DNA of 64,000 bases from Saxibacter everestensis. Lineage in GTDB: Bacteria > Actinomycetota > Actinomycetes > Actinomycetales > Brevibacteriaceae. The stretch is taken from NCBI RefSeq assembly GCF_025787225.1, contig NZ_CP090958.1, positions 1,455,856-1,519,855 on the forward strand, read 5' to 3'. Of this stretch, positions 1 through 64,000 are shown piece after piece (positions within the stretch are counted from its first letter, which is position 1; each line of letters opens with the position of its first letter). Both the position numbers and the translations under genes were made by a program. The notes under the pieces were generated by a model that worked only from the letters and a program-made list of their open reading frames with translations, was not told the origin of the DNA and did not search any database.

Positions 1-263
1 CATACATCGGCTCTCAACCTAGCTTGGTCACAGAGCCCGCATCCTCCTGGGCCGAAGCCGCATGCCTACGGGGCCTGCGGTGAAGGTGTAACGGCCCAGC
101 ATGTTGACGTGTTCCTAAGACCAGTGGCGCCGGGCACCTACGTTCGCATGCCGCCCATGCAGTATCTCCGCCACTTGCGGCTGCAGCTCGCGGCCCGGTT
201 GCTGGATCCCGGCACTGTCAGCGTCGGGCAGGTAGCCATCTCCGATGGATCGCACGCAGAAAA
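1..263. other. Window edge without a recognised gene
   Basis: No frame here has a convincing start, ribosome site or recognisable protein. One plus frame is open from the edge and continues antisense through qcrB, which is usual for GC-rich DNA. I see nothing supportable. Confidence 0.5.
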
Positions 264-305
264 TGCCTGTGGGCTGTCCGGACGAATCCGGACAGCCCAC
301 AGGCA
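264..305 (-). terminator. Rho-independent terminator of the ctaE-qcrCAB operon
   Basis: A perfect 19-bp inverted repeat (264-282 and 287-305) with a CGAA loop lies 13 bases beyond the qcrB stop codon. In the minus orientation the stem is followed directly by TTTTCTG. This is a very strong intrinsic terminator for the respiratory operon. Confidence 0.93.
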
Positions 306-318
306 AGGTAGCTGGAGA

Positions 319-2013
319 CTAGCTTCGGTAGCTGGTGTCCTCGCGCCCGATGATCGCGCCGTGGAACTCCTCGTCATGGCCATGGCTAGCCTCGACGGCG
401 TGTGCTTCCGCATCGCCGTGCGCATGGTGGCCAGCTGCGAGTTCAGCCGGAGTAACCGGAGCGACCCGGTCCTCGAAGAACAGCCGGGACAGCAGGGCGC
501 GGCGCTTTTCGTTCTTAGTGACCACCCCGTCGCCATTTGGCTGGGCGGGGATGTGCTCCGGGGATTCGAAGCCGACGAGCGTCCAGCGGTCATGATCGCT
601 GAGCGGTTCGTGCACCTCGATGAACTCACCGTGCGGCAACCGGACGATACGGCCGGACTCACGACCGTGCAATGCGATCTCGCGATCCTTACGCTGCAGG
701 CCCAAGCAGATTCGCTTCGTCACCCAGAACGCGAAGACTGGTCCGGCGAAGAACAGGAACCGCAGGATGTACGTCACATCGTTCAAGGACAAATGCAGCT
801 CCACGGCGATAACATCTCCGGCAGCGGCAGCCCACATAACGCAGTACCAGACGATGCCAGCGACGCCGATCCCGGTGCGGGTCGGAACGTTGCGTGGACG
901 GTCCAGGATGTGGTGGTCCCGGTTGTCTTTGGTGATCCACCGTTCAATGAACGGGTAGGCGAACATCAGACCGAACAGGATTCCGGCCGAGCCCAATGCG
1001 GGCAGCAGCACGTTCAGTGAGATCGGGTACCCGAAGATGTAGAACTCGGCCCAGCCCGGCATCAGGCGAAGCGCACCGTCGAGGAACCCGATGTACCAGT
1101 CAGGCTGGGTTCCCGCAGACACCGGCGTGGGGTCGTAAGGTCCGTAGTTCCAGATCGGGTTGATCGTGAACGCGGCGCCCATGAAAGCGATGACGCCGAA
1201 GACCAGGAAGAAGAAACCGCCAGCCTTCGCCATGAAGACCGGAAGAACCGGCTCGCCGGAGACATTCTGCTCAGTCTTGCCTGGGCCGGGGTACTGGGTG
1301 TGCTTATGGATGACGACCATCATCAGGTGCAGCACCAGCATGAGCAGGATAAGCGCCGGCACCAGGAGAATATGCAGTGTGTACAGGCGGGACACGATGT
1401 CGGTACCAGGGAATTCGCCGCCGAAAAGGAAGAACGAAATGTAGGTTCCGATCAGCGGGATGGCCTTGATGATTCCGTCGATGATTCGCAGACCGTTACC
1501 GGAGAGCAGGTCATCGGGGAGCGAGTACCCGGTGAACCCGGCAGCCATGCCGAGGATCAACAGAACCGAACCGACGACCCAGTTGAGCTCGCGTGGCTTC
1601 CGGAACGCGCCGGTGAAGAATACCCGCAGCATGTGCACGGAAAGTGCGGCCATGAAGAGCAGGGCCGCCCAGTGGTGCATTTGCCGCATCAGCAGGCCGC
1701 CGCGGATCTCCATCGAGATCTCCAGGGTGGACGCGTACGCCTCCGACATCTCGATGCCGCGCAGCGGCGCGTACGGCCCCTCGTAGTGGGTTTCGCCCAT
1801 CGCGGGAAGGAAGAAGAATGTCAGGAAGGTTCCGGTCAGCAGCAGCACGATGAAGCTGTACAGTGCGACTTCACCGAGCATGAAGGACCAGTGCTGCGGA
1901 AAGATCTTGCGACCGAACTCCCGCACCATTTTCGAGGCGCCCACGCGGGTCTCGGCGAAATTCGCCAACTGGCCGATCTTCGTCGTCGGCCCGGGATTAC
2001 TTACTGTGCTCAT
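319..2013 (-). CDS. qcrB: Cytochrome bc1 complex cytochrome b subunit QcrB
   Basis: This 564-residue membrane protein is the quinol-oxidising subunit of the actinobacterial menaquinol:cytochrome c reductase. Heme b ligand histidines are visible in two helices (H113/H114 with H127, and H214 with H229). The Qo-site motif appears as PDWY, the form usual in actinobacteria in place of PEWY. The C-terminus has a long soluble extension ending in a His/Glu-rich stretch, also typical of the phylum. The ATG overlaps the qcrA stop by four bases (ATGA), so translation is probably coupled. It is the last gene of ctaE-qcrC-qcrA-qcrB and is followed by a strong terminator. Confidence 0.97.
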   Translation of the reverse strand: MSTVSNPGPTTKIGQLANFAETRVGASKMVREFGRKIFPQHWSFMLGEVALYSFIVLLLTGTFLTFFFLPAMGETHYEGPYAPLRGIEMSEAYASTLEISMEIRGGLLMRQMHHWAALLFMAALSVHMLRVFFTGAFRKPRELNWVVGSVLLILGMAAGFTGYSLPDDLLSGNGLRIIDGIIKAIPLIGTYISFFLFGGEFPGTDIVSRLYTLHILLVPALILLMLVLHLMMVVIHKHTQYPGPGKTEQNVSGEPVLPVFMAKAGGFFFLVFGVIAFMGAAFTINPIWNYGPYDPTPVSAGTQPDWYIGFLDGALRLMPGWAEFYIFGYPISLNVLLPALGSAGILFGLMFAYPFIERWITKDNRDHHILDRPRNVPTRTGIGVAGIVWYCVMWAAAAGDVIAVELHLSLNDVTYILRFLFFAGPVFAFWVTKRICLGLQRKDREIALHGRESGRIVRLPHGEFIEVHEPLSDHDRWTLVGFESPEHIPAQPNGDGVVTKNEKRRALLSRLFFEDRVAPVTPAELAAGHHAHGDAEAHAVEASHGHDEEFHGAIIGREDTSYRS

Positions 2014-3053
2014 TTTTGATTCAGCTCCCAGAAGCTAGCGCCGACGGGTTCGGGGAAGTCCGACTGAGCAACGAGGTACCCTTCAGAGTCTACCGTAATC
2101 GGCAGCTGCGGAAGTGGCCGTTTTGCCGGTCCGAAGATCACCTTGCAGTGTTCGGTGACGTCGAACGTCGACTGGTGGCACGGGCAGAGCAGATGGTGTG
2201 TCTGGTGCTCGTATAGCGCCACCGGGCAGCCGACGTGCGTGCAGATTTTCGAGTAGGCAACGATTCCGTTGTACGACCAGCTCTTCCGGTCTTCGTCTTC
2301 CTTGAGGTCGGACGGGTCAAGGCGCATCAGCAGAACGGCCGACTTGGCCTTTTCCTCAAGTGCGTGCTCGGCATCGTGCAGGTTTTCCGGGATGACGTGA
2401 AAAACAGAGCCGATGGTAACGTCCGAGGCCTTGATCAGGCCGGGGGACTCGGGAATACCGCCAGGGTCCTTGGCCAACCGGATGCCCTTGTCCCAGAGCG
2501 TCTCGTGCAGCTTGTTGCCGGGCAGCGGGCCCAGGTCGCGGAAGACCAGGACGGCCGGAAGCGGCATCAGCGCCATGGCGGCGATCAGGGTGTTCCTGAT
2601 CAGAGGCCGGCGGGCAATGCCCGACTCTTCCTTACCCTGGTTGATGATCTCCAGCGCAACGGCCTGGTCTTCTTCTGAGCCATGGATGTCATGGCGTTCT
2701 TCGACGAACTCGTGGTCGGGCATCAGGTTCTTGGCCCAGAGCACCGCTGCGACGCCGATGGCGAAGAGCGAGATTCCCATCCCGAGGCCGAGCATCAGGT
2801 TCGATACCCGGATGCTGGACATCGACTCTTCGGGCGTGAACACGAAGTAGGACACGATGAAGAGAAGTGTGCCAAGCATCGAGACGACGAAGAGGCCGGC
2901 GATCTGCCGTTCCGATCGCTTGGCGGCGATCGGGTCGATGTCGGTCAGCCGATGGCCGTGTTCGGGGAAGCCCGGATTTTCGAACCGCTCTAGTTCGCCG
3001 TCGGTTGTCGCGAGAGAGCTATTGCCGCTTGGCGTTTGCTCATTCGAGGTCAT
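2010..3053 (-). CDS. qcrA: Rieske iron-sulfur subunit QcrA
   Basis: The product carries electrons from quinol to the diheme cytochrome c subunit. The 347-residue protein has a long N-terminal region with three hydrophobic segments, an actinobacterial arrangement, and a C-terminal Rieske domain. The [2Fe-2S] ligand motifs CTHVGC and CPCHQS are seen at roughly residues 270-295. It starts at ATG 3053, 49 bases after the qcrC stop, and overlaps qcrB by four bases. Confidence 0.96.
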   Translation of the reverse strand: MTSNEQTPSGNSSLATTDGELERFENPGFPEHGHRLTDIDPIAAKRSERQIAGLFVVSMLGTLLFIVSYFVFTPEESMSSIRVSNLMLGLGMGISLFAIGVAAVLWAKNLMPDHEFVEERHDIHGSEEDQAVALEIINQGKEESGIARRPLIRNTLIAAMALMPLPAVLVFRDLGPLPGNKLHETLWDKGIRLAKDPGGIPESPGLIKASDVTIGSVFHVIPENLHDAEHALEEKAKSAVLLMRLDPSDLKEDEDRKSWSYNGIVAYSKICTHVGCPVALYEHQTHHLLCPCHQSTFDVTEHCKVIFGPAKRPLPQLPITVDSEGYLVAQSDFPEPVGASFWELNQK

Positions 3054-3102
3054 GATCTTCCTCGTCTAGTCGAAGCTGCTGAATACATTGTTAATTGGTC
3101 CA

Positions 3103-3888
3103 TCACTTCGCCCGCGCTGAAAGCCAGACGGTGATCGCGATAACCGCGCCCAGTCCGAAGACCCAGACGAAGAGGCCCTCAGATACCGGGCCGAGTGAAC
3201 CAAGCTTGAAACCGCCTGGCGAGTCGTCTTCACTGACTGTCTGCAGGTAGGTGATGATGTCGCGCTTGTCTTCCGGCGTCAGGTTGGCATCGTTGAAGAT
3301 CGGCATGTTCTGCGGTCCGGTCTGCATCGCCTCGTAGATGTGGGCTGCGGAAACGTCACTAAGATTCGGGGCGTACTTACCGCGGGTGAGGGCGCCTCCG
3401 GCACCGACCACGTTGTGGCACATCGCGCAGTTGGAGCGGAACAATGCTCCGCCCTCGGCCGCGTCGCCTTCCGCGGTATCCAGGAACTCGTCGTCCGGAA
3501 TGGCCGGCCCCGGCGCGAGGGAGGCGACGTAGGCAGCGAGCTGCTTGGTCTGCTCATCGGTGAACTGGCCTGGCTTGACCGGTGCCTGTGGTCCCTGCAT
3601 CTGCAGCGGCATCCGGCCGGTCCCGACCTGGAAGTCGACCGCGGCAGCGCCAACCCCGATCAGCGAAGGCCCGTTATCCGTTCCTTCTCCGCTCATGCCG
3701 TGGCAGGTGGCGCAGTTGGCGATGAAGAGCTTTTCGCCTTCATCGATCTGATCCGCGCTTGCGGTCTGGGCCTGAGCAGAACTGTCGTTGGTGAAGAGGG
3801 CGTAGGCCCCACCCGTCACCAAGAGTCCCAGCAGGAGAAGCACACCGATAGCCATCGGGTGCCTGCGTCTGGCCGCGAGTGCCTTCAC
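3103..3888 (-). CDS. qcrC: Diheme cytochrome c subunit QcrC
   Basis: This 261-residue protein is the diheme cytochrome c that links the bc1 complex directly to cytochrome aa3 oxidase in actinobacteria. An N-terminal membrane segment (about residues 12-31) is followed by two cytochrome c domains with heme sites C59-x-x-C62-H63 and C154-x-x-C157-H158. A C-terminal membrane anchor ends the protein. The diheme form is the hallmark of the actinobacterial bc1-aa3 supercomplex, and the adjacent ctaE gene agrees with that. Confidence 0.96.
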   Translation of the reverse strand: MKALAARRRHPMAIGVLLLLGLLVTGGAYALFTNDSSAQAQTASADQIDEGEKLFIANCATCHGMSGEGTDNGPSLIGVGAAAVDFQVGTGRMPLQMQGPQAPVKPGQFTDEQTKQLAAYVASLAPGPAIPDDEFLDTAEGDAAEGGALFRSNCAMCHNVVGAGGALTRGKYAPNLSDVSAAHIYEAMQTGPQNMPIFNDANLTPEDKRDIITYLQTVSEDDSPGGFKLGSLGPVSEGLFVWVFGLGAVIAITVWLSARAK

Positions 3889-3932
3889 TGGTTATTCCTC
3901 GTCTCGTGCGTTGGTACTAATGCTTAAATCTC

Positions 3933-4571
3933 TTACTTGATCAGGTAGATCACGATGAACAGCCCGATCCAGACGACGTCGACGAAGTGCCAGTAGTACG
4001 ACACGACGATTGCCGAGGTTGCCTCGAAATGGCCGAAGTTCTTGGCTGCGAAACCGCGGCCGATTATCAACAGGAAGGCGACCAGGCCGCCGATGACGTG
4101 CAGGCCGTGGAATCCGGTCGTCAGGTAGAAAGCAGAACCGTAGGCGTGCGATGACAGGCTGACGCCTTCGCTGACGAGCGTCGCATACTCGTACACCTGA
4201 CCGCCGATGAATGTCGCGCCAAGGATGAATGTCAGGACGAACCATTCGGTCATGCCCCATTTGACCGGGTTGAACACGGATCCCTGGCGGTGCACCTGGA
4301 ACCGTTCGGCGGCGAAGACGCCGAACTGGCAGGTGAACGAGCTGGATACCAGGATCAACGTATTCACGGTCGAGAACGGGATGGCGAGCTTCGCGGCTTC
4401 CGTCGTCCACAGCTCGGGCACAACCGAGCGAAGTGTGAAGTACATGGCGAAGAGTCCAGCGAAGAACATGAGTTCGCTGGCCAGCCAGACGATGGTGCCG
4501 ACGGAGACGGTATTGGGCCGATTCACCGTTGGGTGGGCAGGTGCTGAGTGAGGTGCAGTCGCTGTTGACAC
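3933..4571 (-). CDS. ctaE: Cytochrome c oxidase subunit III CtaE
   Basis: This subunit of the aa3-type terminal oxidase is 212 residues long with five hydrophobic helices, the short actinobacterial form. The frame opens with GTG at 4571; the nearby ATG at 4575 is in another frame. Its position upstream of qcrCAB with a 44-base gap is the conserved actinobacterial operon. No strong ribosome site is visible before the GTG, so initiation efficiency or the exact start is slightly uncertain. Confidence 0.94.
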
Positions 4572-4607
4572 GCATTCATTATTACGGGTCTCGGACGGAT
4601 ATTCATC

Positions 4608-4636
4608 ACCGACCCCGCGGTTGGGGTCGGTTTTTT
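4608..4636 (+). terminator. Terminator-like hairpin on the strand antisense to ctaE
   Basis: A 9-bp GC-rich stem (4608-4616 with 4623-4631) with a six-base loop runs into six T residues when read on the plus strand. It lies 37 bases upstream of ctaE and before trpD. No plus-strand gene lies upstream, so it probably stops antisense transcription or insulates trpD. Confidence 0.55.
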
Positions 4637-4711
4637 CTACGTCGTGTAGCGAAAACCCCGAATTGCTGCGGTTCTCTGCCTTGGTCTTAGGATTACCTTA
4701 GTCGCTACGAA

Positions 4712-4725
4712 TAAGGTAAACCTTA
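4712..4725. promoter_or_regulatory. Perfect 14-bp palindrome between divergent ctaE and trpD
   Basis: The sequence TAAGGT-AA-ACCTTA is a perfect palindrome. A related imperfect copy, TTAGG followed by ACCTTAG, lies at 4687-4701. Both resemble half sites of the DtxR/IdeR iron box, which would make sense for an iron-rich respiratory operon. The match to the 19-bp consensus is partial, so the regulator assignment is inference only. Confidence 0.35.
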
Positions 4726-4804
4726 CTGTTTCGCCCGCTCGCTGCACAAGGCTTACCGATAGCATTTAGCCGTCACAACCATCAGTGTTTTCGAGGAGAT
4801 CAAC

Positions 4805-5887
4805 GTGTCGCTCAGCTCATCAGTTCCCGGGACCGAACCCGCTGCCGGCGAACTGACCTGGCCGAAGATCCTCAGGCCGCTGCTCGCCGGGCAGGACCTC
4901 GATTCGGCACATGCCAGGTGGGCGATGGACCAGGTGATGGGCGGTGAGGCGAGCGACGCCCAGATCGCCGGCTTCCTGATCGCGCTGCGGGCCAAGGGCG
5001 AGACAGTCGAGGAATTGCACGGTCTGGTTGAGGCGATGCTGGATCATTCAGTGCCGCTGACCGGGCTGGAAGACAGCGTCGATATCGTCGGAACCGGCGG
5101 AGACGGTGCGAAGACGGTCAACATCTCGAGCACCGCTGCCATGATCGTTGCGGCCGCGGGTTACCGGGTAGTGAAACACGGTAACCGTGCCTCATCATCG
5201 GCATCCGGCTCGGCGGATGTGCTTGAAGTACTTGGGGTCAATCTGAACCTGACCGCGGAGCAGGTCGGGCAGCTGGCAGACCTGGCCGGGATCTCATTCT
5301 GTTTTGCGCAGGTATTCCACCCGGCTATGCGGTTTGCGGCGGCCGCCCGTCGCGAGCTGGGGGTGCCGACGGCATTCAACCTGCTTGGGCCACTGACGAA
5401 TCCTGCCCGGGCGAAATCCTCCGCGATCGGAGTCGCCGACCTCCGAATGGCTCCGCTGATCGCCGGTGTGCTCGGCCGCGCCGGCATAGACGCGCTGGTC
5501 TTCCGCGGCGAGGACGGCCTGGACGAGCTGACAACCACAGCGCCAAGCGATGTCTGGGAAGTGCGGGCGGGCGAGGTTTCGCACAGTCATTTCGAACCGC
5601 TCGACCTCGGTATTCCGCGGGCCACGGTCGCCGACCTGCGTGGGGCCGCCGCGACGTTCAACGCGGATGTGACCCGGCGCGTGCTCGACGGTGAAGCGTC
5701 CCCGGTGCGCGATATCGTCCGGCTGAATGCGGCCGCCGCCATGGTTGCCGCCCGGCGGGACGACCTATCGAGCCCGCTGCCGGAACGGCTGGCTCGTGCC
5801 TATGGCGAGGCGGGGGAGCTGATCGACTCGGGCAAGGCGGCCAGGAAGCTCGAAGAGCTCGTGGCGAAGAGCCACAGCTTCCGCTGA
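4805..5887 (+). CDS. trpD: Anthranilate phosphoribosyltransferase TrpD
   Basis: TrpD transfers phosphoribosyl from PRPP to anthranilate in tryptophan synthesis. The 360-residue protein has the PRPP-binding motif GTGGDG at about residues 96-101 and the KHGNRASSS segment that follows it, both family signatures. The GTG start at 4805 is chosen because GAGGAG ends a few bases upstream. The gene stands alone, divergent from ctaE, with no other trp genes nearby; no trp leader peptide is seen. Confidence 0.96.
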   Translation: MSLSSSVPGTEPAAGELTWPKILRPLLAGQDLDSAHARWAMDQVMGGEASDAQIAGFLIALRAKGETVEELHGLVEAMLDHSVPLTGLEDSVDIVGTGGDGAKTVNISSTAAMIVAAAGYRVVKHGNRASSSASGSADVLEVLGVNLNLTAEQVGQLADLAGISFCFAQVFHPAMRFAAAARRELGVPTAFNLLGPLTNPARAKSSAIGVADLRMAPLIAGVLGRAGIDALVFRGEDGLDELTTTAPSDVWEVRAGEVSHSHFEPLDLGIPRATVADLRGAAATFNADVTRRVLDGEASPVRDIVRLNAAAAMVAARRDDLSSPLPERLARAYGEAGELIDSGKAARKLEELVAKSHSFR

Positions 5888-5889
5888 GC

Positions 5890-6171
5890 TCAGTCTTCGA
5901 GTCCGATGTCGAACGCGGCCTCGAGGTCGTGCTTCGAGTAGGCCTTGAACGCGATATGCGTTGTCGTGGCGACAACCCCGGGCACCTTGGACATCTTGTC
6001 CGAGATGACGGTGGCCAACTGCTCGTGGGCGGACACCCGGACGAGTGCTATGAGGTCGTGATCGCCGGTGACTGAGTACACTTCGCTGACGCCGTCCACC
6101 TCGGCAAGCATGCTTGCCGTCTCCGGGATGTGGTCAACTGCGGTCGAGATCAGCACAATGGCGGTAATCAT
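5890..6171 (-). CDS. Stand-alone Lrp/AsnC ligand-binding (RAM) domain protein
   Basis: This 93-residue protein is only the C-terminal effector-binding half of an Lrp/AsnC regulator; there is no helix-turn-helix. The beta-alpha-beta-beta-alpha-beta pattern and the VSVTGDHD-like segment (seen as VYSVTGDHD) fit that domain. Such proteins form dimers or octamers that bind small ligands, usually amino acids. It converges on trpD with two bases between the stops, an arrangement that may reflect shared amino-acid physiology. The actual ligand and partner are unknown. Confidence 0.85.
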   Translation of the reverse strand: MITAIVLISTAVDHIPETASMLAEVDGVSEVYSVTGDHDLIALVRVSAHEQLATVISDKMSKVPGVVATTTHIAFKAYSKHDLEAAFDIGLED

Positions 6172-6227
6172 CTTCGGTTCCTCACTGCTCGTTTCGCTTA
6201 GCCACGGATAGTCGGGCCCGCGTACAA

Positions 6228-8063
6228 CTATGCCGTTAGCCTAACCAGGGCGGAGTGTGCGGGGCTCACCGTGCAACGGAGAAGGCCGGAGACTTCCACC
6301 AGCCGAACTCCCTCTTCGGCCAGCCAGCGGGCGACCATGGTTGACTCAGCCGGCAAGGCAGCAGTCAAGGGCGCCGGGGGCCGTTCAACGGACTCTGCGG
6401 TGTGGGCCAGCGCGGCGAGTGCCGCACGCGGATTATCGCCGGGTCGGCAAACTGTTGTCCCGGCAAGCCGGCCATACCGGACCAGAACGATTTCCCAGCC
6501 GCCCGCCAGCCGACCCGAGCTGATTCTGCGCGCGGCAGCGATCTCGTCGCATTCAGCCAGCATCCGGGCCTCGTCCGTGCGCTGATATGAGCGCAGGAAG
6601 CCGATCAGGGCGTCCCGGGATTCGGCTGCCTCCTCGTACCGTTGCTGGGCGGCCAGCTTCGCGATTCTGCTGTGCAGCTGACCCTCGACGGTGCTGGTGC
6701 GTCCGGTCATTGCGGCCCGCACCTCGTCCACCACAGCGGAATACGCTGCGGTGTCCGTGATGCCCGCACAGGGCCCGCCGCATTTGCCGATCTCGGCGGC
6801 CGGGCATGGGAGGTGACCGGCGATCGTGCCAGCCGACAACGGCTTCCGGCAGCGGCGGAGGGCAAAGGTGTCCTGCAGGCTGATCACAACGGCCTCGGCC
6901 GTGCGCTGTGAGGAGAACGGGCCGAGGTAGGCGGCACCGTCTCCGGTGTCGTCGGAGACCTTGCGCACGATGGACAGCCGGGGAAAGTCTTCGACCGTGA
7001 GTTTCACCCAGGGGGCGCGCTCGGGCAGGCGGGACCGGCGGTTATAGGGCGGTTTGTGTTCTGCGATCAGCCGCAGTTCCCTGACCTGGGCCTCCAGAAG
7101 GGTTGAACACGAGATAGCGGTGACTTTCTCCGCGATGCCCACCATCTCCGACATCCTGGAGCGTCGCTCGGATGAGGTGAAGTAGTTCTTGACCCGGTTG
7201 CGAACGTTCCCGGAGGTGCCGATGTAGAGGATGCGACCGGCGCCGTCAGTGAAGAGATAGACCCCTGGGCCGGTCGGCAGGCCATCTGCGAGGTAGCTCT
7301 TCCGGCGCTGGGTGGCGGTGACCGTCGATGTGACCTGGCTGAGCTCTTCGAGGCTGGAGATGCCCTGCGAACCGAGGCGACCGATAATGCCGTGCAGGAC
7401 ATCGACAGTGGCCTTCGCGTCGGCAAGCGCGCGGTGATCGGGGACGGTCGACGCGCCGAAAAAACCGGCAAGCGTCGACAGTTTGTGATTTCGGACCTCA
7501 TCCTTGCTGACCGTGGCGCGGGCCAGCTTCACGGTGTCTATTGCCTGGAAGTTGGGCCACGGAATCTCCAGTGCCTTTGCTGCCGCCTTGAGGAACCCGA
7601 TGTCGAACGGAGCATTATGCGCCACCAGCACGGATCCCCGGGCGAACTCGAAAAACATCGGCAGAACCGTGGCGGTGGACGGTGCGTTTGCCACCATGGC
7701 ATTCGAAATTCCGGTCAGCGCGGTGATGAACGGTGAGATTGGTTCGCCTTCGGGCTTCACCAGGCTCTGGAATTCGCCAAGTTGTTCGCCACCGCGTACC
7801 TTCACCGCGCCGATCTCGGTTATCGCATTGGCCGATGCCGCGGCGCCGGTGGTCTCGAGGTCGACGACCACGAACGTCACGTCGATCAGCGGGGTCCCCA
7901 GGTCGTCGATCGTCAACTGATCCAGGTGATAGCCGTCCGGCACGGCGCCGAAAGCAGCCGCTGCGTCTGACGCCGGGCTGTTCCCGGTCGGCAGGGTTCC
8001 GGCTCGATACCCGCTTCGCTGGCCGGCTCGGTGGCCGGGAAGGGCCTTCATTCGTTCCTGCAT
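6228..8063 (-). CDS. DEDDh exonuclease / GIY-YIG endonuclease fusion (Cho/UvrC-like)
   Basis: The 611-residue protein joins a DnaQ-type 3'-5' exonuclease to a GIY-YIG nuclease. The exonuclease part has VVDLETTG near residue 67-74 and the HRALADAKAT motif (DEDDh). The second part has GPGVYLF and the ILYIGTSGNVRNR segment of UvrC/Cho nucleases, then a UVR-like helix pair (LAAQQRYEEAAESRD). It lacks the UvrC RNase H-like and helix-hairpin-helix regions, so it is an accessory repair nuclease and not UvrC itself. Similar fusions are common in actinobacteria. The first ATG is used; a second Met four codons later is an alternative. Confidence 0.9.
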   Translation of the reverse strand: MQERMKALPGHRAGQRSGYRAGTLPTGNSPASDAAAAFGAVPDGYHLDQLTIDDLGTPLIDVTFVVVDLETTGAAASANAITEIGAVKVRGGEQLGEFQSLVKPEGEPISPFITALTGISNAMVANAPSTATVLPMFFEFARGSVLVAHNAPFDIGFLKAAAKALEIPWPNFQAIDTVKLARATVSKDEVRNHKLSTLAGFFGASTVPDHRALADAKATVDVLHGIIGRLGSQGISSLEELSQVTSTVTATQRRKSYLADGLPTGPGVYLFTDGAGRILYIGTSGNVRNRVKNYFTSSERRSRMSEMVGIAEKVTAISCSTLLEAQVRELRLIAEHKPPYNRRSRLPERAPWVKLTVEDFPRLSIVRKVSDDTGDGAAYLGPFSSQRTAEAVVISLQDTFALRRCRKPLSAGTIAGHLPCPAAEIGKCGGPCAGITDTAAYSAVVDEVRAAMTGRTSTVEGQLHSRIAKLAAQQRYEEAAESRDALIGFLRSYQRTDEARMLAECDEIAAARRISSGRLAGGWEIVLVRYGRLAGTTVCRPGDNPRAALAALAHTAESVERPPAPLTAALPAESTMVARWLAEEGVRLVEVSGLLRCTVSPAHSALVRLTA

Positions 8064-8240
8064 GAAATCAGCTTGCCAGCCGGCTCTGACAGTCGATGTC
8101 AGTGACGCACCCTAACGTGTGATTTGTCTTAGTCGATCTACCGCCATGAACTGCCAGAGTGTCCGGTGCCTCGCCGGAATCCGGAAGGAACGCTCCGGCC
8201 GACATCAGATAACCGCACGCGAAGGAAGGGTGAGCTGAAA

Positions 8241-8579
8241 ATGATCATCGAGTGCAATCACACCGACAATGGTTTCGAACCTGGGGGTACCGGAGGCGCC
8301 GAGCACTGCGAAAGCTGCCTGGTGGCAGCTGTCCACAATCTGCCCGAACCACTGCTTGAGCAACCGGCCTATCGCCCCGACTGGATTCTCGATGCTCCGG
8401 CGACGTTCGACGCACGGGAACTGGACGCACTCGCCGTGCTCTCGGATGCCGGCCTGATCCCGCCGTATGTTTCGACGATTGATCACGCCGACGAGGCGGA
8501 CTATCCGAGCGATGCCTGGCCGGTGACAGGCGCCAGCCGGCGCTGGAACGGCCGCGGGCAGATACGTCACGCCGGCTAG
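8241..8579 (+). CDS. Hypothetical protein with N-terminal Cys/His cluster
   Basis: I do not recognise this 112-residue protein. ATG 8241 is chosen because a purine-rich site (GAAGGAAGGG) lies about ten bases upstream; the longer frame from 8166 has no support. The first thirty residues hold Cys-x-His and Cys-x-x-Cys (CNH, CESC), possibly a metal site. The remainder is acidic with no membrane segment. It converges on the acyl-CoA synthetase gene across a tandem repeat. Confidence 0.6.
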   Translation: MIIECNHTDNGFEPGGTGGAEHCESCLVAAVHNLPEPLLEQPAYRPDWILDAPATFDARELDALAVLSDAGLIPPYVSTIDHADEADYPSDAWPVTGASRRWNGRGQIRHAG

Positions 8580-8581
8580 GC

Positions 8582-8645
8582 TGCCGTTCTTCGGCTGGCG
8601 CTTCGGCGACTGGTGCCGTTCTTCGGCTAGCGCTCTGGCAACTAG
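8582..8645. repeat. Two tandem 32-bp repeats between convergent genes
   Basis: Units at 8582-8613 and 8614-8645 both begin TGCCGTTCTTCGGCT and differ at a few positions. A degenerate third part follows to about 8668. The array lies directly after a plus-strand stop codon and before the end of the minus-strand acyl-CoA synthetase gene. Confidence 0.8.
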
Positions 8646-8687
8646 CGCCTCTTCGTCAACTGCGTCGAGCAGAATTCGGTACGGCGG

Positions 8688-10538
8688 CTAAGCCGGGGCG
8701 TTCTCCCTCGGTGTCACGTCGTGTCCGGCTGTGGCGTACAGCGCGTCGATGTCCGAACCGAACCGTTCCGCGATCACGTTGCGCTTCAGCTTCAGTGACG
8801 GAGTCAGCGTTCCATCCGCCTCGGTGAACTCGGAATCGAGGATCAGAAATTTCTTCACTTGTTCAGGGCGGGAAACCGACTGGTTCGCTTCCTGGAAGGC
8901 CGTGCGCACGGCCTGGATAACCTCCGGGGAGTCCTTGGACCTGTCGCGCTCGATCATGTCCCGATCGAGTGTTACCAGAGCCGCGATGAATTGCCTGCCG
9001 TCGCCGACCAGCATGCACTGGGCCACCTCCGGTTCGGCGCTGACCCGGTTCTCGATTCCTGACGGCGATACGTTCTTGCCACCGGCGGTCACCAGCAGCT
9101 CCTTCTTGCGGCCGATCACAGAGAGATAGCCGTTGTCGTCGATCGAACCGAAGTCACCGGTGTGGAACCAGCCGTCGGTGAACGCCGCTGCGGTAGCCGC
9201 CTGGTCGTTCCAGTACCGCTGGAAAACACCGATTCCGCGAACCAGGATCTCAGCATCGTCGGCAATGCGTATCGCCGAACCTGGCAGCGGAGGGCCGACC
9301 GTGCCGATCCGCTGGGCGTCCGGGCAATTGACCACTATCGGCGCAGTGGTCTCGGTCAGGCCGTATCCTTCCAGAACCGTCAGACCGATGCCCCGGTAGA
9401 AGTGCCCCAGCCGCGCGCCGAGCGATGCTCCGCCGGACACGGCATAGCCAAGCCGGCCGCCCATAGCGGACTTGAGCTTCGAGTAGACAAGCCTGCCGAA
9501 CAGCGCGTGACGCATTCTCAACCCGATCGAGGGTCCGCGCGCGCTGTCGAGGGCCGTCGAAAAGTCGATGGCCGTGTTCACCGCTGCTGAAAACAGCTTT
9601 CCCCGGCTGCCCGATCCGGCCTTTTTGGCCGCACTGTTGTAAACCTTCTCGAACACCCGCGGCACGGCCAGGATGAAGCTCGGCCTGAAGCTGCCCAGAT
9701 CGTCGAGCAGGTCCGCCGTTGACGCGGTGAAGCCGGTGCGCACGTTGGAGGCAACGTTGAGGACTTCGATGAAACGGGCAAAAACATGCGCCAGTGGCAT
9801 GAATAGCAGGCTGCTCGGCTCGTCGTTCATGACCACCTCCGGAATGCGCTGCCGGGCGCTCAGGGCCAGGTCGACGAAGTTGGCATGACTCAGCTCGCAC
9901 CCCTTGGGTGCGCCCGTCGTACCTGAGGTGAAGATGATGGTTGCGGTGTCCTGAGCCGTGGCGCTGCGGCGGCGAGCCTCCAGAACGTCATCGGTTACCT
10001 CCGCGCCACGCGCCTTCAGCTGCTCGAGGGCACCGGATTCAATGCACCAGATATTCGTCAGAGCGTGCAGCCCGGCTTGGATCGAGAGCGTGGACTGTTG
10101 GTGGTGTGCGGACTCCACGACTACGCCGACTGCTCCGGTTTGGCCGAGGTTCCAGGCGATCTGCTGAGCGGAAGAGGTTTCGTAGATCGGCACGGAGATA
10201 GCGCCGGCGAACCACAGGGCGAAATCGGTTATCGTCCACTCGTAGCGGGTACGCGAGAGTATTCCGACCCGATCGCCGGGCTGCAGGCCCGCGGCGATGA
10301 ATCCCTTGGCAACGGCGTGCACCGTCTCGAGGAACTCCCGGGCGGTGACGTCCGCCCAGGTGTGGTCGTCCTTTCGGAGCGCGAACAGCGGGTGATCTGG
10401 AAGCCGGCTTACCCGATCCAGCAGCAAATCGGTGATATTCGATGAAGCGTCGGCACTGATTACTTGTTCAATTGAGTTTTCCCGCACAGAAGCCGATCCT
10501 ACTGATGCCGCGGGGCCGGCACACAACCAACCGTTCAC
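8688..10538 (-). CDS. Long-chain fatty acid-CoA ligase (FadD15-like)
   Basis: This ATP-dependent enzyme activates long-chain fatty acids to acyl-CoA. The 616-residue frame has the AMP-binding motif IFTSGTTGAPKG, the GYGLTETTAP motif and the C-terminal GRKKELLVTAGGKNVSP segment. Length and the last motif match the FadD15/eukaryotic-type long-chain synthetases. The true start may be GTG at about 10487, since the first 17 residues look unlike the family and an AGGA lies upstream of that GTG. It is divergent from the first ROK gene. Confidence 0.93.
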   Translation of the reverse strand: MNGWLCAGPAASVGSASVRENSIEQVISADASSNITDLLLDRVSRLPDHPLFALRKDDHTWADVTAREFLETVHAVAKGFIAAGLQPGDRVGILSRTRYEWTITDFALWFAGAISVPIYETSSAQQIAWNLGQTGAVGVVVESAHHQQSTLSIQAGLHALTNIWCIESGALEQLKARGAEVTDDVLEARRRSATAQDTATIIFTSGTTGAPKGCELSHANFVDLALSARQRIPEVVMNDEPSSLLFMPLAHVFARFIEVLNVASNVRTGFTASTADLLDDLGSFRPSFILAVPRVFEKVYNSAAKKAGSGSRGKLFSAAVNTAIDFSTALDSARGPSIGLRMRHALFGRLVYSKLKSAMGGRLGYAVSGGASLGARLGHFYRGIGLTVLEGYGLTETTAPIVVNCPDAQRIGTVGPPLPGSAIRIADDAEILVRGIGVFQRYWNDQAATAAAFTDGWFHTGDFGSIDDNGYLSVIGRKKELLVTAGGKNVSPSGIENRVSAEPEVAQCMLVGDGRQFIAALVTLDRDMIERDRSKDSPEVIQAVRTAFQEANQSVSRPEQVKKFLILDSEFTEADGTLTPSLKLKRNVIAERFGSDIDALYATAGHDVTPRENAPA

Positions 10539-10594
10539 GCTGACACGCCACCATCCCTGCGGTGACAGTGCGAATTGCCGATACGGTAAGAGGC

Positions 10595-11602
10595 ATGCGT
10601 ACTATTTCTTCCGAACAGCTCGGTCTTGGCGTGGATATCGGCGGCACCAAGATCGCCACCGGGCTCGTCGACCCGGCGGGCACTCTGCTGAAATCGAGCC
10701 GGAAGCCGACGCCGGCGGATGATCCGAAGGCATTGCTTGAGGTTCTGATCGCCGAAATCCGTGCTTTCGCCGACGAATACCCGGTGGAAAGCGTAGGGAT
10801 CGCGGCCGCCGGATTTGTGAACGCGGCGCGGTCCACCGTGATGTTCGCGCCGAATATTGCCTGGCGGGACGAGAACCTGAAGGAACCGGTGGAGCAGGCG
10901 ACTGGCCTTCCGGTCGTGGTTGAAAACGATGCCAACGCCGCCGGGTGGGCCGAGTTCCAGTTCGGCGGTGGCCGGGACGCCGAAGATCTGGTGCTGCTGA
11001 CCCTCGGCACCGGGCTCGGCGGGGCGATCATCGCAGAAGGTGAGCTGCTTCGAGGCGGGTTTGGAATGGCTGCCGAGCTTGGACATCTTAGGCTCGTTCC
11101 GAACGGCATCCTCTGCGGCTGCGGGAATCGCGGCTGCTGGGAGAAGTACACCTCCGGTTCGGCCCTTACCGCGTCTGCACAGCAGCTCGCCGCGGCGAAC
11201 AGCCCGGAAGCGGAGCGATTCCGGGCGGCGATCGGAGCGGAAGGTGATGACATCACCGGCGAGCTGGTGTCGAAAGCTGCTGCGCAGGGGAACCGGGAGG
11301 CAGCCGAGCTGCTAGCCGGCCTCGGTGAATGGCTGGGCGTCGGCATCGCACAGCTCGCAGCCGTACTCGATCCAAGCCTCGTCGTGATTGGCGGGGGACT
11401 TTCCGAGGTTGGCGAACTGCTGCTGAAGCCTGCCCGCGACGCGCTGCGCGAACATTTACCGGCTCGGGCCAAACGGCCGGAACTTGCCCTCTCGGTGGCG
11501 ACACTTGGGGGTGACGCCGGAATGATTGGCGCCGCCGACCTAGGCCTTCTCGCCTCGCGAGGTTCCGGCGTCGGCCGTGGGGCAGGAAGCAGCGCCGGCT
11601 AG
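10595..11602 (+). CDS. ROK-family glucokinase, first of two
   Basis: A sugar kinase of 335 residues. The phosphate-binding LGVDIGGTKIATG motif near the N-terminus, the ENDANAAGWAE active-site segment and the ROK zinc motif CGCGNRGCWEKY are all present. ATG 10595 is preferred to the upstream GTG because the ATP motif then lies close to the N-terminus as usual. Its stop overlaps the start of the next kinase by one base. In actinobacteria such kinases phosphorylate glucose; substrate choice cannot be read from the sequence. Confidence 0.93.
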   Translation: MRTISSEQLGLGVDIGGTKIATGLVDPAGTLLKSSRKPTPADDPKALLEVLIAEIRAFADEYPVESVGIAAAGFVNAARSTVMFAPNIAWRDENLKEPVEQATGLPVVVENDANAAGWAEFQFGGGRDAEDLVLLTLGTGLGGAIIAEGELLRGGFGMAAELGHLRLVPNGILCGCGNRGCWEKYTSGSALTASAQQLAAANSPEAERFRAAIGAEGDDITGELVSKAAAQGNREAAELLAGLGEWLGVGIAQLAAVLDPSLVVIGGGLSEVGELLLKPARDALREHLPARAKRPELALSVATLGGDAGMIGAADLGLLASRGSGVGRGAGSSAG

Positions 11603-12633
11603 TGCGCGGCAAAGAGGACCGGGGGATTCGTGCTCCCTGGCGGGTGCGAGAGCGCGGGCTCGCGCTCGGTATCGACATCGGTGGCACGAAGGTCGCCGGC
11701 GGCATCGTCGATATCGACGGCCGGATTCTTACGATGGCGCGCACCGACACTCCGAGCCGGGATGCGCGCGCGGTGGAGCAGACAATTGGCACGGTGGTCG
11801 ACGAGTTGACCAGGGATGCCGACATCGTGGCGATCGGTATCGGAGCGGCTGGCTGGATGGACACCGAAGGTTCAAGCGTGATGTTCTCGCCGCATCTTGC
11901 CTGGCGTAACGAACCGCTGCAGGCAGCACTGCAGTCGCAGCTCCGGCGCCCAGTACTGATTGAGAATGACGCGAACGCCGCGGCGTGGGCGGAATGGCGC
12001 TTTGGCGCCGGACAGGGCGAGAACCGGCTGCTTGCCGTAACTCTTGGCACCGGTATCGGCGGCGGGATCATCATCGACGGTCGAGTCGAACGCGGCCGCT
12101 ATGGAGCCGCCGGCGAGTTCGGGCACATGGTCATCGTGCCTGGCGGGCACCGGTGTGAGTGCGGAAACCGCGGCTGCTGGGAGCAGTACGCCTCCGGCAA
12201 CGCCCTCGGGCGGGAGGCACGGGAGCTTGCCCGGGCCGGATCACCGATAGCGCAGGAAATCCTGGAGCGGGCCAATGGGAATGTCGACGAGATCCGCGGG
12301 CCGCTGGTCACCGAGGCGGCCCGTAACGGCGACAGGGCGGCCTGTGATCTCTTCACGGAGGTCGGCGACTGGTTCGGCCTGGGGTTGGCGAATCTCGCTG
12401 CGGCCTTCGACCCCGGGACATTCGTTATCGGCGGTGGCGTCAGCAGCGCGGGTGAGCTGTTGATGAAACCGACCAGGGAAAGTTTCGCCAGGAACCTGAC
12501 CGGTCGCGGCTACCGACCGGCAGCCGATATCCGGCTGGCGCACCTCGGCCCGGATGCAGGTCTGGTCGGGGCGGCCGACCTGGCAAGGGTTGCTGCCTCT
12601 CGCCGATGGGCGCGGAGCGTTCCCGGTGGCTGA
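11602..12633 (+). CDS. ROK-family glucokinase, second of two
   Basis: A 343-residue paralogue of the preceding kinase, with LGIDIGGTKVAGG, ENDANAAAWAEW and the zinc motif CECGNRGCWEQY. GTG 11602 overlaps the previous TAG by one base, so the pair is translationally coupled. About 18 residues precede the ATP motif, and a later start is possible. The tandem arrangement suggests a duplication followed by divergence in sugar specificity. Confidence 0.92.
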   Translation: MRGKEDRGIRAPWRVRERGLALGIDIGGTKVAGGIVDIDGRILTMARTDTPSRDARAVEQTIGTVVDELTRDADIVAIGIGAAGWMDTEGSSVMFSPHLAWRNEPLQAALQSQLRRPVLIENDANAAAWAEWRFGAGQGENRLLAVTLGTGIGGGIIIDGRVERGRYGAAGEFGHMVIVPGGHRCECGNRGCWEQYASGNALGREARELARAGSPIAQEILERANGNVDEIRGPLVTEAARNGDRAACDLFTEVGDWFGLGLANLAAAFDPGTFVIGGGVSSAGELLMKPTRESFARNLTGRGYRPAADIRLAHLGPDAGLVGAADLARVAASRRWARSVPGG

Positions 12634-12642
12634 CGTCGAACG

Positions 12643-13239
12643 CTAGACCACTGCGCCATCGTCGTTGTTGTCGCGCTTGGTCGGCAGGTGCCAGAGCAGG
12701 CCGGTCACCCCGGCGACGAAGAGGGCGATCCCGAGTCCGATCGTCCAGGTCGGTGCGGCGCGCCAGAACAGTGCGACCACGACAATGTATGCGGGTGACG
12801 CAAGGGCGCAGAACCAGGACAGGACGAGCAGCGGAGATGTGCTGCTCAGATCGAACTCGGGCGGCTCCGGCGGCTCGAACTTGTCCTCAGCGGCGTCGGG
12901 TTCACTGACATCGTCAGCCACGGAGGATGCCGGCTTGATATCGTCCCAGCCGTCGTCGTCTGCCTCCGCGGCGTCGAACCTGTCGGCGGCAGGCTTGCTC
13001 CGATCGTCGGAAGGCTTTCCGGTCGCAACCTCTCCGGGCCCGGCGTCGTCACTGATGGATCGCCCGGGATCCATTTCGTCCGGTTCGGGATCTGAAGGCT
13101 GTTCGCCCTCGGGAGGGCGGCCTGCGCTGGCAGGCTCCGGTTCAACCAAGATTCCGCCGTCATCGTCGCCGCGCATCCGTGCCACCAGATCGGCCCATTC
13201 CTCATCGCTGACGTTATGGCGCGGATCGTCGCCGGTCAT
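12643..13239 (-). CDS. Acidic membrane protein of unknown function
   Basis: The 198-residue protein has a long charged, Asp/Glu/Pro-rich N-terminal region and two hydrophobic helices near the C-terminus (around residues 130-185). The pattern matches small conserved actinobacterial membrane proteins of no known role. Its ATG overlaps the stop of the upstream esterase by four bases, so the two are co-translated. It converges on the second ROK kinase with nine bases between. Confidence 0.75.
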   Translation of the reverse strand: MTGDDPRHNVSDEEWADLVARMRGDDDGGILVEPEPASAGRPPEGEQPSDPEPDEMDPGRSISDDAGPGEVATGKPSDDRSKPAADRFDAAEADDDGWDDIKPASSVADDVSEPDAAEDKFEPPEPPEFDLSSTSPLLVLSWFCALASPAYIVVVALFWRAAPTWTIGLGIALFVAGVTGLLWHLPTKRDNNDDGAVV

Positions 13240-13988
13240 CTGCTCAACCTTTCGACGAATTTCAGGGAACGCTGGATGATCTCGGGCGCATCGTGATCGA
13301 GGGTCGCCACATGGTAGCTATTGCGGAGCATTACCTTTTCTTTGTCATGTGAGGAGATCTTCTTCCAGATGATTTCTGTCGATTCCCGCGGAACGACGTG
13401 ATCGATGGTCGAGTTGAAGAGCAGTACCGGCTGGGTGACCTTATCCAGATTCTGCCTTGTGTCCCGATAGAGCTCAAGCATCGAATGAACCGCTTTGAGC
13501 GGTGTACGCGGATAGGCGTGTTCGGTGACGCCCGGCTTCTTGATGTCATCGCCGATGGCTGCGACTGACGGCAGGACCCGTCGCAAGGCAGGGAGCAACG
13601 GCAGTAGGGGGTCCTTGATCATCACCGCCGGATTGATCAGGATGACGCCGGCGATGTCTGCATGCTCAATTGCCATTCGGAGCGCCAGCCCGCCGCCCAT
13701 GGAAATGCCAAGAGCGATGACCTTGTCGCAGCTGGCCGAAAGCTCGGCGTAGCTCGTCTTAACCGTTTCCAGCCACTGGTGCCAGGTCGACCGATTCATC
13801 TCCTGCCAGCTGGTGCCATGGCCGGGGAGGAGCGGTACTCTGACCGTGATGTCGCTGTCTACCAGGGCGTCGGCGACGGGACGCAGCGAAAATGGGGAAC
13901 CGGTGAATCCGTGTATCAACAGCACGCCGATCGCCTTTGAGCCTTTGGCGTCATAGAAATATTCTTCGGTTCCCGGCGTAGTCACCAT
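13236..13988 (-). CDS. Alpha/beta hydrolase, Est30/carboxylesterase type
   Basis: A soluble serine esterase or lipase of 250 residues. HGFTGSP forms the oxyanion-hole region, GISMGG holds the nucleophile Ser, and the likely Asp (NSTIDHVVP) and His (NSYHVATLDHD) complete the triad. This spacing matches the Est30 monoacylglycerol lipase/carboxylesterase group. ATG 13988 is preferred, because the 62 residues upstream in the open frame are unlike the family and overlap a neighbouring promoter. It is divergent from the PlsC gene. Confidence 0.88.
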   Translation of the reverse strand: MVTTPGTEEYFYDAKGSKAIGVLLIHGFTGSPFSLRPVADALVDSDITVRVPLLPGHGTSWQEMNRSTWHQWLETVKTSYAELSASCDKVIALGISMGGGLALRMAIEHADIAGVILINPAVMIKDPLLPLLPALRRVLPSVAAIGDDIKKPGVTEHAYPRTPLKAVHSMLELYRDTRQNLDKVTQPVLLFNSTIDHVVPRESTEIIWKKISSHDKEKVMLRNSYHVATLDHDAPEIIQRSLKFVERLSR

Positions 13989-14110
13989 GACAGAAGTCTG
14001 ACATGTTTTCCTGACCGGAAAATGCCAATTGCAGACCTTGCCGCGACAACGGCCCGGCTTTCGTCTTAGAGTTGGTTGCGGCCCATCGCGGGGTCGTAAC
14101 GGAGGTGACG

Positions 14111-14992
14111 GTGTTCTACTGGATGATGAAGCGGATCTTTGTGGGTCCGCTTCTGCGCATCGTGTTCCGGCCATGGGTTCGCGGGCTGGAAAACATCCCC
14201 GAAGAGGGCGGTGCCATCGTTGCCGGAAATCACCTGTCGTTTTCTGACTCGATCTTTCTCCCGTTGGTAGTCCCCCGTCCGGTTGTCTACCTGGCCAAAA
14301 AAGATTATTTCACCGGCCGGGGCGTCAAGGGGAGCTTCACCCGTTGGTTCTTCAAGCTGACGAACCAGCTGCCGATGGATCGTTCCGGCGGCAAGGCATC
14401 GGCTGATGGCCTCGGGTCAGGTCTCGGCGTGCTCAACGAAGGCACCCTGCTCGGCATCTACCCCGAAGGCACCCGCAGCCCGGACGGACGGCTGTACCGC
14501 GGGCGAACCGGTGTGGCGAGACTTGTGCTGGAGGCGAAAGTTCCGATTATCCCGGTCGCAATGATCGGCACGGACATCATCCAGCCCGAGGGCCGGGTTA
14601 TTCCGAAGGTTCGACGCGTTGGTGTCGTGATCGGGAAGCCGATGGACTTTTCGCGCTATGAAGGGATGGAAGCGGACCGCTTCGTGCTGCGCGCCATCAC
14701 CGACGAACTGATGTACGAGTTAATGCGGCTATCGGGCCAGGAGTACGTCGATATGTACGCTTCCACGGCCAAGCAGCGGATCATCGCCGGCAAGAAGGCA
14801 GCGATTGCGAAGAAGCAGGCTGCCGGGCCGGAGGCGCCGGGCGGCCGACCCGCACCAACAGATAAAGCCGCTGGCGGCATTCCGGCCTCGGATGGGGTGA
14901 TCGGCGGCAAGGATCCGGACAGGTCCGGCAGGACGGCAGACAGCGAAGACGACGGCGATGGACAAGAGGACAAGGGGTCCGACGTCGCGTGA
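14111..14992 (+). CDS. 1-acyl-sn-glycerol-3-phosphate acyltransferase (PlsC family)
   Basis: A membrane-associated acyltransferase of 293 residues in phospholipid synthesis. The catalytic NHLSFSD (HX4D) and PEGTRSPDG motifs are clear. GTG 14111 is chosen since CGGAGG lies six bases upstream. After about residue 225 there is a low-complexity Lys/Ala/Gly/Pro-rich tail not needed for the domain, as in many actinobacterial homologues. Confidence 0.92.
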   Translation: MFYWMMKRIFVGPLLRIVFRPWVRGLENIPEEGGAIVAGNHLSFSDSIFLPLVVPRPVVYLAKKDYFTGRGVKGSFTRWFFKLTNQLPMDRSGGKASADGLGSGLGVLNEGTLLGIYPEGTRSPDGRLYRGRTGVARLVLEAKVPIIPVAMIGTDIIQPEGRVIPKVRRVGVVIGKPMDFSRYEGMEADRFVLRAITDELMYELMRLSGQEYVDMYASTAKQRIIAGKKAAIAKKQAAGPEAPGGRPAPTDKAAGGIPASDGVIGGKDPDRSGRTADSEDDGDGQEDKGSDVA

Positions 14993-15193
14993 CACGCCTA
15001 CCGGGAAATCGTTGATTGCGCGACACGCGGCCCCGAAACAGCCTCGGTCGTTGACCCGGACCCCGCTCCCGCCTAGGTTCATATCTGAAGTCCCCACGTT
15101 CTGCCGTGGAATCGCCTTGAAATCGGTTAACCTGATAGAGAGGCCTTTCGTGGAGGACACTTCCCCCGCGGGGCATGATAAGGAGGAGCCGGT

Positions 15194-15772
15194 GTGAACC
15201 GCTCAAGCGAAGAACCACTTAGCGCTAGCGCTGTGCCTGGCAACGCCCAGGGGCTGCTCTTCGACGAAGACTTGCCAGTTCTGGACGACGAGGTCGGCTA
15301 CCGCGGTCCGACTGCCTGCGGCGCTGCAGGCATTACCTACCGTCAGCTCGATTACTGGGCCCGCACCGGCCTGGTGGTCCCGGCTGTTCGGGGCGCTGCC
15401 GGATCCGGCAGCCAGCGCCTGTATAGCTTCCGCGACATTCTGGTGCTCAAGGTGGTCAAGCGCCTGCTGGATACCGGGGTCTCGCTTCAGCAGATTCGCG
15501 CGGCCGTCGAACACCTGCGGGAACGTGGTGTCGAAGACCTTGCCCAAATCACCCTGATGTCCGATGGCGCCAGCGTTTATGAATGCACATCGGCCGATGA
15601 GGTCATTGACCTGCTTCAGGGCGGCCAGGGAGTCTTCGGGATCGCAGTCGGCAGGGTGTGGCGCGAGGTTGAAGGCAGCCTCTCCGATCTGCCCAGCGAG
15701 CGGGTCGAGGAAGAACAGCCTCACGTCAATGACGAGCTGGCCAAGCGTCGAGAAGCACGCAAGATTGGCTAG
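15194..15772 (+). CDS. MerR-family regulator, FtsR/Rv1828-like
   Basis: A 192-residue DNA-binding protein. The winged helix spans about residues 35-105 (GITYRQLDYWARTGLV, then SQRLYSFRDILVLKVVKRLL) and matches the FtsR/Rv1828 group, which controls cell-division genes in corynebacteria and mycobacteria. The rest may be a small effector or dimer domain. GTG 15194 follows AGGAGGA by a few bases. A hairpin terminator follows the gene. The regulatory target here is inferred from the family only. Confidence 0.85.
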   Translation: MNRSSEEPLSASAVPGNAQGLLFDEDLPVLDDEVGYRGPTACGAAGITYRQLDYWARTGLVVPAVRGAAGSGSQRLYSFRDILVLKVVKRLLDTGVSLQQIRAAVEHLRERGVEDLAQITLMSDGASVYECTSADEVIDLLQGGQGVFGIAVGRVWREVEGSLSDLPSERVEEEQPHVNDELAKRREARKIG

Positions 15773-15801
15773 TGGCATCGGCTAGCGCCTAACAGTTTTT
15801 T

Positions 15802-15840
15802 CAGGGTCGGAATCCAGGGGATTCCGACCCTGTCTGTTTG
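15802..15840 (+). terminator. Hairpin terminator after the MerR-family gene
   Basis: A perfect 14-bp stem (15802-15815 with 15819-15832) and a three-base loop lie 30 bases past the stop. The trailing sequence TCTGTTTG is only moderately T-rich, while a T-run precedes the stem. It probably ends transcription from the regulator gene. Confidence 0.75.
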
Positions 15841-15879
15841 GTGGCCGCTTGCGCAGCGAGAGTGTCTTATCGCTTCGGG

Positions 15880-16162
15880 ACGCTGCATCTACCGCTGGAC
15901 CGCGCCGGGGTGGGGGAGCCGCGTTGTCCGGGCGGCGCGTCTACCGTGTGGGCCCCGGGCCGGGCTGGGGCGTTATGTCGCGTGGGTGCGCCGTGCCTAC
16001 TACCGGGCTGCGCTGGGGTGTTGTGTCGCGTGGGTGCGCCGTGCCTACTACCGGGCTGCGCTGGGTGCGGTGTGTCTACTGCCGGGCCGCGCTGGGGTGT
16101 TGTGTCGCGTGGGTGCGTCGTGTCTACCGCCGGGCTGTGCTGAGTGCGCTGCGTCTACCGTC
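15880..16162. repeat. Degenerate GC-rich tandem repeat array
   Basis: A core resembling GTCTACYRCCGGGCYGCGCTG recurs with a larger period near 50 bases; two units at about 15972-16071 are almost identical. Flanking units are more diverged. The array fills the space between the MerR-family gene and the convergent ParA-like gene, and it just reaches the last codons of the latter. Plus-strand frames through it are repetitive Cys/Arg/Gly-rich peptides and are not believed. Confidence 0.8.
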
Positions 16163-16955
16163 CGCGGTGACGGAGCCGACCGGTGCGGAGCGCGCGGTCC
16201 AGAAGCTGGTCGAACACCGACGACAGCTCGGCGGCCGCTTCGCCAGGCCAGGAATGTATTGGACGGGCCGAGCCCTGGGCCTGTTGCAGCACGCTGCGCT
16301 CCGGAACCGGCGGGCTGAGTACGAGCGGGCCGAACATTTCCCGAAGCTCGTTAATTCGGTACTCGTGCTCAATGGAACGCGGCCGGACCCGATTCACGAC
16401 GACGCCGAGCGGCTGGAGTTGGCTGGCGATCTGGCGCCGCAGCTCATCGGTGGCTCGCAGGGCGCGGTCAGCCGCGGCAACCGAGAACAGCCCGGGCTCG
16501 GTGACGACGAGTACCCGGTTGCTTGCTGCCCAGGCCGTGCGGGTCAATCCGTTCAGCGACGGTGGGCAGTCGATCAGCACCAGACGGTATCCGTGGTCGA
16601 CCTTTTGCAGCGCGTCCTCGAGTCGACGCAGGTACTTGTCCGAGAGCGAGGGCCGGTCGAACTCCGCGGAGCGTGGCGAGCCCGGAATAACGTCAAGGTG
16701 TCCAAGCTGGTCGCCGACCCAGCCGCTTGGGGTAATCGTCGCTTCAAGCGTCCGCGACTTGGGCGCGGCCAGAACGTCTGACAGGTCGCTGCGGGTGGAG
16801 GAAGGAATCTCCAGTCCGGTAGAGGCATCTGCCTGCGGATCCATGTCCACAACGAGGGTCGGAATCCCTCTGGCGTAGGCGGCCGAAGCCAAGCCCAATG
16901 TCACAGATGTCTTGCCGACCCCGCCCTTTAGGCTGCTAACACTTAAAACAAGCAC
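16155..16955 (-). CDS. ParA/MinD-like P-loop ATPase without a ParB partner
   Basis: This 266-residue protein has the deviant Walker A motif SLKGGVGKTS near its N-terminus, VVDMDPQADAS, and a switch region (LIDCPPSL). These are features of ParA-type ATPases that position DNA or protein cargo. GTG 16955 places the Walker motif at the usual distance; the open frame begins with TTG at 17015. No parB, origin motifs or plasmid genes are near, so it is an orphan. It follows sbcC on the same strand with a 95-base gap. Its cargo is unknown. Confidence 0.85.
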   Translation of the reverse strand: MLVLSVSSLKGGVGKTSVTLGLASAAYARGIPTLVVDMDPQADASTGLEIPSSTRSDLSDVLAAPKSRTLEATITPSGWVGDQLGHLDVIPGSPRSAEFDRPSLSDKYLRRLEDALQKVDHGYRLVLIDCPPSLNGLTRTAWAASNRVLVVTEPGLFSVAAADRALRATDELRRQIASQLQPLGVVVNRVRPRSIEHEYRINELREMFGPLVLSPPVPERSVLQQAQGSARPIHSWPGEAAAELSSVFDQLLDRALRTGRLRHRGR

Positions 16956-17050
16956 ACGGTAAACGCTATACGACGACGGCTGCCGATCTTCTAAGGGCAC
17001 TCCGAGCCGAAGCAAATTCCGCGATCGATGCGGCGAAACTTGAAAGACAA

Positions 17051-20000
17051 TCAGCTCTGGATCTCGCGCAGGGTAGACCCATCGCGGGTCTTCAGCACCT
17101 CGAGTTGGGATGTGACCCTGGACCGCATCTCGGCGACATGGGAAATCACGCCGACCGCTCGTCCGCCGGAGCGAAGGTCATCCAGGATGTCCATCACCTT
17201 TTCCAGACTTTGCTCGTCGAGCGTGCCGAAACCCTCATCGACAAAGAGCGTCTCCAGATCGATTCCGCCTGACTCAGCCTTGACCACGTCGGCGAGGCCC
17301 AGCGCGAGTGCCAGCGACGCCTGGAATGACTCGCCACCTGAGAGCGTCTTCGGGTTCCGGCTCAGTCCGGTGTAGCCGTCCAGGATCTCAAGGCCCAGCC
17401 CGGACTTCCTGCCGCGGGTGGCGAGCGAGTCACTGTAGCGCAGTTCGTAACGACCATCGCTCATCACCAGCAGACGCTGGGTCGCCGCTGCGGCAACCTC
17501 TTCCAGGCGTGCGGCCAGCACGTAGCTCGATAATGACATTCGCAGCGCATTGTCGGTGCCACCTCGGGCCAGTTCGGCCAGCCGGTGATTGAGTTCGTAG
17601 CGGTCGTGAACGGCCTGACCTCCGGCAATCGATGCTTCGAGTTGCGTAGCCTTGTCGATCAGCGCTTCCTGCGCGGTCTGCAGGACAGCAACCGCATTCC
17701 GCGCCGCAACGAGTGCTGCGCTAGCCGAACCGTGCTCGGTCACCGTTCTGGCCAGGAGGTCGGGCAACTCGTCATTGGCCGGTGCCTCTTCGGCGGCCAA
17801 TGCGATCTCTGGACGCCGTCGGGAGGCTTGTAACTCAGCACGAAGCGTGAAGTCCGCATCGCGGCCCGCGAGGAGCTTCGTCGTTTCGGCTGTGCTTAGC
17901 AGCGAAGCGCGCATCTCGTCGACCGAGCCGAATCCGACTTCGGCGGCCCGCCGCGCCACATGCTGTCTTGTCTTCGTGCGCTCAGCCGCAGCGTGGGCCA
18001 ATTCCCAGATGCCCGACTGCAGTTTTTGCAGGATCGTGCGTCGGAGAGTCAGGCGTCGTAGCCGGGTGATCAGGCTCTCGTCATCGCCGCGCAGTCCAGC
18101 GAGTTTGTCTGCCATCTGCTCGATGCCAGCGGCGGCGGCCACTAGGGTGGCCCCGTGTTGCATGATCAGCGCACGCCGCCTTTCGATCTCCGGCTTCAGC
18201 CGTGACCTGGACTGTTCGATCGCATCACTCTCATCGTGCAGTTCGAGGACACGCGATGTCGCTTGCTCGGCGAGCCGAAGCTCTGCCTGGGCAGCGTCCC
18301 GCTGGCCGGAGGCTTCGTCACAGCTGAGGTCGCCGGATCGTCCGCGGGCCTCGGCCGCCTTTGACTGCGCCACGCTGAGCTCGGCCTGAACCTTTCTGTG
18401 TCTGGACTGGGCTTCGGAAAAGAACTTCTCTGCCCGTTTCTCGTCCGAGCCGGTAACGGCGCCGTCCACCGGCTCAGCCTTTCGCGGATGCCGGGTGCTG
18501 CCGCAGACCGGGCAGGCACACCCGGCCTGCAATCCGGCGGCCAGCTCGCTAGCCATTTGGTCGAGTCGCGCGGCGCGCAGGTCGAGAAACGCGGTATGCG
18601 CGGCCCGTTCCTTATCCCATAGCTCATCCGTCTTTGCCTGCAATAGTGCGACATCGGCTTCGAGCGAGGCTGCCACTGCTGCGGCATCGTGTCGCTGGAT
18701 GGCGGCTGCGTGCGCGGCGCGACAGGCTTCGAGGCGGGAGGCGACCGGGACGTGCTGGGTTATTTCCTCAGCCAGCTGAGACAGCGTTGTGCCCAGCGTT
18801 GTGAATTCGGTTTCCTGCTGGTCGGCGAGAGCTTCACTCTCGGCCAAGGCCCGGCGTTCGGCGGCCAGGTTCTCCCTGCGTGCCAGCAGATCACGTTCCT
18901 GCGCAACGGAGTCTTCGAGCCGGACGATCTCGGGATCGAGCCTCGCCAGTTCGGAAGTGATGTCTTCTGCTGTCGGCGACTGATCGAAGCCGGCCTCGTC
19001 CTGCATCGATCCGACAAGTTGGACAGCGTCTTCATGGCTTGTCTCGGCTCGTTCCGCGCTCTCGAGCAGCTCGCGAAGCGGCTCGGCCTGCTGATGCAGC
19101 TTCAGTTGGGCATCGCGGTCGGCGCGTGCGTCTGCCGCATCCTGAAAACGGTGCTCGCGCTCTATCAGCTCGTCCAGCTCCGCTGCCCGCTTCGACCGGG
19201 CCCGCAATGCCTCGAGTTCGTTCGAGAGTTCCTTGACCCTGGCTTCTTTTCCGGCTGCCGCTAGCTGCGCCGAGTTTAGGCGGCGGGCGAACCGGTGTTT
19301 GAGGTATTCGAGATAGTCACGCAGTTCATTCGGATCGACGGAGTCGGGACGTTCCCGGAGCACAGCGGCGTCAGATTCCGCGCCGCCAGCCTCCGCGCCG
19401 GCGGCCACTGCGCCGACAATAGCCGCGCCGCCAGCCTCCGCGCCGACAATTGCCTCCGCGCCGCTTTCACCGGCATCGCTCCTGACGCGGCCGCCCTCGG
19501 TTCCACTGTCCCCGTCCTCAGCCGTGGGGTCGGCTGCCGTGAGCACTGTCGCGGTCTGCGCGGCCTGGGCGGCCAGCTCGCGCCATTGGGCGTGCAACGA
19601 GTCGACCGCGTCCCGGGCCTCGGCATCCCGAGCGATCAGCCAGTCCTCAACGGCTTCGAATCGTTCGGTCGAAAACAGCTGCTGCAACAGTTTCGCCCGG
19701 TCTGCCGCATCGGCCCTCAGGAAGGTGGCGAATTCACCCTGGGGAAGCAGCACGACCCGGGTGAACTGTTCGACTTTCATGCCCAGCAGTTCGGTGATCT
19801 GCAGCTGGCTCTCCCGGTGATCGCGGGTTCCCTCGAGCCAGTGTCCGTCGGCAAACTCCCGGAGCAGGGTGCGAGCCTTTTCCTTAGTCTGCCCGTCACC
19901 GCGGGTCTTGGGCCGGTCCCATTCCGGCGAACGGGTCACCTCGAAGCGCCGGCCGCGGGCGCTGAAGTCGACGACTACTTCGGGTGCGACGCCCGACGAG

Positions 20001-20212
20001 GCATGGTCGCTGCGCAGCCGCTTCGCGTCGGCGCGGGCGCCAGGAACCTTCGCATACAGCGCGAAGCAAATGGCATCCAGAATGCTGGTCTTTCCTGCGC
20101 CGGTGGGTCCGTGCAGCAGAAAGAGCCCCTGCTCGGAAAGCCGGTCGAAGTCGATCTCGACCCGCCCGGCGAAAGGACCGAACGCCTGGATTGATACCCG
20201 ATGAAGTCTCAT
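17051..20212 (-). CDS. sbcC: Exonuclease subunit SbcC
   Basis: The 1053-residue SMC-like ATPase of the SbcCD (Rad50-Mre11 type) nuclease, which opens DNA hairpins and protein-blocked ends. Visible parts are Walker A (HGPTGAGKTS) near residue 35, long coiled coils, a zinc-hook CPVC motif near the middle, the ABC signature LSGGESFQASLALALG and Walker B LFVDEGFGTLD. An Ala/Gly/Glu-rich repetitive insertion (about residues 225-275) is unusual. ATG 20212 overlaps the sbcD stop by four bases. Confidence 0.95.
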   Translation of the reverse strand: MRLHRVSIQAFGPFAGRVEIDFDRLSEQGLFLLHGPTGAGKTSILDAICFALYAKVPGARADAKRLRSDHASSGVAPEVVVDFSARGRRFEVTRSPEWDRPKTRGDGQTKEKARTLLREFADGHWLEGTRDHRESQLQITELLGMKVEQFTRVVLLPQGEFATFLRADAADRAKLLQQLFSTERFEAVEDWLIARDAEARDAVDSLHAQWRELAAQAAQTATVLTAADPTAEDGDSGTEGGRVRSDAGESGAEAIVGAEAGGAAIVGAVAAGAEAGGAESDAAVLRERPDSVDPNELRDYLEYLKHRFARRLNSAQLAAAGKEARVKELSNELEALRARSKRAAELDELIEREHRFQDAADARADRDAQLKLHQQAEPLRELLESAERAETSHEDAVQLVGSMQDEAGFDQSPTAEDITSELARLDPEIVRLEDSVAQERDLLARRENLAAERRALAESEALADQQETEFTTLGTTLSQLAEEITQHVPVASRLEACRAAHAAAIQRHDAAAVAASLEADVALLQAKTDELWDKERAAHTAFLDLRAARLDQMASELAAGLQAGCACPVCGSTRHPRKAEPVDGAVTGSDEKRAEKFFSEAQSRHRKVQAELSVAQSKAAEARGRSGDLSCDEASGQRDAAQAELRLAEQATSRVLELHDESDAIEQSRSRLKPEIERRRALIMQHGATLVAAAAGIEQMADKLAGLRGDDESLITRLRRLTLRRTILQKLQSGIWELAHAAAERTKTRQHVARRAAEVGFGSVDEMRASLLSTAETTKLLAGRDADFTLRAELQASRRRPEIALAAEEAPANDELPDLLARTVTEHGSASAALVAARNAVAVLQTAQEALIDKATQLEASIAGGQAVHDRYELNHRLAELARGGTDNALRMSLSSYVLAARLEEVAAAATQRLLVMSDGRYELRYSDSLATRGRKSGLGLEILDGYTGLSRNPKTLSGGESFQASLALALGLADVVKAESGGIDLETLFVDEGFGTLDEQSLEKVMDILDDLRSGGRAVGVISHVAEMRSRVTSQLEVLKTRDGSTLREIQS

Positions 20213-21378
20213 ACCTCTGCCTCTTCAAGCCGTACGGCTTCGACCGCTGCCCGTAGCTCGGACCGCTCGGCCGGTGTGACGGCAGTGGCCGAGACGTGTT
20301 CGACGAAACCCGTGCACACGTCCACGTCGTCCTTTGCCGCCCGGAGCCGACTGGAATAGCTGTGCTCCGGCTGATCCGGCCTGCCGGCGGGCGCGAACTT
20401 CAGCGCTACCGTGTGCGGGAAACGTCCGGTGAGCCGTTCCATCGCAGCCTTGGGACGGCTGGCATCCGTCAGGGTCACTGAAACAAATGCGTCTTCGGCG
20501 TGTGAATAGTCGGCGCCTTCCAGCAGGTGCTCCAGCTCGCCCTCCAGATCGACAAGCCGACGATAGACCGGGGCATCGAGCGCGGAGACGTCGCTTACTC
20601 CGGACGCATCGAGGTCGATCAGCCAGGCGCCCTTTGTGTGCGCTGCTTCGGAAAATGAATAGGGGAGCGGCGAGCCTGAATACCGGACGTTGTCGCTCAA
20701 CCGCTGCCTGCCGTGTAAATGGCCGAGGGCAACGTAATCGAAGCCATCGAACACGGACCGGGACACGGATTCAACCCCTCCCACCGCGATTTTCCGTTCC
20801 GATTCGCTGGCCTCCGCGCCGGATACGAATGCGTGCGCCGCAACCACGGAGCGCAGCGGCCGGCCACCAGCCGCGGCGCTGCGCTGCTCGAGGTCTGCCC
20901 GGATCGCTGCGGTGGCCGCGGTGAGAACCGCTGTATGGCTGCGTTCGGCGGCCCCGAGTATCTCCGTGGTCAGTGCCGGCTCGAGGTAGGGGATGCCGTA
21001 AAAAAGCACCGGACCGTATTCGTCGTCCAGCACCAGCGGCACGGCGATATCCTCCAGCCGGGTCCGCAGCGACAGGCCTGAAGCTTCTACCAGCCGCCGG
21101 GCAAAGCCGAGTCTCCTGGCCGAATCGTGGTTCCCGCTGGTGACGAACACCCTGGCACCGGCAGAGATCAGCCGGTGCAGTGCGTCATCCAGCAGATCCA
21201 CTGTGTCCGGCGCCGGCAGCGCACGGTCATAGACGTCACCGGCCACGACAACCACGTCGACGTCCTGTTCGGCGACGGTGGTAATCAGAAAATCGAGAAA
21301 CTGACGCTGAGCCTCCGCCATCCCCACGCCGTGGAATGACCGCCCCAGGTGCCAGTCGGAAGTGTGCAGGATTCTCAT
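20209..21378 (-). CDS. sbcD: Exonuclease subunit SbcD
   Basis: The 389-residue Mre11-type nuclease subunit. It opens with MRILHTSDWHLG, followed by AGDVYDRALP and TSGNHDS, which carry the metal ligands of the calcineurin-like phosphoesterase fold. ATG 21378 puts the first motif at the very N-terminus, as in the family, so it is preferred to GTG 21408. The gene overlaps sbcC by four bases and is divergent from pyc. Confidence 0.95.
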   Translation of the reverse strand: MRILHTSDWHLGRSFHGVGMAEAQRQFLDFLITTVAEQDVDVVVVAGDVYDRALPAPDTVDLLDDALHRLISAGARVFVTSGNHDSARRLGFARRLVEASGLSLRTRLEDIAVPLVLDDEYGPVLFYGIPYLEPALTTEILGAAERSHTAVLTAATAAIRADLEQRSAAAGGRPLRSVVAAHAFVSGAEASESERKIAVGGVESVSRSVFDGFDYVALGHLHGRQRLSDNVRYSGSPLPYSFSEAAHTKGAWLIDLDASGVSDVSALDAPVYRRLVDLEGELEHLLEGADYSHAEDAFVSVTLTDASRPKAAMERLTGRFPHTVALKFAPAGRPDQPEHSYSSRLRAAKDDVDVCTGFVEHVSATAVTPAERSELRAAVEAVRLEEAEV

Positions 21379-21542
21379 ACTGTCGACTCTATGACGCAGC
21401 TCTGACACTGCCCGGGACGCTCGCCGGGTGTGCCGCCCGGTAGCCCGGCCTGATTAGTGACCGGCACCGGCGTCCCGGTACGGTAACTATCAGTCATAAC
21501 GTAATGATGCGAGGCACTGACTCGCTGAAGGAGCCTGCCCTC

Positions 21543-24500
21543 ATGTTCTCCAAGGTATTAGTCGCCAATCGCGGTGAGATTGCGGTGCGTGCGTTTCGCG
21601 CCGCCTACGAGCTGGGTGCCCGCACCGTTGCGGTCTTCCCGCATGAAGACCGAAACTCCGAGCATCGCCTCAAAGCGGACGAGTCCTACCTGATCGGCGA
21701 GGAGGGCCATCCGGTCCGCGCGTACCTGAACGTTGCCGAGATAATGCGGGTCGCCAAGGAGTCCGGCGCGGACGCCATCTATCCCGGCTACGGCTTCCTC
21801 TCGGAGAATCCCGACCTGGCCCGAGCCTGCGACGACGCCGGCATCACGTTCATCGGGCCGCCAGCCGACGTGCTGGAACTTGCCGGGAACAAGGTCCAGG
21901 CACTGCAGGCCGCCAAGGCTGCCGGCATCCCGGTACTCGATTCCACCAAACCTTCGTCCGACGTCGACGAGTTGCTGGCAGGCGCGGCGGACATGGCCTA
22001 CCCGCTGTTCGTGAAGGCAGTCGCCGGCGGCGGTGGCCGCGGCATGCGCCGGGTCGCCAAGGCCGAGGAACTTAAGGACGCGCTGAACGCCGCTATGCGC
22101 GAGGCGGAAGGCGCCTTTGGCGATCCGACCGTGTTCATTGAGCAGGCTGTGCAGCGTCCCCGGCATATTGAGGTACAGATCCTCGCCGACGGCAACGGCG
22201 AGGCGATCCACCTGTTCGAGCGGGACTGTTCCGTGCAGCGCCGGCATCAGAAGGTCATTGAGATCGCTCCGGCGCCCAACCTCGACGAGGATATTCGCTC
22301 CGCGCTGCATGCCGACGCCCTGAAGTTCGCCCGCGCGCTCAATTACCAGAACGCCGGCACCGTCGAGTTCCTCCTTGAAACGGCCGGCGAACGGGCCGGT
22401 CAGCACGTCTTCATCGAAATGAATCCGCGGATCCAGGTCGAGCACACGGTCACCGAAGAAATCACCGAAGTCGACCTGGTGCAGTCGCAGATGCGGATCG
22501 CCTCAGGCGACACGCTGGCCGACCTCGAGCTGAGCCAGGACACCGTCCGGGTCGTCGGCGCCGCGCTGCAGTGCCGGATCACGACGGAAGATCCGGCAAA
22601 CGGCTTCCGGCCAGACACCGGAATGATCACCGCCTACCGCTCGGCAGGCGGTGCCGGAGTCCGGCTCGATGGCGGAACTGTCTACGCCGGAGCCGAGGTC
22701 AGCGCACACTTCGACTCCATGTTGGTCAAGCTCACCTGCCGCGGCCGGGATTTCGGTTTCGCCGTCAACCGGGCGAAACGCGCGCTGGCCGAATTCCGGA
22801 TCCGCGGCGTCAGCTCGAACGTCACATTCCTGCAGGCGGTGCTCGACGATCCCGCCTTCGCCGCAGGCGATCTCTCGACGGCATTCATCGAGGAACGTCC
22901 GGAGCTGCTGGTGGCCAGAACCAGCGCGGACCGGGGCACCAAGCTACTGAGCTGGCTCGCCGACGTCACCGTCAACAAGCCATATGGCGATGCCCCGATT
23001 TCGGTCGATCCACGCGAGAAGCTTCCCGCCGTCGACCTTGAAGCTACGGCCCCCGCCGGCTCCCGGCAGCGGCTGCTTGAACTCGGCCCAGAAGGATTCG
23101 CCGCCGATCTTCGCGCGAGCAAACGGCTTGCCGTCACGGATACCACGTTCCGGGATGCACACCAGTCGCTACTGGCGACCCGGGTCAGAACCCGGGATCT
23201 GCTCGCTGTCGCGCCACATGTCGCGCGGCTTACCCCGGAACTGCTCAGCCTCGAGTGCTGGGGTGGCGCAACCTACGACGTGGCGCTGCGCTTCCTGGCC
23301 GAAGATCCCTGGGAGCGACTTTCCCAGATCCGCGAAGCGGTTCCGAATATCGCGCTGCAGATGTTGCTACGCGGTCGCAATACCGTCGGCTACACGCCGT
23401 ACCCGACCGAGGTCACCGACGCGTTCGTTGCCGAGGCCGCCGAGACCGGCGTCGATATCTTCCGAATCTTCGATGCCCTCAACGACATCAGCCAGATGCG
23501 TCCCGCCATCGACGCGGTGCGCGCCACCAACTCCGGCGTGGCCGAGGTCGCGCTCTGTTACACCGGTGACCTGAGCGATCCAGGCGAGAAGCTGTACACG
23601 CTCGACTACTACCTGGGCCTGGCCGAGCAGATCGTCGACGCAGGCGCGCACATCATCGGTATCAAGGACATGGCCGGCCTGCTGCGCGCCCCCGCGGCCA
23701 GGACCCTGGTCGGTGCGCTCCGCGAACGCTTCGACCTTCCCGTGCACGTGCACACGCACGACACTCCGGGCGGTCAGTTGGCCACACTGCTCGCGGCTTC
23801 CGAGGCTGGCGCCGACGCGGTGGACGCAGCAACCGCATCGATGTCCGGCACAACGAGCCAGCCATCACTCTCAAGCGTGGTGGCAGCCTTCGCGCACACC
23901 GAGCGCGACACCGGTCTGTCGCTGAGCAAAGTCGGCGAGCTGGAACCCTACTGGGAGTCGGTGCGCCGGCTGTACGGGCCGTTCGAATCGGGCCTGCCAG
24001 GGCCGACCGGGCGGGTCTACGAGCACGAGATCCCCGGTGGGCAGCTGTCGAACCTCCGGCAGCAGGCGGTGGCACTCGGCCTGGGGGAGAAGTTCGAAGA
24101 GATCGAGCGGATGTACGCGGCGGCCGATCGCATTCTTGGCCGCCTGGTCAAGGTGACGCCGTCGTCCAAGGTGGTCGGTGACCTTGCACTGCACCTGGTG
24201 GCGGTCGGCGCCGATCCTGCCGACTTCGCCGAGAACCCCGGTTCCTACGATATCCCTGACTCGGTGATCGGCTTCCTCAACGGCGACCTCGGTGATCCAC
24301 CGGGCGGTTGGCCCGAGCCGTTCCGGACGAAGGCCCTGCAGGGCCGTACCTCGAAGCAGGCGATAGCCGACCTGAGCCAGGATGACCTGGCCGCTCTTGA
24401 CGACAAGGGCACCGCCCGGCAGCACACGCTCAACCGTCTGCTGTTTCCCGCACCTACGAAGGAATTCGACAATGCGCGCCTGACGTTCGGCGACACGTCT

Positions 24501-24944
24501 GTCCTTGAAACGACCGATTACCTGTATGGCCTGCGTGAGGGCGAAGAGCACGAAATCGTGTTGGAAAAGGGCGTGCGGCTGATCGCCGGGCTGCAGGCCG
24601 TCGGTGCTCCCGATGAACGGGGCATGCGCACCGTGATGTGCACCCTGAATGGCCAGCTCCGTCCGCTGTCCGTCCGGGACCGGTCGATCACGGTGGATGT
24701 GAAGACAGCGGAGAAGGCCGACACCAGCAACCCCGGGCAGGTAGCGGCGCCATTCGCTGGAGTCGTGACGATATCGGTGGCCGTCGGCGACTCGGTCGAA
24801 GCCGGCGCAACAATTGCCACGATCGAGGCGATGAAGATGGAGGCGTCGATCACGACGCCGGTCGCCGGAACGGTGCAGCGAATCGCGCTTGCCGATGTGC
24901 AGCAAGCAGAGGGTGGCGACCTGGTGGCGGTCATCGGTGACTGA
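21543..24944 (+). CDS. pyc: Pyruvate carboxylase
   Basis: A single-chain anaplerotic enzyme of 1133 residues that makes oxaloacetate from pyruvate and bicarbonate. The N-terminus is biotin carboxylase (KVLVANRGEIAVR, the ATP loop AGGGGRGMRRV). The carboxyltransferase domain follows (FRDAHQSLLATRVRT), and the biotin site EAMKMEA is near the C-terminus. ATG 21543 follows GAAGGAG by nine bases. The deformylase gene begins inside its last codons. Confidence 0.97.
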   Translation: MFSKVLVANRGEIAVRAFRAAYELGARTVAVFPHEDRNSEHRLKADESYLIGEEGHPVRAYLNVAEIMRVAKESGADAIYPGYGFLSENPDLARACDDAGITFIGPPADVLELAGNKVQALQAAKAAGIPVLDSTKPSSDVDELLAGAADMAYPLFVKAVAGGGGRGMRRVAKAEELKDALNAAMREAEGAFGDPTVFIEQAVQRPRHIEVQILADGNGEAIHLFERDCSVQRRHQKVIEIAPAPNLDEDIRSALHADALKFARALNYQNAGTVEFLLETAGERAGQHVFIEMNPRIQVEHTVTEEITEVDLVQSQMRIASGDTLADLELSQDTVRVVGAALQCRITTEDPANGFRPDTGMITAYRSAGGAGVRLDGGTVYAGAEVSAHFDSMLVKLTCRGRDFGFAVNRAKRALAEFRIRGVSSNVTFLQAVLDDPAFAAGDLSTAFIEERPELLVARTSADRGTKLLSWLADVTVNKPYGDAPISVDPREKLPAVDLEATAPAGSRQRLLELGPEGFAADLRASKRLAVTDTTFRDAHQSLLATRVRTRDLLAVAPHVARLTPELLSLECWGGATYDVALRFLAEDPWERLSQIREAVPNIALQMLLRGRNTVGYTPYPTEVTDAFVAEAAETGVDIFRIFDALNDISQMRPAIDAVRATNSGVAEVALCYTGDLSDPGEKLYTLDYYLGLAEQIVDAGAHIIGIKDMAGLLRAPAARTLVGALRERFDLPVHVHTHDTPGGQLATLLAASEAGADAVDAATASMSGTTSQPSLSSVVAAFAHTERDTGLSLSKVGELEPYWESVRRLYGPFESGLPGPTGRVYEHEIPGGQLSNLRQQAVALGLGEKFEEIERMYAAADRILGRLVKVTPSSKVVGDLALHLVAVGADPADFAENPGSYDIPDSVIGFLNGDLGDPPGGWPEPFRTKALQGRTSKQAIADLSQDDLAALDDKGTARQHTLNRLLFPAPTKEFDNARLTFGDTSVLETTDYLYGLREGEEHEIVLEKGVRLIAGLQAVGAPDERGMRTVMCTLNGQLRPLSVRDRSITVDVKTAEKADTSNPGQVAAPFAGVVTISVAVGDSVEAGATIATIEAMKMEASITTPVAGTVQRIALADVQQAEGGDLVAVIGD

Positions 24945-25428
24945 ACGAGATATCCGGTACTTCGGCGACCCGGTGCTGAAATCGGCGACCACGCCGGTGA
25001 CGGTCTTCGATCAGAAGCTGAAGGACCTTGTCGAAGACCTGCTCGATACCACGGCACTGCCCGGGCGGGCAGGCGTGGCAGCCACCCAGATCGGGGTGTC
25101 GATGCGCGTATTCAGCTACAACGTCGACGATGAGCTCGGTTACGTGATCAATCCCGAAGTCGTCGAGACCTCAGGTGAACTGCGCGAAATCGAGGAAGGG
25201 TGTCTCTCGGTGCCTGGGCTCTGGTTCCCGACGCCTCGCTATGAACATGCCACTGTCAAAGGCGTCGACCTGCGTAACGAGCCGATTACCGTCTCAGGTT
25301 CCGGCATCATGGCGCAGTGTCTGCAACACGAGACCGACCACCTGGACGGATACGTCTACCTCGATCGACTGAGCAAACCGAACCGGCGTGAGGCGCTGAA
25401 ACAGGTTCGGAAATCGGACTGGTTCTAG
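24937..25428 (+). CDS. def: Peptide deformylase
   Basis: Removes the N-formyl group from nascent proteins. All three metal-site motifs are present in the 163-residue protein: GRAGVAATQ (motif I), EGCLS (motif II) and HETDH (motif III). GTG 24937 overlaps the end of pyc by eight bases, which implies translational coupling. Motif I differs from the classic GVGLAAPQ and matches the variant common in second actinobacterial deformylases. Confidence 0.94.
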   Translation: MTERDIRYFGDPVLKSATTPVTVFDQKLKDLVEDLLDTTALPGRAGVAATQIGVSMRVFSYNVDDELGYVINPEVVETSGELREIEEGCLSVPGLWFPTPRYEHATVKGVDLRNEPITVSGSGIMAQCLQHETDHLDGYVYLDRLSKPNRREALKQVRKSDWF

Positions 25429-25497
25429 GGTTCAAAGCCGCCTGGCCCCCCGCATAGGATGGGTATGGCGATTGTCACAAAATCATAGGAGTTGCGC

Positions 25498-26352
25498 GTG
25501 CAAAAAGTCGGCGTAGTCGGATGCGGGCTGATGGGCTCAGGCATCGCGGAGGTCGCGGCTCGGGCCGGACTGGATGTCGTGGTGCGCGACATCAGCGAGG
25601 AAGCCGTGGCTTCCGGCCGAAAAAGGGTTGAAGCCTCGCTGAGCCGGGCGGTCGAACGGGGAAAGCTAGAGCCGGACGCGCGTGACGCCGCCCTTGAATC
25701 GATGACGTTCAGCACGGACCTCGACATCCTGGCCGATCGTGACCTCGTGATCGAAGCGGCCAGCGAGAACGAAGAGATCAAGAAGAAGCTGTTTGCCGAA
25801 CTCGATCGGATCGTCAGCAATGGTGATGCGATCCTTGCGTCAAACACGTCGTCGATGCCGATTGTCCGGTTTGCGCAGGCCACCAGCCGCCCGGAGCAGG
25901 TGATCGGAATGCACTTCTTCAATCCCGCGCCGGTGCAGCCGCTGGTGGAGATCATCTCGTCCGTGCTGACCGCACCCGAGGTTACCGACCGAGGTGAGGC
26001 TTTCGCACGGGACACCCTCGGGAAAACAACTATTCGTGCCAAGGACCGGCCTGGATTCATCGTCAATGCACTCCTGGTGCCGTACCTGCTCAGCGCCATC
26101 AGGATGTACGAATCCGGAATGGCGTCCCTCGAAGATATCGATACCGGAATGATCAACGGCTGCGCTCATCCGATGGGCCCGATGCGACTCAACGACCTCG
26201 TCGGCCTCGATACCACGCTGGCAATCGCCCGGTCCATGCACGGCGAAACCAACGACCCGGCCTACGCACCTCCGGTCCTGCTCAGCAGGATGGTCGATGC
26301 CGGTTACCTCGGCAAGAAGGCCGGCCGAGGGTTCTACGACGACTATCGCTGA
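25498..26352 (+). CDS. 3-hydroxybutyryl-CoA / 3-hydroxyacyl-CoA dehydrogenase
   Basis: An NAD-dependent 284-residue enzyme that interconverts 3-hydroxyacyl-CoA and 3-ketoacyl-CoA. The Rossmann motif GCGLMGSGIAE, the SNTSSMPI segment and HFFNPAPVQPLVE (catalytic His region) are clear. GTG 25498 is chosen because AGGAG ends six bases upstream; TTG 25492 is also in frame. Its TGA overlaps the ATG of the next gene. Length matches the PaaH/Hbd group used in butanoate or polyhydroxyalkanoate metabolism. Confidence 0.94.
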   Translation: MQKVGVVGCGLMGSGIAEVAARAGLDVVVRDISEEAVASGRKRVEASLSRAVERGKLEPDARDAALESMTFSTDLDILADRDLVIEAASENEEIKKKLFAELDRIVSNGDAILASNTSSMPIVRFAQATSRPEQVIGMHFFNPAPVQPLVEIISSVLTAPEVTDRGEAFARDTLGKTTIRAKDRPGFIVNALLVPYLLSAIRMYESGMASLEDIDTGMINGCAHPMGPMRLNDLVGLDTTLAIARSMHGETNDPAYAPPVLLSRMVDAGYLGKKAGRGFYDDYR

Positions 26353-27149
26353 TGTATCTCGTGGTGGGTGGCACTGGTGCGGCGGGAAGCCGGATCGTCG
26401 CCGAGCTGGTTTCCCGCGGCATGCAGGTCAGGGTGTTGACTCGCGGCAACCGGCGCGCCAAGGATGACGGCGTCAGCTTTGTGCGTGGTGACCTGCTGAC
26501 AGGTGCCGGGCTAGCCGAGGCAACCGCGAATGTTCATACCGTGATCGACGCCAGCGACGGCAAAACGCCGAGATCCCAGCGAGTGCTGACCGACGGGGCC
26601 GAGAACCTGATGCAGGCGTGCTGGGCTTCCGGCGTGGAGCGGGCCGTGCTGCTTTCGATCGTTAATGTCGATCAGTGCGCGCTTGGCTACTACCGGGCAA
26701 AGGCGGAACAGGAACGACTGTTCAGCACAGCGAACCGCAACAACGTGGTGGTGCGCTCGACCCAATTCCACGAGTTCCTCGGGATGATGTGGAGTACCCC
26801 GTCCCGGGCGCGCGTGCTACCGGTGTTCACGCACACGAGCTTTCAGCCGATCGACCTTCGGGATGTAGCCGCCGCGGTGGTCGATGCCGCCCGTAGTGAG
26901 AGCCTGGGTGCGGGTAGCGGACGCCAGCAGATCACCATCGGCGGCCCGGAAATCCTCTCCATGCGCGAGCTCGCGAGGCAGTGGACTTTCGCCCGTCAAG
27001 CGCAGGGCAAGACCCGGCACCGTGCGCTTACAGTTCCGGTGCATGTGCCGGGAAAGTTTGGCGCCTTCCTTCGGGCGGGGCGCAACCTGGTTCCCGATGA
27101 CGCCGTAACCAACGGCGTCACGTTCGGCCAGTGGCTGTCGGAGAAGTAG
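26352..27149 (+). CDS. NmrA/NAD(P)-binding SDR-like protein
   Basis: This 265-residue protein begins with a nucleotide-binding motif (VVGGTGAAGSRIV) and has the atypical-SDR features of the NmrA group, such as the segment YYRAKAEQERLF around residue 115. Members are redox sensors or isoflavone-reductase-like enzymes. It overlaps the preceding dehydrogenase gene by one base (TGATG) and converges on aspT with one base between. No substrate can be assigned. Confidence 0.83.
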   Translation: MYLVVGGTGAAGSRIVAELVSRGMQVRVLTRGNRRAKDDGVSFVRGDLLTGAGLAEATANVHTVIDASDGKTPRSQRVLTDGAENLMQACWASGVERAVLLSIVNVDQCALGYYRAKAEQERLFSTANRNNVVVRSTQFHEFLGMMWSTPSRARVLPVFTHTSFQPIDLRDVAAAVVDAARSESLGAGSGRQQITIGGPEILSMRELARQWTFARQAQGKTRHRALTVPVHVPGKFGAFLRAGRNLVPDDAVTNGVTFGQWLSEK

Positions 27150-27150
27150 C

Positions 27151-28428
27151 TTACGCTGCGAGCTTTTCGGCTGCCGCCAGCAGCACACAGGTTGCCAGCA
27201 CGTCGATGGCCACGGCGACGTCGTCCTCGGTTGGCATGGTCGGCGCAATCCGGATGTTCTTGTCCTCCGGGTCGTTCCCGTACGGGAAGGCCGCTCCCGC
27301 CGGGGTCATCGCTACGCCGACGTCTTTCGCCAGGCTGACCACTCGATCCGCGGTGCCCGGAAGGACGTCGAGGCTGACGAAATAGCCACCGCGAGGCGAG
27401 GACCAGTGTGCGACGCCGGAGTCGCCCAGCCGATCCTCGAGGACTTTGTGCACGATGGCGAATTTCGGTTCGATGATCGCGCGGTGCCGGGCCATGTGGG
27501 CGCGAACCCCTGCCGCATCGCCGAAGAACCGTGCGTGACGCAGCTGGTTGATCTTGTCCGGGCCGATCGACTGCGCGGCGAGATGCCGCTTGAACCAGGC
27601 GACGTTTGCCGGCGAGCTGCCCCAGAACGACACACCCGCACCGGCGAACGTCATCTTGGAGGTCGACGCGAAGATGAAGACACGGTCGGGATGACCGGCC
27701 TCAGCCGCAATGTCCAGCACGTCGAGGACGGGAGCCTCGTCATCGGTGAGATGGTGCAGCCCGTAGGCATTGTCCCAGAAGATCCGGAAGTCGTCGGCGG
27801 CGGTCGGCATCGCCAGCAGTTCGCGGGTGATGTCCTCACCGAACACGGCTCCGGTCGGATTGGAATAGGCAGGGACGGCCCAGATGCCCTTGACGGCGGG
27901 GTCGTTCGCGACAAGCGCCCGCACCGCTTCGAGATCCGGCCCATCATCGAGCATGGCGACGGGAACGAGTTCGATGCCAAGGGATTCGCAGAGCGCGAAG
28001 TGCCGGTCGTAGCCGGGGGAGGGGCACAAGATCTTCGGCGCATTGTCCGACCGAATCCACGGGGTGGCCTGATCCGAAACGCCATGCAGCATGGCAAAGC
28101 TCATCGTGTTGTACATCAGGGTGAGGCTCGAACTGCCCTGGGCGAGGAGCAGATCGACCGGCACGTTGAGGAGTTCGGCGAAGATCTCTCGCAGCTCGAC
28201 CAGCCCGTCGAGGCCGCCATAATTGCGGGTATCGGTGCCTTCGGCGCTGGTGTAAGAGTCCGGACCGACGATAGTTAGAAGGTCGGCCGACAGATCGAGT
28301 TGAGCCGGAGAGGGCTTACCGCGGGTGAGGTCCAGCTTCAGGTCTCGATCTTTCAGCGCTTCGTAGCTGGACTTCAGCTCGGAATGGAGTTGTGTGAGCC
28401 GTTCCGGGGTGAGCGTAGCGAGCGCCAT
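27151..28428 (-). CDS. aspT: Aspartate aminotransferase, class Ic (AspT type)
   Basis: A PLP enzyme of 425 residues that moves amino groups between aspartate and 2-oxoglutarate. It matches the corynebacterial AspT subgroup in its start (LKLDLTRGKPS) and in NYGGLDG, PGYDRHF and the Schiff-base Lys in the STSKMTFAGAG segment. The subgroup is confined mainly to actinobacteria. The gene is single, with the divergent-end monooxygenase gene 75 bases upstream on the same strand. Confidence 0.92.
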   Translation of the reverse strand: MALATLTPERLTQLHSELKSSYEALKDRDLKLDLTRGKPSPAQLDLSADLLTIVGPDSYTSAEGTDTRNYGGLDGLVELREIFAELLNVPVDLLLAQGSSSLTLMYNTMSFAMLHGVSDQATPWIRSDNAPKILCPSPGYDRHFALCESLGIELVPVAMLDDGPDLEAVRALVANDPAVKGIWAVPAYSNPTGAVFGEDITRELLAMPTAADDFRIFWDNAYGLHHLTDDEAPVLDVLDIAAEAGHPDRVFIFASTSKMTFAGAGVSFWGSSPANVAWFKRHLAAQSIGPDKINQLRHARFFGDAAGVRAHMARHRAIIEPKFAIVHKVLEDRLGDSGVAHWSSPRGGYFVSLDVLPGTADRVVSLAKDVGVAMTPAGAAFPYGNDPEDKNIRIAPTMPTEDDVAVAIDVLATCVLLAAAEKLAA

Positions 28429-28503
28429 GAAACGAGAGCCTCCTTCAGGGGCTTGGAACCAAAGATTACGTTCAGCATATCGAACGCCAATCTCGCTGAA
28501 TCC

Positions 28504-30213
28504 TCATGGTTCGCTGGTCGGGTAGGGCAACGCCTTGCGGATGGCGGCCTCGGCAAGGTCGCCAGGTGCGGCGGCAGCGACGAAACCGTCGGGGCGCACC
28601 AGATAGAACTGTCCTGGTTCGAGTCCGTTGTTCCGTGCGTCCGGGAAGCAATGGATGTCGAGGGCGAGGTTTCTGCGCAGCCGTGCAACGGAGGCGGCAT
28701 CGACATCGCCGTAGGTGTGGACCTGCCAGGACAGATCCTGTAAGCAGGTGTAGTTCGCGCCGGACCACGGCAAACGGCGCCCGACGATTCGGCCGCGTTT
28801 TCCACCGGCGGCGGCCTTCGCATCGTCATTCATCCAGTAATGAATGCGGGTCTGCGAAATATACCCAAAGAGCCGGGCGGAACCGGAAAGCCTCGGCAGG
28901 ATGCGAATCAGCAGTGGACCGATGAACCGCGGGCCGAACCTGCGGACTAGGCGAGCCAGCTGATTCTCCGAAGTCACCAGGCCAAATAGCCGGTCTGTGC
29001 TGGCCACTATCCGGAGTGCGACGGGTCGTCGCTCGGCGCCGTAACGGTCGAGATAGCTGTCCGGCGCATGGTTGCGGATCACGTCAGAGAGTTTGCAGGC
29101 GAGGTTGTGGGCGTCCTGCAGTCCAGTATTCATGCCTTGCGCTCCGACCGGGGAATGCAGATGCCCGGCGTCTCCGGCCAGGAAGAACGGGCCGTCCCGG
29201 AACTTTTCCGCGACCCTGTGGTGCACCCGATAGGTGGAGAACCAGCTGGTGTCGCGATACGTCACGCCGAAGATCCGGCGCAGCCTGTCCCGCGCGATCT
29301 GCTCGGGAATGTCCTTACCCGCCGGGTCTGACGCTTTCGCCTTTGGCCTGCGCGGGACTGCTGGTTCGGGTTCGTGTGGGGTTGCAGGTTCGGGTTCGTG
29401 CGGGGCTGCTGGTTCCGGTTCCTGCCGGGCTGCCGGTTCGGGTTCGCCGGGGATGTCCGACTCGCGGACAACGCCAATCAGGCGGTCGTGCCCGCCCGAC
29501 GCCATCGGAAATGAAATCAGAAAGTCGGTTCTACCCATCCGCACGTTGACCGCTTTGTCGACCAAACCGTTCACGCCGGTCCCGTCAGCGACATAGAAGG
29601 TGTGCTGATTGGTGATCCCTTCGAAGGCGATGTTCCGTAGACTCCGGACCTGGGACGATCCGCCATCAGCGCCCACGCAGTACCGGGCCTCAACGGTCCT
29701 CCTGCCGTCCGGTGTCGAGAAGGTAGCGCTGGCTGCGCCAGGCGTTCCGGATCTTCTGCCGGGGGCGACACTTCCTGGGTCGGTCGTGTCTGCCTGCTCA
29801 TCCAGCGCCAAAAGCTCGTAGTTCCACAGCACCGAACCGCCAAGGCTGAGCAGCGAGTCGACCATGATCTGTTCGTTTCGGCTCTGTTCGAGCACATAAA
29901 CGCTTGGATACGGGCTGACCCCTGCGCCAATGTCTCCGATTGGAATCGCGCCGAAGGCATGGTCTTCATATCCGGGGCTGATTGCAATGGCAGCCTGCGC
30001 CTGGGCCAGGACGGTATCGACGAGGCCAAGCTGGTCATAAATTTCCATCGTCCGTGCCTGGATGCCGAGGGCTCGGGATTCCTGCGTCGGGCCGGATTTT
30101 CTGTCCACGATGACAGCGTCCACATCGAGCCTGCGGAGGCAGTTAGCCAGCATCAGCCCGGTCGGCCCGGCACCGATGATGAGCACGTCTGTGCTGATAT
30201 CGGGATTGCTCAC
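28504..30213 (-). CDS. FAD-dependent aromatic-ring monooxygenase
   Basis: A 569-residue class A flavoprotein monooxygenase of the phenol hydroxylase/TfdB type. It has the FAD motif GAGPTGLMLANCL, the DG-like segment YCVGADGGSSQVR, and GDAGHLHSPVGAQGMN. GTG 30213 follows a GGGAGGA site. A hydrophilic insert of four 8-residue repeats (EPEPAAxx) lies around residues 252-287, probably a surface loop. The physiological substrate is unknown. Confidence 0.9.
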   Translation of the reverse strand: MSNPDISTDVLIIGAGPTGLMLANCLRRLDVDAVIVDRKSGPTQESRALGIQARTMEIYDQLGLVDTVLAQAQAAIAISPGYEDHAFGAIPIGDIGAGVSPYPSVYVLEQSRNEQIMVDSLLSLGGSVLWNYELLALDEQADTTDPGSVAPGRRSGTPGAASATFSTPDGRRTVEARYCVGADGGSSQVRSLRNIAFEGITNQHTFYVADGTGVNGLVDKAVNVRMGRTDFLISFPMASGGHDRLIGVVRESDIPGEPEPAARQEPEPAAPHEPEPATPHEPEPAVPRRPKAKASDPAGKDIPEQIARDRLRRIFGVTYRDTSWFSTYRVHHRVAEKFRDGPFFLAGDAGHLHSPVGAQGMNTGLQDAHNLACKLSDVIRNHAPDSYLDRYGAERRPVALRIVASTDRLFGLVTSENQLARLVRRFGPRFIGPLLIRILPRLSGSARLFGYISQTRIHYWMNDDAKAAAGGKRGRIVGRRLPWSGANYTCLQDLSWQVHTYGDVDAASVARLRRNLALDIHCFPDARNNGLEPGQFYLVRPDGFVAAAAPGDLAEAAIRKALPYPTSEP

Positions 30214-30240
30214 GTGTCCTCCCTTGACATGGTGATTAGC

Positions 30241-32769
30241 CTACGACCAACACGGGCGGGCATCGGCTCGTCGGGGAAATAAGGCGGCGGAAGATCGGCC
30301 CGAAATAGGACATAGCTTGTCCTTTTGGCTGCCTAGGCTGAGATTCCACAGCGGATCACACGAGCAAAGGTACCGACGATGACGACAACAGCCAATATCG
30401 ACCTCGGCAAGCTCCTTATCGATCAGTTGCAATGGCATTGGGACAACCAACTCCGGCCGCGCCTGGATGGTCTCAGCGATGCCGAGTATTTCTGGCGGCC
30501 AGTGCCGAACAGTTGGAGTGTTCACCGCAGAGGGGAGTCGACTGCGCCGGTTCAGGCCGGATCGGGCGACTTCACCATCGATTTCGCTTTCCCTGAGCCG
30601 ACGCCCGCCCCGGTGACCACGATCGCCTGGCGCCTCGGTCATTTGCTGGTTGGGGTCTACGGCGCCCGCCTCGCCACTCATTTCGGCGGAGCGCCCGCTG
30701 ACTATATGAGCTACGACTATCCGGGAACTGCCACCGAGGCGTTGTCTCGTCTCGATGAGATGCACTCCGCGTGGATTGCCGGAGTCGCGTCCCTGGATGC
30801 GAATGGCCTGCAGCGGCCGTGCGGTGAGGAGGGATTCGAGCAGGAGCCGATGGCAGCGCTCCTCCAGCACATCAACCGCGAGGTGATTCATCACGGCGCA
30901 GAGATTGCCTTGCTGCGGGATCTGTGGGCCAATCAGGCTTGAGACGTCGGGCACGTCGGCCGTTCCCGCGCTCGAACGGGCTACCGGTAGACCTGCACCC
31001 GGTGCGGCTGTCGGCTGATGACGATGCCAACGCCGCGGAGGCGAAGGTCGTACCCCGCTGCTGGGAGCTGATGCCCGAGCCATCGATTTGGGTGAGGATC
31101 CTGACGGTATGATTCGGCGGTCGATGACTGATGCACGAGCAACTGACCTCGCCGAGGATCCCGATGGCGTGGTTCGGCGGAAAGTGTCTGGAGCACGATC
31201 CGCAGCCACCGACCGCTGCCTAACCGTGGGTCGTGTGCTGTGCCTTCCATCGGCTGTCTGTCGGTTCTCCGGGCGCGCCGGCCGAGCTGACGTGGCAGAC
31301 ACGGCCCGCGCGGTCACCGTCACCGGTTTAGGGTCTGGTCCGGCTCGGCGGGGTGGCATCTTTGACTGAGCGGGTTTCGGTAAGCGATGGGAGATGACGA
31401 TTCGCGGCCCTCCCATGGCGCACTCGAGCAGCGGTGGGGCATTGCTGGAGGTGTTGGCCTGACGGTCGGGGCTGGTGTGTGTCTGGCGGCGTGGCAGATC
31501 GGTGGCATTCTTGGTGGTTACTCGTACGCCTCGTTGAGCGGGGCGTTGGCGGTACTCGGTTTTGCCGATGAACTTTCCGTTGCTGGCCCGGAAGCTGAGT
31601 CCGTTGTGCTCGCGGGTGATGGTGATGTTGTTGCGGTGGATCCAGTGGTGGTGGAAGACGCAGAGTAGGCAGCCTTCGTCGATGTTGGTGTTGCCGTTCT
31701 TTGCGGCCCATTCGGAGATGTGGTGTCCTTCGCAGTAGTCTGCGGGCATTGCGCATCCGGGACTGACACATCCGCCGTCGCGGGTGATCATGGTTTTGCG
31801 TTGGCTGCCGGTAAAGGTGCGTTTTTCGCGGCCGAAGTTGATGACCTGATTTTCTGCGTCGAATACCGTGCGCATCAGCTGCGCGTCGCACAGTAAGGTC
31901 GCGAGGTCGGATTCGGCCAGTGGTGTTCCGTCGGTGTAGGTTGCGCCGGGAAACTCGCCGCGAACTTGCCAGGCCGTCCATTGCTCGGCGCTGAGGGTCA
32001 CCATCACGTGGGGGCGTACCTGAGCGCCGGTTCGCAGGGTGCCTTGGTCGAGTGCGTGTTTGGCTATGGTGGTCAGCGCGTCGGCTGTTCGTTGTATGGT
32101 GCTGCGCTCATCGTCAGGGGCGGGTCTGGCGTCTGCTGCTCTGAGGGCGGTTTGTACCAGCTGTCCGGATGCCTCATCCAGGAACGCTTCCAGCCGTAAC
32201 CCGCCCGGGGCCTTCGTTAGCCTGGCGTACCGGCGGGCCTTGGCGTTGTCGGCGTCTCGCTGGTGTGCGTCTTTGTCGAGGTCTGCCATTCGGTGTTTGA
32301 GCACGGTACGGAAGTCGTTGGCGGTGGTCTTACCTGCGGAGCGGAGCAAGTCGTCTTGAACGTCCGGTGCGGTCAGGGCCTCTCGCTGGGCGTCGGAGCC
32401 CGTCTGCATCTGCCGTGCCAGCGTGGTCGCGTGCTCCGGGGTGACTTGCCCGGATTGCACGGCGTCGGCGAGTTTCGGGACTTGTTCGACTGTGCGGGCG
32501 AGATGCAGTTCGTCGCGTGCTTTGCCGTATCCGGCTCTGGTGGTCCGTGCCCGCCACGCTTCGACGCTGCTGTCGCCACGCAGAGCCCAATCCCCGGATT
32601 CGTCTTCGACGGCAAGGATCCGCGCTTTCGCCAGGGCCGCAACCCGGGTTAGTTCGTCCAGCGCGGCCAGAGCTTCTCGGCGCTCACGCATCGTCCAGCA
32701 GCGGATACGCTCGACGGTCAGGGCAGTTGCGGCCGAGCTGGCTGCACGAGACGACTCAACAACTCGCAT
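30241..32769 (-). CDS. DUF222/13E12-family HNH endonuclease with abnormal C-terminal extension
   Basis: The N-terminal part is a DUF222 domain and an HNH nuclease motif lies near residues 325-375 (CVSPGCAMPADYC, then EGHHISEW and HHHWIHRNN). ATG 32769 follows GGAGGG. The frame stays open for 842 residues, while this family usually ends near 400-550. Past residue ~430 it is Pro/Arg/Ser-rich, and residues ~610-797 are exactly antisense to the DinB-like gene. The real end is therefore doubtful: a frameshift or lost stop may have extended it. Confidence 0.75.
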   Translation of the reverse strand: MRVVESSRAASSAATALTVERIRCWTMRERREALAALDELTRVAALAKARILAVEDESGDWALRGDSSVEAWRARTTRAGYGKARDELHLARTVEQVPKLADAVQSGQVTPEHATTLARQMQTGSDAQREALTAPDVQDDLLRSAGKTTANDFRTVLKHRMADLDKDAHQRDADNAKARRYARLTKAPGGLRLEAFLDEASGQLVQTALRAADARPAPDDERSTIQRTADALTTIAKHALDQGTLRTGAQVRPHVMVTLSAEQWTAWQVRGEFPGATYTDGTPLAESDLATLLCDAQLMRTVFDAENQVINFGREKRTFTGSQRKTMITRDGGCVSPGCAMPADYCEGHHISEWAAKNGNTNIDEGCLLCVFHHHWIHRNNITITREHNGLSFRASNGKFIGKTEYRQRPAQRGVRVTTKNATDLPRRQTHTSPDRQANTSSNAPPLLECAMGGPRIVISHRLPKPAQSKMPPRRAGPDPKPVTVTARAVSATSARPARPENRQTADGRHSTRPTVRQRSVAADRAPDTFRRTTPSGSSARSVARASVIDRRIIPSGSSPKSMARASAPSSGVRPSPPRRWHRHQPTAAPGAGLPVARSSAGTADVPDVSSLIGPQIPQQGNLCAVMNHLAVDVLEERCHRLLLESLLTARPLQAIRIQGRDSGNPRGVHLIETRQRLGGSSRIVVAHIVSGRSAEMSGEAGAVDPNQQMTEAPGDRGHRGGRRLRESEIDGEVARSGLNRRSRLPSAVNTPTVRHWPPEILGIAETIQARPELVVPMPLQLIDKELAEVDIGCCRHRRYLCSCDPLWNLSLGSQKDKLCPISGRSSAALFPRRADARPCWS
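30379..30942 (+). CDS. DinB-like (DUF664) metal-dependent protein
   Basis: A 187-residue four-helix protein of the DinB/YfiT superfamily. Family features are the early YFWRPVPNSWSV segment, the central helix with RLGHLLVGV, and INREVIHHGAEIALLRDL near the C-terminus, which supply the three metal-ligand histidines. In actinobacteria these are often thiol-dependent (mycothiol) transferases. It lies wholly antisense to the C-terminal extension of the HNH frame; its recognisable family shows that this is the coding strand here. Confidence 0.85.
   Translation: MTTTANIDLGKLLIDQLQWHWDNQLRPRLDGLSDAEYFWRPVPNSWSVHRRGESTAPVQAGSGDFTIDFAFPEPTPAPVTTIAWRLGHLLVGVYGARLATHFGGAPADYMSYDYPGTATEALSRLDEMHSAWIAGVASLDANGLQRPCGEEGFEQEPMAALLQHINREVIHHGAEIALLRDLWANQA
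30950..31330. other. Region of uncertain coding status behind the HNH domain
   Basis: On the minus strand this is the low-complexity tail of the HNH frame. It includes two similar blocks about 59 bases apart (near 31090-31130 and 31150-31190) that encode PSGSSxxSxARAS twice. No plus-strand gene is credible. It may be degenerate sequence. Confidence 0.4.
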
Positions 32770-33132
32770 CGCGCACCCTCCATAAACTCGGCAAACAGCA
32801 GTTGAACTATCGTTACGTTCTATTCTAGTTCGAATAGAGGACGAGAGCAATAGCCGGTTGAGAAAAATTTGGCAGGTCGCACACGGTCAGCGCGTTGCCG
32901 CCACGGCAGCCAACTTCCTTCACACGGAAGGGGTCACCCACTAAGGCGGATCGGCTGCCGGGCCAGCGTGGTCGCAAGCTCCGCGCGGTCGCGTCGATAT
33001 CGAGGTGGCACTGCGATGTCTTTCGGCACGAGGCGTCGCAGGCTGTGCTGGCGGTTACTCCTGGGGCCTGAGCAGGGCAGTGCCGTCGCTTATTCGCTTG
33101 CGGCATTCCTCGAACTGATGAACGGTAAGACC
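32770..33132. other. Intergenic region with a palindrome upstream of the HNH gene
   Basis: A 7-6-7 inverted repeat, TCTATTC...GAATAGA, occupies 32819-32838, 50 bases upstream of the HNH start, and could be an operator. The rest of the space before the GNAT gene holds no supportable gene, although the GNAT frame is open from 32869. Confidence 0.5.
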
Positions 33133-33696
33133 ATGCAATCCACTGTTCTGTTGGAGACTCCAACGCTGTCCACCCAACGGCTTGTGCTTCAACCGCTCGG
33201 GCCAGTCCATGTTGAGTCCGCATGGCAGAGCCTTTTCGATGGAGAGGCGATGCGGCTCACCGGAACGCACGCCACGTTTAGTAAAGAACAGGTGCTGCGC
33301 CATCTGGAACAGGTCGCGCAGAGTAGCGACCGCCTCGATTGGGCAGTCATTCGGCAAGCCGACCGGGCCTACATCGGCGAAGTGGTACTGAACGACCTCG
33401 ATTCTTCCAACCAGTCGATGAACTTCCGGATTGCGCTATTCGGCGAGGATATCCATGGTCACGGGTATGGCACGGAGGTGACCCGGGCCGTGGTCGATTA
33501 TGGACTGGAAGTCGTCCGCTTGCACCGGATCGGGCTGGATGTGTACGACTTCAACCCACGGGCGCGACGGACGTATGAGAAATCAGGCTTCATCCAGGAG
33601 GGAGTGCAGCGCGGGACGCTGCGCTGGGATGGCGCCTGGCACGACTCGATCATGATGTCGATTCTCGCCACCGATCCGAGGCCGTGGCGGGATTGA
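33133..33696 (+). CDS. GNAT N-acetyltransferase, RimJ/RimL type
   Basis: A 187-residue acetyl-CoA-dependent acetyltransferase. It begins with the typical LETPTLSTQRLVLQPL, continues with RTYEKSGFIQEG and ends WHDSIMMSIL, all usual in the RimJ/RimL group. ATG 33133 is chosen for fit to the family start; ATG 33118 is in frame and possible. Nineteen bases of its 3' end recur at 45309-45327, on the far side of the catabolic island. Confidence 0.88.
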   Translation: MQSTVLLETPTLSTQRLVLQPLGPVHVESAWQSLFDGEAMRLTGTHATFSKEQVLRHLEQVAQSSDRLDWAVIRQADRAYIGEVVLNDLDSSNQSMNFRIALFGEDIHGHGYGTEVTRAVVDYGLEVVRLHRIGLDVYDFNPRARRTYEKSGFIQEGVQRGTLRWDGAWHDSIMMSILATDPRPWRD

Positions 33697-33816
33697 GTGC
33701 GCAAACCGCCTGGATATCCGAAGAGCTAGCGTTTCTCTAGCCGCAAACCGATTGATGCCGGCGGATTGGATCTCGCCTGCTCTGGCGTGCCGAATATGAG
33801 CCTGAAGTAGCGTTCG

Positions 33817-33844
33817 TTGACAAATATTATAATCATATTAATCT
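33817..33844 (+). promoter_or_regulatory. Predicted promoter of the dehydratase operon
   Basis: TTGACA (33817-33822), 16 bases, then TAATCT (33839-33844). The spacer is strikingly AT-rich for this genome. The geometry copies the promoters at 38.87 and 39.95 kb, although the 13-mer found there is not conserved here. Confidence 0.5.
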
Positions 33845-33910
33845 TGGTAGGACAGGCCTCTTCGCGACGTCAGGTGCCCGGAGGAGTCGGACTAGCAGGG
33901 AGACGGTTGG

Positions 33911-35647
33911 ATGAGCGGGAAAGACGAGCCGGTGTCGGCACGACGTAGCAGAGCATGGCTCGGCGACGGGGGAAAGAACGGGTTCATTGCCCGTCACCAC
34001 CTGCGACAGATGGGGATGGCAGGCCGACAATTCGACGGCCGTCCCGTGATCGGGATTGCGAATACCTGGTCCGAGCTCACTCCCTGCAATGCTCACCTGC
34101 GGAGCTTGGCTGAGGCAGTACGTCGCGGAATCCAGCAGGCAGGCGGCATGGCACTTGAGTTTCCCGTGCTCTCACTGGGGGAGCCGTTTATGCGGCCGTC
34201 AACCATGCTGTACCGCAATATGATGGCGATGGAACTCGAAGAACTCATTCGAGCTAATCCAATGGACGCCGTCGTGGTCCTCACAGGATGCGACAAGACG
34301 ACCCCGGCAGGCTTGATGGGCATTGCCAGCGTGGATCTGCCGGCCATCATGTTGACCGGCGGTCCGATGCTCAATGGGAGGTTTCGCGGCAAGGCGGTTG
34401 GATCTGGCACCGACATCTGGCGAATGAGCGAGGGACTCCGTGCCGGAGAAGTCAGCCAGAGTGAGTTCACCGAGTTTGAGTCGTGTTTGAACCGGTCGGC
34501 TGGCCACTGCATGACGATGGGAACAGCGTCCACGATGGCCAGTATCGCCGAGGTCCTTGGCATGCAGCTGCCTGGTGCGGCAGCGCTGCCCGCGGTCGAC
34601 TCAAGGCGGGTGGCCTTGGCAGAGGATACCGGTGCGCGCGCGGTTGAATTGGCCGATGAAGGCCTGCGTCCATCACAAATCATGACCCGGGAGGCTTTTG
34701 AAAATGCGCTCGTCGCCAACGCTGCTATCGGTGGGTCGACGAACGCCGTCCTGCACCTGCTTGCCATAGCCGGCCGGTGCGGAGTGCCCCTGACGCTGGA
34801 CGATGTGGACGCGATTGGGCGCGAAATCCCCCTCCTGGTAGACCTGATGCCCAGCGGCAAGTTCCTGATGGAGGAGTTCGCCTACGCGGGCGGCGTCCCC
34901 GGGCTGGTGCAACGGCTAGGGGACCGATTGCACGGCGACGCGATCACCGTCACCGGCAGCTCCATTCGGGAGGCTGGCCGGAACGCCAGGATCGACGACG
35001 ACGAAGTGATCAGGGCGTGGGATAACCCGGTCCAGCCAGCCGGTTCCGGGACCGCAGTGGTGCGCGGCAACCTCGCACCGAACGGCGCGGTGCTGAAAAT
35101 TAGTGCCGCAGAGCCTCGACTGCTTCGCCATGAAGGACCCGCTCTTGTCTTCGATTCGATAGAGGACTATCAGGCCGTCTGCGAGGACGATCTACTGGAC
35201 GTCACCGAGGACACGGTCCTGGTCGTTCGCAACTGCGGGCCAAGGGGCTACCCGGGGATGCCAGAAGTTGGCAATCTGCCCCTTCCCAGGAAGCTGCTGA
35301 AGCAGGGCATCCGGGACATGCTTCGAATTTCGGATGCAAGGATGAGCGGCACAGCGTATGGAGCGTGCATTTTGCACGTCGCACCGGAATCTGCAGTCGG
35401 GGGACCGTTAGCGCTAGTGCGAACCGGCGACGTTATTGCCCTCGATGTTGACGAACGCTCGCTGGAAATGCGGGTAAGTGATGAGGTTCTGGCCCAGCGC
35501 CGAGCTGAATGGGTGGCTCCCGCGCCCCCATCCGACCGTGGCTGGACCAGACTCTATGCCGAACATGTCCAGCAAGCCGATACGGGCGCAGATTTTGATT
35601 TTCTGTTGGGATCGAGCGGTTCCTTGCCAGGTCGGGCAGCATTCTGA
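33911..35647 (+). CDS. IlvD/Edd-family sugar-acid dehydratase
   Basis: A 578-residue iron-sulfur dehydratase. Family cysteines are seen in LTPCNAH, LTGCDKTTP and AGHCMTMGTAST. Overall it looks like the pentonate/hexonate dehydratases (L-arabinonate dehydratase group), which turn an aldonate into a 2-keto-3-deoxy acid, and less like the branched-chain IlvD. The gene order supports this: its TGA overlaps the ATG of a DapA-family lyase and a FadR-type regulator follows. The exact sugar acid is not readable. Confidence 0.88.
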   Translation: MSGKDEPVSARRSRAWLGDGGKNGFIARHHLRQMGMAGRQFDGRPVIGIANTWSELTPCNAHLRSLAEAVRRGIQQAGGMALEFPVLSLGEPFMRPSTMLYRNMMAMELEELIRANPMDAVVVLTGCDKTTPAGLMGIASVDLPAIMLTGGPMLNGRFRGKAVGSGTDIWRMSEGLRAGEVSQSEFTEFESCLNRSAGHCMTMGTASTMASIAEVLGMQLPGAAALPAVDSRRVALAEDTGARAVELADEGLRPSQIMTREAFENALVANAAIGGSTNAVLHLLAIAGRCGVPLTLDDVDAIGREIPLLVDLMPSGKFLMEEFAYAGGVPGLVQRLGDRLHGDAITVTGSSIREAGRNARIDDDEVIRAWDNPVQPAGSGTAVVRGNLAPNGAVLKISAAEPRLLRHEGPALVFDSIEDYQAVCEDDLLDVTEDTVLVVRNCGPRGYPGMPEVGNLPLPRKLLKQGIRDMLRISDARMSGTAYGACILHVAPESAVGGPLALVRTGDVIALDVDERSLEMRVSDEVLAQRRAEWVAPAPPSDRGWTRLYAEHVQQADTGADFDFLLGSSGSLPGRAAF

Positions 35648-36594
35648 TGACGCGACGGAATCCGGTGGTGCAGGGCGTATGCCCGGTTCTCGAGACGCCG
35701 TTTTCGGCGGACGGATCAATCGATGAAAGTAGTTTCATCCGACTGGTTGACCATATGGTGAGGAGCGGGGTTCAGAGCGTCATGTTTCCCGGGTTCGCTT
35801 CGGAATTCCACAAACTGACGGACGAGGAGCGACTGCACCTCACCCGCATCCTGCTCCAACGTACGGCCGGCGTACCAGGGTTTACGACCGTGATTTCGAT
35901 ACCGGACCATGCAACCGCCATTGCCGTCGATCGGGCCCGAGAGGCAGTAGCGGGTGGGGCAGGGGCAATCAACGTGCTTCCGCCACACTTTCTGGGACCT
36001 TCGCGCCCGGCCGTGCACGCGCACCTGAGGAGTGTTATCGCGGCAGTGGCGCCGATTCCAGTCATCGTGCAGTTTGCTCCGGCGCAAACAGGAACGGCGC
36101 TGGATGCGAAGGCGCTTTCGGCGTTGGCAGAAGAGGCGCCGAACCTCGTCCAGGTGAAGGTGGAATCTACCCCACCCGGGACCCTTATCAGCGCGCTTGC
36201 AAGCTCTGATCCATCCCTGGGTTCTCTTGTCGGCTACGCAGGCGTGCAACTTCCGGACGCGCTGCGAAGGGGAGCGGACGGCGTGCAGCCGGGCTGCTCC
36301 TTTGTGGAGCTCTATCTGGATATCTGGCGGCTCTGGCATGATGGCCAACATTTGAAGGCCGAGGAGCTACATCGGAGATTGCTCCCTTATGTGTCCTATT
36401 GGATGCAGAGTGTTGAACTCATTATTGCTGCGGAAAAGGAAATATCAGTCCGGCGCGGCATGATCGACTCCGCCTTTTGCCGAGGGCCTGGGCATGGTCT
36501 GGATGCTTTCGAGCTAGCTATGATTAGCGATTTCATGAATGAGTTCGGAGATCGCCTGCGTGACGGTGTCAACACATCTTTCGGAAACAGATAG
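35647..36594 (+). CDS. DapA/NanA-family lyase or dehydratase of sugar-acid catabolism
   Basis: A 315-residue (beta/alpha)8 Schiff-base enzyme. The catalytic Lys is K171 (VQVKVES). The Tyr that normally sits in the YNxPxRTG motif is absent: the segment reads VQFAPAQTG, with Gln142-Phe143 in its place. Because it is coupled to the dehydratase, it most likely acts on a 2-keto-3-deoxy acid, either cleaving it or dehydrating it, as known for 2-keto-3-deoxyarabonate dehydratases of this fold. It is not expected to be the lysine-pathway DapA. Confidence 0.85.
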   Translation: MTRRNPVVQGVCPVLETPFSADGSIDESSFIRLVDHMVRSGVQSVMFPGFASEFHKLTDEERLHLTRILLQRTAGVPGFTTVISIPDHATAIAVDRAREAVAGGAGAINVLPPHFLGPSRPAVHAHLRSVIAAVAPIPVIVQFAPAQTGTALDAKALSALAEEAPNLVQVKVESTPPGTLISALASSDPSLGSLVGYAGVQLPDALRRGADGVQPGCSFVELYLDIWRLWHDGQHLKAEELHRRLLPYVSYWMQSVELIIAAEKEISVRRGMIDSAFCRGPGHGLDAFELAMISDFMNEFGDRLRDGVNTSFGNR

Positions 36595-36642
36595 GCTCAA
36601 TGGACCGGACAGAATCCGGGCCACCAGCCGGGGCAGAAAGAA

Positions 36643-37386
36643 GTGGTCAGATTGATTCGCATTACGGCGCGAGGTTTGCACGGGCAGCTACTAGAGTCCG
36701 TCGGACAGGCGATCGCCATCGGTGAACTCAGCGAAGACCAGCAAATTAGCCCCGAGACTATGGCTGAAGAGGCGAACGTATCCAGGACGGTTGTTCGGGA
36801 AGTGTTGAAGGTCCTCGAAGGCAAGGGCATGGTCGGCGCCAGGCCGCGCACGGGCACCCGGGTCCGGGCAGCGGATGAATGGGATTTGCTCGATCCGGAC
36901 GTTATCAGGTGGCGGGCAGCGGGGCCGGACAAGGCAAAGCAGCTTGATGACCTGATGAAGATCCGAAGCGCGGTCGAGCCTCTGGCTGCGCGAGGTGCGT
37001 GCGAAAATGCAACGGCATCCAATATGACGGCGCTTAACCAGGCCTTGGATGCGATGCAGGCCGCTTCGGCCAACGACGATCCAGACGCCTTCACCGCAGC
37101 CGACGTACGGTTCCACCGTGAGTTGATCCGGTCCGGCGGTAACCTTATCCTTGCCCAGCTTGCCGCGCCCATAGAGGCGGTGCTGCGGGTTCGCCGCGAA
37201 CTCGGCCTGACCCCCGATCGGATCACGGACGAGGCCCTCGACAATCATCGGGCTATCGTCCGAGCTATCTCCGATCGGGACGAGGCGGCTGCCGAGATCG
37301 CCTCTCGCAAAATTGTGGATGTCGCAGGCGCCGAAATTTGGGCTCGTCTGGAATCGGATGAGAAGGTGCCGCGGGCGCAAGCTTAA
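36643..37386 (+). CDS. FadR-type GntR transcriptional regulator
   Basis: A 247-residue repressor-like protein. The winged helix (ISPETMAEEANVSRTVVREVLKVL is split here at residues ~35-58) is followed by an all-helical FCD effector domain with metal/ligand residues (ADVRFHRELI, DNHRAIVRAI). GTG 36643 follows a GAAAGAAG purine stretch. It sits in the catabolic operon and is the natural candidate to bind the AT-rich sites at 38.87 and 39.96 kb. Confidence 0.9.
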   Translation: MVRLIRITARGLHGQLLESVGQAIAIGELSEDQQISPETMAEEANVSRTVVREVLKVLEGKGMVGARPRTGTRVRAADEWDLLDPDVIRWRAAGPDKAKQLDDLMKIRSAVEPLAARGACENATASNMTALNQALDAMQAASANDDPDAFTAADVRFHRELIRSGGNLILAQLAAPIEAVLRVRRELGLTPDRITDEALDNHRAIVRAISDRDEAAAEIASRKIVDVAGAEIWARLESDEKVPRAQA

Positions 37387-37394
37387 AGGCACGT

Positions 37395-37431
37395 GGAACG
37401 GGTGGGTGATCATTGGTCACCCACCCGTTCC
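37395..37431. terminator. Bidirectional hairpin between convergent gntR and MFS genes
   Basis: A perfect 15-bp stem (37395-37409 with 37417-37431) and a seven-base loop lie nine bases past the gntR stop and about 30 bases past the end of the MFS gene. There is no clean T-run on either side, but position and stability fit a shared terminator. Confidence 0.75.
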
Positions 37432-37461
37432 CTGCGTACTAGCTATTTACCGTTCGAAAGA

Positions 37462-38805
37462 TCACTCCACCGTCTCCACATCCCGGGATAGCCGGCCTTC
37501 ACCTGTGAATCGTTTAGACCACAGGGCGACTCCTGCTGCCAGCATCATTGCCACTGCGATAATGACCAGCGGCACCTGGAATGATCCCGTTGCTTCTTTG
37601 ACTGCGCCGATCATCGGTGGCACTGCCACGCCGGCAACGTTTGCGGTGGAGTTGATTAATGCGACGCCGGCAGCTGCCGCGATTCCGGTCATAAAGGCCG
37701 TAGCAGTGCCCCACATCGCAGGTACCGCCGACCAGGCGAGACCGGTGGATAGCGACAGCAGAGTAAAGCCCAGGATGGTCGGCCCCGCCATAACGCTTCC
37801 GATAAGCATCAAGCTTGCGAGTGCCATCGGCACGGCCATATGGAGATGCCTGCGGCCTCGTTTGTCGACACTATGCCCGACCGCAACCATCAGGATGACG
37901 GCGCAAACGTACGGGATCGCCGTAAGTAGCGTCGTCGTCAATGTGTCCGGGTTCCCGAAGGTGCCCTGGATTACCTGGGGCATCCATAAGGTCAAGCCGA
38001 TGCTATTGAAGGAATACAGGAAGAAGAAGCCGGCCAGCAGCAGAACTCCGGGGTTGGACAGCGCGCCGCGGATAGTGAACTTCCGGAGCGAATCTGCAGC
38101 TGCCTGTTCGGCCGCCAGTGTGGCGGAGAGCCATTTGCGGTTCTCGGTCGGGAGCCAGTGCGCGTCCTTGGGCTTATCCGTGAAGTACTTAAGCACGACG
38201 AAGCCGAGGACAACGGCAGGGATTGCTTCTACGATGAACATCCATTTCCACCCTGCGAGGCCCAGCAGGCCGTCGGTGGTCTGCAGAATGAGTCCCGAGA
38301 GCGGTGCTCCGATGACGGTGGCCATGGCCGCCCCGACATAGAACCGACTCATGGCGCGACCGCGGTGGCGGTTGGGGAACCATTGGGCGAGGTAGAAAAT
38401 GATGCCTGGGGTGAATCCGGCTTCTGCAGCGCCGAGGAGCAGGCGGACCGTGTTGAATGATGCCGGCCCGGTAACCAGCGACATGCATCCGGCAATGATG
38501 CCCCAGGTGATCATGATTCGGGCGATCCATACCCTTGCACCGAACCGGTGTAGAGCAAGGTTGCTCGGTATCTCAAAAATGATGTAGGTCACGAAGAACA
38601 GACCAGCGCCCACACCGTACGCTGCCGTGGTCAACCCGATGTCCGCGTTCATCGTCAACGCAGCGATCGACACATTTGATCGGTCGATATAGGCGATCAG
38701 GTAGCAAACGATGATGAGCGGCATCAATCGCCGGCTCACCCGTTTCATCGTGTCCCGTTCCAGCAGACTCGGGGAGGCTTGTCCGGTAGGTGTCTTGTTG
38801 GGCAT
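37462..38805 (-). CDS. MFS transporter, anion:cation symporter (ACS) type
   Basis: A 447-residue permease with twelve hydrophobic helices in two halves. The N-terminal segment YLIAYIDRSNVSIA is characteristic of the ACS family, which imports hexuronates, tartrate, galactonate and similar organic anions. ATG 38805 has AGGAG a short distance upstream. It is divergent from the 2-hydroxyacid dehydrogenase across a predicted operator. Import of the sugar acid consumed by the neighbouring dehydratase is the obvious role. Confidence 0.9.
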   Translation of the reverse strand: MPNKTPTGQASPSLLERDTMKRVSRRLMPLIIVCYLIAYIDRSNVSIAALTMNADIGLTTAAYGVGAGLFFVTYIIFEIPSNLALHRFGARVWIARIMITWGIIAGCMSLVTGPASFNTVRLLLGAAEAGFTPGIIFYLAQWFPNRHRGRAMSRFYVGAAMATVIGAPLSGLILQTTDGLLGLAGWKWMFIVEAIPAVVLGFVVLKYFTDKPKDAHWLPTENRKWLSATLAAEQAAADSLRKFTIRGALSNPGVLLLAGFFFLYSFNSIGLTLWMPQVIQGTFGNPDTLTTTLLTAIPYVCAVILMVAVGHSVDKRGRRHLHMAVPMALASLMLIGSVMAGPTILGFTLLSLSTGLAWSAVPAMWGTATAFMTGIAAAAGVALINSTANVAGVAVPPMIGAVKEATGSFQVPLVIIAVAMMLAAGVALWSKRFTGEGRLSRDVETVE

Positions 38806-38858
38806 GCATATCTCCTGGCGTCGTTGCCGCTAACGTATGGAACATCGTGCTACATACA

Positions 38859-38894
38859 TATAATAGTATTATTAGTCTTAGTGCAGTGTGTCAA
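38859..38894. promoter_or_regulatory. Divergent promoters with operator-like AT-rich palindrome
   Basis: For the minus-strand MFS gene, TTGACA (38894-38889) and TAATAC (38871-38866) are 17 bases apart. For the plus-strand dehydrogenase, TATAAT lies at 38859-38864. Across the -10 sites lies a 13-bp palindrome, ATAATAGTATTAT (38860-38872). Its reverse complement shares TAATAATACTATT with 39963-39975. TAGTATTATTA differs from the FadR-family consensus TNGTNNNACNA at one position. Confidence 0.55.
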
Positions 38895-38956
38895 GGGTCA
38901 CGGCCGGGTCTCACACTTGTGCAGCCGGTGGTTCGAGAAACAGAGGAGATCGTGCG

Positions 38957-39883
38957 ATGCGTGACGCAAAAGAACTTCGGGTGTTCGTAGGCCCGGAACA
39001 GGTGCCCGTCCTTGAAGAGGCTGTGCTTGCAGGGGGAGCCGCGCTGAGCGGACTGCGGGAGGCGGACGCCATCATTTACTACGGCGACGACGACCCCGAG
39101 ACTTTGCGCCAGATGATGCACGACGGAGTTCAGTGGGTCCAGTTGCCGCATGCCGGAATTGAACCGTGGACGGGAGCTGGACTTGTCAGGGAAGCCCCCG
39201 TCTTTACTTGCGCGGCCGGGATGTATGGCGAGGCGGTGGCTGAGCATGCGCTCGCGCTGATGCTTGCGGCCGCTCGGGGACTGGCCACGCATGCCATGGC
39301 GTCCGAGTGGCGAAGTGCGGTCTCCCACTCCTTTGCCGGCAGCACCGTGGCGATCATCGGCGCGGGCGGCATTGGCGCCGCGCTGGCCAGAATCATGGCG
39401 CCATTCAGTATCCAGGTGAATGTGGTGTCGGACCGTCCGGTCGATTTTCCGGTCGTGCGGCGAGTTCCGCGCACTGAGTACCGGAGCATTCTGCATGATG
39501 CCGACTATCTAGTCCTGGCGGCCCCGGCGACGCCGGAAACCGCGAAAATGATATCCACCCAGGAACTTCACCTGATGAAGAAGGATAGCTGGCTCATCAA
39601 CGTGGCTCGCGGAGAGTTGGTTGATACCGGCGCGTTGGTCGACGCGCTGACCAAGGGGGATATCGGAGGCGCAGCGCTCGACGTCACCGATCCGGAACCG
39701 CTCCCGCAAGGGCATCCCCTGTGGGAACTGCCAAACGTACTCATTACCCCGCATTGCGCGAACACGCGCGAATCGTACTGGCGGGGGCTGGCCGAGCGGA
39801 CCCGCAACAACGTCAGGCACATTGTCACTACCGGGGGGTTCGTCGGCCTTGAAGGACGCGTGGTGCCGAGTCGCGGGTACTGA
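38957..39883 (+). CDS. D-isomer-specific 2-hydroxyacid dehydrogenase
   Basis: A 308-residue NAD(P)-dependent enzyme. The nucleotide motif GAGGIGAALA, the substrate Arg in NVARGELVDT, and the catalytic Glu/His region (DPEPLPQGHPLW ... ITPHCANT) are present. ATG 38957 has GAGGAG eight bases upstream. In this cluster it may reduce or oxidise a 2-keto/2-hydroxy acid released from the sugar acid. Homologues include glyoxylate/hydroxypyruvate reductases. Confidence 0.9.
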   Translation: MRDAKELRVFVGPEQVPVLEEAVLAGGAALSGLREADAIIYYGDDDPETLRQMMHDGVQWVQLPHAGIEPWTGAGLVREAPVFTCAAGMYGEAVAEHALALMLAAARGLATHAMASEWRSAVSHSFAGSTVAIIGAGGIGAALARIMAPFSIQVNVVSDRPVDFPVVRRVPRTEYRSILHDADYLVLAAPATPETAKMISTQELHLMKKDSWLINVARGELVDTGALVDALTKGDIGGAALDVTDPEPLPQGHPLWELPNVLITPHCANTRESYWRGLAERTRNNVRHIVTTGGFVGLEGRVVPSRGY

Positions 39884-39943
39884 AAGAAGGACGGCGGTCA
39901 GTGCTAGCTCAGGCCGTGCCCGGGAAATTGCTGCAGAAAATGC

Positions 39944-39979
39944 TTGACAGCAGATAGTCAGATAATAATACTATTGACT
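39944..39979 (+). promoter_or_regulatory. Promoter and operator of the ABC importer operon
   Basis: TTGACA (39944-39949), 16 bases, TAATAC (39966-39971). The TAATAATACTATT word at 39963-39975 equals that in the MFS promoter. It is enclosed by inverted AGTCA (39956-39960) and TGACT (39975-39979). A repressor bound here would cover the -10 box. Confidence 0.55.
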
Positions 39980-40033
39980 TGAGCCCGAATGGGGCCCAAC
40001 GCACGTCCAGTGCGACAGTCACTTGGAGATTCA

Positions 40034-41401
40034 ATGTCGATTCCTGCAAGTTTCTCGCGCAGATCCGCTCTTAAGCTCGGGGTTGCGACCGGATCTGTTT
40101 TCGCAGTTAGTTCATTGCTCGCGGCGTGTTCAGATCCTTCCGAGGGTGGAGGTTCCGCCGCAAATACCGATTCCTGGACCAAAGCCAACATGGACTGGAA
40201 GCAGCAAGCTGGTGCAACCCTGGTGTTCGGCGCCTCCACGCATCAATGGATCACAGCGCTCCAGCCGCATCTGCCCACTTTTGAGTCTTTGACCGGAATC
40301 AAAGTACGGCTTGACGTGGCGGGCGAGGAACAGTTCAACACGAAGCTTCCTGTCGATCTCAACTCCGGCAGTCCGACACCGGATATCTTCATGGTTCCTT
40401 CCTACGGGCAGGCTGTCGGCGCGAAGTGGCTGGAGCCACTCGACGACTTCCTCTCCAACACGAAGCTGACTGACGAGAAGTGGTTCGACGACACTGAGAT
40501 CTTCCAGTCTGCGCGTGACTTCGTGACCTGGAAGGACGGGACGCGGTACGGCATGCCGATAACCGCGGAGGTTCAGACGACCATTTACCGCAGCGACTTG
40601 CTCAAGTCGGCTCCGAAAACGTTCGACGAATTGGAGACTGTGGTTGCGAGGCTCAAGTCGGAAGGAAAGGTGGACGCGGGGATAGCGCTGCGGGGCAAAC
40701 CCACGGCCGGTGCCATAGCTTGGCCCGCCGCCGGTTATGTCTTCTCCTATGGCGGTTACCTGATCGACCCGGACGGCAAAGCCGCGCTGGATAGCCCGGA
40801 GACTGTCGCGGCCGTGCAGCGCTACGCCGATGTGCTCAAAGCCGGCGGCCCAGCCGGAGTCTCCAGCTGGGACTGGCTTGAGATCAACACCGCGATGCAG
40901 CAAGGCCGCGCGGGAATGATGCAGGACTCGACGAATGCGATTCCTGATCTTCGCAATCCGGACAAGTCGACGATCGCCGACAAGTTCGCAGTCGGCGCCT
41001 TTCCTTCGCAGGACGGTCGTAGCAGCCCAAACCTGTGGCACTGGATTGTCGGGCTTAACTCAAAGGGGAAGAACAAGGACGCCGCGTGGCTGTTCCTTCA
41101 ATGGGCAACCAGCAAGCCGACATCGATCCTGCTTTCCACGAATGGCGCGACACCTCCGCGAACGAGCGCCTGGGAGAATCCCTCATTTGCCGAAGGTTTC
41201 GGAAAGGAAGCGGCCGAAACCGTCCTCGGGCAATTGAAGGCGGTGGACTCGAAGCCTATGGTTGCAGCCTGGATGCACCCGAAATGGCCACAGGTTGGTG
41301 ATGCGTTCGCACGCGCCGCGAATACAGCGGTGACGTCCGGCACATCTGCCAAGGACGCTCTTGCGGACGCCCAAAAGGCCGCTGCGCAGGCGCTGGGGTA
41401 G
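40034..41401 (+). CDS. ABC transporter sugar-binding lipoprotein
   Basis: The 455-residue extracellular receptor of a carbohydrate importer. The N-terminus holds a twin-arginine-like SRRSALKLG stretch and a lipobox ending LAAC at about residue 31, so it is probably exported folded and lipid-anchored. The remainder is a type-1 solute-binding fold of the sugar/polyol group. ATG 40034 follows GGAG. Two permease genes follow directly. Confidence 0.92.
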   Translation: MSIPASFSRRSALKLGVATGSVFAVSSLLAACSDPSEGGGSAANTDSWTKANMDWKQQAGATLVFGASTHQWITALQPHLPTFESLTGIKVRLDVAGEEQFNTKLPVDLNSGSPTPDIFMVPSYGQAVGAKWLEPLDDFLSNTKLTDEKWFDDTEIFQSARDFVTWKDGTRYGMPITAEVQTTIYRSDLLKSAPKTFDELETVVARLKSEGKVDAGIALRGKPTAGAIAWPAAGYVFSYGGYLIDPDGKAALDSPETVAAVQRYADVLKAGGPAGVSSWDWLEINTAMQQGRAGMMQDSTNAIPDLRNPDKSTIADKFAVGAFPSQDGRSSPNLWHWIVGLNSKGKNKDAAWLFLQWATSKPTSILLSTNGATPPRTSAWENPSFAEGFGKEAAETVLGQLKAVDSKPMVAAWMHPKWPQVGDAFARAANTAVTSGTSAKDALADAQKAAAQALG

Positions 41402-41405
41402 CTCG

Positions 41406-42332
41406 ATGATTTCTGATGTCGGAGACATCGCGCGTCGTCGAACGCAGCCTCCGCGAATCCGTAGCCAGGAGACCAGCCGAACCCGCGTTCGTCGAGCGAT
41501 GCTCGCGCCCCTGGTCATCTTGCTCCTGCTCTTGACAATTTACCCGACGGTGTACGCCGTCGTTGCAAGCTTGTTCTCCACCAGACAGGGAACCCCGGCC
41601 TTTGTGGGCCTGGGCAACTACATAGAGAAGTTTGGGGATCCAGTCTTCCAGCAGTCGATCGCGATAACGCTGGTCTTCACGATTGCCGCAGTTGGCCTCG
41701 AGCTCGTGCTTGGCCTTGCAGTTGCGCTCGTCCTGTTCGACATGCGTGGTGAGCACCGTTTGATCAGGGCGCTGCTTCTTCTCCCGATGGCGGCGACTCC
41801 CGTTGCCGTGCTCTTCGGCTGGAAAGTCATCCTGGACCCAAGCCTTGGCGTGCTCAACTGGATGATCGGAGATGTCCTCGGATTGGCCAGGCCCGACTGG
41901 CTGGGCACGCCGGGGATGGCGCTCGGCACCCTGATTGGCGTTGACGTGTGGCAGTGGACCCCCTTCGTGATGATCATCCTTTTTGGCGGACTCACCGCCG
42001 TCAGCGGAGAGGTAGTGGAGGCGGCCCTCATCGACGGGGCCGGCTGGTGGACTCGCCTTCGATACGTCATCCTCCCGGCACTGCAGCCATACCTCATGGT
42101 TGCCGTTCTTTTCAGAGGAGTTGACGCTCTCAAGACCTTCGACAGCATTCAGGTCCTGACGGGTGGAGGGCCAGGGAGCTCGACCACGACGATCAACGTT
42201 TACGCCTTCAAGCAAGGTATCCAATTCCTTGATTTTGGATCCGGGAGTGCCGCGGCGATCATCTTGCTAATCGTGGCGATGGCATTCGGTAAATTGGCCA
42301 GTCGCTTTATGGCGAAAGAGGCATACGCATGA
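41406..42332 (+). CDS. ABC transporter permease, first subunit (MalF type)
   Basis: A 308-residue inner-membrane protein with six hydrophobic helices and the EAA loop (EAALIDGAGWWTRLRYVILP) that contacts the ATPase. ATG 41406 lies five bases after the receptor gene stop. The open frame extends upstream to 41361, inside the receptor gene, and that part is rejected. Confidence 0.92.
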   Translation: MISDVGDIARRRTQPPRIRSQETSRTRVRRAMLAPLVILLLLLTIYPTVYAVVASLFSTRQGTPAFVGLGNYIEKFGDPVFQQSIAITLVFTIAAVGLELVLGLAVALVLFDMRGEHRLIRALLLLPMAATPVAVLFGWKVILDPSLGVLNWMIGDVLGLARPDWLGTPGMALGTLIGVDVWQWTPFVMIILFGGLTAVSGEVVEAALIDGAGWWTRLRYVILPALQPYLMVAVLFRGVDALKTFDSIQVLTGGGPGSSTTTINVYAFKQGIQFLDFGSGSAAAIILLIVAMAFGKLASRFMAKEAYA

Positions 42333-43174
42333 GTCAGAATCCTGCTGCTCGATTCATCAGCCCCGGCGGCCGCGCCATCCGGTGGACCTTCATCGGTGTC
42401 GTACTGATCTGGAGCCTGTTTCCGATCTACTGGATCATTCAGCTGAGCCTGAAGCGACCGGTCGATAGCCAGAGCGTTCCGCCCGTATGGTTCTTTCAAC
42501 CCACCTTCGACGCGTTTCGGGACGCCTTCCTTCAAGTGCCGCTGTATACCCAGCTACGCAATAGCCTCACGGTAGCTGTCGCCGCGACCGTCATCGCGCT
42601 CGCCGTGGGGGTGTGCGCGGCCTATGCGCTCACCAAACTGCGGGAAAAACGCAGCAAGGATCTTGAGTTCTGGATACTCTCTACTCGAATGGCTCCGCCG
42701 ATTGCAGTCGCCATCCCGTTCTACCTCACGTTCCGTCAGATAGGCATGCTCGATACGATTCCAGCCCTCGTCGCCGTTCACGTTCTTCTTGTTATCGGTA
42801 TGGTGACCTGGATTTTGATCGAGACATTTCACGGCCTGCCGATCGAACTTCTTGAGGCGGCGAAAGTAGACGGTTGTACCGATTGGACTGCCTTCCGTCG
42901 CGTCATGCTTCCGCTTGCGCGTTCCGGCATGGTCGGTGCCGGCGTGATCTCGTTCCTCTTCTCTTGGAATGAGTTCTTCTTTGCGCTCATTCTCACGAGC
43001 CTCAACGCCAGAACAGGTCCAGTTGGGGTGTTCAACTTCATCGGGTTCCAGGCAATCAACCTCAATGCGCTTGCGGCAGCCTCAACCCTCCTGCTCATCC
43101 CAGCGTTCATCGTGGTCTTCGTTTTCCAGAAACACCTCGTGCGCGGAATGACAATGGGCGCGGTCAAGGGCTAG
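42329..43174 (+). CDS. ABC transporter permease, second subunit (MalG type)
   Basis: A 281-residue partner permease with six helices and the EAA loop EAAKVDGCTDWTAFRRVMLP. Its ATG overlaps the first permease stop by four bases. No ATP-binding subunit is encoded anywhere in the cluster, so the importer must borrow a shared ATPase such as the MsiK type known in actinobacteria. Confidence 0.92.
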   Translation: MSQNPAARFISPGGRAIRWTFIGVVLIWSLFPIYWIIQLSLKRPVDSQSVPPVWFFQPTFDAFRDAFLQVPLYTQLRNSLTVAVAATVIALAVGVCAAYALTKLREKRSKDLEFWILSTRMAPPIAVAIPFYLTFRQIGMLDTIPALVAVHVLLVIGMVTWILIETFHGLPIELLEAAKVDGCTDWTAFRRVMLPLARSGMVGAGVISFLFSWNEFFFALILTSLNARTGPVGVFNFIGFQAINLNALAAASTLLLIPAFIVVFVFQKHLVRGMTMGAVKG

Positions 43175-43239
43175 CTCAAACGTGCAGTACGTAGACCCAA
43201 TGTCGAATTCGCAAACAGAACGATAACGAGGAGATTCCA

Positions 43240-43317
43240 ATGAAGAATTCGCGGTCGACGATGGCCGAGGTTAAGCCATTCGCGGGATCTAATCGCGGAC
43301 GTGGTCTGAGTGCTTGA
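43240..43317 (+). CDS. Possible 25-residue leader ORF coupled to the SDR gene
   Basis: ATG 43240 has a strong GAGGAG site nine bases upstream and opens a 25-codon frame that ends inside the start of the SDR gene, overlapping it by eight bases. The SDR gene has no good ribosome site of its own, so reading this ORF could deliver ribosomes to it. The peptide resembles nothing I know. It may instead be the relic of a longer gene. Confidence 0.35.
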   Translation: MKNSRSTMAEVKPFAGSNRGRGLSA

Positions 43318-44128
43318 CTCTACGGGGCCATGGAATGGGCGAACAGTCGTCGTGACTGGAGCGACCAAAGGAATCGGTCGCGCGACCGCTCTCCTGTTTG
43401 GAAGTAGAGGTGCGCACGTCGTCGTGCACGGCCGTGATCCGGCATCGGCCGAGAGAGTCGTCCGTGAGATCGCGGACGCCGGAGGTCGTGCGTCGATCGT
43501 CCTGGCAGATCTGCGCGAGGCAGAGGCGTGCGAACGGCTGATGGCGGACGTACTGGCAACGACGGAGCGAGTTGACGTGCTGGTCAACAACGCCGGGGCG
43601 AACGTCTTCAAGGGCACTATGAATGCCACGATTGCGGACTGGAACAACTGTCTGGACTTGGACTTGCGAGCAGTGTGGCTGTGCTCGCGGGAGGCTGCGC
43701 GGGGCATGCGCCCCGGCTCGTCGATTGTCAACGTATCTTCCAACCACGCGACATCGACGCTTGAGGGCGTATTTCCCTACAACGTCGCGAAGGCCGGCGT
43801 GAATGCTCTCACCCAGTCCCTTGCAATCGAACTCGCGGATCGCCAGATTCGAGTAAATACGGTCGCTCCGGGCTATATCGACACGCCGATCAATGACAAG
43901 TACTTCGGGACTTTCGCTGATCCGGAAGGCGAGCGGGTGAACGTCGAACGGCTCCACCTCTCTGGTCGGCTTGGCAGGCCGGAAGAGATAGCCCAGGCCA
44001 TCGAGTTCCTTGCCGACAGCGGCCGGTCAGGCTTCACCACCGGAACTGTGATGTCTATTGACGGCGGCCGCTCCACGCTGCTTCAAGACGACTTTCACTT
44101 GAAGGCGACTAACCAGAGGAGAACATGA
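43310..44128 (+). CDS. Short-chain dehydrogenase/reductase (gluconate 5-dehydrogenase-like)
   Basis: A classical SDR of 272 residues: TGATKGIGRA, NNAGAN, Ser in VNVSSNHA, and the catalytic pair YNVAK. Such enzymes in sugar operons oxidise polyols, sugars or keto-sugar acids. GTG 43310 is the likely start. The stop overlaps the ATG of the zinc dehydrogenase gene, which implies coupled expression. Confidence 0.9.
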   Translation: MLDSTGPWNGRTVVVTGATKGIGRATALLFGSRGAHVVVHGRDPASAERVVREIADAGGRASIVLADLREAEACERLMADVLATTERVDVLVNNAGANVFKGTMNATIADWNNCLDLDLRAVWLCSREAARGMRPGSSIVNVSSNHATSTLEGVFPYNVAKAGVNALTQSLAIELADRQIRVNTVAPGYIDTPINDKYFGTFADPEGERVNVERLHLSGRLGRPEEIAQAIEFLADSGRSGFTTGTVMSIDGGRSTLLQDDFHLKATNQRRT

Positions 44129-45249
44129 TGACTACCTTCAGCGTATCGACGCTGACCGCAGCCAATGGCGATTTCGAGGTCAGGGAACAGCCGATTCCGG
44201 AAACGCCAGCTGACGGAATGCTGGTCCGAGTCGAATACGCAGGCGTGTGCGCGACCGACCTGCACATCGCTCTCGGTCACATTCCGGACTACGACTATCC
44301 TTCAACACTCGGGCATGAGGTATGCGGGATCGTCGAGGAGGTTGGGCCGGAATTCGGGCGCGATGTGCGTGGGGTGCCACTGAAGGCGGGGGACCGGGTA
44401 GCGGTGATGCCAGCGACCCCGTGCGGACGTTGTGCCCCATGCAAAGCTGGAGGGCGATTTCCGAACTGCGAGAGCTGGGACGTGATCGGGTTCTCGAACC
44501 CGGACGAGCGGCCAGCCGGCGGCGGATGGGGTCAATACGTTTTATGTAACAGCCGGGCACGGGTTTTCGTGAGCGAAGCCCCCGCAGAGAATGTCGTACT
44601 CGCTGAGCCTGCCGCAACTCCCGTTGAAGGATTGATGCGGGCTGGCTTCCGGTTCGGAGATTCGGTGCTTGTCCAGGGCACGGGCACTGTCGGACTGCTC
44701 GCAATTGCGGCAGCAGCACTTGGCGGCGCGAGCACGATTTCGGCAATAGGCGGCCCCGCACGACGGTTGGAGATCGCCCGCGAACTTGGAGCGCGGACCA
44801 CGGTCGACATCGGAACGCTCCGGGATCCGGACGAACGCAGGAATGCTGTGCTGGCTGGATCGCCGAACGAGAAGGGGTACGACCTCGTGGTGGAATGCGC
44901 CGGAGTGCCATCGACGGTACCGGAGGGCTTTGGTTATCTTGCGCGCGGCGGTTGTTTTATAGAACTCGGACACTTTTCGGATGTCGGAACGGTCGAAATC
45001 AACCCGTATCAGCACATTCTGTCTCGTGATGCGCGGATGGTCTCTTCGTCGGGCTATACACCCGATTCGTTCGGACGCGCGCTCGGCCTGGTTGAGAAGC
45101 TTGGCGAAAAAGCACGCCACCTGATAACGCATCGTTTACCGCTGGAGCGCGCACACGACGCGATCAACGCCTTGAGGCCGGCCAATCGATGGCAGCTCGA
45201 TGGAGTTGAGGTAGGCAAGGTCGTGATTGACCCATGGCTGGAGACATAA
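44125..45249 (+). CDS. Zinc-dependent medium-chain alcohol/sugar dehydrogenase
   Basis: A 374-residue MDR enzyme. The catalytic zinc site is indicated by GVCATDLH and LGHEVCG, and the structural zinc by CGRCAPCKAGGRFPNC. The nucleotide motif is GTGTVGLLA. ATG 44125 and 44128 are both possible; AGAGGAG lies just upstream. It is the last gene of the catabolic island and would perform the first oxidation of a sugar or polyol brought in by the ABC importer. Confidence 0.9.
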   Translation: MMTTFSVSTLTAANGDFEVREQPIPETPADGMLVRVEYAGVCATDLHIALGHIPDYDYPSTLGHEVCGIVEEVGPEFGRDVRGVPLKAGDRVAVMPATPCGRCAPCKAGGRFPNCESWDVIGFSNPDERPAGGGWGQYVLCNSRARVFVSEAPAENVVLAEPAATPVEGLMRAGFRFGDSVLVQGTGTVGLLAIAAAALGGASTISAIGGPARRLEIARELGARTTVDIGTLRDPDERRNAVLAGSPNEKGYDLVVECAGVPSTVPEGFGYLARGGCFIELGHFSDVGTVEINPYQHILSRDARMVSSSGYTPDSFGRALGLVEKLGEKARHLITHRLPLERAHDAINALRPANRWQLDGVEVGKVVIDPWLET

Positions 45250-45271
45250 GAGCGGGCCTGCGAACTTGAGG

Positions 45272-45337
45272 CGGGAACTGAAAGTTTCCGGCGGACTTCA
45301 GGGGCTGTACGACTCGATCATGATGTCAATCCCCGGT
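45272..45337 (+). pseudogene. Possible 3' fragment of a GNAT acetyltransferase gene
   Basis: One plus-strand frame reads ELKVSGGLQGLYDSIMMSI, closely like the end of RimJ/RimL acetyltransferases. Nineteen bases (45309-45327) equal the 3' end of the GNAT gene at 33641-33659. No start or upstream domain remains. It marks the right side of the catabolic island. Confidence 0.35.
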
Positions 45338-45349
45338 CGAGGCCGAGCG

Positions 45350-47404
45350 TTACCGGGCCTCGACCGCCATCGTGCCCTCCAGCGTCGCCTCTTCGAGGCT
45401 GCGCGGCCCGGCTGCATCGCCGACCAGCGCCCCGACCGGGAACTGACCGGCCAGCTCCGTCTCCGGCACCCGGCCATGTGCCGCCACAATGGATCGGATA
45501 TCGCCGGGCAGCGCACGCGATCTGCCGGAGAAGACGTTGCGCAGCACCAACTGTCCGCCTTCGGTCGCCAACTCCAGGTGGGGGAGCAGCGTGACATTCT
45601 CCTGGTCCAGCCGACCCAGGTATCCGTTGCGCTGGTACTGATGGATGAATTCCGTCGGAGCCGGCCCCGCATAGGCGTAATAGACGTGCTGTCCCGCTGC
45701 CGCCAGTACCTCGGTTGCATCGAGGCCGCTGGGATCGCCGCCCCAGTCCGCAACCAGTACCGGTCCCGGGAGTTCGGCTACGTCCGGCGTGGCGAGCAGC
45801 TGCCAGGAGTCCAACATCGGCATCGACTGGTCCGCGGCGGCCCGCCATACCTCCTCATCCTGATATGGACGTGCGCCGGTAGCCACGGTGACCCGATCGA
45901 ACCCTTCCAGTTCGGCAGCCGTCACCTCGGTTTCCAGTCGCAGATCGACGTTGAACTCCGCTAGCTCGCGATCGGCCCAGCCCTTCCAGCGTGCCCAGGT
46001 TTCCCGATGGTCCGGAGCGCCTCCCGCCACGCGCAGCTGACCGCCGATCTCTGACTCCCGCTCAAACAGGGTCACGGACGCGCCCCGCCGGGCGGCCTGC
46101 ACCGCCGCCGCCACACCCGCTGGACCGGCCCCGACCACGGCGATCGTGCCGCGCGGCGAGTCGACCGCGGCAACGCTGCCCTGCGAAACCGCCACGCCGG
46201 CAGGACCTGCCCCGACCACGGCAACGCTTTCCACCGAAACGGAAGGAACGCTCTCTGGCGGCTGGCTTCTGGTCAGCTCCCGTCCGGTGCTGATGTTCGT
46301 GGCGCAGGCGATCGGCGTTCCGGCGTGGTAATGCCCAATGCAGACATTGCAGCCGATACACGGGATGGGCGCCGCACCGGCAGAAGCCTTCCGCACCAGG
46401 TGCGGATCGGCGATGTGTGCGCGGGTCATCCCGACCAGGTCCAAAAGTCCGTCCGACACCGCGGAATCGGCCTGCGCGAGTTCCAGGAATCGGGTGGTGC
46501 CGAGAAGGCGTACCCGGTCGGGGACGACCCCCCGCAGTCCCGCAAGGCTGCCGACGATGCCGTCAGGAGCGGTGAGCGGAGGCGGCGCAATGAACGATGA
46601 CCCGACGTAGGTCGCGGAATCACCGAGCACGAAGGACACGAAGTCGATTGGCGTCTCCTCAGCGAGTAAGCCGGCGATCTCTATGCAGGCGTTCCGGTCG
46701 AGGGCATCCGGGCTGATCTCGTCGATCGCCAGTCGGACCCCGAGCGCCTTGTCCGGCCCCAGGCCCTCACGGGTGGCGTTAAGCACGTCCATCACGAACC
46801 GGAGCCGGTTACGAAGACTGCCGCCGTAGTCGTCCGTCCGGTGATTACTGCGCTTGGCGAAAAATTGAGCCGGCAGATAGGCATGCGATGCCGAGACCTC
46901 GGCGCCGTCCAGTCCGGCCTGTGCAACGTGCGAGGCAGCTTGCCGATATCCGGTCACCAGCTCGAAGATCTCGGTACCGGTCAGCGCCCGCGGCTCCACA
47001 TGGAACCTGGCCGAGGGCACCGCGCTGGGCGCCACCGCCGGCTGCTTCGGCGCTGTGGCAATCTGTTCGCGGCCGCCATGGAACAGCTGCACGAAGAGCT
47101 TCGCGCCCTCCCTGTGCACGGCATCGGCGATTTCCGACATCGGCCGAATCGACTCCGGAAGGTAGGCGCCAATGGTGTGCGGCGTCAGCAGGCCGCTCGG
47201 ATGCGTAGCCGAGGCCTCCATGAAGATCGCCCCAATGCCGCCGCGCGCACGTTCGCGGTGGTAAGCGAGCAGGTCCTCGGTCGGCAGATGATCGTGCACG
47301 AGCCCGGTCTGGTGCGCCGAGCTGAAGATCCGGTTGCGAACCGAGACATTACCGATCGCAATCGGGCTCAGCGCGTCCGGATAGTTTGTGCGTGCGGTAT
47401 GCAT
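45350..47404 (-). CDS. OYE-type NADH:flavin oxidoreductase with [4Fe-4S] and FAD domains
   Basis: The 684-residue protein has an N-terminal Old Yellow Enzyme barrel binding FMN (HGGREQIA, then SASHAYLPAQFFAKRSN). A [4Fe-4S] site follows at about residues 348-367 (CIGCNVCIGHYHAGTPIAC), and an FAD/NAD domain completes it. This is the plan of 2,4-dienoyl-CoA reductase, trimethylamine dehydrogenase and N-methylproline demethylase. The FAD motif AVVGAGPAGVA occurs twice, 27 residues apart. A sodium symporter lies 49 bases upstream, which favours catabolism of an imported N-methylated or betaine-like compound; that is inference. Confidence 0.88.
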   Translation of the reverse strand: MHTARTNYPDALSPIAIGNVSVRNRIFSSAHQTGLVHDHLPTEDLLAYHRERARGGIGAIFMEASATHPSGLLTPHTIGAYLPESIRPMSEIADAVHREGAKLFVQLFHGGREQIATAPKQPAVAPSAVPSARFHVEPRALTGTEIFELVTGYRQAASHVAQAGLDGAEVSASHAYLPAQFFAKRSNHRTDDYGGSLRNRLRFVMDVLNATREGLGPDKALGVRLAIDEISPDALDRNACIEIAGLLAEETPIDFVSFVLGDSATYVGSSFIAPPPLTAPDGIVGSLAGLRGVVPDRVRLLGTTRFLELAQADSAVSDGLLDLVGMTRAHIADPHLVRKASAGAAPIPCIGCNVCIGHYHAGTPIACATNISTGRELTRSQPPESVPSVSVESVAVVGAGPAGVAVSQGSVAAVDSPRGTIAVVGAGPAGVAAAVQAARRGASVTLFERESEIGGQLRVAGGAPDHRETWARWKGWADRELAEFNVDLRLETEVTAAELEGFDRVTVATGARPYQDEEVWRAAADQSMPMLDSWQLLATPDVAELPGPVLVADWGGDPSGLDATEVLAAAGQHVYYAYAGPAPTEFIHQYQRNGYLGRLDQENVTLLPHLELATEGGQLVLRNVFSGRSRALPGDIRSIVAAHGRVPETELAGQFPVGALVGDAAGPRSLEEATLEGTMAVEAR

Positions 47405-47453
47405 TGGGTTTCCACTTCTCGAGTATTGGGCTCAGGGTTGGTTTTGCAACCAG

Positions 47454-49082
47454 TTACGGCATCGCCCCGGCGATAAAGTCTGCATGCGGAATGGCATAAA
47501 GCACGACGAGCACCCCGGTGCACAGTACGAGCACGACGGCGGTCGCCGTCGTAACCCGCCTGGTGATCAGCAGATCGGACCGGCTTTTCTCGGCTGCGGG
47601 TGTCGGCAGGATTTTGGCCAGGAACTCGACGCCGACGCTCGGTGCCTTCTGACCGATATTGCCCACCAGTACCCCGGCAACGCTGGCCAGGAGGCCCAGG
47701 ATCACCGGGTTGGCGATGGTTGGCAGCTCCACTCCCGCAAACTCAACCAGACCGTTGAGGATGCCGACCACGAGGAATCCGGAGATCATTCCGGCCGCGG
47801 CGCCGCGGGTCGTCATCCGGGTGCCCTTGATGCACCACACGGCCACCGGTCCCCAGGCCGCGGCGAAGAGCGTCGCCGCGAAATACCCAATTGTCATGAC
47901 GGCTGGCGGCGCGATGAACGTTATGCCCAGCACCGCAAGTCCGGCGATCAGCATCACGATTCGCGAGGTGCGCAGCGTGGTCGCGTCGTCCGCCGTGACG
48001 CTGGAACGCCGGCTGATCCAGGGCATGATGTCATTCGCCACGCTGAAGCCGATCAGGGACAGGAAGGACGCTGCGGAGGAAAGTCCCGCCGCGGCGATTC
48101 CGGTGACGATGATGACCCCGACCACCGGCGGCAGAATGTTCTCAGCAGCCCAGATGAACGCGATCTCTGACGGCTCGATGTTGGGGTTGAAGATGTTGAT
48201 CGAGAATCCGCCGAAGGTGAGGAACAGGTAGATCACCGCGAGCGAGGCAGTGGCGACCAGGCCGCTCCTCAGCGCAACGTGCTCATTCCTGGCCATCAGA
48301 TACCTGCTGGACTGCCACGGGCTGACCGCGACAACCGTCGCCCAGACGACCCCGAGGGTGATGGCGTAGATCAGAGTGTCTGCCGGGGTTCCCATGTAGC
48401 TGGTCTCGCCGGTAAGGCCATGCCAGCTCAAAGCGTCGGGCTTGCTGCCGATTGCTGACATCTTATGCATGGCTTCCACGGGTCCGCCTGCGGCGGCAAT
48501 GACGCCGCCCAGGCCCAGAACGGCGGCCAAGGCGAAGATCAGGAACATCAGTGTGTCGTTGACCAGGACACCACGCGAGCCTGACATTAGGGTGAACAGC
48601 GTGTAGGCAGCCCAGACGATCAACAGCACGAGCCAGTACGGCAGGTCGATCAGTTGGGTCAGCACCAAGGCCAATCCCTGCGTCACCGCAACCAGGTAAA
48701 GTCCGACGCCGACCACAACCATGACACCTGCCAGGGCCTGTAGTCCGGTGGAGTTGAACCGCTTACCGAAGAATTCCGGCACTGTCAGTGCCTCGGACCG
48801 GCGCAGGTAGCGGCCGAAGGCGAGCACCCCGATCACGTAGCCGGAGATGTTGATCGCGGTCAGGATCAGCATCACCACCGGGTAGCCGTCGTAAGAGAAG
48901 CCGAGCTCACCCATGAATGACACCGTGGAAAGGAACGAAGCCACGAGGGTTCCAGCGATCAGAAAGGTGGGCGCCGAACGGCCGGCAACGTAGTAGTCAG
49001 CCTTGTTCTTGACGGTCCTGCCGACGATGGCGCCAATCACGAGGTAGAGCGCGAAGCTACCGATAATCGCGGCGGCGAACAC
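47454..49082 (-). CDS. Sodium:solute symporter (SSS family)
   Basis: A 542-residue permease with about thirteen hydrophobic helices. The N-terminal GRTVKNKADYYVAGRS segment and the following SSS-type helices identify the family. GTG 49082 overlaps the stop of a 34-codon gene by one base (TAGTG); residues upstream of that GTG in the open frame belong to the small gene in another frame. Likely substrates are small organic acids, amino acids or betaines. Confidence 0.9.
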   Translation of the reverse strand: MFAAAIIGSFALYLVIGAIVGRTVKNKADYYVAGRSAPTFLIAGTLVASFLSTVSFMGELGFSYDGYPVVMLILTAINISGYVIGVLAFGRYLRRSEALTVPEFFGKRFNSTGLQALAGVMVVVGVGLYLVAVTQGLALVLTQLIDLPYWLVLLIVWAAYTLFTLMSGSRGVLVNDTLMFLIFALAAVLGLGGVIAAAGGPVEAMHKMSAIGSKPDALSWHGLTGETSYMGTPADTLIYAITLGVVWATVVAVSPWQSSRYLMARNEHVALRSGLVATASLAVIYLFLTFGGFSINIFNPNIEPSEIAFIWAAENILPPVVGVIIVTGIAAAGLSSAASFLSLIGFSVANDIMPWISRRSSVTADDATTLRTSRIVMLIAGLAVLGITFIAPPAVMTIGYFAATLFAAAWGPVAVWCIKGTRMTTRGAAAGMISGFLVVGILNGLVEFAGVELPTIANPVILGLLASVAGVLVGNIGQKAPSVGVEFLAKILPTPAAEKSRSDLLITRRVTTATAVVLVLCTGVLVVLYAIPHADFIAGAMP

Positions 49083-49186
49083 TACTTGTCGCCTTTGTAA
49101 TCGCGCCGGATGACGATCCAGCAGCCGATGATGAAGAGCAGCGGAAATGTTCCGTAGTACAGAGCAAAGAGCAGAGGGGCGGTCAC
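49082..49186 (-). CDS. 34-residue symporter small accessory membrane protein
   Basis: GTG 49186 has AAGGAG six bases upstream. The peptide is a single hydrophobic helix (about residues 4-26) followed by RRDYKGDK, the topology expected for symporter small accessory proteins. Its TAG overlaps the symporter GTG, so the two are translationally coupled. Similar tiny subunits are known beside SSS and NSS transporters; automatic annotation usually misses them. Confidence 0.75.
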   Translation of the reverse strand: MTAPLLFALYYGTFPLLFIIGCWIVIRRDYKGDK

Positions 49187-49220
49187 CGGGACTCCTTCCG
49201 GCCAGCGTCGTTGCCGGCAC

Positions 49221-49266
49221 GAATTAACAATATGACGATATTGGCAATTCGTCCCGAGTGTGTCAA
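49221..49266 (-). promoter_or_regulatory. 30-bp operator-like palindrome and promoter of the symporter operon
   Basis: CAATAT-GACG-ATATTG (49228-49243) is a perfect inverted repeat, flanked by GAATT (49221-49225) and AATTC (49246-49250) with the same centre. A TTGACA -35 box lies at 49266-49261 on the minus strand, so the palindrome covers the -10 region. The TetR gene just upstream is the probable source of the repressor. Confidence 0.65.
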
Positions 49267-49295
49267 GTGTCACTTCGACATTGACGGCGGGGAGC

Positions 49296-49907
49296 CTAGT
49301 GGGAAGGCAGACCCAGCAGGATGCGCGTCATCGAGTACAGCTGGTCGTCCCGCCAGGTGGAGTCGGTGCCGACGCTTCCAGAGGCGACTGCCACGTCGAG
49401 TCCGTCGACGAAAGCGACCAACTGCTCGGCCACGGTGCGGGCGCCGCCGACCGGTCTGAACTCGCCAGAGGATGTCCCTTCGGCAATCACCTCGGCCAGC
49501 AGGTCAGTCCACGCCGTGTTGATCGCCTGGGCGGACTCTCGTGGGCTGGCTTCCCGGGTGGCGTGCGACAGCAGGTCGATCCAGACCACCACCCGGTCGT
49601 TGATGTCCTCGAGGGATTGGGCGCGGCGGCACAACCGGATCAGCTTGTCCCAGGGAGCGGCATCCTCGGCGGCAATACTCCGCAGCTTGGAAACGACGTC
49701 CAGCAGGTACCGCCTGCTTGCCTCGTCCATCAGGTTGTCGCGAGAGCCGAAGTGGTGCTGGATCATGCCAACCGACACGTCCGCGGCCTCGGCGACATCG
49801 CGCATCCGGATCGTCGACGAACTCTGCTGAACTGTCAGCCGGATCACGGCGTCCAGGATCTGCTGTTTCTGGTGGCCGTCACCCTTTGGCCTACCGCGCT
49901 GCGCCAC
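49296..49907 (-). CDS. TetR-family transcriptional regulator
   Basis: A 203-residue protein. The DNA-binding helices are IRMRDVAEAADVSVGMIQHHF (split as IRMRDVAEAADVS and VGMIQHHFGSRD), with a variable ligand domain behind. GTG 49907 is preferred because GGAGGG lies just upstream; it overlaps the glycosylase gene end by 17 bases. It immediately precedes the symporter operon and its palindrome, so local repression relieved by the imported compound is likely. Confidence 0.88.
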   Translation of the reverse strand: MAQRGRPKGDGHQKQQILDAVIRLTVQQSSSTIRMRDVAEAADVSVGMIQHHFGSRDNLMDEASRRYLLDVVSKLRSIAAEDAAPWDKLIRLCRRAQSLEDINDRVVVWIDLLSHATREASPRESAQAINTAWTDLLAEVIAEGTSSGEFRPVGGARTVAEQLVAFVDGLDVAVASGSVGTDSTWRDDQLYSMTRILLGLPSH

Positions 49908-50583
49908 TGCGCACCCTCCCCGGCCGGGACGCCGGCTTGTATGCCGACACGGAAGGTTCCTCAGGGAGCCAGAAGCGCCATGGGAAGGCCGTGCCGTCTC
50001 CGCCGGGACCGCTGACACCGACCCGCGGGCCGGTCAGATGGGGCAACGACAGCTCGCCCGACGGCAGCAGCACTTCCCAGCCGGAGCCGAAGAGATCGTC
50101 GCCGTCATTGCCAAGATCGACGTCGAAGCTCTGCGCGATACACGCAGGGCCACGGGCCAATTCATGGTCGAGTAGCGGATTCTTGCGCGGCTTCGCCTCG
50201 CGTCTCTTGCGGGCTAGCTCGGCTCCGCGAATCACCTCACCTGCACGAATCAGGCAACCGTATGGCTGACCCGCCGTGCCTGCGACCAGGTTCACGGCAT
50301 GATGGAGGCCGTAGGTGAAGTAGCAGTAGACGTGCCCGGGCTCACCGAACATCGTCTTGTTGCGTTCCGTCCGGCCGCGGTAGGAGTGCGCCCCCGGATC
50401 GCGTTCGCCGGCATACGCCTCCACTTCGGTGATCCGGATGCCGACCGTTCCCGCGCCGTCGCTGTGTTGCAACACGCACCCCAGCAGTTCCGGAGCGACA
50501 TCGGTCACTTCGCGCGCGAAGAATTCCCGGCGTGCGGGCATGTATCCATCGAAGCCAGTCACGGACCCAAGCCTAGCCACCAC
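49891..50583 (-). CDS. 3-methyladenine DNA glycosylase (AAG/MPG family)
   Basis: A base-excision repair enzyme of 230 residues that removes alkylated purines. The family signatures are ITEVEAYAGERDPGAHSYRG (with catalytic Glu), RNKTMFGEPGHVYCYF, and RAGEVIRGAE. The start is uncertain among GTG 50583, GTG 50562 and ATG 50541; the last places MPARREFF at the N-terminus, close to the family start. Confidence 0.92.
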   Translation of the reverse strand: MVARLGSVTGFDGYMPARREFFAREVTDVAPELLGCVLQHSDGAGTVGIRITEVEAYAGERDPGAHSYRGRTERNKTMFGEPGHVYCYFTYGLHHAVNLVAGTAGQPYGCLIRAGEVIRGAELARKRREAKPRKNPLLDHELARGPACIAQSFDVDLGNDGDDLFGSGWEVLLPSGELSLPHLTGPRVGVSGPGGDGTAFPWRFWLPEEPSVSAYKPASRPGRVRSGAAR

Positions 50584-50738
50584 GGAGTTTCGACTCTGTC
50601 ACGGCACCGCGGAGGAATGCCACGAGTGACCGGCAGCCCGCCGCCACTTGCCCCAGCCGCCGTAGGTGTACTTATCGGCAAGCCCAATCGCCGGGCGCGA
50701 GGCTTGCTTCCTTGGACGCGGTGACATTGAATCGCAGT

Positions 50739-51677
50739 ATGCTCATCCGTTCCGACGTCGAGGCCGCTTACGCGCGGATCGACCCGTACATCCGCACCAC
50801 GCCAACGGTGTCAACTGAGACCGGCAGCTTCGGCAGCCGGGCGCAGGTCTCTCTGGTATGCGAGTTCATGCAGCACAGCGGATCGTTCAAGGCCAGGGGA
50901 GCGATGAACCGCCTGCTGAGCGCGCGGGAGACCGGGGAACTCGGCCAGACCGGTGCCATTGCGGCCTCCGGCGGCAATGCGGGCCTCGGCGTGGCGTACG
51001 CCGCCGGCCAGCTCGGCCTGCCAGCCACTATCTATCTGCCGGAAACCGCCCCGCTGGTGAAGGTGAAGCGGCTGCTGGGCCTGGGAGCCACGGTTCGGCA
51101 GGTCGGAGCCGAGTATGCCGAGGCGTACGATGCGGCGAGGCTCGAGGAGGAACGTACCGGCGCGATCTTCGTGCACGCCTACGATCAGCCTGAGGTCTGC
51201 GCCGGTCAGGGCACCATCGGACTTCAGCTTGAATCGCAGCTGGAAGCCGTCGACACGGTACTCGTCTCTGTCGGTGGGGGCGGCCTGCTCGGTGGCATCT
51301 GCGCCGCGCTCAATTCCCGGGTGGCAATCGTCGGCGTAGAACCGGAGAACATACCCACCTGGCACAGCGCCCGAATCGCCGGCGGGCCAGTCGATGTCGG
51401 CGTGTCCGGCGTGGCTGTCGATTCTCTCGGTGCCCGCCGAATGGGCGAGATCGGCTATGCGGCCGCGGTAGACGCCACCGCGGCCAGCGTTCTGGTCAGT
51501 GACGAGGCCATAGTCGAGGCACGTCAGGTCCTCTGGGACACTTACCGAATCGTCGTCGAACTCGGCACGGCCGCAGCACTTGCGGCCCTGACATCCGGCG
51601 CGTACCAACCCGAGGACGGCGAACGGGTCGCCGTCATTCTTTGCGGGGCGAACACGATAACGAGCGGACTGAGCTGA
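50739..51677 (+). CDS. PLP-dependent threonine/serine dehydratase
   Basis: A 312-residue fold-type II PLP enzyme that deaminates hydroxyamino acids. The Schiff-base Lys is in HSGSFKARGA, and the phosphate-binding loop is SVGGGGLLGG. There is no C-terminal ACT regulatory domain, so it is the short catabolic or housekeeping type. ATG 50739 is used; GTG 50721 and TTG 50712 are also in frame, and none has a clear ribosome site. Its TGA overlaps the ATG of the next gene. Confidence 0.88.
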   Translation: MLIRSDVEAAYARIDPYIRTTPTVSTETGSFGSRAQVSLVCEFMQHSGSFKARGAMNRLLSARETGELGQTGAIAASGGNAGLGVAYAAGQLGLPATIYLPETAPLVKVKRLLGLGATVRQVGAEYAEAYDAARLEEERTGAIFVHAYDQPEVCAGQGTIGLQLESQLEAVDTVLVSVGGGGLLGGICAALNSRVAIVGVEPENIPTWHSARIAGGPVDVGVSGVAVDSLGARRMGEIGYAAAVDATAASVLVSDEAIVEARQVLWDTYRIVVELGTAAALAALTSGAYQPEDGERVAVILCGANTITSGLS

Positions 51678-53032
51678 TGTGGACGTTTCGACGGAAGAAT
51701 TCGCAGACACCGGACGGCGCAAAGCCCGTCGCGCAGACGACCGACGCGCAGCGGCCTGGCGGGAACCTTAGCCGCGTCACCAGCCGTTACCCGGTTGTGC
51801 CAGGCGGTGAAGAACCCTCGCCCTTCGAAGATCGTCAGGTCTTTACCTACGACACGGACGACGGGCAGCCTTTCGTTGTGCCTGCTCTGCGGCTAGCCGC
51901 GGCATGGGCATGGCGGCTGCTCGCAGTGGCGGCGGCGGTCGCGCTGCTGTTCTATGGGCTGAGCTATGTCGCCACCATCGTCATCCCGTTGCTAGTGGCG
52001 TTGTTGATGAGTGCCCTGCTTGCCCCATGGGTGAACTGGATGCACCGAAAAGGGGTCCCGCGGGCGCTCGCGACCACAATTGCCTTCCTGAGTTTTCTGG
52101 TGATCGTCGCTGGCCTGTTCACGCTGGTCGGGCAGCAGCTAGCCGTCCAGTCGGACGATCTGGTGGCGCAATCCGTTGCCGGGTACGAATCGGTCGTGGC
52201 CTGGCTCCAGTCCGGCCCGTTCGGGTTCAGCACCGGGCAGATTGCCGATGCCGTCGACCAGGCGGTCAGCCAGGCCGTCTCCGCGTTACAGGAAAATTCC
52301 AGCCAGATACTCGGCGGCGCCCTCGCCGTCACCGGTACCGCCGGCCACTTCATCGCCGGTTCGCTTATCGCTCTTTTCGCTACTTTCTTCTTCCTCAAGG
52401 ACGGACGGAAGATCTCAGAATGGCTGATCCGGCTGCTGCCGGACAGGGCCCGCCGACGGACGGCGAGCGCGAGCGCCCGAGGCTGGATTACGCTCGTGCA
52501 GTACGTGCGGGTGCAGGTCCTCGTGGCTTTTGTCGATGCCGTGGGTATCTCGATCGGTGCGGCGATCCTTGGGCTACCGCTGGTCGTCCCACTGGGAATT
52601 CTGGTATTCCTGGCATCCTTCGTCCCGGTTATCGGTGCGGTGGCGTCCGGTCTTGTTGTCGTGCTTGTCGCGCTGGTCAGCCAGGGCTGGGTAGCAGCGC
52701 TGATCATGCTCGCCGTCGTGGTGGGCGTCCAGCAGCTCGAAAACCACGTCCTTCAGCCCTTTGTGATGGGAAAAGCAGTCTCCGTACATCCGCTCGGCGT
52801 CATTCTGGCGGTCGCAACCGGTACAGTTGTGGCTGGAGTTCCCGGAGCGCTATTTGCTGTGCCGTTCGTTGCAACGCTTAACAGTGTGGTCCTGGATTTA
52901 GTCGGCAGTGCGGGTACCCGCACTGCGGATCGCAAGCCTGATGCGACGCCACAACGCGTCGGATCAGACCCGTCGCCGAACGAAGATACTGGAGAAAGCA
53001 GCCCTGATGACGACCTCCCACCAGGCAGTTGA
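51677..53032 (+). CDS. AI-2E family membrane protein
   Basis: A 451-residue membrane protein with about seven helices in the arrangement of the AI-2E/YdiK/PerM family (for example VGVQQLENHVLQPFVMG near residue 340). Some members export autoinducer-2 or act as ion antiporters, but most are uncharacterised. A charged tail follows the last helix. It starts at ATG 51677, overlapping the preceding TGA, and its end overlaps the desaturase gene by 26 bases. Confidence 0.85.
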   Translation: MWTFRRKNSQTPDGAKPVAQTTDAQRPGGNLSRVTSRYPVVPGGEEPSPFEDRQVFTYDTDDGQPFVVPALRLAAAWAWRLLAVAAAVALLFYGLSYVATIVIPLLVALLMSALLAPWVNWMHRKGVPRALATTIAFLSFLVIVAGLFTLVGQQLAVQSDDLVAQSVAGYESVVAWLQSGPFGFSTGQIADAVDQAVSQAVSALQENSSQILGGALAVTGTAGHFIAGSLIALFATFFFLKDGRKISEWLIRLLPDRARRRTASASARGWITLVQYVRVQVLVAFVDAVGISIGAAILGLPLVVPLGILVFLASFVPVIGAVASGLVVVLVALVSQGWVAALIMLAVVVGVQQLENHVLQPFVMGKAVSVHPLGVILAVATGTVVAGVPGALFAVPFVATLNSVVLDLVGSAGTRTADRKPDATPQRVGSDPSPNEDTGESSPDDDLPPGS

Positions 53033-54089
53033 AGAGCGCCAACGTCCGATCCGCGAACGTCACGTCAGCGATTACGCCGAACTCATGAAGCAGGTAACAG
53101 CGCTCGGCCTGCTGAAGCGCTCATACGGTTTCTACTGGTCGATGATCATTGGAACAGTGCTGGTTTACACCGGACTGTGGGTCGCCGTCGTTTTGCTCGG
53201 CGATACCTGGTACCAGCTGATCGTTGCCGCGCTGATGGGCGTCGTCCTCACCCAGTTCGGATTCCTCGGGCATGAGGCAGCCCACCGGCAGATCTTCCAG
53301 TCGCACCGATGGAACGAATGGACCGGTCGCCTGCTGTCCGGTCTCGCTGCCGGGCTGAGCTACGGCTGGTGGATGAACAAGCACAACCGGCACCACCAGG
53401 CGCCAAACCAGATGGGTAAGGATCCGGACATCGTCTCCGATGTGCTCGCCTTTACCCCGGCGGACGCCGAGAAGCGCAAGGGCATTGGCGAAGCGTTCGC
53501 CAAGCGGCAGGGTTACTGGTTCTTCCCGTTGCTCTTTCTCGAGGGAATCAACCTGCACGTACAGAGCGTGAAAACGGCGTTCGGCAAGCGGCCGATCAAA
53601 CTTCGGTGGGTCGAGATCACGTTTCTGATCGTCCGCCTGGGGGGCTACGTCGCGGTACTGTTCATCCTGCTGAGTCCGGGAATCGCCGCTGCATTCCTTG
53701 GTGTGCAGGTTGGCGTGTTCGGATTCCTGCTCGGCGCTGCGTTTGCACCCAACCACAAGGGGATGCCGATCGTGCCGAAGAACGCCAAGGTGGACTTCCT
53801 GCGCCGCCAGGTGCTGATGTCGCGCAATATCAAGGGCGGATCATTCGTAGACCTCGCGATGGGCGGTCTTAACTATCAGATCGAGCATCATCTGTTCCCC
53901 AGCATGCCGCGACCGAACCTGCGCCACGCCCAGAAGGTGGTTCGCGACTACTGCGAGACTCACGGCGTTGCCTACACGGAGACCACGCTGCTCAAGTCCT
54001 ACGGGATCGTCGTCCGGTATCTCAATGCGGTCGGCCTGAAAGCCCGGGGGCCCTTCGACTGCCCCCTGGTGCAGGAATACCGCGCCTAG
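53007..54089 (+). CDS. Membrane fatty acid desaturase (acyl-CoA/acyl-lipid type)
   Basis: A 360-residue di-iron membrane enzyme that introduces double bases into fatty acyl chains as C=C bonds. The three histidine boxes are GHEAAH, NKHNRHH and QIEHHLFP. This matches the linoleoyl-CoA desaturase/DesA3 type of actinobacteria. ATG 53007 has GGAGAAAG upstream. Its stop codon lies inside the first copy of a 20-bp tandem repeat. Together with the lipid genes downstream it suggests active membrane-lipid remodelling. Confidence 0.92.
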   Translation: MTTSHQAVEERQRPIRERHVSDYAELMKQVTALGLLKRSYGFYWSMIIGTVLVYTGLWVAVVLLGDTWYQLIVAALMGVVLTQFGFLGHEAAHRQIFQSHRWNEWTGRLLSGLAAGLSYGWWMNKHNRHHQAPNQMGKDPDIVSDVLAFTPADAEKRKGIGEAFAKRQGYWFFPLLFLEGINLHVQSVKTAFGKRPIKLRWVEITFLIVRLGGYVAVLFILLSPGIAAAFLGVQVGVFGFLLGAAFAPNHKGMPIVPKNAKVDFLRRQVLMSRNIKGGSFVDLAMGGLNYQIEHHLFPSMPRPNLRHAQKVVRDYCETHGVAYTETTLLKSYGIVVRYLNAVGLKARGPFDCPLVQEYRA

Positions 54090-54206
54090 CGGTCGCCACC
54101 GGCGCCTAGCGGTCGCCACCGGCGCCTAGCGGTCGCCACCGGCGCCTAGCGGTCGCCACCGGCGCCTAGCGGTCGCCACCGGCGCCTAGCGGTCGCCACC
54201 GGCGCC
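54081..54206. repeat. Six tandem 20-bp repeats between convergent genes
   Basis: Six units, from 54081 to 54200, plus a six-base partial unit. All are identical (GGCGCCTAGCGGTCGCCACC) except one base at the start of the first. Each can fold into a small hairpin (GGCGCC with GGTCGCC around TAGC). The desaturase TAG is the TAG of the first unit. The array ends six bases before the convergent AGPS-like gene. Confidence 0.97.
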
Positions 54207-54211
54207 AAACG

Positions 54212-55882
54212 CTAGAACACTATCTTCCCTGGGTTCAGGTTCCGCTTAGGATCAACCGATTCGAACAGGCCGCGTAACATGTCCGCTCCCGCCGGGGAAA
54301 GGTCTTGTTCGATCCACGGTGCATGCTCGCGCCCTACGGCGTGGTGGTGGGAGAGGGTGCCGCCATTGTCGATGAATGCCTGCTGGATGGCGGTTTTCAC
54401 TACCTCGTACCGACCGATCGGATCGTTGTCGTCGTGCCGGAACGCGAAAGTGAAGTACAGGCAGGCACCCGAGTGCTCGGAGTGCGAGAGGTGGCACATT
54501 ATCCAGCCCCTGACGCCGATTTCCCGGTAGGCGGCGTTTGCCGCGGCAACGGTGCCGGCATAGAGATCCCGCAGCCTTGACCACGGAGCGGCTGTCTCGG
54601 AGACGTCTGCTGCCGCGCCGCGATCGAGCAGGAAGTCGCGGATGTACGGCGTGTCGAACTTCTTCTGGTCGTAGAGCGTGCCGGGGCCTTTTCCGAGCAG
54701 GATTCCGCCGTGCTTGCGCACAATCTGGCGCACGAGGTTCTTCTCATAGCCGACATGCCGTTTGCTGCCCTCGTAACCGATGAACGACAGGCAGAGCTTT
54801 TCCAGGTCCCACCCTTTGCGTTCGAGGACCTTCATCAGGGCAGCGCTCACCGCGCCGGAGACTTTCTTGCCCTTCTTCCGGGTCGCGAAGGAGAATCCGG
54901 TCTCCCGGGCATCCGATACCCGGGTCACCGATGGGGACGCGTCACTGCTGGCGATCTCCTCCATCGCGGCAAGGCCCGCCTGCCAGTCCGGAAACAGGTA
55001 GCCGAGCACCTGACGCTCGGTGGGCAGCCGATGGATCTGCACGGTCACTTCGGTGATGACGCCGAGCCTGCCTTCGCTGCCCAGGATCATTTCCCGGACA
55101 CTTGGGCCGGTCGAGGTGCCGGGTAGCGGCCGGATGACGAGCGTGCGGCGCGGCACGACGACCCTCAGGCCCCGGGTGATCTCGGCGATGTCGCCATACT
55201 TGTCCGATTGCATGCCCGAGGACCGGGTGGCGACCCAGCCACCCAGCGTGCTGTGCGTGAAGCTGTCGGGGAAGTGGCCCATCGTCCAGCCACGATCGCC
55301 CAGCTGCTCTTCAAGGTCGGGGCCAAGAGTTCCGGCCTGCACCCGGGCCAGCCCGGACTGCTCGTCGACTTCCAGGACCCGGTTCATCCGGCCAAGATCA
55401 AGTGAGATTATCGGGCGGGTTTCCTCGGGGAGTGGCTCCAGACTGCCCGAGATATTGGTGCCGCCGCCAAAAGGAATCAGCACGGCGTCCTGATCGACAG
55501 CGAGATCGACAATCTGCTGTACCTCAGCCTCGGTGCCCGGGTAGACAACGACATCGGGAACGCGTGCGATGCTGCCGTCGCGCAACCGGAGCAAGTCCCG
55601 GATGCTCTTGCCGTAGGTATGGGTGACGCGTTCCAGCCGTTCGGTCGTGACGTGAGCATCCCCGACCAGCTCGGTGAGCCGCGCAAGTTGTGCCGCCGAA
55701 ATCAGCGAGTCGGGAAGCCGGAGCCGGTCAAGATCGGGTGCGTCGATGTCTGCTGGTTCTACTTCCAGGTCGAGGTCGACGGCTTCTTTGACGAAAGGGG
55801 CGAAGTTGGGCTTGTTGTGGTACTCGAATTGGACGCCCTCGACGCCCCAGCCCCACCATTTCATGTGTTTGACCGTGGTCAT
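54212..55882 (-). CDS. Alkylglycerone-phosphate synthase-like FAD enzyme (AGPS)
   Basis: A 556-residue VAO-type flavoprotein. AGPS exchanges the acyl chain of acyl-DHAP for a fatty alcohol and so forms the ether bond. Diagnostic parts are the N-terminal MKWWGWG segment, the FAD motif PFGGGTNISGS, and the C-terminal SHHHAVGREHAPW, the counterpart of the active-site His cluster of eukaryotic AGPS. A peroxisomal signal is absent, as expected. The PlsC and SDR genes precede it on the same strand. Some bacterial relatives may be D-lactate-type dehydrogenases, but the WGWG and HHH features favour AGPS. Confidence 0.88.
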   Translation of the reverse strand: MTTVKHMKWWGWGVEGVQFEYHNKPNFAPFVKEAVDLDLEVEPADIDAPDLDRLRLPDSLISAAQLARLTELVGDAHVTTERLERVTHTYGKSIRDLLRLRDGSIARVPDVVVYPGTEAEVQQIVDLAVDQDAVLIPFGGGTNISGSLEPLPEETRPIISLDLGRMNRVLEVDEQSGLARVQAGTLGPDLEEQLGDRGWTMGHFPDSFTHSTLGGWVATRSSGMQSDKYGDIAEITRGLRVVVPRRTLVIRPLPGTSTGPSVREMILGSEGRLGVITEVTVQIHRLPTERQVLGYLFPDWQAGLAAMEEIASSDASPSVTRVSDARETGFSFATRKKGKKVSGAVSAALMKVLERKGWDLEKLCLSFIGYEGSKRHVGYEKNLVRQIVRKHGGILLGKGPGTLYDQKKFDTPYIRDFLLDRGAAADVSETAAPWSRLRDLYAGTVAAANAAYREIGVRGWIMCHLSHSEHSGACLYFTFAFRHDDNDPIGRYEVVKTAIQQAFIDNGGTLSHHHAVGREHAPWIEQDLSPAGADMLRGLFESVDPKRNLNPGKIVF

Positions 55883-55930
55883 GCTCCCTCTTCTCTAATG
55901 CGTTAACTCTGCCAAGCCGGCGATGACTGT

Positions 55931-56635
55931 CTAGGCGGATAATCCGTCCGGCCACGCGTCGTCTTGCTGGTGTGACTGTGAGGCGCTGTCGAATAGCGCG
56001 CGGACCGTATCCTTCAGGCGCCCGGCGAAGGCTGCGGCGGACTCGCCGGCGCGCGGATGCATCGGCGCGCCGAACACCACCGTGACCGGCTGCCGTCCGC
56101 GGACCGGCCAGCGCGAGCCTCGTGGCATCGCCAGATCGGCGTCAACCAGGGCAACCGGGACACAGGGGATGCGAAGGTTGATGCTCAACGCCGCAGCGCC
56201 GGGCTGGAATTCGGTGACCTGCCGACCGGATGCCCGGGAACCTTCCGGGAACAGCAGGATCGGAACTCTCACCTTCAACAAGCCGCTGGCAACGCCGCGC
56301 CGTGATGATGTTTCGGACCGCTCGACCGGGAAAGCATTGAAGAAGAGTGTGGTGAACAACTTGAGCCACCACTTGTGAAAGAAGTAGTCCGCAGCCGCAC
56401 CTGTCGCGAGGTAGCGCGCGAACCGGCGGGGGAGGGCACCCATCACGAGCGGCGCATCGAGGTGGCTGGAATGGTTGGCGACCGCGATAAATGGCGGCGT
56501 CAACGAGCGGAGATTATCCCTGCCGCGGACCTCAACCCTGGCCAGCGACCAAACCAAGGGCTTGAGCAGCAAACGCTGCGCGACGAAACGGGCACAAGCC
56601 AACGAGGGAGATCGGTAGCGTCGGAAGCGTTGCAT
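55931..56635 (-). CDS. 1-acylglycerol-3-phosphate acyltransferase (PlsC family), second copy
   Basis: A 234-residue acyltransferase with the HX4D motif NHSSHLD and FPEGSRASG. It is shorter than the homologue at 14.1 kb and lacks the Lys-rich tail. The gene lies between the SDR and the AGPS-like genes with small gaps (58 and 48 bases), so all three are probably one operon. It could acylate DHAP or 1-alkyl-glycerol-3-phosphate. Confidence 0.9.
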   Translation of the reverse strand: MQRFRRYRSPSLACARFVAQRLLLKPLVWSLARVEVRGRDNLRSLTPPFIAVANHSSHLDAPLVMGALPRRFARYLATGAAADYFFHKWWLKLFTTLFFNAFPVERSETSSRRGVASGLLKVRVPILLFPEGSRASGRQVTEFQPGAAALSINLRIPCVPVALVDADLAMPRGSRWPVRGRQPVTVVFGAPMHPRAGESAAAFAGRLKDTVRALFDSASQSHQQDDAWPDGLSA

Positions 56636-56693
56636 CTATCTCAAACGGCCTCTCGTTGTCGCGACGGCTGGCAAGAACCTATCAGGAAGCATC

Positions 56694-57500
56694 CTATGGA
56701 CTCGATCTGCCTGCGGAACCTGGACTCGATCTGCCTGCGGAAAGTCTCGCCGAAACCGCCCGAATGACGCTGCGTGGCAGGTGCCGTGCCGCCCAGTTGA
56801 GCAGCGTGAACCGCTTGGACGGCACCGATATCACTTTTCCGCGGGCTGAATCCTTCAGGCACTGCTCGACCACGTCATCTGCGTCCAGCCACAGTTGTGA
56901 CGGGATCTTGGCAGCATTGATGCCGGCACTTTCGTGGAAGTTGGTGCGGACCCAGCCCGGGCACAGCGCGGTCACCGTGACGCCGGTTCCTGCCAACTCG
57001 ACGGCCAGGCCTTCCGAATACGTAGTCACCCAGGACTTCACGGCAGAGTAGGCGCCCATAGCGATCGCGCCGGAGACGCTGGACACGTTGATGATGGTGC
57101 CCCGGCCGCGTTGCCGCATTTCCCTGCCGGCGGTGCCGCCGAGAATCAGCACGGCGCGGCACATGACGTCGAGACCCCGTTCGATCGTCGCGGTGTCCGG
57201 ATCGAGCAGCCGGGTGCGGATGCCGAAGCCCGCATTGTTGACCAAGACGTCGACCGGACGCGCAGGATCGGTGAGCCGTTCGGCGAGCCTGAGCGTCTCG
57301 GCCCGGTCTGCCAGATCGACGGCGAGGGTTTCGACGTTGATGTTCCAGCTGGTGCGCAATTCTGCGGCGACAGCCTCGAGCCGGTCACTGTTGCGGGCCA
57401 CCAGAACCAGGTTGACGCCGCGCTTTGCGAATGCCCGGGCGAAGGCCGCTCCGATTCCCGAATGCCCGCCCGTGACCATTGCCGTCGCCATGGAGTTCAT
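56694..57500 (-). CDS. Short-chain dehydrogenase of the lipid cluster
   Basis: A classical SDR of 268 residues: TGGHSGIGAA, NNAGFG, NVSSVSG and the YSAVK active site. The arrangement with PlsC and AGPS-like genes suggests reduction of acyl/alkyl-DHAP, the role of the SDR DHRS7B in animals; this is inference. The last 15 residues read SAGRSSP twice, the result of a 24-bp direct repeat (56698 and 56722), so the C-terminus was recently lengthened. Confidence 0.88.
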   Translation of the reverse strand: MNSMATAMVTGGHSGIGAAFARAFAKRGVNLVLVARNSDRLEAVAAELRTSWNINVETLAVDLADRAETLRLAERLTDPARPVDVLVNNAGFGIRTRLLDPDTATIERGLDVMCRAVLILGGTAGREMRQRGRGTIINVSSVSGAIAMGAYSAVKSWVTTYSEGLAVELAGTGVTVTALCPGWVRTNFHESAGINAAKIPSQLWLDADDVVEQCLKDSARGKVISVPSKRFTLLNWAARHLPRSVIRAVSARLSAGRSSPGSAGRSSP

Positions 57501-57676
57501 CGTAGACGCTGACTCTGCCGATGTGACCTGGGCCTCACAAATCTGGGGGTGGTCGGACTGGCGTTTGCCCTCGGTCGATAGAGTTTGGCCAGAAGTAGTG
57601 CGCCGTCAACCAGAACGCTCATTGCGTGTGATACCCGGATCCGGGCGTCGCTCCTGTAGAGAATTCGGAATCCGCT

Positions 57677-58549
57677 TTGGTCATAGCCGCTCGCAGTTTG
57701 GATACGGACCCGGAACGCTTCGATGTGCGTGAATTTGCGCGTACGGCGCGGGGAAGCCGCAGAGATTCGCTGCCCTACCGGAAACTAGCCGAGCAGTCGC
57801 TGCCCAGAGCGACCCTGCGACAGTTGCGGTACATGACGCTGATCGAGCGCTACACCCTGTCTCAGCTGCGGAATCTGCTCGTGACACCTTCGCACAAGGA
57901 CGCTTACGTGACGGCGTTCCTGACCAGTTGGGCCTACGAGAAATTTTGGATAGCCGACACGCTCGCCGCTGTTCTGGAAACGCACGGCGTTCCCGGCGAA
58001 GAAATTGCCCTTGCGCCGGACCACACATTTGCCGGCAGCGTTGCCGCGGTGCTGGATCGGCTGGTGCCGATCCGGAATTCGGTCTCGGCCAACCTGATCG
58101 GCAGCGACTTCATCGCCATCCATATGACAGTCGGCCTGCTGGAGGAACGGCTCGGCCAGATCGTGTACGAAGGCATCATCGAGATTGAGAGTGGGGGAGC
58201 GTTGTCGGACGTCGTCGGCGACATCGTGTCCCAGAAGGAACGCCATCTGAAGTTCTATGCCCAGGAAGCCCGCAGTCGTCTGGCCGCGTCCCCGGTAGCC
58301 CGTCGATTAACCCGGCTGGCGTTGCGGCGAAACTGGCTTCCGCTGAGTTTTTCGGCCCAGCCGGCTCAGGAGACTCGACGTGTGCTTACCGATCCGCTAT
58401 CCACGGCCGGTAGCCGGGCAAAAGTAATCGGGTTTGACCAGGAGCTGGCAGCGCTGCCGGGCCTTGTGGGAACCAGGCCGGCGTCCCGACAGCTAAGCCG
58501 GCTCGGCCTGGCGTCGACGCAGCGTCCGAGGAAAGCAGGCGGCGAATGA
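57677..58549 (+). CDS. Ferritin-like protein 1, with degenerate iron site
   Basis: This 290-residue helical protein is a paralogue of the protein at 60961-61755; shared segments include LVTPSHKD, NLxGxDFxAxHM and RHxxFYAxxARxRL. Compared with that paralogue, the first ExxH motif (E77, H80 there) is Lys89 and Ile92 here, and the Glu of the second ExxH is Lys187. Glu57, Glu157 and His190 remain. It probably cannot hold a normal di-iron centre and may be a structural partner. The start (TTG 57677) is uncertain. It overlaps the next gene by four bases. Confidence 0.8.
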   Translation: MVIAARSLDTDPERFDVREFARTARGSRRDSLPYRKLAEQSLPRATLRQLRYMTLIERYTLSQLRNLLVTPSHKDAYVTAFLTSWAYEKFWIADTLAAVLETHGVPGEEIALAPDHTFAGSVAAVLDRLVPIRNSVSANLIGSDFIAIHMTVGLLEERLGQIVYEGIIEIESGGALSDVVGDIVSQKERHLKFYAQEARSRLAASPVARRLTRLALRRNWLPLSFSAQPAQETRRVLTDPLSTAGSRAKVIGFDQELAALPGLVGTRPASRQLSRLGLASTQRPRKAGGE

Positions 58550-60840
58550 GTGATGCAATGCCCCGAACGGCCCTGCCGGCCGCCGGAAATGTTCTGATTA
58601 CCGGCGTCACCGGCTTCCTGGGCCAGGCCGTGCTCGAACGGATCATCTCGTCGATGCCGGACCTGCGGGTCACCGTTCTGATCAGGCTGAAGGGCACGTT
58701 GACCGGGCGAACTCGGCTCAACCAGCTGCTGCGGAAACCCGTGTTCGGGAACTGGGTCGCTCGGGTGGGTGGGCGGGATGCTGCCGAACAGGTGCTCGCC
58801 GAACGGGTCAGCGTGCTCGAGGGAGATCTGCTCAGCGTGCCGAAGCTGCCGGCCGACCTGACGGCGGTGGTGCACAGTGCGTCAACTGTGTCGTTCGATC
58901 CGCCGATCGACGAGGCTTTCTCGACGAACCTCGGTGGCGCTGAGAGCCTGTACCGCGCCCTGGCGGCATCCGGCGGCGCGCCACATGTGATTCATGTGTC
59001 CACGGCTTACGTCGGTGGCCTGCGGAAAGGCGTGGTGGGCGAGGAATCCCTGCGACACACCTCGGACTGGCGCAGGGAAGCGGAGGCCGCCAGGGAAGCC
59101 CGCGGCCTGGTCGAGGCTTCGTCCAGGCGACCGGAAATCCTGAAGCAGGCGATAGCCAAGGCCCGCTCTCGGCATGGCAAGGCCGGCCCACAGGCGATTT
59201 CGTCCGCTGCCGAGGCCAACCGGATCGACTGGGTCAACAAGCGCCTGATCGAGTACGGCCGGACCCGGGCACAAAGCCTCGGCTGGCCCGATGTGTACGC
59301 CTTCACAAAGGCCCTTGGCGAGCGGGTTGCCGAAGAGCTCTGGGCGGAGCAGGGCAACCGGCTTTCGGTGCTCCGGCCGTCGATTGTTGAAAGCGCGCTG
59401 CGGCATCCGTTCCCCGGCTGGATCGACGGCTTCAAGGTTGCCGACCCGCTGATCCTTGCCTACGGGCGCGGCGTACTGCCGGAGTTTCCCGGTCTGCCGG
59501 ACAGCGTGCTTGACATCATTCCGGTTGATTTCGTTGTCAATGCGATCCTGGCGCTGGTAGAGCAGCCGAGCGAGCAGGACGGCGCACGTTACTTCCACCT
59601 TGCCTCGGGCGCAAGTAATCCATTCTTGTTCCGGGAGATGTACGAGAATGTGCACAGCTACTTCCGGAGCAATCCTGTGCCGGATGGCGATGGGGCGCAT
59701 ATCCAGGTGCCGACCTGGAACTTCCCCGGCCGGCATCGGATCGAATCGAAGCTGCGCACCAGCGAACGAACCAATGCCATTGCCGAAAGAATGCTGACCA
59801 GCCTGCCCGGTACTGTCCGGACCAGAAAATGGATGCAGGGCGTGATGGTTCAACAGAACGACCTGGAAATCCTGCGACATTACGCGGATCTGTATCAGCC
59901 GTACACGCAGGCAGAGATCATTTACGACGACGCGAATACCCGGGCGTTGCACCAGTCACTCTCGGACGGCGCGAAGACCGAGCGTGGATTCGATGTGCGG
60001 GAGATCGATTGGACGACGTACTTTCAGCAGATCCATTTTCCCGGGATCACCAAGTCCATGCGCGCATTCAGTTCGCGTCCCGCTTCGGTGCCCGCCGGTG
60101 ACGTGGTTCTGAAACGAGCGCCGGACACCCTGGCGATCTTCGACCTTGAAGGCACGGTCGTCTCGTCGAACACCGTCGAACACTACTTGTGGATCCAGCT
60201 GGCGATGCGATCGAGACTTGGCTGGCTCGGCGACGTCGCCGACCTGGCACGTTCGGCCCCCGGCTACCTCAGAGCGGAGGAGCGGGACCGCGGCGAGTTC
60301 ATCCGGACCTTCATGCGTCGCTACAAGGGCCTCGACGTGGAAAAACTGCGGAAGTTGATGAGCGGTGAAATCGGAGATCTGCTGATGTCCCGGGTGCGAC
60401 CGGACGCGTTGCGCAGGATCGACGAACATCGGGAGGCCGGTCACCGGACCGTTCTGGTAACCGGCACGATCGACGCGATTGTCACACCGCTGGAGCCCTT
60501 CTTCGATGAGGTGGTTGCGGGGCGGATGCACGAGGCCGACGGCAGGTGGACCGGCTACCTGGCGACGCCGCCACTTGTCGACGAGGCACGGGCGGCCTGG
60601 CTGGAGCGTTATGCCCGGGAATGCGGCGCGGACCTGGCGCGGTCATATGCCTACGGCGACTCGCACGCGGATCTGTCCTGGCTCCAACTGGTGGGCAATC
60701 CGCATGTTGTCAATCCCGATCCCGGGCTTTACCGCCACGCTGTCCAGGCACGATGGAAGGTCGAGGAGTGGGCACAGCGCCCGCTGACCCGGCTCGACTC
60801 GTTGCGCTCCGGTTTCCAGATCAGGGCGGACCGACATTGA
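58546..60840 (+). CDS. Fatty acyl reductase fused to HAD-IB phosphatase-like domain
   Basis: A 764-residue fusion. Residues ~14-400 are an extended-SDR fatty acyl-CoA reductase (male-sterility type): GVTGFLG at 20-26, VHSAS, and YAFTK as the catalytic pair. Residues ~529-725 are a HAD-IB domain with nucleophile motif DLEGT (D533; the second Asp is Glu535) and YGDSHADLSW as motif IV. The enzyme would make fatty aldehyde or alcohol; the HAD part could dephosphorylate a lipid intermediate, though the Asp-to-Glu change may lower activity. It overlaps ferritin-like gene 1 by four bases. Confidence 0.88.
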   Translation: MSDAMPRTALPAAGNVLITGVTGFLGQAVLERIISSMPDLRVTVLIRLKGTLTGRTRLNQLLRKPVFGNWVARVGGRDAAEQVLAERVSVLEGDLLSVPKLPADLTAVVHSASTVSFDPPIDEAFSTNLGGAESLYRALAASGGAPHVIHVSTAYVGGLRKGVVGEESLRHTSDWRREAEAAREARGLVEASSRRPEILKQAIAKARSRHGKAGPQAISSAAEANRIDWVNKRLIEYGRTRAQSLGWPDVYAFTKALGERVAEELWAEQGNRLSVLRPSIVESALRHPFPGWIDGFKVADPLILAYGRGVLPEFPGLPDSVLDIIPVDFVVNAILALVEQPSEQDGARYFHLASGASNPFLFREMYENVHSYFRSNPVPDGDGAHIQVPTWNFPGRHRIESKLRTSERTNAIAERMLTSLPGTVRTRKWMQGVMVQQNDLEILRHYADLYQPYTQAEIIYDDANTRALHQSLSDGAKTERGFDVREIDWTTYFQQIHFPGITKSMRAFSSRPASVPAGDVVLKRAPDTLAIFDLEGTVVSSNTVEHYLWIQLAMRSRLGWLGDVADLARSAPGYLRAEERDRGEFIRTFMRRYKGLDVEKLRKLMSGEIGDLLMSRVRPDALRRIDEHREAGHRTVLVTGTIDAIVTPLEPFFDEVVAGRMHEADGRWTGYLATPPLVDEARAAWLERYARECGADLARSYAYGDSHADLSWLQLVGNPHVVNPDPGLYRHAVQARWKVEEWAQRPLTRLDSLRSGFQIRADRH

Positions 60841-60917
60841 CAATTCACTTTCCAGATCAGGGCCGAAAAGCCGATGAGCAGTCGAACCTCGGAAAGCCTG
60901 CAGCCGAACCTCGGAAA
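60813..60917. repeat. Two nested short direct repeats at the reductase gene end
   Basis: TTTCCAGATCAGGGC occurs at 60813-60827 and 60849-60863 (36 bases apart), spanning the reductase stop. CGAACCTCGGAAA occurs at 60883-60895 and 60905-60917 (22 bases apart). The second copy runs into AAGGAGGAAGG, 40 bases before the next start codon. Confidence 0.85.
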
Positions 60918-60960
60918 AGGAGGAAGGACCGCCTGAACGCCTCGGCGGTACAACGCAACC

Positions 60961-61755
60961 ATGGCATTTGACATCGACAAGTACGCCCGGACTTCCGTCG
61001 CCGTGAACTGGGAGGACCTTGACTTCGAGCAGTTCCGCAGCAATCCACTGCCGGAGGAATCACTGCGCAGCCTGAGCTATATGTGCGACATCGAGTATCA
61101 CACCGTCTGCTACCTGCGAGACATGCTGGTGACACCGTCACACAAGGATCCTGAGGTCAACGCGTTCATGACCATGTGGAACCGCGAGGAGTTCTGGCAC
61201 GGCGAGGCGCTGGCAGCCGTGCTGAAGATGCATGACATCGTGATTGACTTCGATCAGCTGAAAGCGAAGCGGCTGAAGCTCGGCTGGAAAGACAGGCTCG
61301 ACCCGGTGAAGCAGTCCGTGCTTTCGAATCTGGTGGGTAAGGATTTCATGGCTGTGCACATGATCTGGGGTGCGGCCAATGAATGGTCGGCGGTGGCTGC
61401 ATACAACCGGCTGGCCGACCTCGAGGGCCACCCGGTGCTCGCGGACCTGCTGAAGCGGATAGCCAAGCAGGAAGCGCGGCACGTCGCCTTCTATGCGACC
61501 CAAGCCCGTGCCCGGCTGGATGGGAACAAGAAAGCGCAGACACTGGCCCGGTTCGCATTGCGAAAGTTCTGGGGTCCGGTGGGTTCCGGGGTGATGCCCG
61601 ATTCCGAGGTGACGCACGTAATGGGTCATCTGTTCGAGGGCGCCGACGGTCGGCAGGCGGCGGCGGTTATCGACTCGCATGTAGCGAAGATGCCGGGAAT
61701 GAACGGCCTGACGATTGTGCAGGACGCCCTGGACGCACGCGGCATCGCTGCCTAA
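60961..61755 (+). CDS. Ferritin-like di-iron protein 2, with intact iron site
   Basis: This 264-residue helical protein has a full set of carboxylate/histidine ligands for a di-iron centre: Glu45, Glu77-x-x-His80, Glu141 and Glu171-x-x-His174. Such proteins activate oxygen to oxidise or deformylate substrates. Its place beside a fatty acyl reductase and an AGPS-like gene suggests a fatty aldehyde or ether-lipid substrate. The exact reaction is unknown. ATG 60961 has no close ribosome site; a strong GGAGG lies some 40 bases upstream. Confidence 0.82.
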   Translation: MAFDIDKYARTSVAVNWEDLDFEQFRSNPLPEESLRSLSYMCDIEYHTVCYLRDMLVTPSHKDPEVNAFMTMWNREEFWHGEALAAVLKMHDIVIDFDQLKAKRLKLGWKDRLDPVKQSVLSNLVGKDFMAVHMIWGAANEWSAVAAYNRLADLEGHPVLADLLKRIAKQEARHVAFYATQARARLDGNKKAQTLARFALRKFWGPVGSGVMPDSEVTHVMGHLFEGADGRQAAAVIDSHVAKMPGMNGLTIVQDALDARGIAA

Positions 61756-61758
61756 TCG

Positions 61759-61795
61759 CCTACCGGCAGCATGACCCGGATTGCGTCTGGTAGAT
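61759..61795. repeat. 37-bp direct repeat, left copy
   Basis: This copy matches 62136-62172 at 36 of 37 positions. In the minus orientation it encodes the lipid-kinase ending LPDAIRVMLPVG, here followed by GAT and a TAG stop (61752-61754). It looks like the original 3' end of that kinase gene, separated from it by an insertion. Confidence 0.95.
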
Positions 61796-61886
61796 CATGT
61801 CAAAGATATACAGAATTGCGGTTAAGCAAATATCAAGTTGATTAGCTGCCGGCCAAATAACCGGGTCCCAAGAGGAAGAGTGAACT

Positions 61887-62087
61887 ATGCAGAGTAAGGT
61901 TACGGTCTTCTTGCATATCCTGATTGCGGGAATGTGTCTCCTGATTGCGTATGCCGGGGTCAGCATGTGGCAGGAAGCAGACCTGGGAGGTGCTTTTGGC
62001 ATCGCAGTCCTCGTAGGCACTCTGTTTGCCTACATGTCGCTTTATGGTTTTCTCCGGTCCGCAGTGTCTGGCAAGCAGGATCGCTGA
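61887..62087 (+). CDS. Small two-helix membrane protein inside the inserted segment
   Basis: A 66-residue protein with two hydrophobic segments (about residues 5-27 and 35-57) and a basic tail. ATG 61887 has GAGGAAGAG upstream. I recognise no family. The gene lies wholly between the two 37-bp repeats, in a stretch richer in A+T at its left end, and its end overlaps the lipid-kinase gene on the other strand by 46 bases. Confidence 0.6.
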   Translation: MQSKVTVFLHILIAGMCLLIAYAGVSMWQEADLGGAFGIAVLVGTLFAYMSLYGFLRSAVSGKQDR

Positions 62088-63121
62088 AGTTCCGACGCTC
62101 TTGCAACGTGACTGCGCAATCCGGGCCATGTTGTACCTACCGGCAGCATGACCCGGATGGCGTCTGGTAGATGGTCGATCTGCGCAGCGGTGGCCTCCCC
62201 GATGGATTCCCCGTCAGCCTGAAAAGCCATTGGACCCTCGAAGTCGAGCGTGACTGAGTGCGCTTCGCGGTAGGAGAGCGTCGTGTTGTGGCTCGAATCC
62301 CTTTGCCGCCGGCGTTGGTTCCGGCCGGCAGGAAGGTTTTTCCGGACGAGCCAGGCCATGAATCGTACGAGGTTGAGCGGCGCTAGTGAACGCATCGTGA
62401 GCACATCGAAGCTACCCCGGGCAGGATGAGCATTTGGCAGGATGCTGATCCCGGTCGGCAGCCGACCGCAGCTTCCGGTCATCACCGTATGGGCCTGTTG
62501 CCAGCCCTGATCCTGGCCGTCGAGTCGGATCCGGACCCGGCTGGAGGCGCGTGAACGCAGGCTGGTGATGATTGCGGGAATGTAGGCGGGCCAGCGCAGG
62601 GCGTTCTTGTGCTTGGCGCTCGTGTTGCGAACCATGTGTTCATCCAGGCCGAATCCGGTGATCACGAAGAACCGCAGGCTTTCCAGGCCGCCGTCAGCTC
62701 TGGTGAGCTCGATTCGGCCGGCACCGACCGAAAAGGGTTGACCGGCAAGGGCACGACGCAGCGCGCGGGTGTAACCGCGGGACCGCAATCCCAGATTGGT
62801 GGCGAACAGGTTCGTGGCGCCGACCGGAATGATCAGGAGTGGGACCTGCGTGTCGACCAGTTCCGAGGCCACCGCCCTTACGGTTCCATCGCCTCCCGCC
62901 GCAATGATCAGGTCGACCTCCTGGGCGAGCGCCTTATGCGCAGCACCGGCTCCGGCATCGTGGCGTTCGGTCTCCAGCCATACTGACGGCCGCCAGTCTC
63001 GATCTCGCTCAACAGCAGCGATGGCCCGACGCAGACGCGGCTGGTTCACCTTGGTGGGGTTGTAGATGACCGCTGTGCGGAGGCGACGAGAGCCAGTTGG
63101 TTCAGGGCGGGAGTCCGGCAT
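62042..63121 (-). CDS. Diacylglycerol/lipid kinase family protein with replaced C-terminus
   Basis: A 359-residue DagK-type kinase: AVIYNPTK at the N-terminus, the GGDGTV nucleotide motif near residue 95, and the usual two-domain layout. The conserved ending LPDAIRVMLPVG is followed by about 30 further residues read from the inserted segment. The detached copy at 61759-61795 has an immediate stop, so the ancestral protein ended there. The kinase probably still works since the change is terminal. It may phosphorylate diacylglycerol or a related neutral lipid. Confidence 0.88.
   Translation of the reverse strand: MPDSRPEPTGSRRLRTAVIYNPTKVNQPRLRRAIAAVERDRDWRPSVWLETERHDAGAGAAHKALAQEVDLIIAAGGDGTVRAVASELVDTQVPLLIIPVGATNLFATNLGLRSRGYTRALRRALAGQPFSVGAGRIELTRADGGLESLRFFVITGFGLDEHMVRNTSAKHKNALRWPAYIPAIITSLRSRASSRVRIRLDGQDQGWQQAHTVMTGSCGRLPTGISILPNAHPARGSFDVLTMRSLAPLNLVRFMAWLVRKNLPAGRNQRRRQRDSSHNTTLSYREAHSVTLDFEGPMAFQADGESIGEATAAQIDHLPDAIRVMLPVGTTWPGLRSHVARASELQRSCLPDTADRRKP
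62136..62172. repeat. 37-bp direct repeat, right copy (inside lipid kinase gene)
   Basis: The right partner of 61759-61795, with one mismatch, lying in the coding sequence of the lipid kinase. The bases outside the two copies are unrelated, so only 37 bp were duplicated around a 340-bp segment. Confidence 0.95.
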
Positions 63122-63219
63122 CGCTCTGCGTCTACTCCGTCAGTTTCGAGCTCGGATGGGCCAATATGCCGTCAACCGGCGTGGGGATTTCGACGGCGAG
63201 CATGAAGCGATTCCTCTAT

Positions 63220-64000
63220 TCAGGATGCGAAGTCGGTGACCCGGAACTGCATGACCTTATAGGGCCAACCCGTATCGGTCTTCCACTGGCTGACGGACAG
63301 ATGCAATTGGTTCAGCGTTGATCCCGGAATGATGTAACCGCCGTAGAGCTGGGCAACGTGGTTGTCATCCTCGCCGGCCCAGTGCGTGCCATAGACCAAC
63401 GTCTTTCGCTCGGCCAATTCGAGATTCGAGGTCAGGGAATCGGCGATCAAGCCCTCAATCCTGTCTTCACCGGCATTGAACCAGGTAAGCACCCATCGGC
63501 CGCCCAGCCGGCGCAGGCAGAGTTCGCCGAACTTTCCGGCAAGTACCGGGGTCGGCGTGCGGCCCCAGGCCCAGGCGCCCTCGCTGTAGCCCCACGGTTG
63601 ATAGGCCGTCGAATCAGCAATTCGGTCCTGTCGAACCCGGCTCAGGATGATCGGCTTGTCTCGCTGGAAGCCGGTTGAGTAGATGTACACATAGCCGTCG
63701 CCGCCTGGCGCCCAGGTCAGCTGCTGGAACAGGCCGCCATGAAGCTCGGCGTCGAACTGCGCCCCGGTGAATGTCCAACTGCCGCCGGAGTCTTCCGAGC
63801 GCCAGATCTCGGTTCGGACCACGCTGCCATTTTCCCGGCAAACCATTACGTGCAGGTACATGCTGCCGCCGATGGTCAGCACGTCAGTGGGCAGGACGGT
63901 AGAGAACCCAGGGTTGTTATGCACATATGGCCACAACTGTTCGGCCACGCTGCCGCCCACGGCACCGGACCACTGGACCCCGCTGTTCAGGTCCTTCGTC
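63220..64000 (-). CDS. DUF4185-domain protein, 5' end outside the window
   Basis: The frame is open to the window edge, so the N-terminus is missing. The visible part (about 260 residues) is rich in Trp, Gly and Asp, with repeated strands such as YLHVMVCRENG and WSYSEGAWAWGRTPTPV-like segments (seen as PWGYSEGAWAWGRTPTP), matching DUF4185, a beta-propeller-like domain of secreted actinobacterial proteins. No catalytic role is established. A signal peptide would lie beyond the edge. Confidence 0.8.
   Translation of the reverse strand, partial: TKDLNSGVQWSGAVGGSVAEQLWPYVHNNPGFSTVLPTDVLTIGGSMYLHVMVCRENGSVVRTEIWRSEDSGGSWTFTGAQFDAELHGGLFQQLTWAPGGDGYVYIYSTGFQRDKPIILSRVRQDRIADSTAYQPWGYSEGAWAWGRTPTPVLAGKFGELCLRRLGGRWVLTWFNAGEDRIEGLIADSLTSNLELAERKTLVYGTHWAGEDDNHVAQLYGGYIIPGSTLNQLHLSVSQWKTDTGWPYKVMQFRVTDFAS

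Follow-up and report, generated by a model that had tools for sequence, protein, structure and literature searches.

Does the six-gene locus at 54212-61755 of the window (the whole stretch of 64,000 nucleotides of Saxibacter everestensis DNA that was analysed) encode an ether-lipid pathway, and what would its two ferritin-like proteins, FER1 and FER2, contribute to it? The first-pass annotation had placed here two divergent operons, SDR-PlsC-AGPS on the minus strand and FER1-FAR/HAD-FER2 on the plus strand. An ORF check of the window confirmed all six reading frames in position and strand (Table 1). The minus-strand genes are separated by 48 (AGPS/PlsC) and 58 bases (PlsC/SDR); on the plus strand, FER1 and FAR-HAD overlap by 4 bases and FER2 follows after a gap of 120 bases. 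These short gaps and the 176-base divergent spacer between SDR and FER1 fit two divergent operons. No sigma-70-like site was found in 57501..57676, and the promoter and terminator scans returned fewer sites than in shuffled sequence. The start of FER1 is a TTG at 57677, an uncertain assignment. Homologues (E<1e-15) of the neighbouring lipid kinase were present in 18 of 80 named-genome loci. A fatty-acid desaturase gene at 52989-54089 was rejected as a member of the cluster, the same threshold giving a homologue in 0 of the 80 loci.

Table 1. Features of the locus in window coordinates
Feature	Position	Strand	Description
AGPS	54212..55882	-	556 aa; PF01565+PF02913; PDB 2uuu best match
PlsC-type acyltransferase	55931..56635	-	234 aa; PF01553
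SDR	56694..57500	-	268 aa; PF00106
Divergent intergenic region SDR/FER1, presumed promoters for both operons	57501..57676	.	176 bases
FER1, ferritin-like without metal ligands	57677..58549	+	290 aa; Pfam: no family
FAR-HAD fusion	58546..60840	+	764 aa; PF07993+PF03015+PF12710, TIGR01490
FER2, ferritin-like, full di-iron ligand set	60961..61755	+	264 aa
YegS/DAGK-type lipid kinase, possible accessory gene	62042..63121	-	PF00781

The AGPS call, an alkyl-dihydroxyacetone-phosphate synthase homologue for which ether-bond formation is proposed, is strong. Both the FAD-binding (PF01565) and the FAD-oxidase C-terminal domain (PF02913) were above the Pfam cut-off. In the PDB search, AGPS structures scored 411.6 bits (the best match, Dictyostelium AGPS 2uuu, E 5e-122) and 306.4 bits, whereas the nearest lactate dehydrogenase reached 84.8 bits (E 4.9e-23). 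Furthermore, H512-H514 (HHH) and Y476, which align with Dictyostelium AGPS and which we take to be active-site residues of the AGPS family, are retained by all 74 relatives read. In two further FAD oxidases from this genome, what appears by eye to be the equivalent motif reads GEHG. The AGPS gene was the sole full-length match within the host genome. It is thus very improbable that a D-lactate or 2-hydroxyacid dehydrogenase is encoded here and that the cluster is unrelated to ether lipids: the glcD-like NCBIfam models that are listed for it, and that would speak for such an enzyme, stay far under cut-off (130.8 versus 567.9 bits for the best), and the FAR-HAD, PlsC and SDR partners are conserved. 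On the PDB scores and the invariant HHH and Tyr, a lactate-dehydrogenase identity of AGPS was rejected; the first-pass annotation had named a lactate/hydroxyacid dehydrogenase here as a finding that would refute its reading.

The cluster had also been predicted to hold counterparts of FAR, an acyltransferase and an SDR besides AGPS, a prediction supported by domains and conserved active sites. The H and D of the HX4D motif of PlsC were present in 82 of 82 relatives read, and all 78 SDR relatives read keep the tyrosine and lysine of YxxxK. PlsC is proposed as a candidate DHAP or alkyl-G3P acyltransferase and the SDR as a candidate (acyl/alkyl)-DHAP reductase; the best NCBIfam model for the latter was mycolate reductase NF040690, at 158.1 bits versus a cut-off of 380. 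The fusion protein comprises a fatty acyl reductase (about residues 1-515; PF07993, NAD_binding_4, 153.9 bits; PF03015, Sterile, 37 against a cut-off of 35.4) and a HAD-IB hydrolase (residues 529-727). Its Y251 and K255 (YxxxK) were kept in 83 of 85 relatives, the remaining two being gaps.

Judged from sequence, the cluster very probably encodes a DHAP-type ether-lipid pathway. From homology and conserved active sites we infer that FAR would convert activated fatty acyl groups, most of them branched, into the alcohol, that PlsC would place an acyl group onto DHAP, that AGPS would exchange this acyl for the fatty alcohol to yield alkyl-DHAP, and that the SDR would turn alkyl-DHAP into alkyl-glycerol-3-phosphate; acylation would come after the SDR step, and the HAD domain may take off the phosphate. 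We also infer that these are the substrates, that FER2 and FER1 would form a mixed complex, by analogy with multicomponent monooxygenases, and that this complex, most likely O2-using, would desaturate the ether chain at 1'-2', leading to plasmalogens. The explanation as a whole, a DHAP-type pathway with the FER pair forming the vinyl ether of plasmalogens, seems to us slightly better than evenly balanced. The animal ether-lipid pathway consists of FAR1, GNPAT, AGPS, acyl/alkyl-DHAP reductase and PEDS1. The window has the same FAR, acyltransferase, AGPS and SDR counterparts gathered in one locus, but, unlike in animals, they lie in two bacterial operons and FAR is fused to HAD. The locus also resembles the elb operon, MXAN_1676-1674 and CarF of the aerobe Myxococcus xanthus in its FAR-like, acyltransferase, HAD, NAD-dependent and AGPS parts. 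According to the available part of PMC9131029, the AGPS-like MXAN_1676 belongs to a separate operon and has a minor effect, the FAR-like part sits in ElbD, a multidomain protein that also contains ACS and ACP domains, and the vinyl ether is made by CarF.

The two ferritin-like proteins differ in their metal sites. The presumed di-iron ligands of FER2 (E45, E77, H80, E141, E171 and H174) were kept in 101 of 101 sequences versus all six in 0 of 88 FER1 sequences, at least one sequence being counted twice in these numbers (L047 = L081). FER1/FER2 therefore looks like an active/inactive pair, and the di-iron protein of the first-pass annotation would, by residues, be FER2 alone, FER1 having lost ligands. 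Active and inactive (ligand-less) ferritin-like subunits occur together in bacterial multicomponent monooxygenases. Among the fold matches of the FER1 model are two chains of phenol hydroxylase, 2inp_C (Z 16.6) and 2inn_D (Z 16.4), and FER1 is proposed as a partner subunit of FER2. Unlike in these monooxygenases, neither a reductase or coupling protein nor an additional subunit was seen among the neighbouring genes.

The ligand pattern of soluble acyl-ACP desaturases is E, ExxH, E, ExxH, and FER2 has the same pattern. For both models (pLDDT 88.5 for FER2 and 87.6 for FER1) the best fold row was a soluble acyl-ACP desaturase, the family of the castor enzyme and DesA2, with Z 18.1 and rmsd 3.2 over 237 aligned residues for FER2, and Z 17.9 and rmsd 2.8 over 220 for FER1. 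R2-like oxidases matched the FER2 model at Z 15.6 and below; the best Foldseek E-value for FER2 was 1.2e-4 (TM 0.58). Fold and ligands would suit a desaturase of acyl chains, on acyl-ACP or acyl-CoA, travelling with the ether-lipid genes, a reading we hold to be distinctly unlikely. In contrast to acyl-ACP desaturases, to which its identity is 15%, FER2 is paired with a ligand-less paralogue, and the FER genes are tightly linked to AGPS and FAR-HAD. The window FER2 scored 20.0 bits with PF03405, under the curated cut-off of 22.7; PF03405 matched 18 of 19 A1 members at E<=0.01, the curated cut-off being compared for the window FER2 alone. Its one Pfam match above cut-off, to PF02915 (Rubrerythrin, 23.0 bits versus a cut-off of 22.8), covers residues 139-179 alone (41 residues). 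We propose FER2 as a candidate vinyl-ether (delta-1') desaturase; that the FER pair has this activity is a serious possibility, falling just short of an even call.

The first-pass annotation had named neighbourhood co-occurrence as a check of the ether-lipid reading, and a gene set that does not stay together as refuting it. The set proved to be conserved together, beyond what chance would give: all seven parts lay within 10 kb, in several gene orders, in 63 of the 80 named-genome loci, and the whole set was also found in 7 of 20 other neighbourhoods selected from FER2 matches. Among 297 genomes of the host's order, 46 carried a close-type FAR-HAD, each with an AGPS orthologue always within 8 kb; AGPS orthologues totalled 62. 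Strong FER2 matches occurred in 42 genomes, 36 of them with both FAR-HAD and AGPS (co-occurrence p 5.5e-31 over the 297 genomes, kinship ignored). The FAR-HAD/AGPS core was without FER2 in 10 of the 46 genomes, as expected for a tailoring step. FER3, a more distant relative that has all six ligands in each of the 7 sequences read, was present in 22 of the 297 genomes, 20 of which have a distant FAR-HAD type. Genus g17, to which FER3 carriers belong, has a GC content of 72-75%.

FER2 or FER3 tracked FAR-HAD in 58 of 63 genomes and AGPS orthologues in 50 of 63; this closer tie with FAR-HAD would also suit action on the alcohol or aldehyde. The FER pair would then act on the fatty aldehyde or alcohol of FAR, for instance by aldehyde-deformylating oxygenation or aldehyde removal, in a pathway still making ether lipids; we consider this rather unlikely. 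FER3 adjoins FAR-HAD in genomes G183 and G196. Counting against the preferred explanation, these two, with G028, G057 and G072, have FER3 and the distant FAR-HAD and no AGPS at 1e-60; Haloactinopolyspora alba and one MAG (L111, L124) have FER2 and FAR-HAD and no AGPS match. The fold rows of FER1 include 6d9f, a ferritin-like protein that deformylates aldehydes (Z 16.1), but acyl-ACP desaturases head the rows of both FER models. Aldehyde-deformylating oxygenase was absent from the best 50 fold rows for FER2, which excludes nothing. FER1/FER2 without a FAR-HAD or AGPS orthologue occurred in G044, G075 (which carries a 37% AGPS-like protein), G245, Leifsonia flava, Leifsonia sp. Leaf264 and Agromyces terreus. 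Genomes with the FER pair alone have other NAD_binding_4 proteins, a family matched in 13 of 14 control genomes. FER2 of all these genomes with the pair alone forms one Leifsonia/Agromyces clade (support 100/100), so a single loss or role change would explain them. In this clade the pair cannot act on ethers from this pathway, a point against the vinyl-ether reading and in favour of acyl-chain desaturation; the lack of FAR-HAD there also speaks against action on its aldehyde or alcohol.

Vinyl-ether lipids usually show up as dimethyl acetals (DMAs). Subtercola vilae DB165, a carrier of the whole set (L095), is the one strain in which a published DMA table and FER genes could be matched strain to strain. 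In the part of PMC5945732 available, its column lists iso-C16:0 DMA at 17.0%, a-15:0 DMA at 3.2% (MIDI assignments) and no unsaturated acyl chain, which argues against an acyl-chain desaturase. If the FER pair acted on aldehyde or alcohol, these DMAs would require a different vinyl-ether enzyme or represent free aldehyde, from which part of them may indeed derive. Unsaturated chains are nevertheless reported for some carriers, as an acyl-chain desaturase would predict. Subtercola vilae is also listed with C17:1 at 1.3%, summed feature 8 at 0.8% and no DMA, other Subtercola having large unsaturated components (PMC9287328). Herbiconiux daphne CPCC 203386 (L071), a carrier of the whole set, has 25% C17:1, and the main text of PMC10011130, the part available, mentions neither DMA nor 2-OH acid. 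The published profile of Lacisediminihabitans profunda gives C14:0 2-OH as a trace and no DMA.

FER1 and FER2 differ from animal PEDS1 in having no match to PF10520 (Lipid_desat, PEDS1/CarF type). This family was above cut-off in 0 of 297 genomes and unmatched in 15 set carriers, and on these counts CarF/PEDS1 was rejected as the missing step; no control genome matched either, so that its absence is not proven. PF09989, the PlsA marker and presumably a PlsA-type domain, matched 0 of 15 set-carrying genomes and 4 of 14 control genomes. Anaerobic PlsA/PlsR gives the same end product as proposed here; unlike the pathway proposed for the window, it starts from a diacyl lipid and acts on its ester, as described in the accessible portion of PMC9702350. 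We tentatively suggest that FER1/FER2 constitutes a third, independently evolved plasmalogen route. It would be a two-subunit di-iron desaturase, soluble and dependent on O2, in which an active subunit is joined by a ligand-less one, and it would have no relation to membrane-bound CarF/PEDS1 or to anaerobic PlsA. It would also be the source of the DMAs reported in aerobic Actinomycetota, some of these DMAs having been filed as 2-hydroxy fatty acids.

Where plasmalogens are concerned, a review (PMC9131029, available part) gives myxobacteria as the aerobic exception, yet DMAs are reported for aerobic Subtercola (PMC5945732, available part) and Kineococcus (PMC7472656). Our literature search found no genes named for the DMAs of these two genera and no known gene for the plasmalogen double-bond step in these bacteria. 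The gene set offers a concrete, deletable candidate behind the DMAs of aerobic Actinomycetota, suggests a new desaturase type and could serve as a marker for ether-lipid makers across Actinomycetota. Frondihabitans is said to have no DMAs, with 14:0 2-OH listed as a major component (PMC5945732, same part). A caution attaches to the fatty-acid tables of these bacteria, in which entries of C14:0 2-OH may stem from plasmalogens.

The cluster very probably encodes a DHAP-type ether-lipid pathway, a reading that its predicted gene products support well. All six genes were found where the first-pass annotation had placed them. They form two divergent groups in which gaps are short and FER1 (ferritin-like 1) overlaps FAR-HAD, a fusion of fatty acyl reductase and HAD hydrolase, by 4 bases. 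The product of the AGPS-like gene is very probably an AGPS rather than a lactate or hydroxyacid dehydrogenase. In a PDB search it scored 411.6 bits with Dictyostelium AGPS and 306.4 bits with mammalian AGPS, against 84.8 bits for lactate dehydrogenase, and the His-His-His motif 512-514 and Y476, which we take to be catalytic, were present in 74/74 relatives. The window gene was the only full-length AGPS match in the host genome; two other FAD oxidases of this genome carry GEHG at an apparently equivalent site, as judged by eye.

Features of the cluster and its flanks (window positions; Pfam matches)
Feature	Positions	Strand	Pfam
Whole cluster	54212-61755		
AGPS gene		-	FAD_binding_4 + FAD-oxidase_C
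PlsC gene		-	Acyltransferase
SDR gene		-	adh_short
FER1		+	no family match
FAR-HAD	58546-60840	+	NAD_binding_4 + Sterile + HAD
HAD domain of FAR-HAD	60130-60726	+	
FER2 (ferritin-like 2)		+	rubrerythrin 23.0 bits (cut-off 22.8; marginal); FA_desaturase_2 20.0 bits (below cut-off 22.7; marginal)
Membrane fatty-acid desaturase	52989-54089		PF00487
YegS/DAGK lipid kinase	62042-63121		

Active-site residues of the other enzymes were counted in relatives from 120 loci, after filters. Y251 and K255 of FAR were found in 83/85 relatives, as were D533 and T537 of HAD, the other two being gaps in each case; the H and D of the PlsC HX4D motif were conserved in 82/82, and the Y and K of the SDR YxxxK motif in 78/78. 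The best NCBIfam model for SDR was mycolate reductase (158.1 bits, cut-off 380). The phosphatase activity of HAD is less sure, because Glu mostly occupies the site of the second catalytic Asp (E 65, H 8, D 7, A 2 and Q 1 among 85 relatives). A stop codon lies within the match in 23 of the 71 FAR-HAD genomes; FAR and HAD are therefore probably two adjacent genes there, fused in the window.

Conservation was surveyed within the host's order, across 297 genomes. Of these, 53 matched FER2 (42 strongly), 85 AGPS (62 at ≥600 bits) and 71 FAR-HAD, as 46 close and 25 distant types. Every genome with close FAR-HAD held an AGPS orthologue, within 8 kb in 46/46, and the remaining 16 AGPS-orthologue genomes had the distant type. 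The Fisher p values for co-occurrence ignore kinship. Named genomes were searched with the FER2 alignment; among the best 80 of the 278 relatives obtained, 63 loci held all seven parts within 10 kb, in Herbiconiux, Labedella, Plantibacter, Subtercola, Salinibacterium, Ruania, Phytoactinopolyspora, Streptomyces and others. Nine of the 17 incomplete loci showed only FER2; seven of these were Jiangella, whose AGPS and FAR-HAD genes lie in other parts of the genome. The proposal that the genes are conserved together was thus borne out, and the set looks like one function because it is kept together across gene orders and several families. FER2 was present in 36 of the 46 genomes with the core (AGPS orthologue plus close FAR-HAD) and in 6 without the strict core. 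Its absence from the other 10 core genomes (G082, G261 and G152 were inspected) suggests that the FER pair is an add-on to the core. Twenty neighbourhoods hand-chosen among FER2 matches comprised 7 whole sets in several gene orders, 11 with adjacent FER1 and FER2 without the core, and 2 with FER2 alone. Within the host's family (f1), FER2 occurred in 1/24 genomes (G019). The window FER2 lay nearest Microbacteriaceae and Ruaniaceae rows in the FER2 tree, without a well-supported sister; horizontal gain by the host is possible.

The six presumed di-iron ligands of FER2 (E45, E77, H80, E141, E171, H174), assigned by pattern and not from a metal-bound structure, were all present in 101/101 sequences. 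In FER1 the full six occurred in 0/88, with H80 and E171 in none; at least one sequence (L047 = L081) entered these counts twice. We read FER1 as a ligand-less partner of FER2, because it is kept beside or near FER2 despite the predicted ligand loss. AlphaFold2 models (pLDDT 88.5 for FER2, 87.6 for FER1) best matched soluble acyl-ACP desaturases (FER2, Z 18.1, 237 residues, rmsd 3.2; FER1, Z 17.9, 220 residues, rmsd 2.8), with R2-like oxidases about 2 Z units lower; the best Foldseek hit for FER2 had E 1.2e-4 and TM 0.58. The fold is alike but identity is only about 15%, so the models support a di-iron oxidase or desaturase and not a given substrate. FER3, a distant FER2 homologue, had the six ligands in 7/7 sequences and occurred in 22/297 genomes, 20 of them with distant FAR-HAD, which it adjoins in G183 and G196.

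The pair may act on the aldehyde, alcohol or acyl chains and not on the ether. FER2 or FER3 tracks FAR-HAD (58/63 genomes) more closely than AGPS orthologues (50/63); Haloactinopolyspora alba and a MAG (L111, L124) have FER2 and FAR-HAD with no AGPS match; and six genomes (G044, G075 and G245 of one genus, Leifsonia flava, Leifsonia sp. Leaf264 and Agromyces terreus) have the pair without FAR-HAD and without AGPS, except for a 37% homologue in G075. Together these patterns leave room for such a role. The six form a single clade in the FER2 tree (support 100/100) and so represent one lineage; all hold other NAD_binding_4 proteins, a family positive in 13/14 controls. Stand-alone pairs of this kind, with neither AGPS orthologue nor FAR-HAD, lie at L138, L143, L120, L053, L054 and L056 (Leifsonia, Agromyces and another genus).

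A vinyl-ether role for FER1/FER2 would nevertheless explain the linkage, the fold and the published dimethyl acetals (DMAs) most economically, and we put it forward tentatively. DMAs are termed indicative of plasmalogens (PMC7472656). Subtercola vilae DB165, whose genome record holds the whole set, is reported to contain iso-C16:0 DMA (17.0%), a-15:0 DMA (3.2%) and a-17:0 DMA (1.9%) in the MIDI system; S. frigoramans, S. boreus and S. lobariae are listed with DMAs too, Agreia with little and Frondihabitans with none (PMC5945732). DMAs of S. boreus and S. frigoramans are stated to be confirmed by GC-MS (PMC7472656). The whole set is also in S. lobariae CGMCC 1.12976 (L089) and S. boreus strains (L086, L087, L105), which may differ from the strains measured.

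As to known routes, myxobacteria are described as the exception among aerobes, and CarF, within bacteria, is placed in a single suborder of myxobacteria and in Leptospira (PMC9131029); the anaerobic route is plsA/plsR (reviewed in PMC9702350). The PlsA marker PF09989 matched 0/15 whole-set genomes, including three Subtercola, and 4/14 controls. PF10520 (CarF) matched 0/15 whole-set genomes, exceeded the cut-off in 0/297 and was positive in no control; CarF is likely absent from these genomes. Among the open-licence PubMed Central papers listed by literature searches, none was seen to name these genes for a vinyl-ether role.

Two other published accounts weigh against this role. Unsaturated components are given as small in S. 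vilae and large in other Subtercola (PMC9287328). Herbiconiux daphne CPCC 203386 (L071) holds the whole set; it has 25% C17:1, and the paper's text, on an analysis with the MIDI database ACTIN1, names no DMA and no 2-OH acid (PMC10011130). MIDI is said to name DMAs only through its anaerobe database, and a MIDI "C14:0 2-OH" peak of Kineococcus rubinsiae was a-15:0 DMA (2.9%) by GC-MS (PMC7472656). For S. boreus DSM 13056, 10.4% 2-OH C14:0 and no DMA are tabulated in PMC9287328, and 11.0% a-15:0 DMA in PMC5945732; we infer the same misnaming there. A complication is that S. lobariae is listed with both 14:0 2-OH (10.3) and a-15:0 DMA (9.7), the DMA values coming from cells of another growth temperature (PMC5945732). 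Where MIDI tables list C14:0 2-OH for these bacteria, the compound may be anteiso-C15:0 dimethyl acetal (PMC7472656, PMC9287328, PMC5945732), so aerobic actinobacterial plasmalogens may be under-reported.

The desaturase flanking the cluster, convergent with AGPS, had a homologue in 0/80 named loci and was set aside. The lipid kinase adjoining FER2 had homologues in 18/80, before or after the set. In S. vilae (L095:7402-9836), HAD and FER2 are separated by a LarA-like protein (Lar_N, PF09861) and an additional PlsC. At L150, L151 and L154 the distant FAR-HAD type is likewise followed by genes for a zinc alcohol dehydrogenase, a LarA-like protein and a PlsC, the first two being Pfam-typed in L151 and L154.
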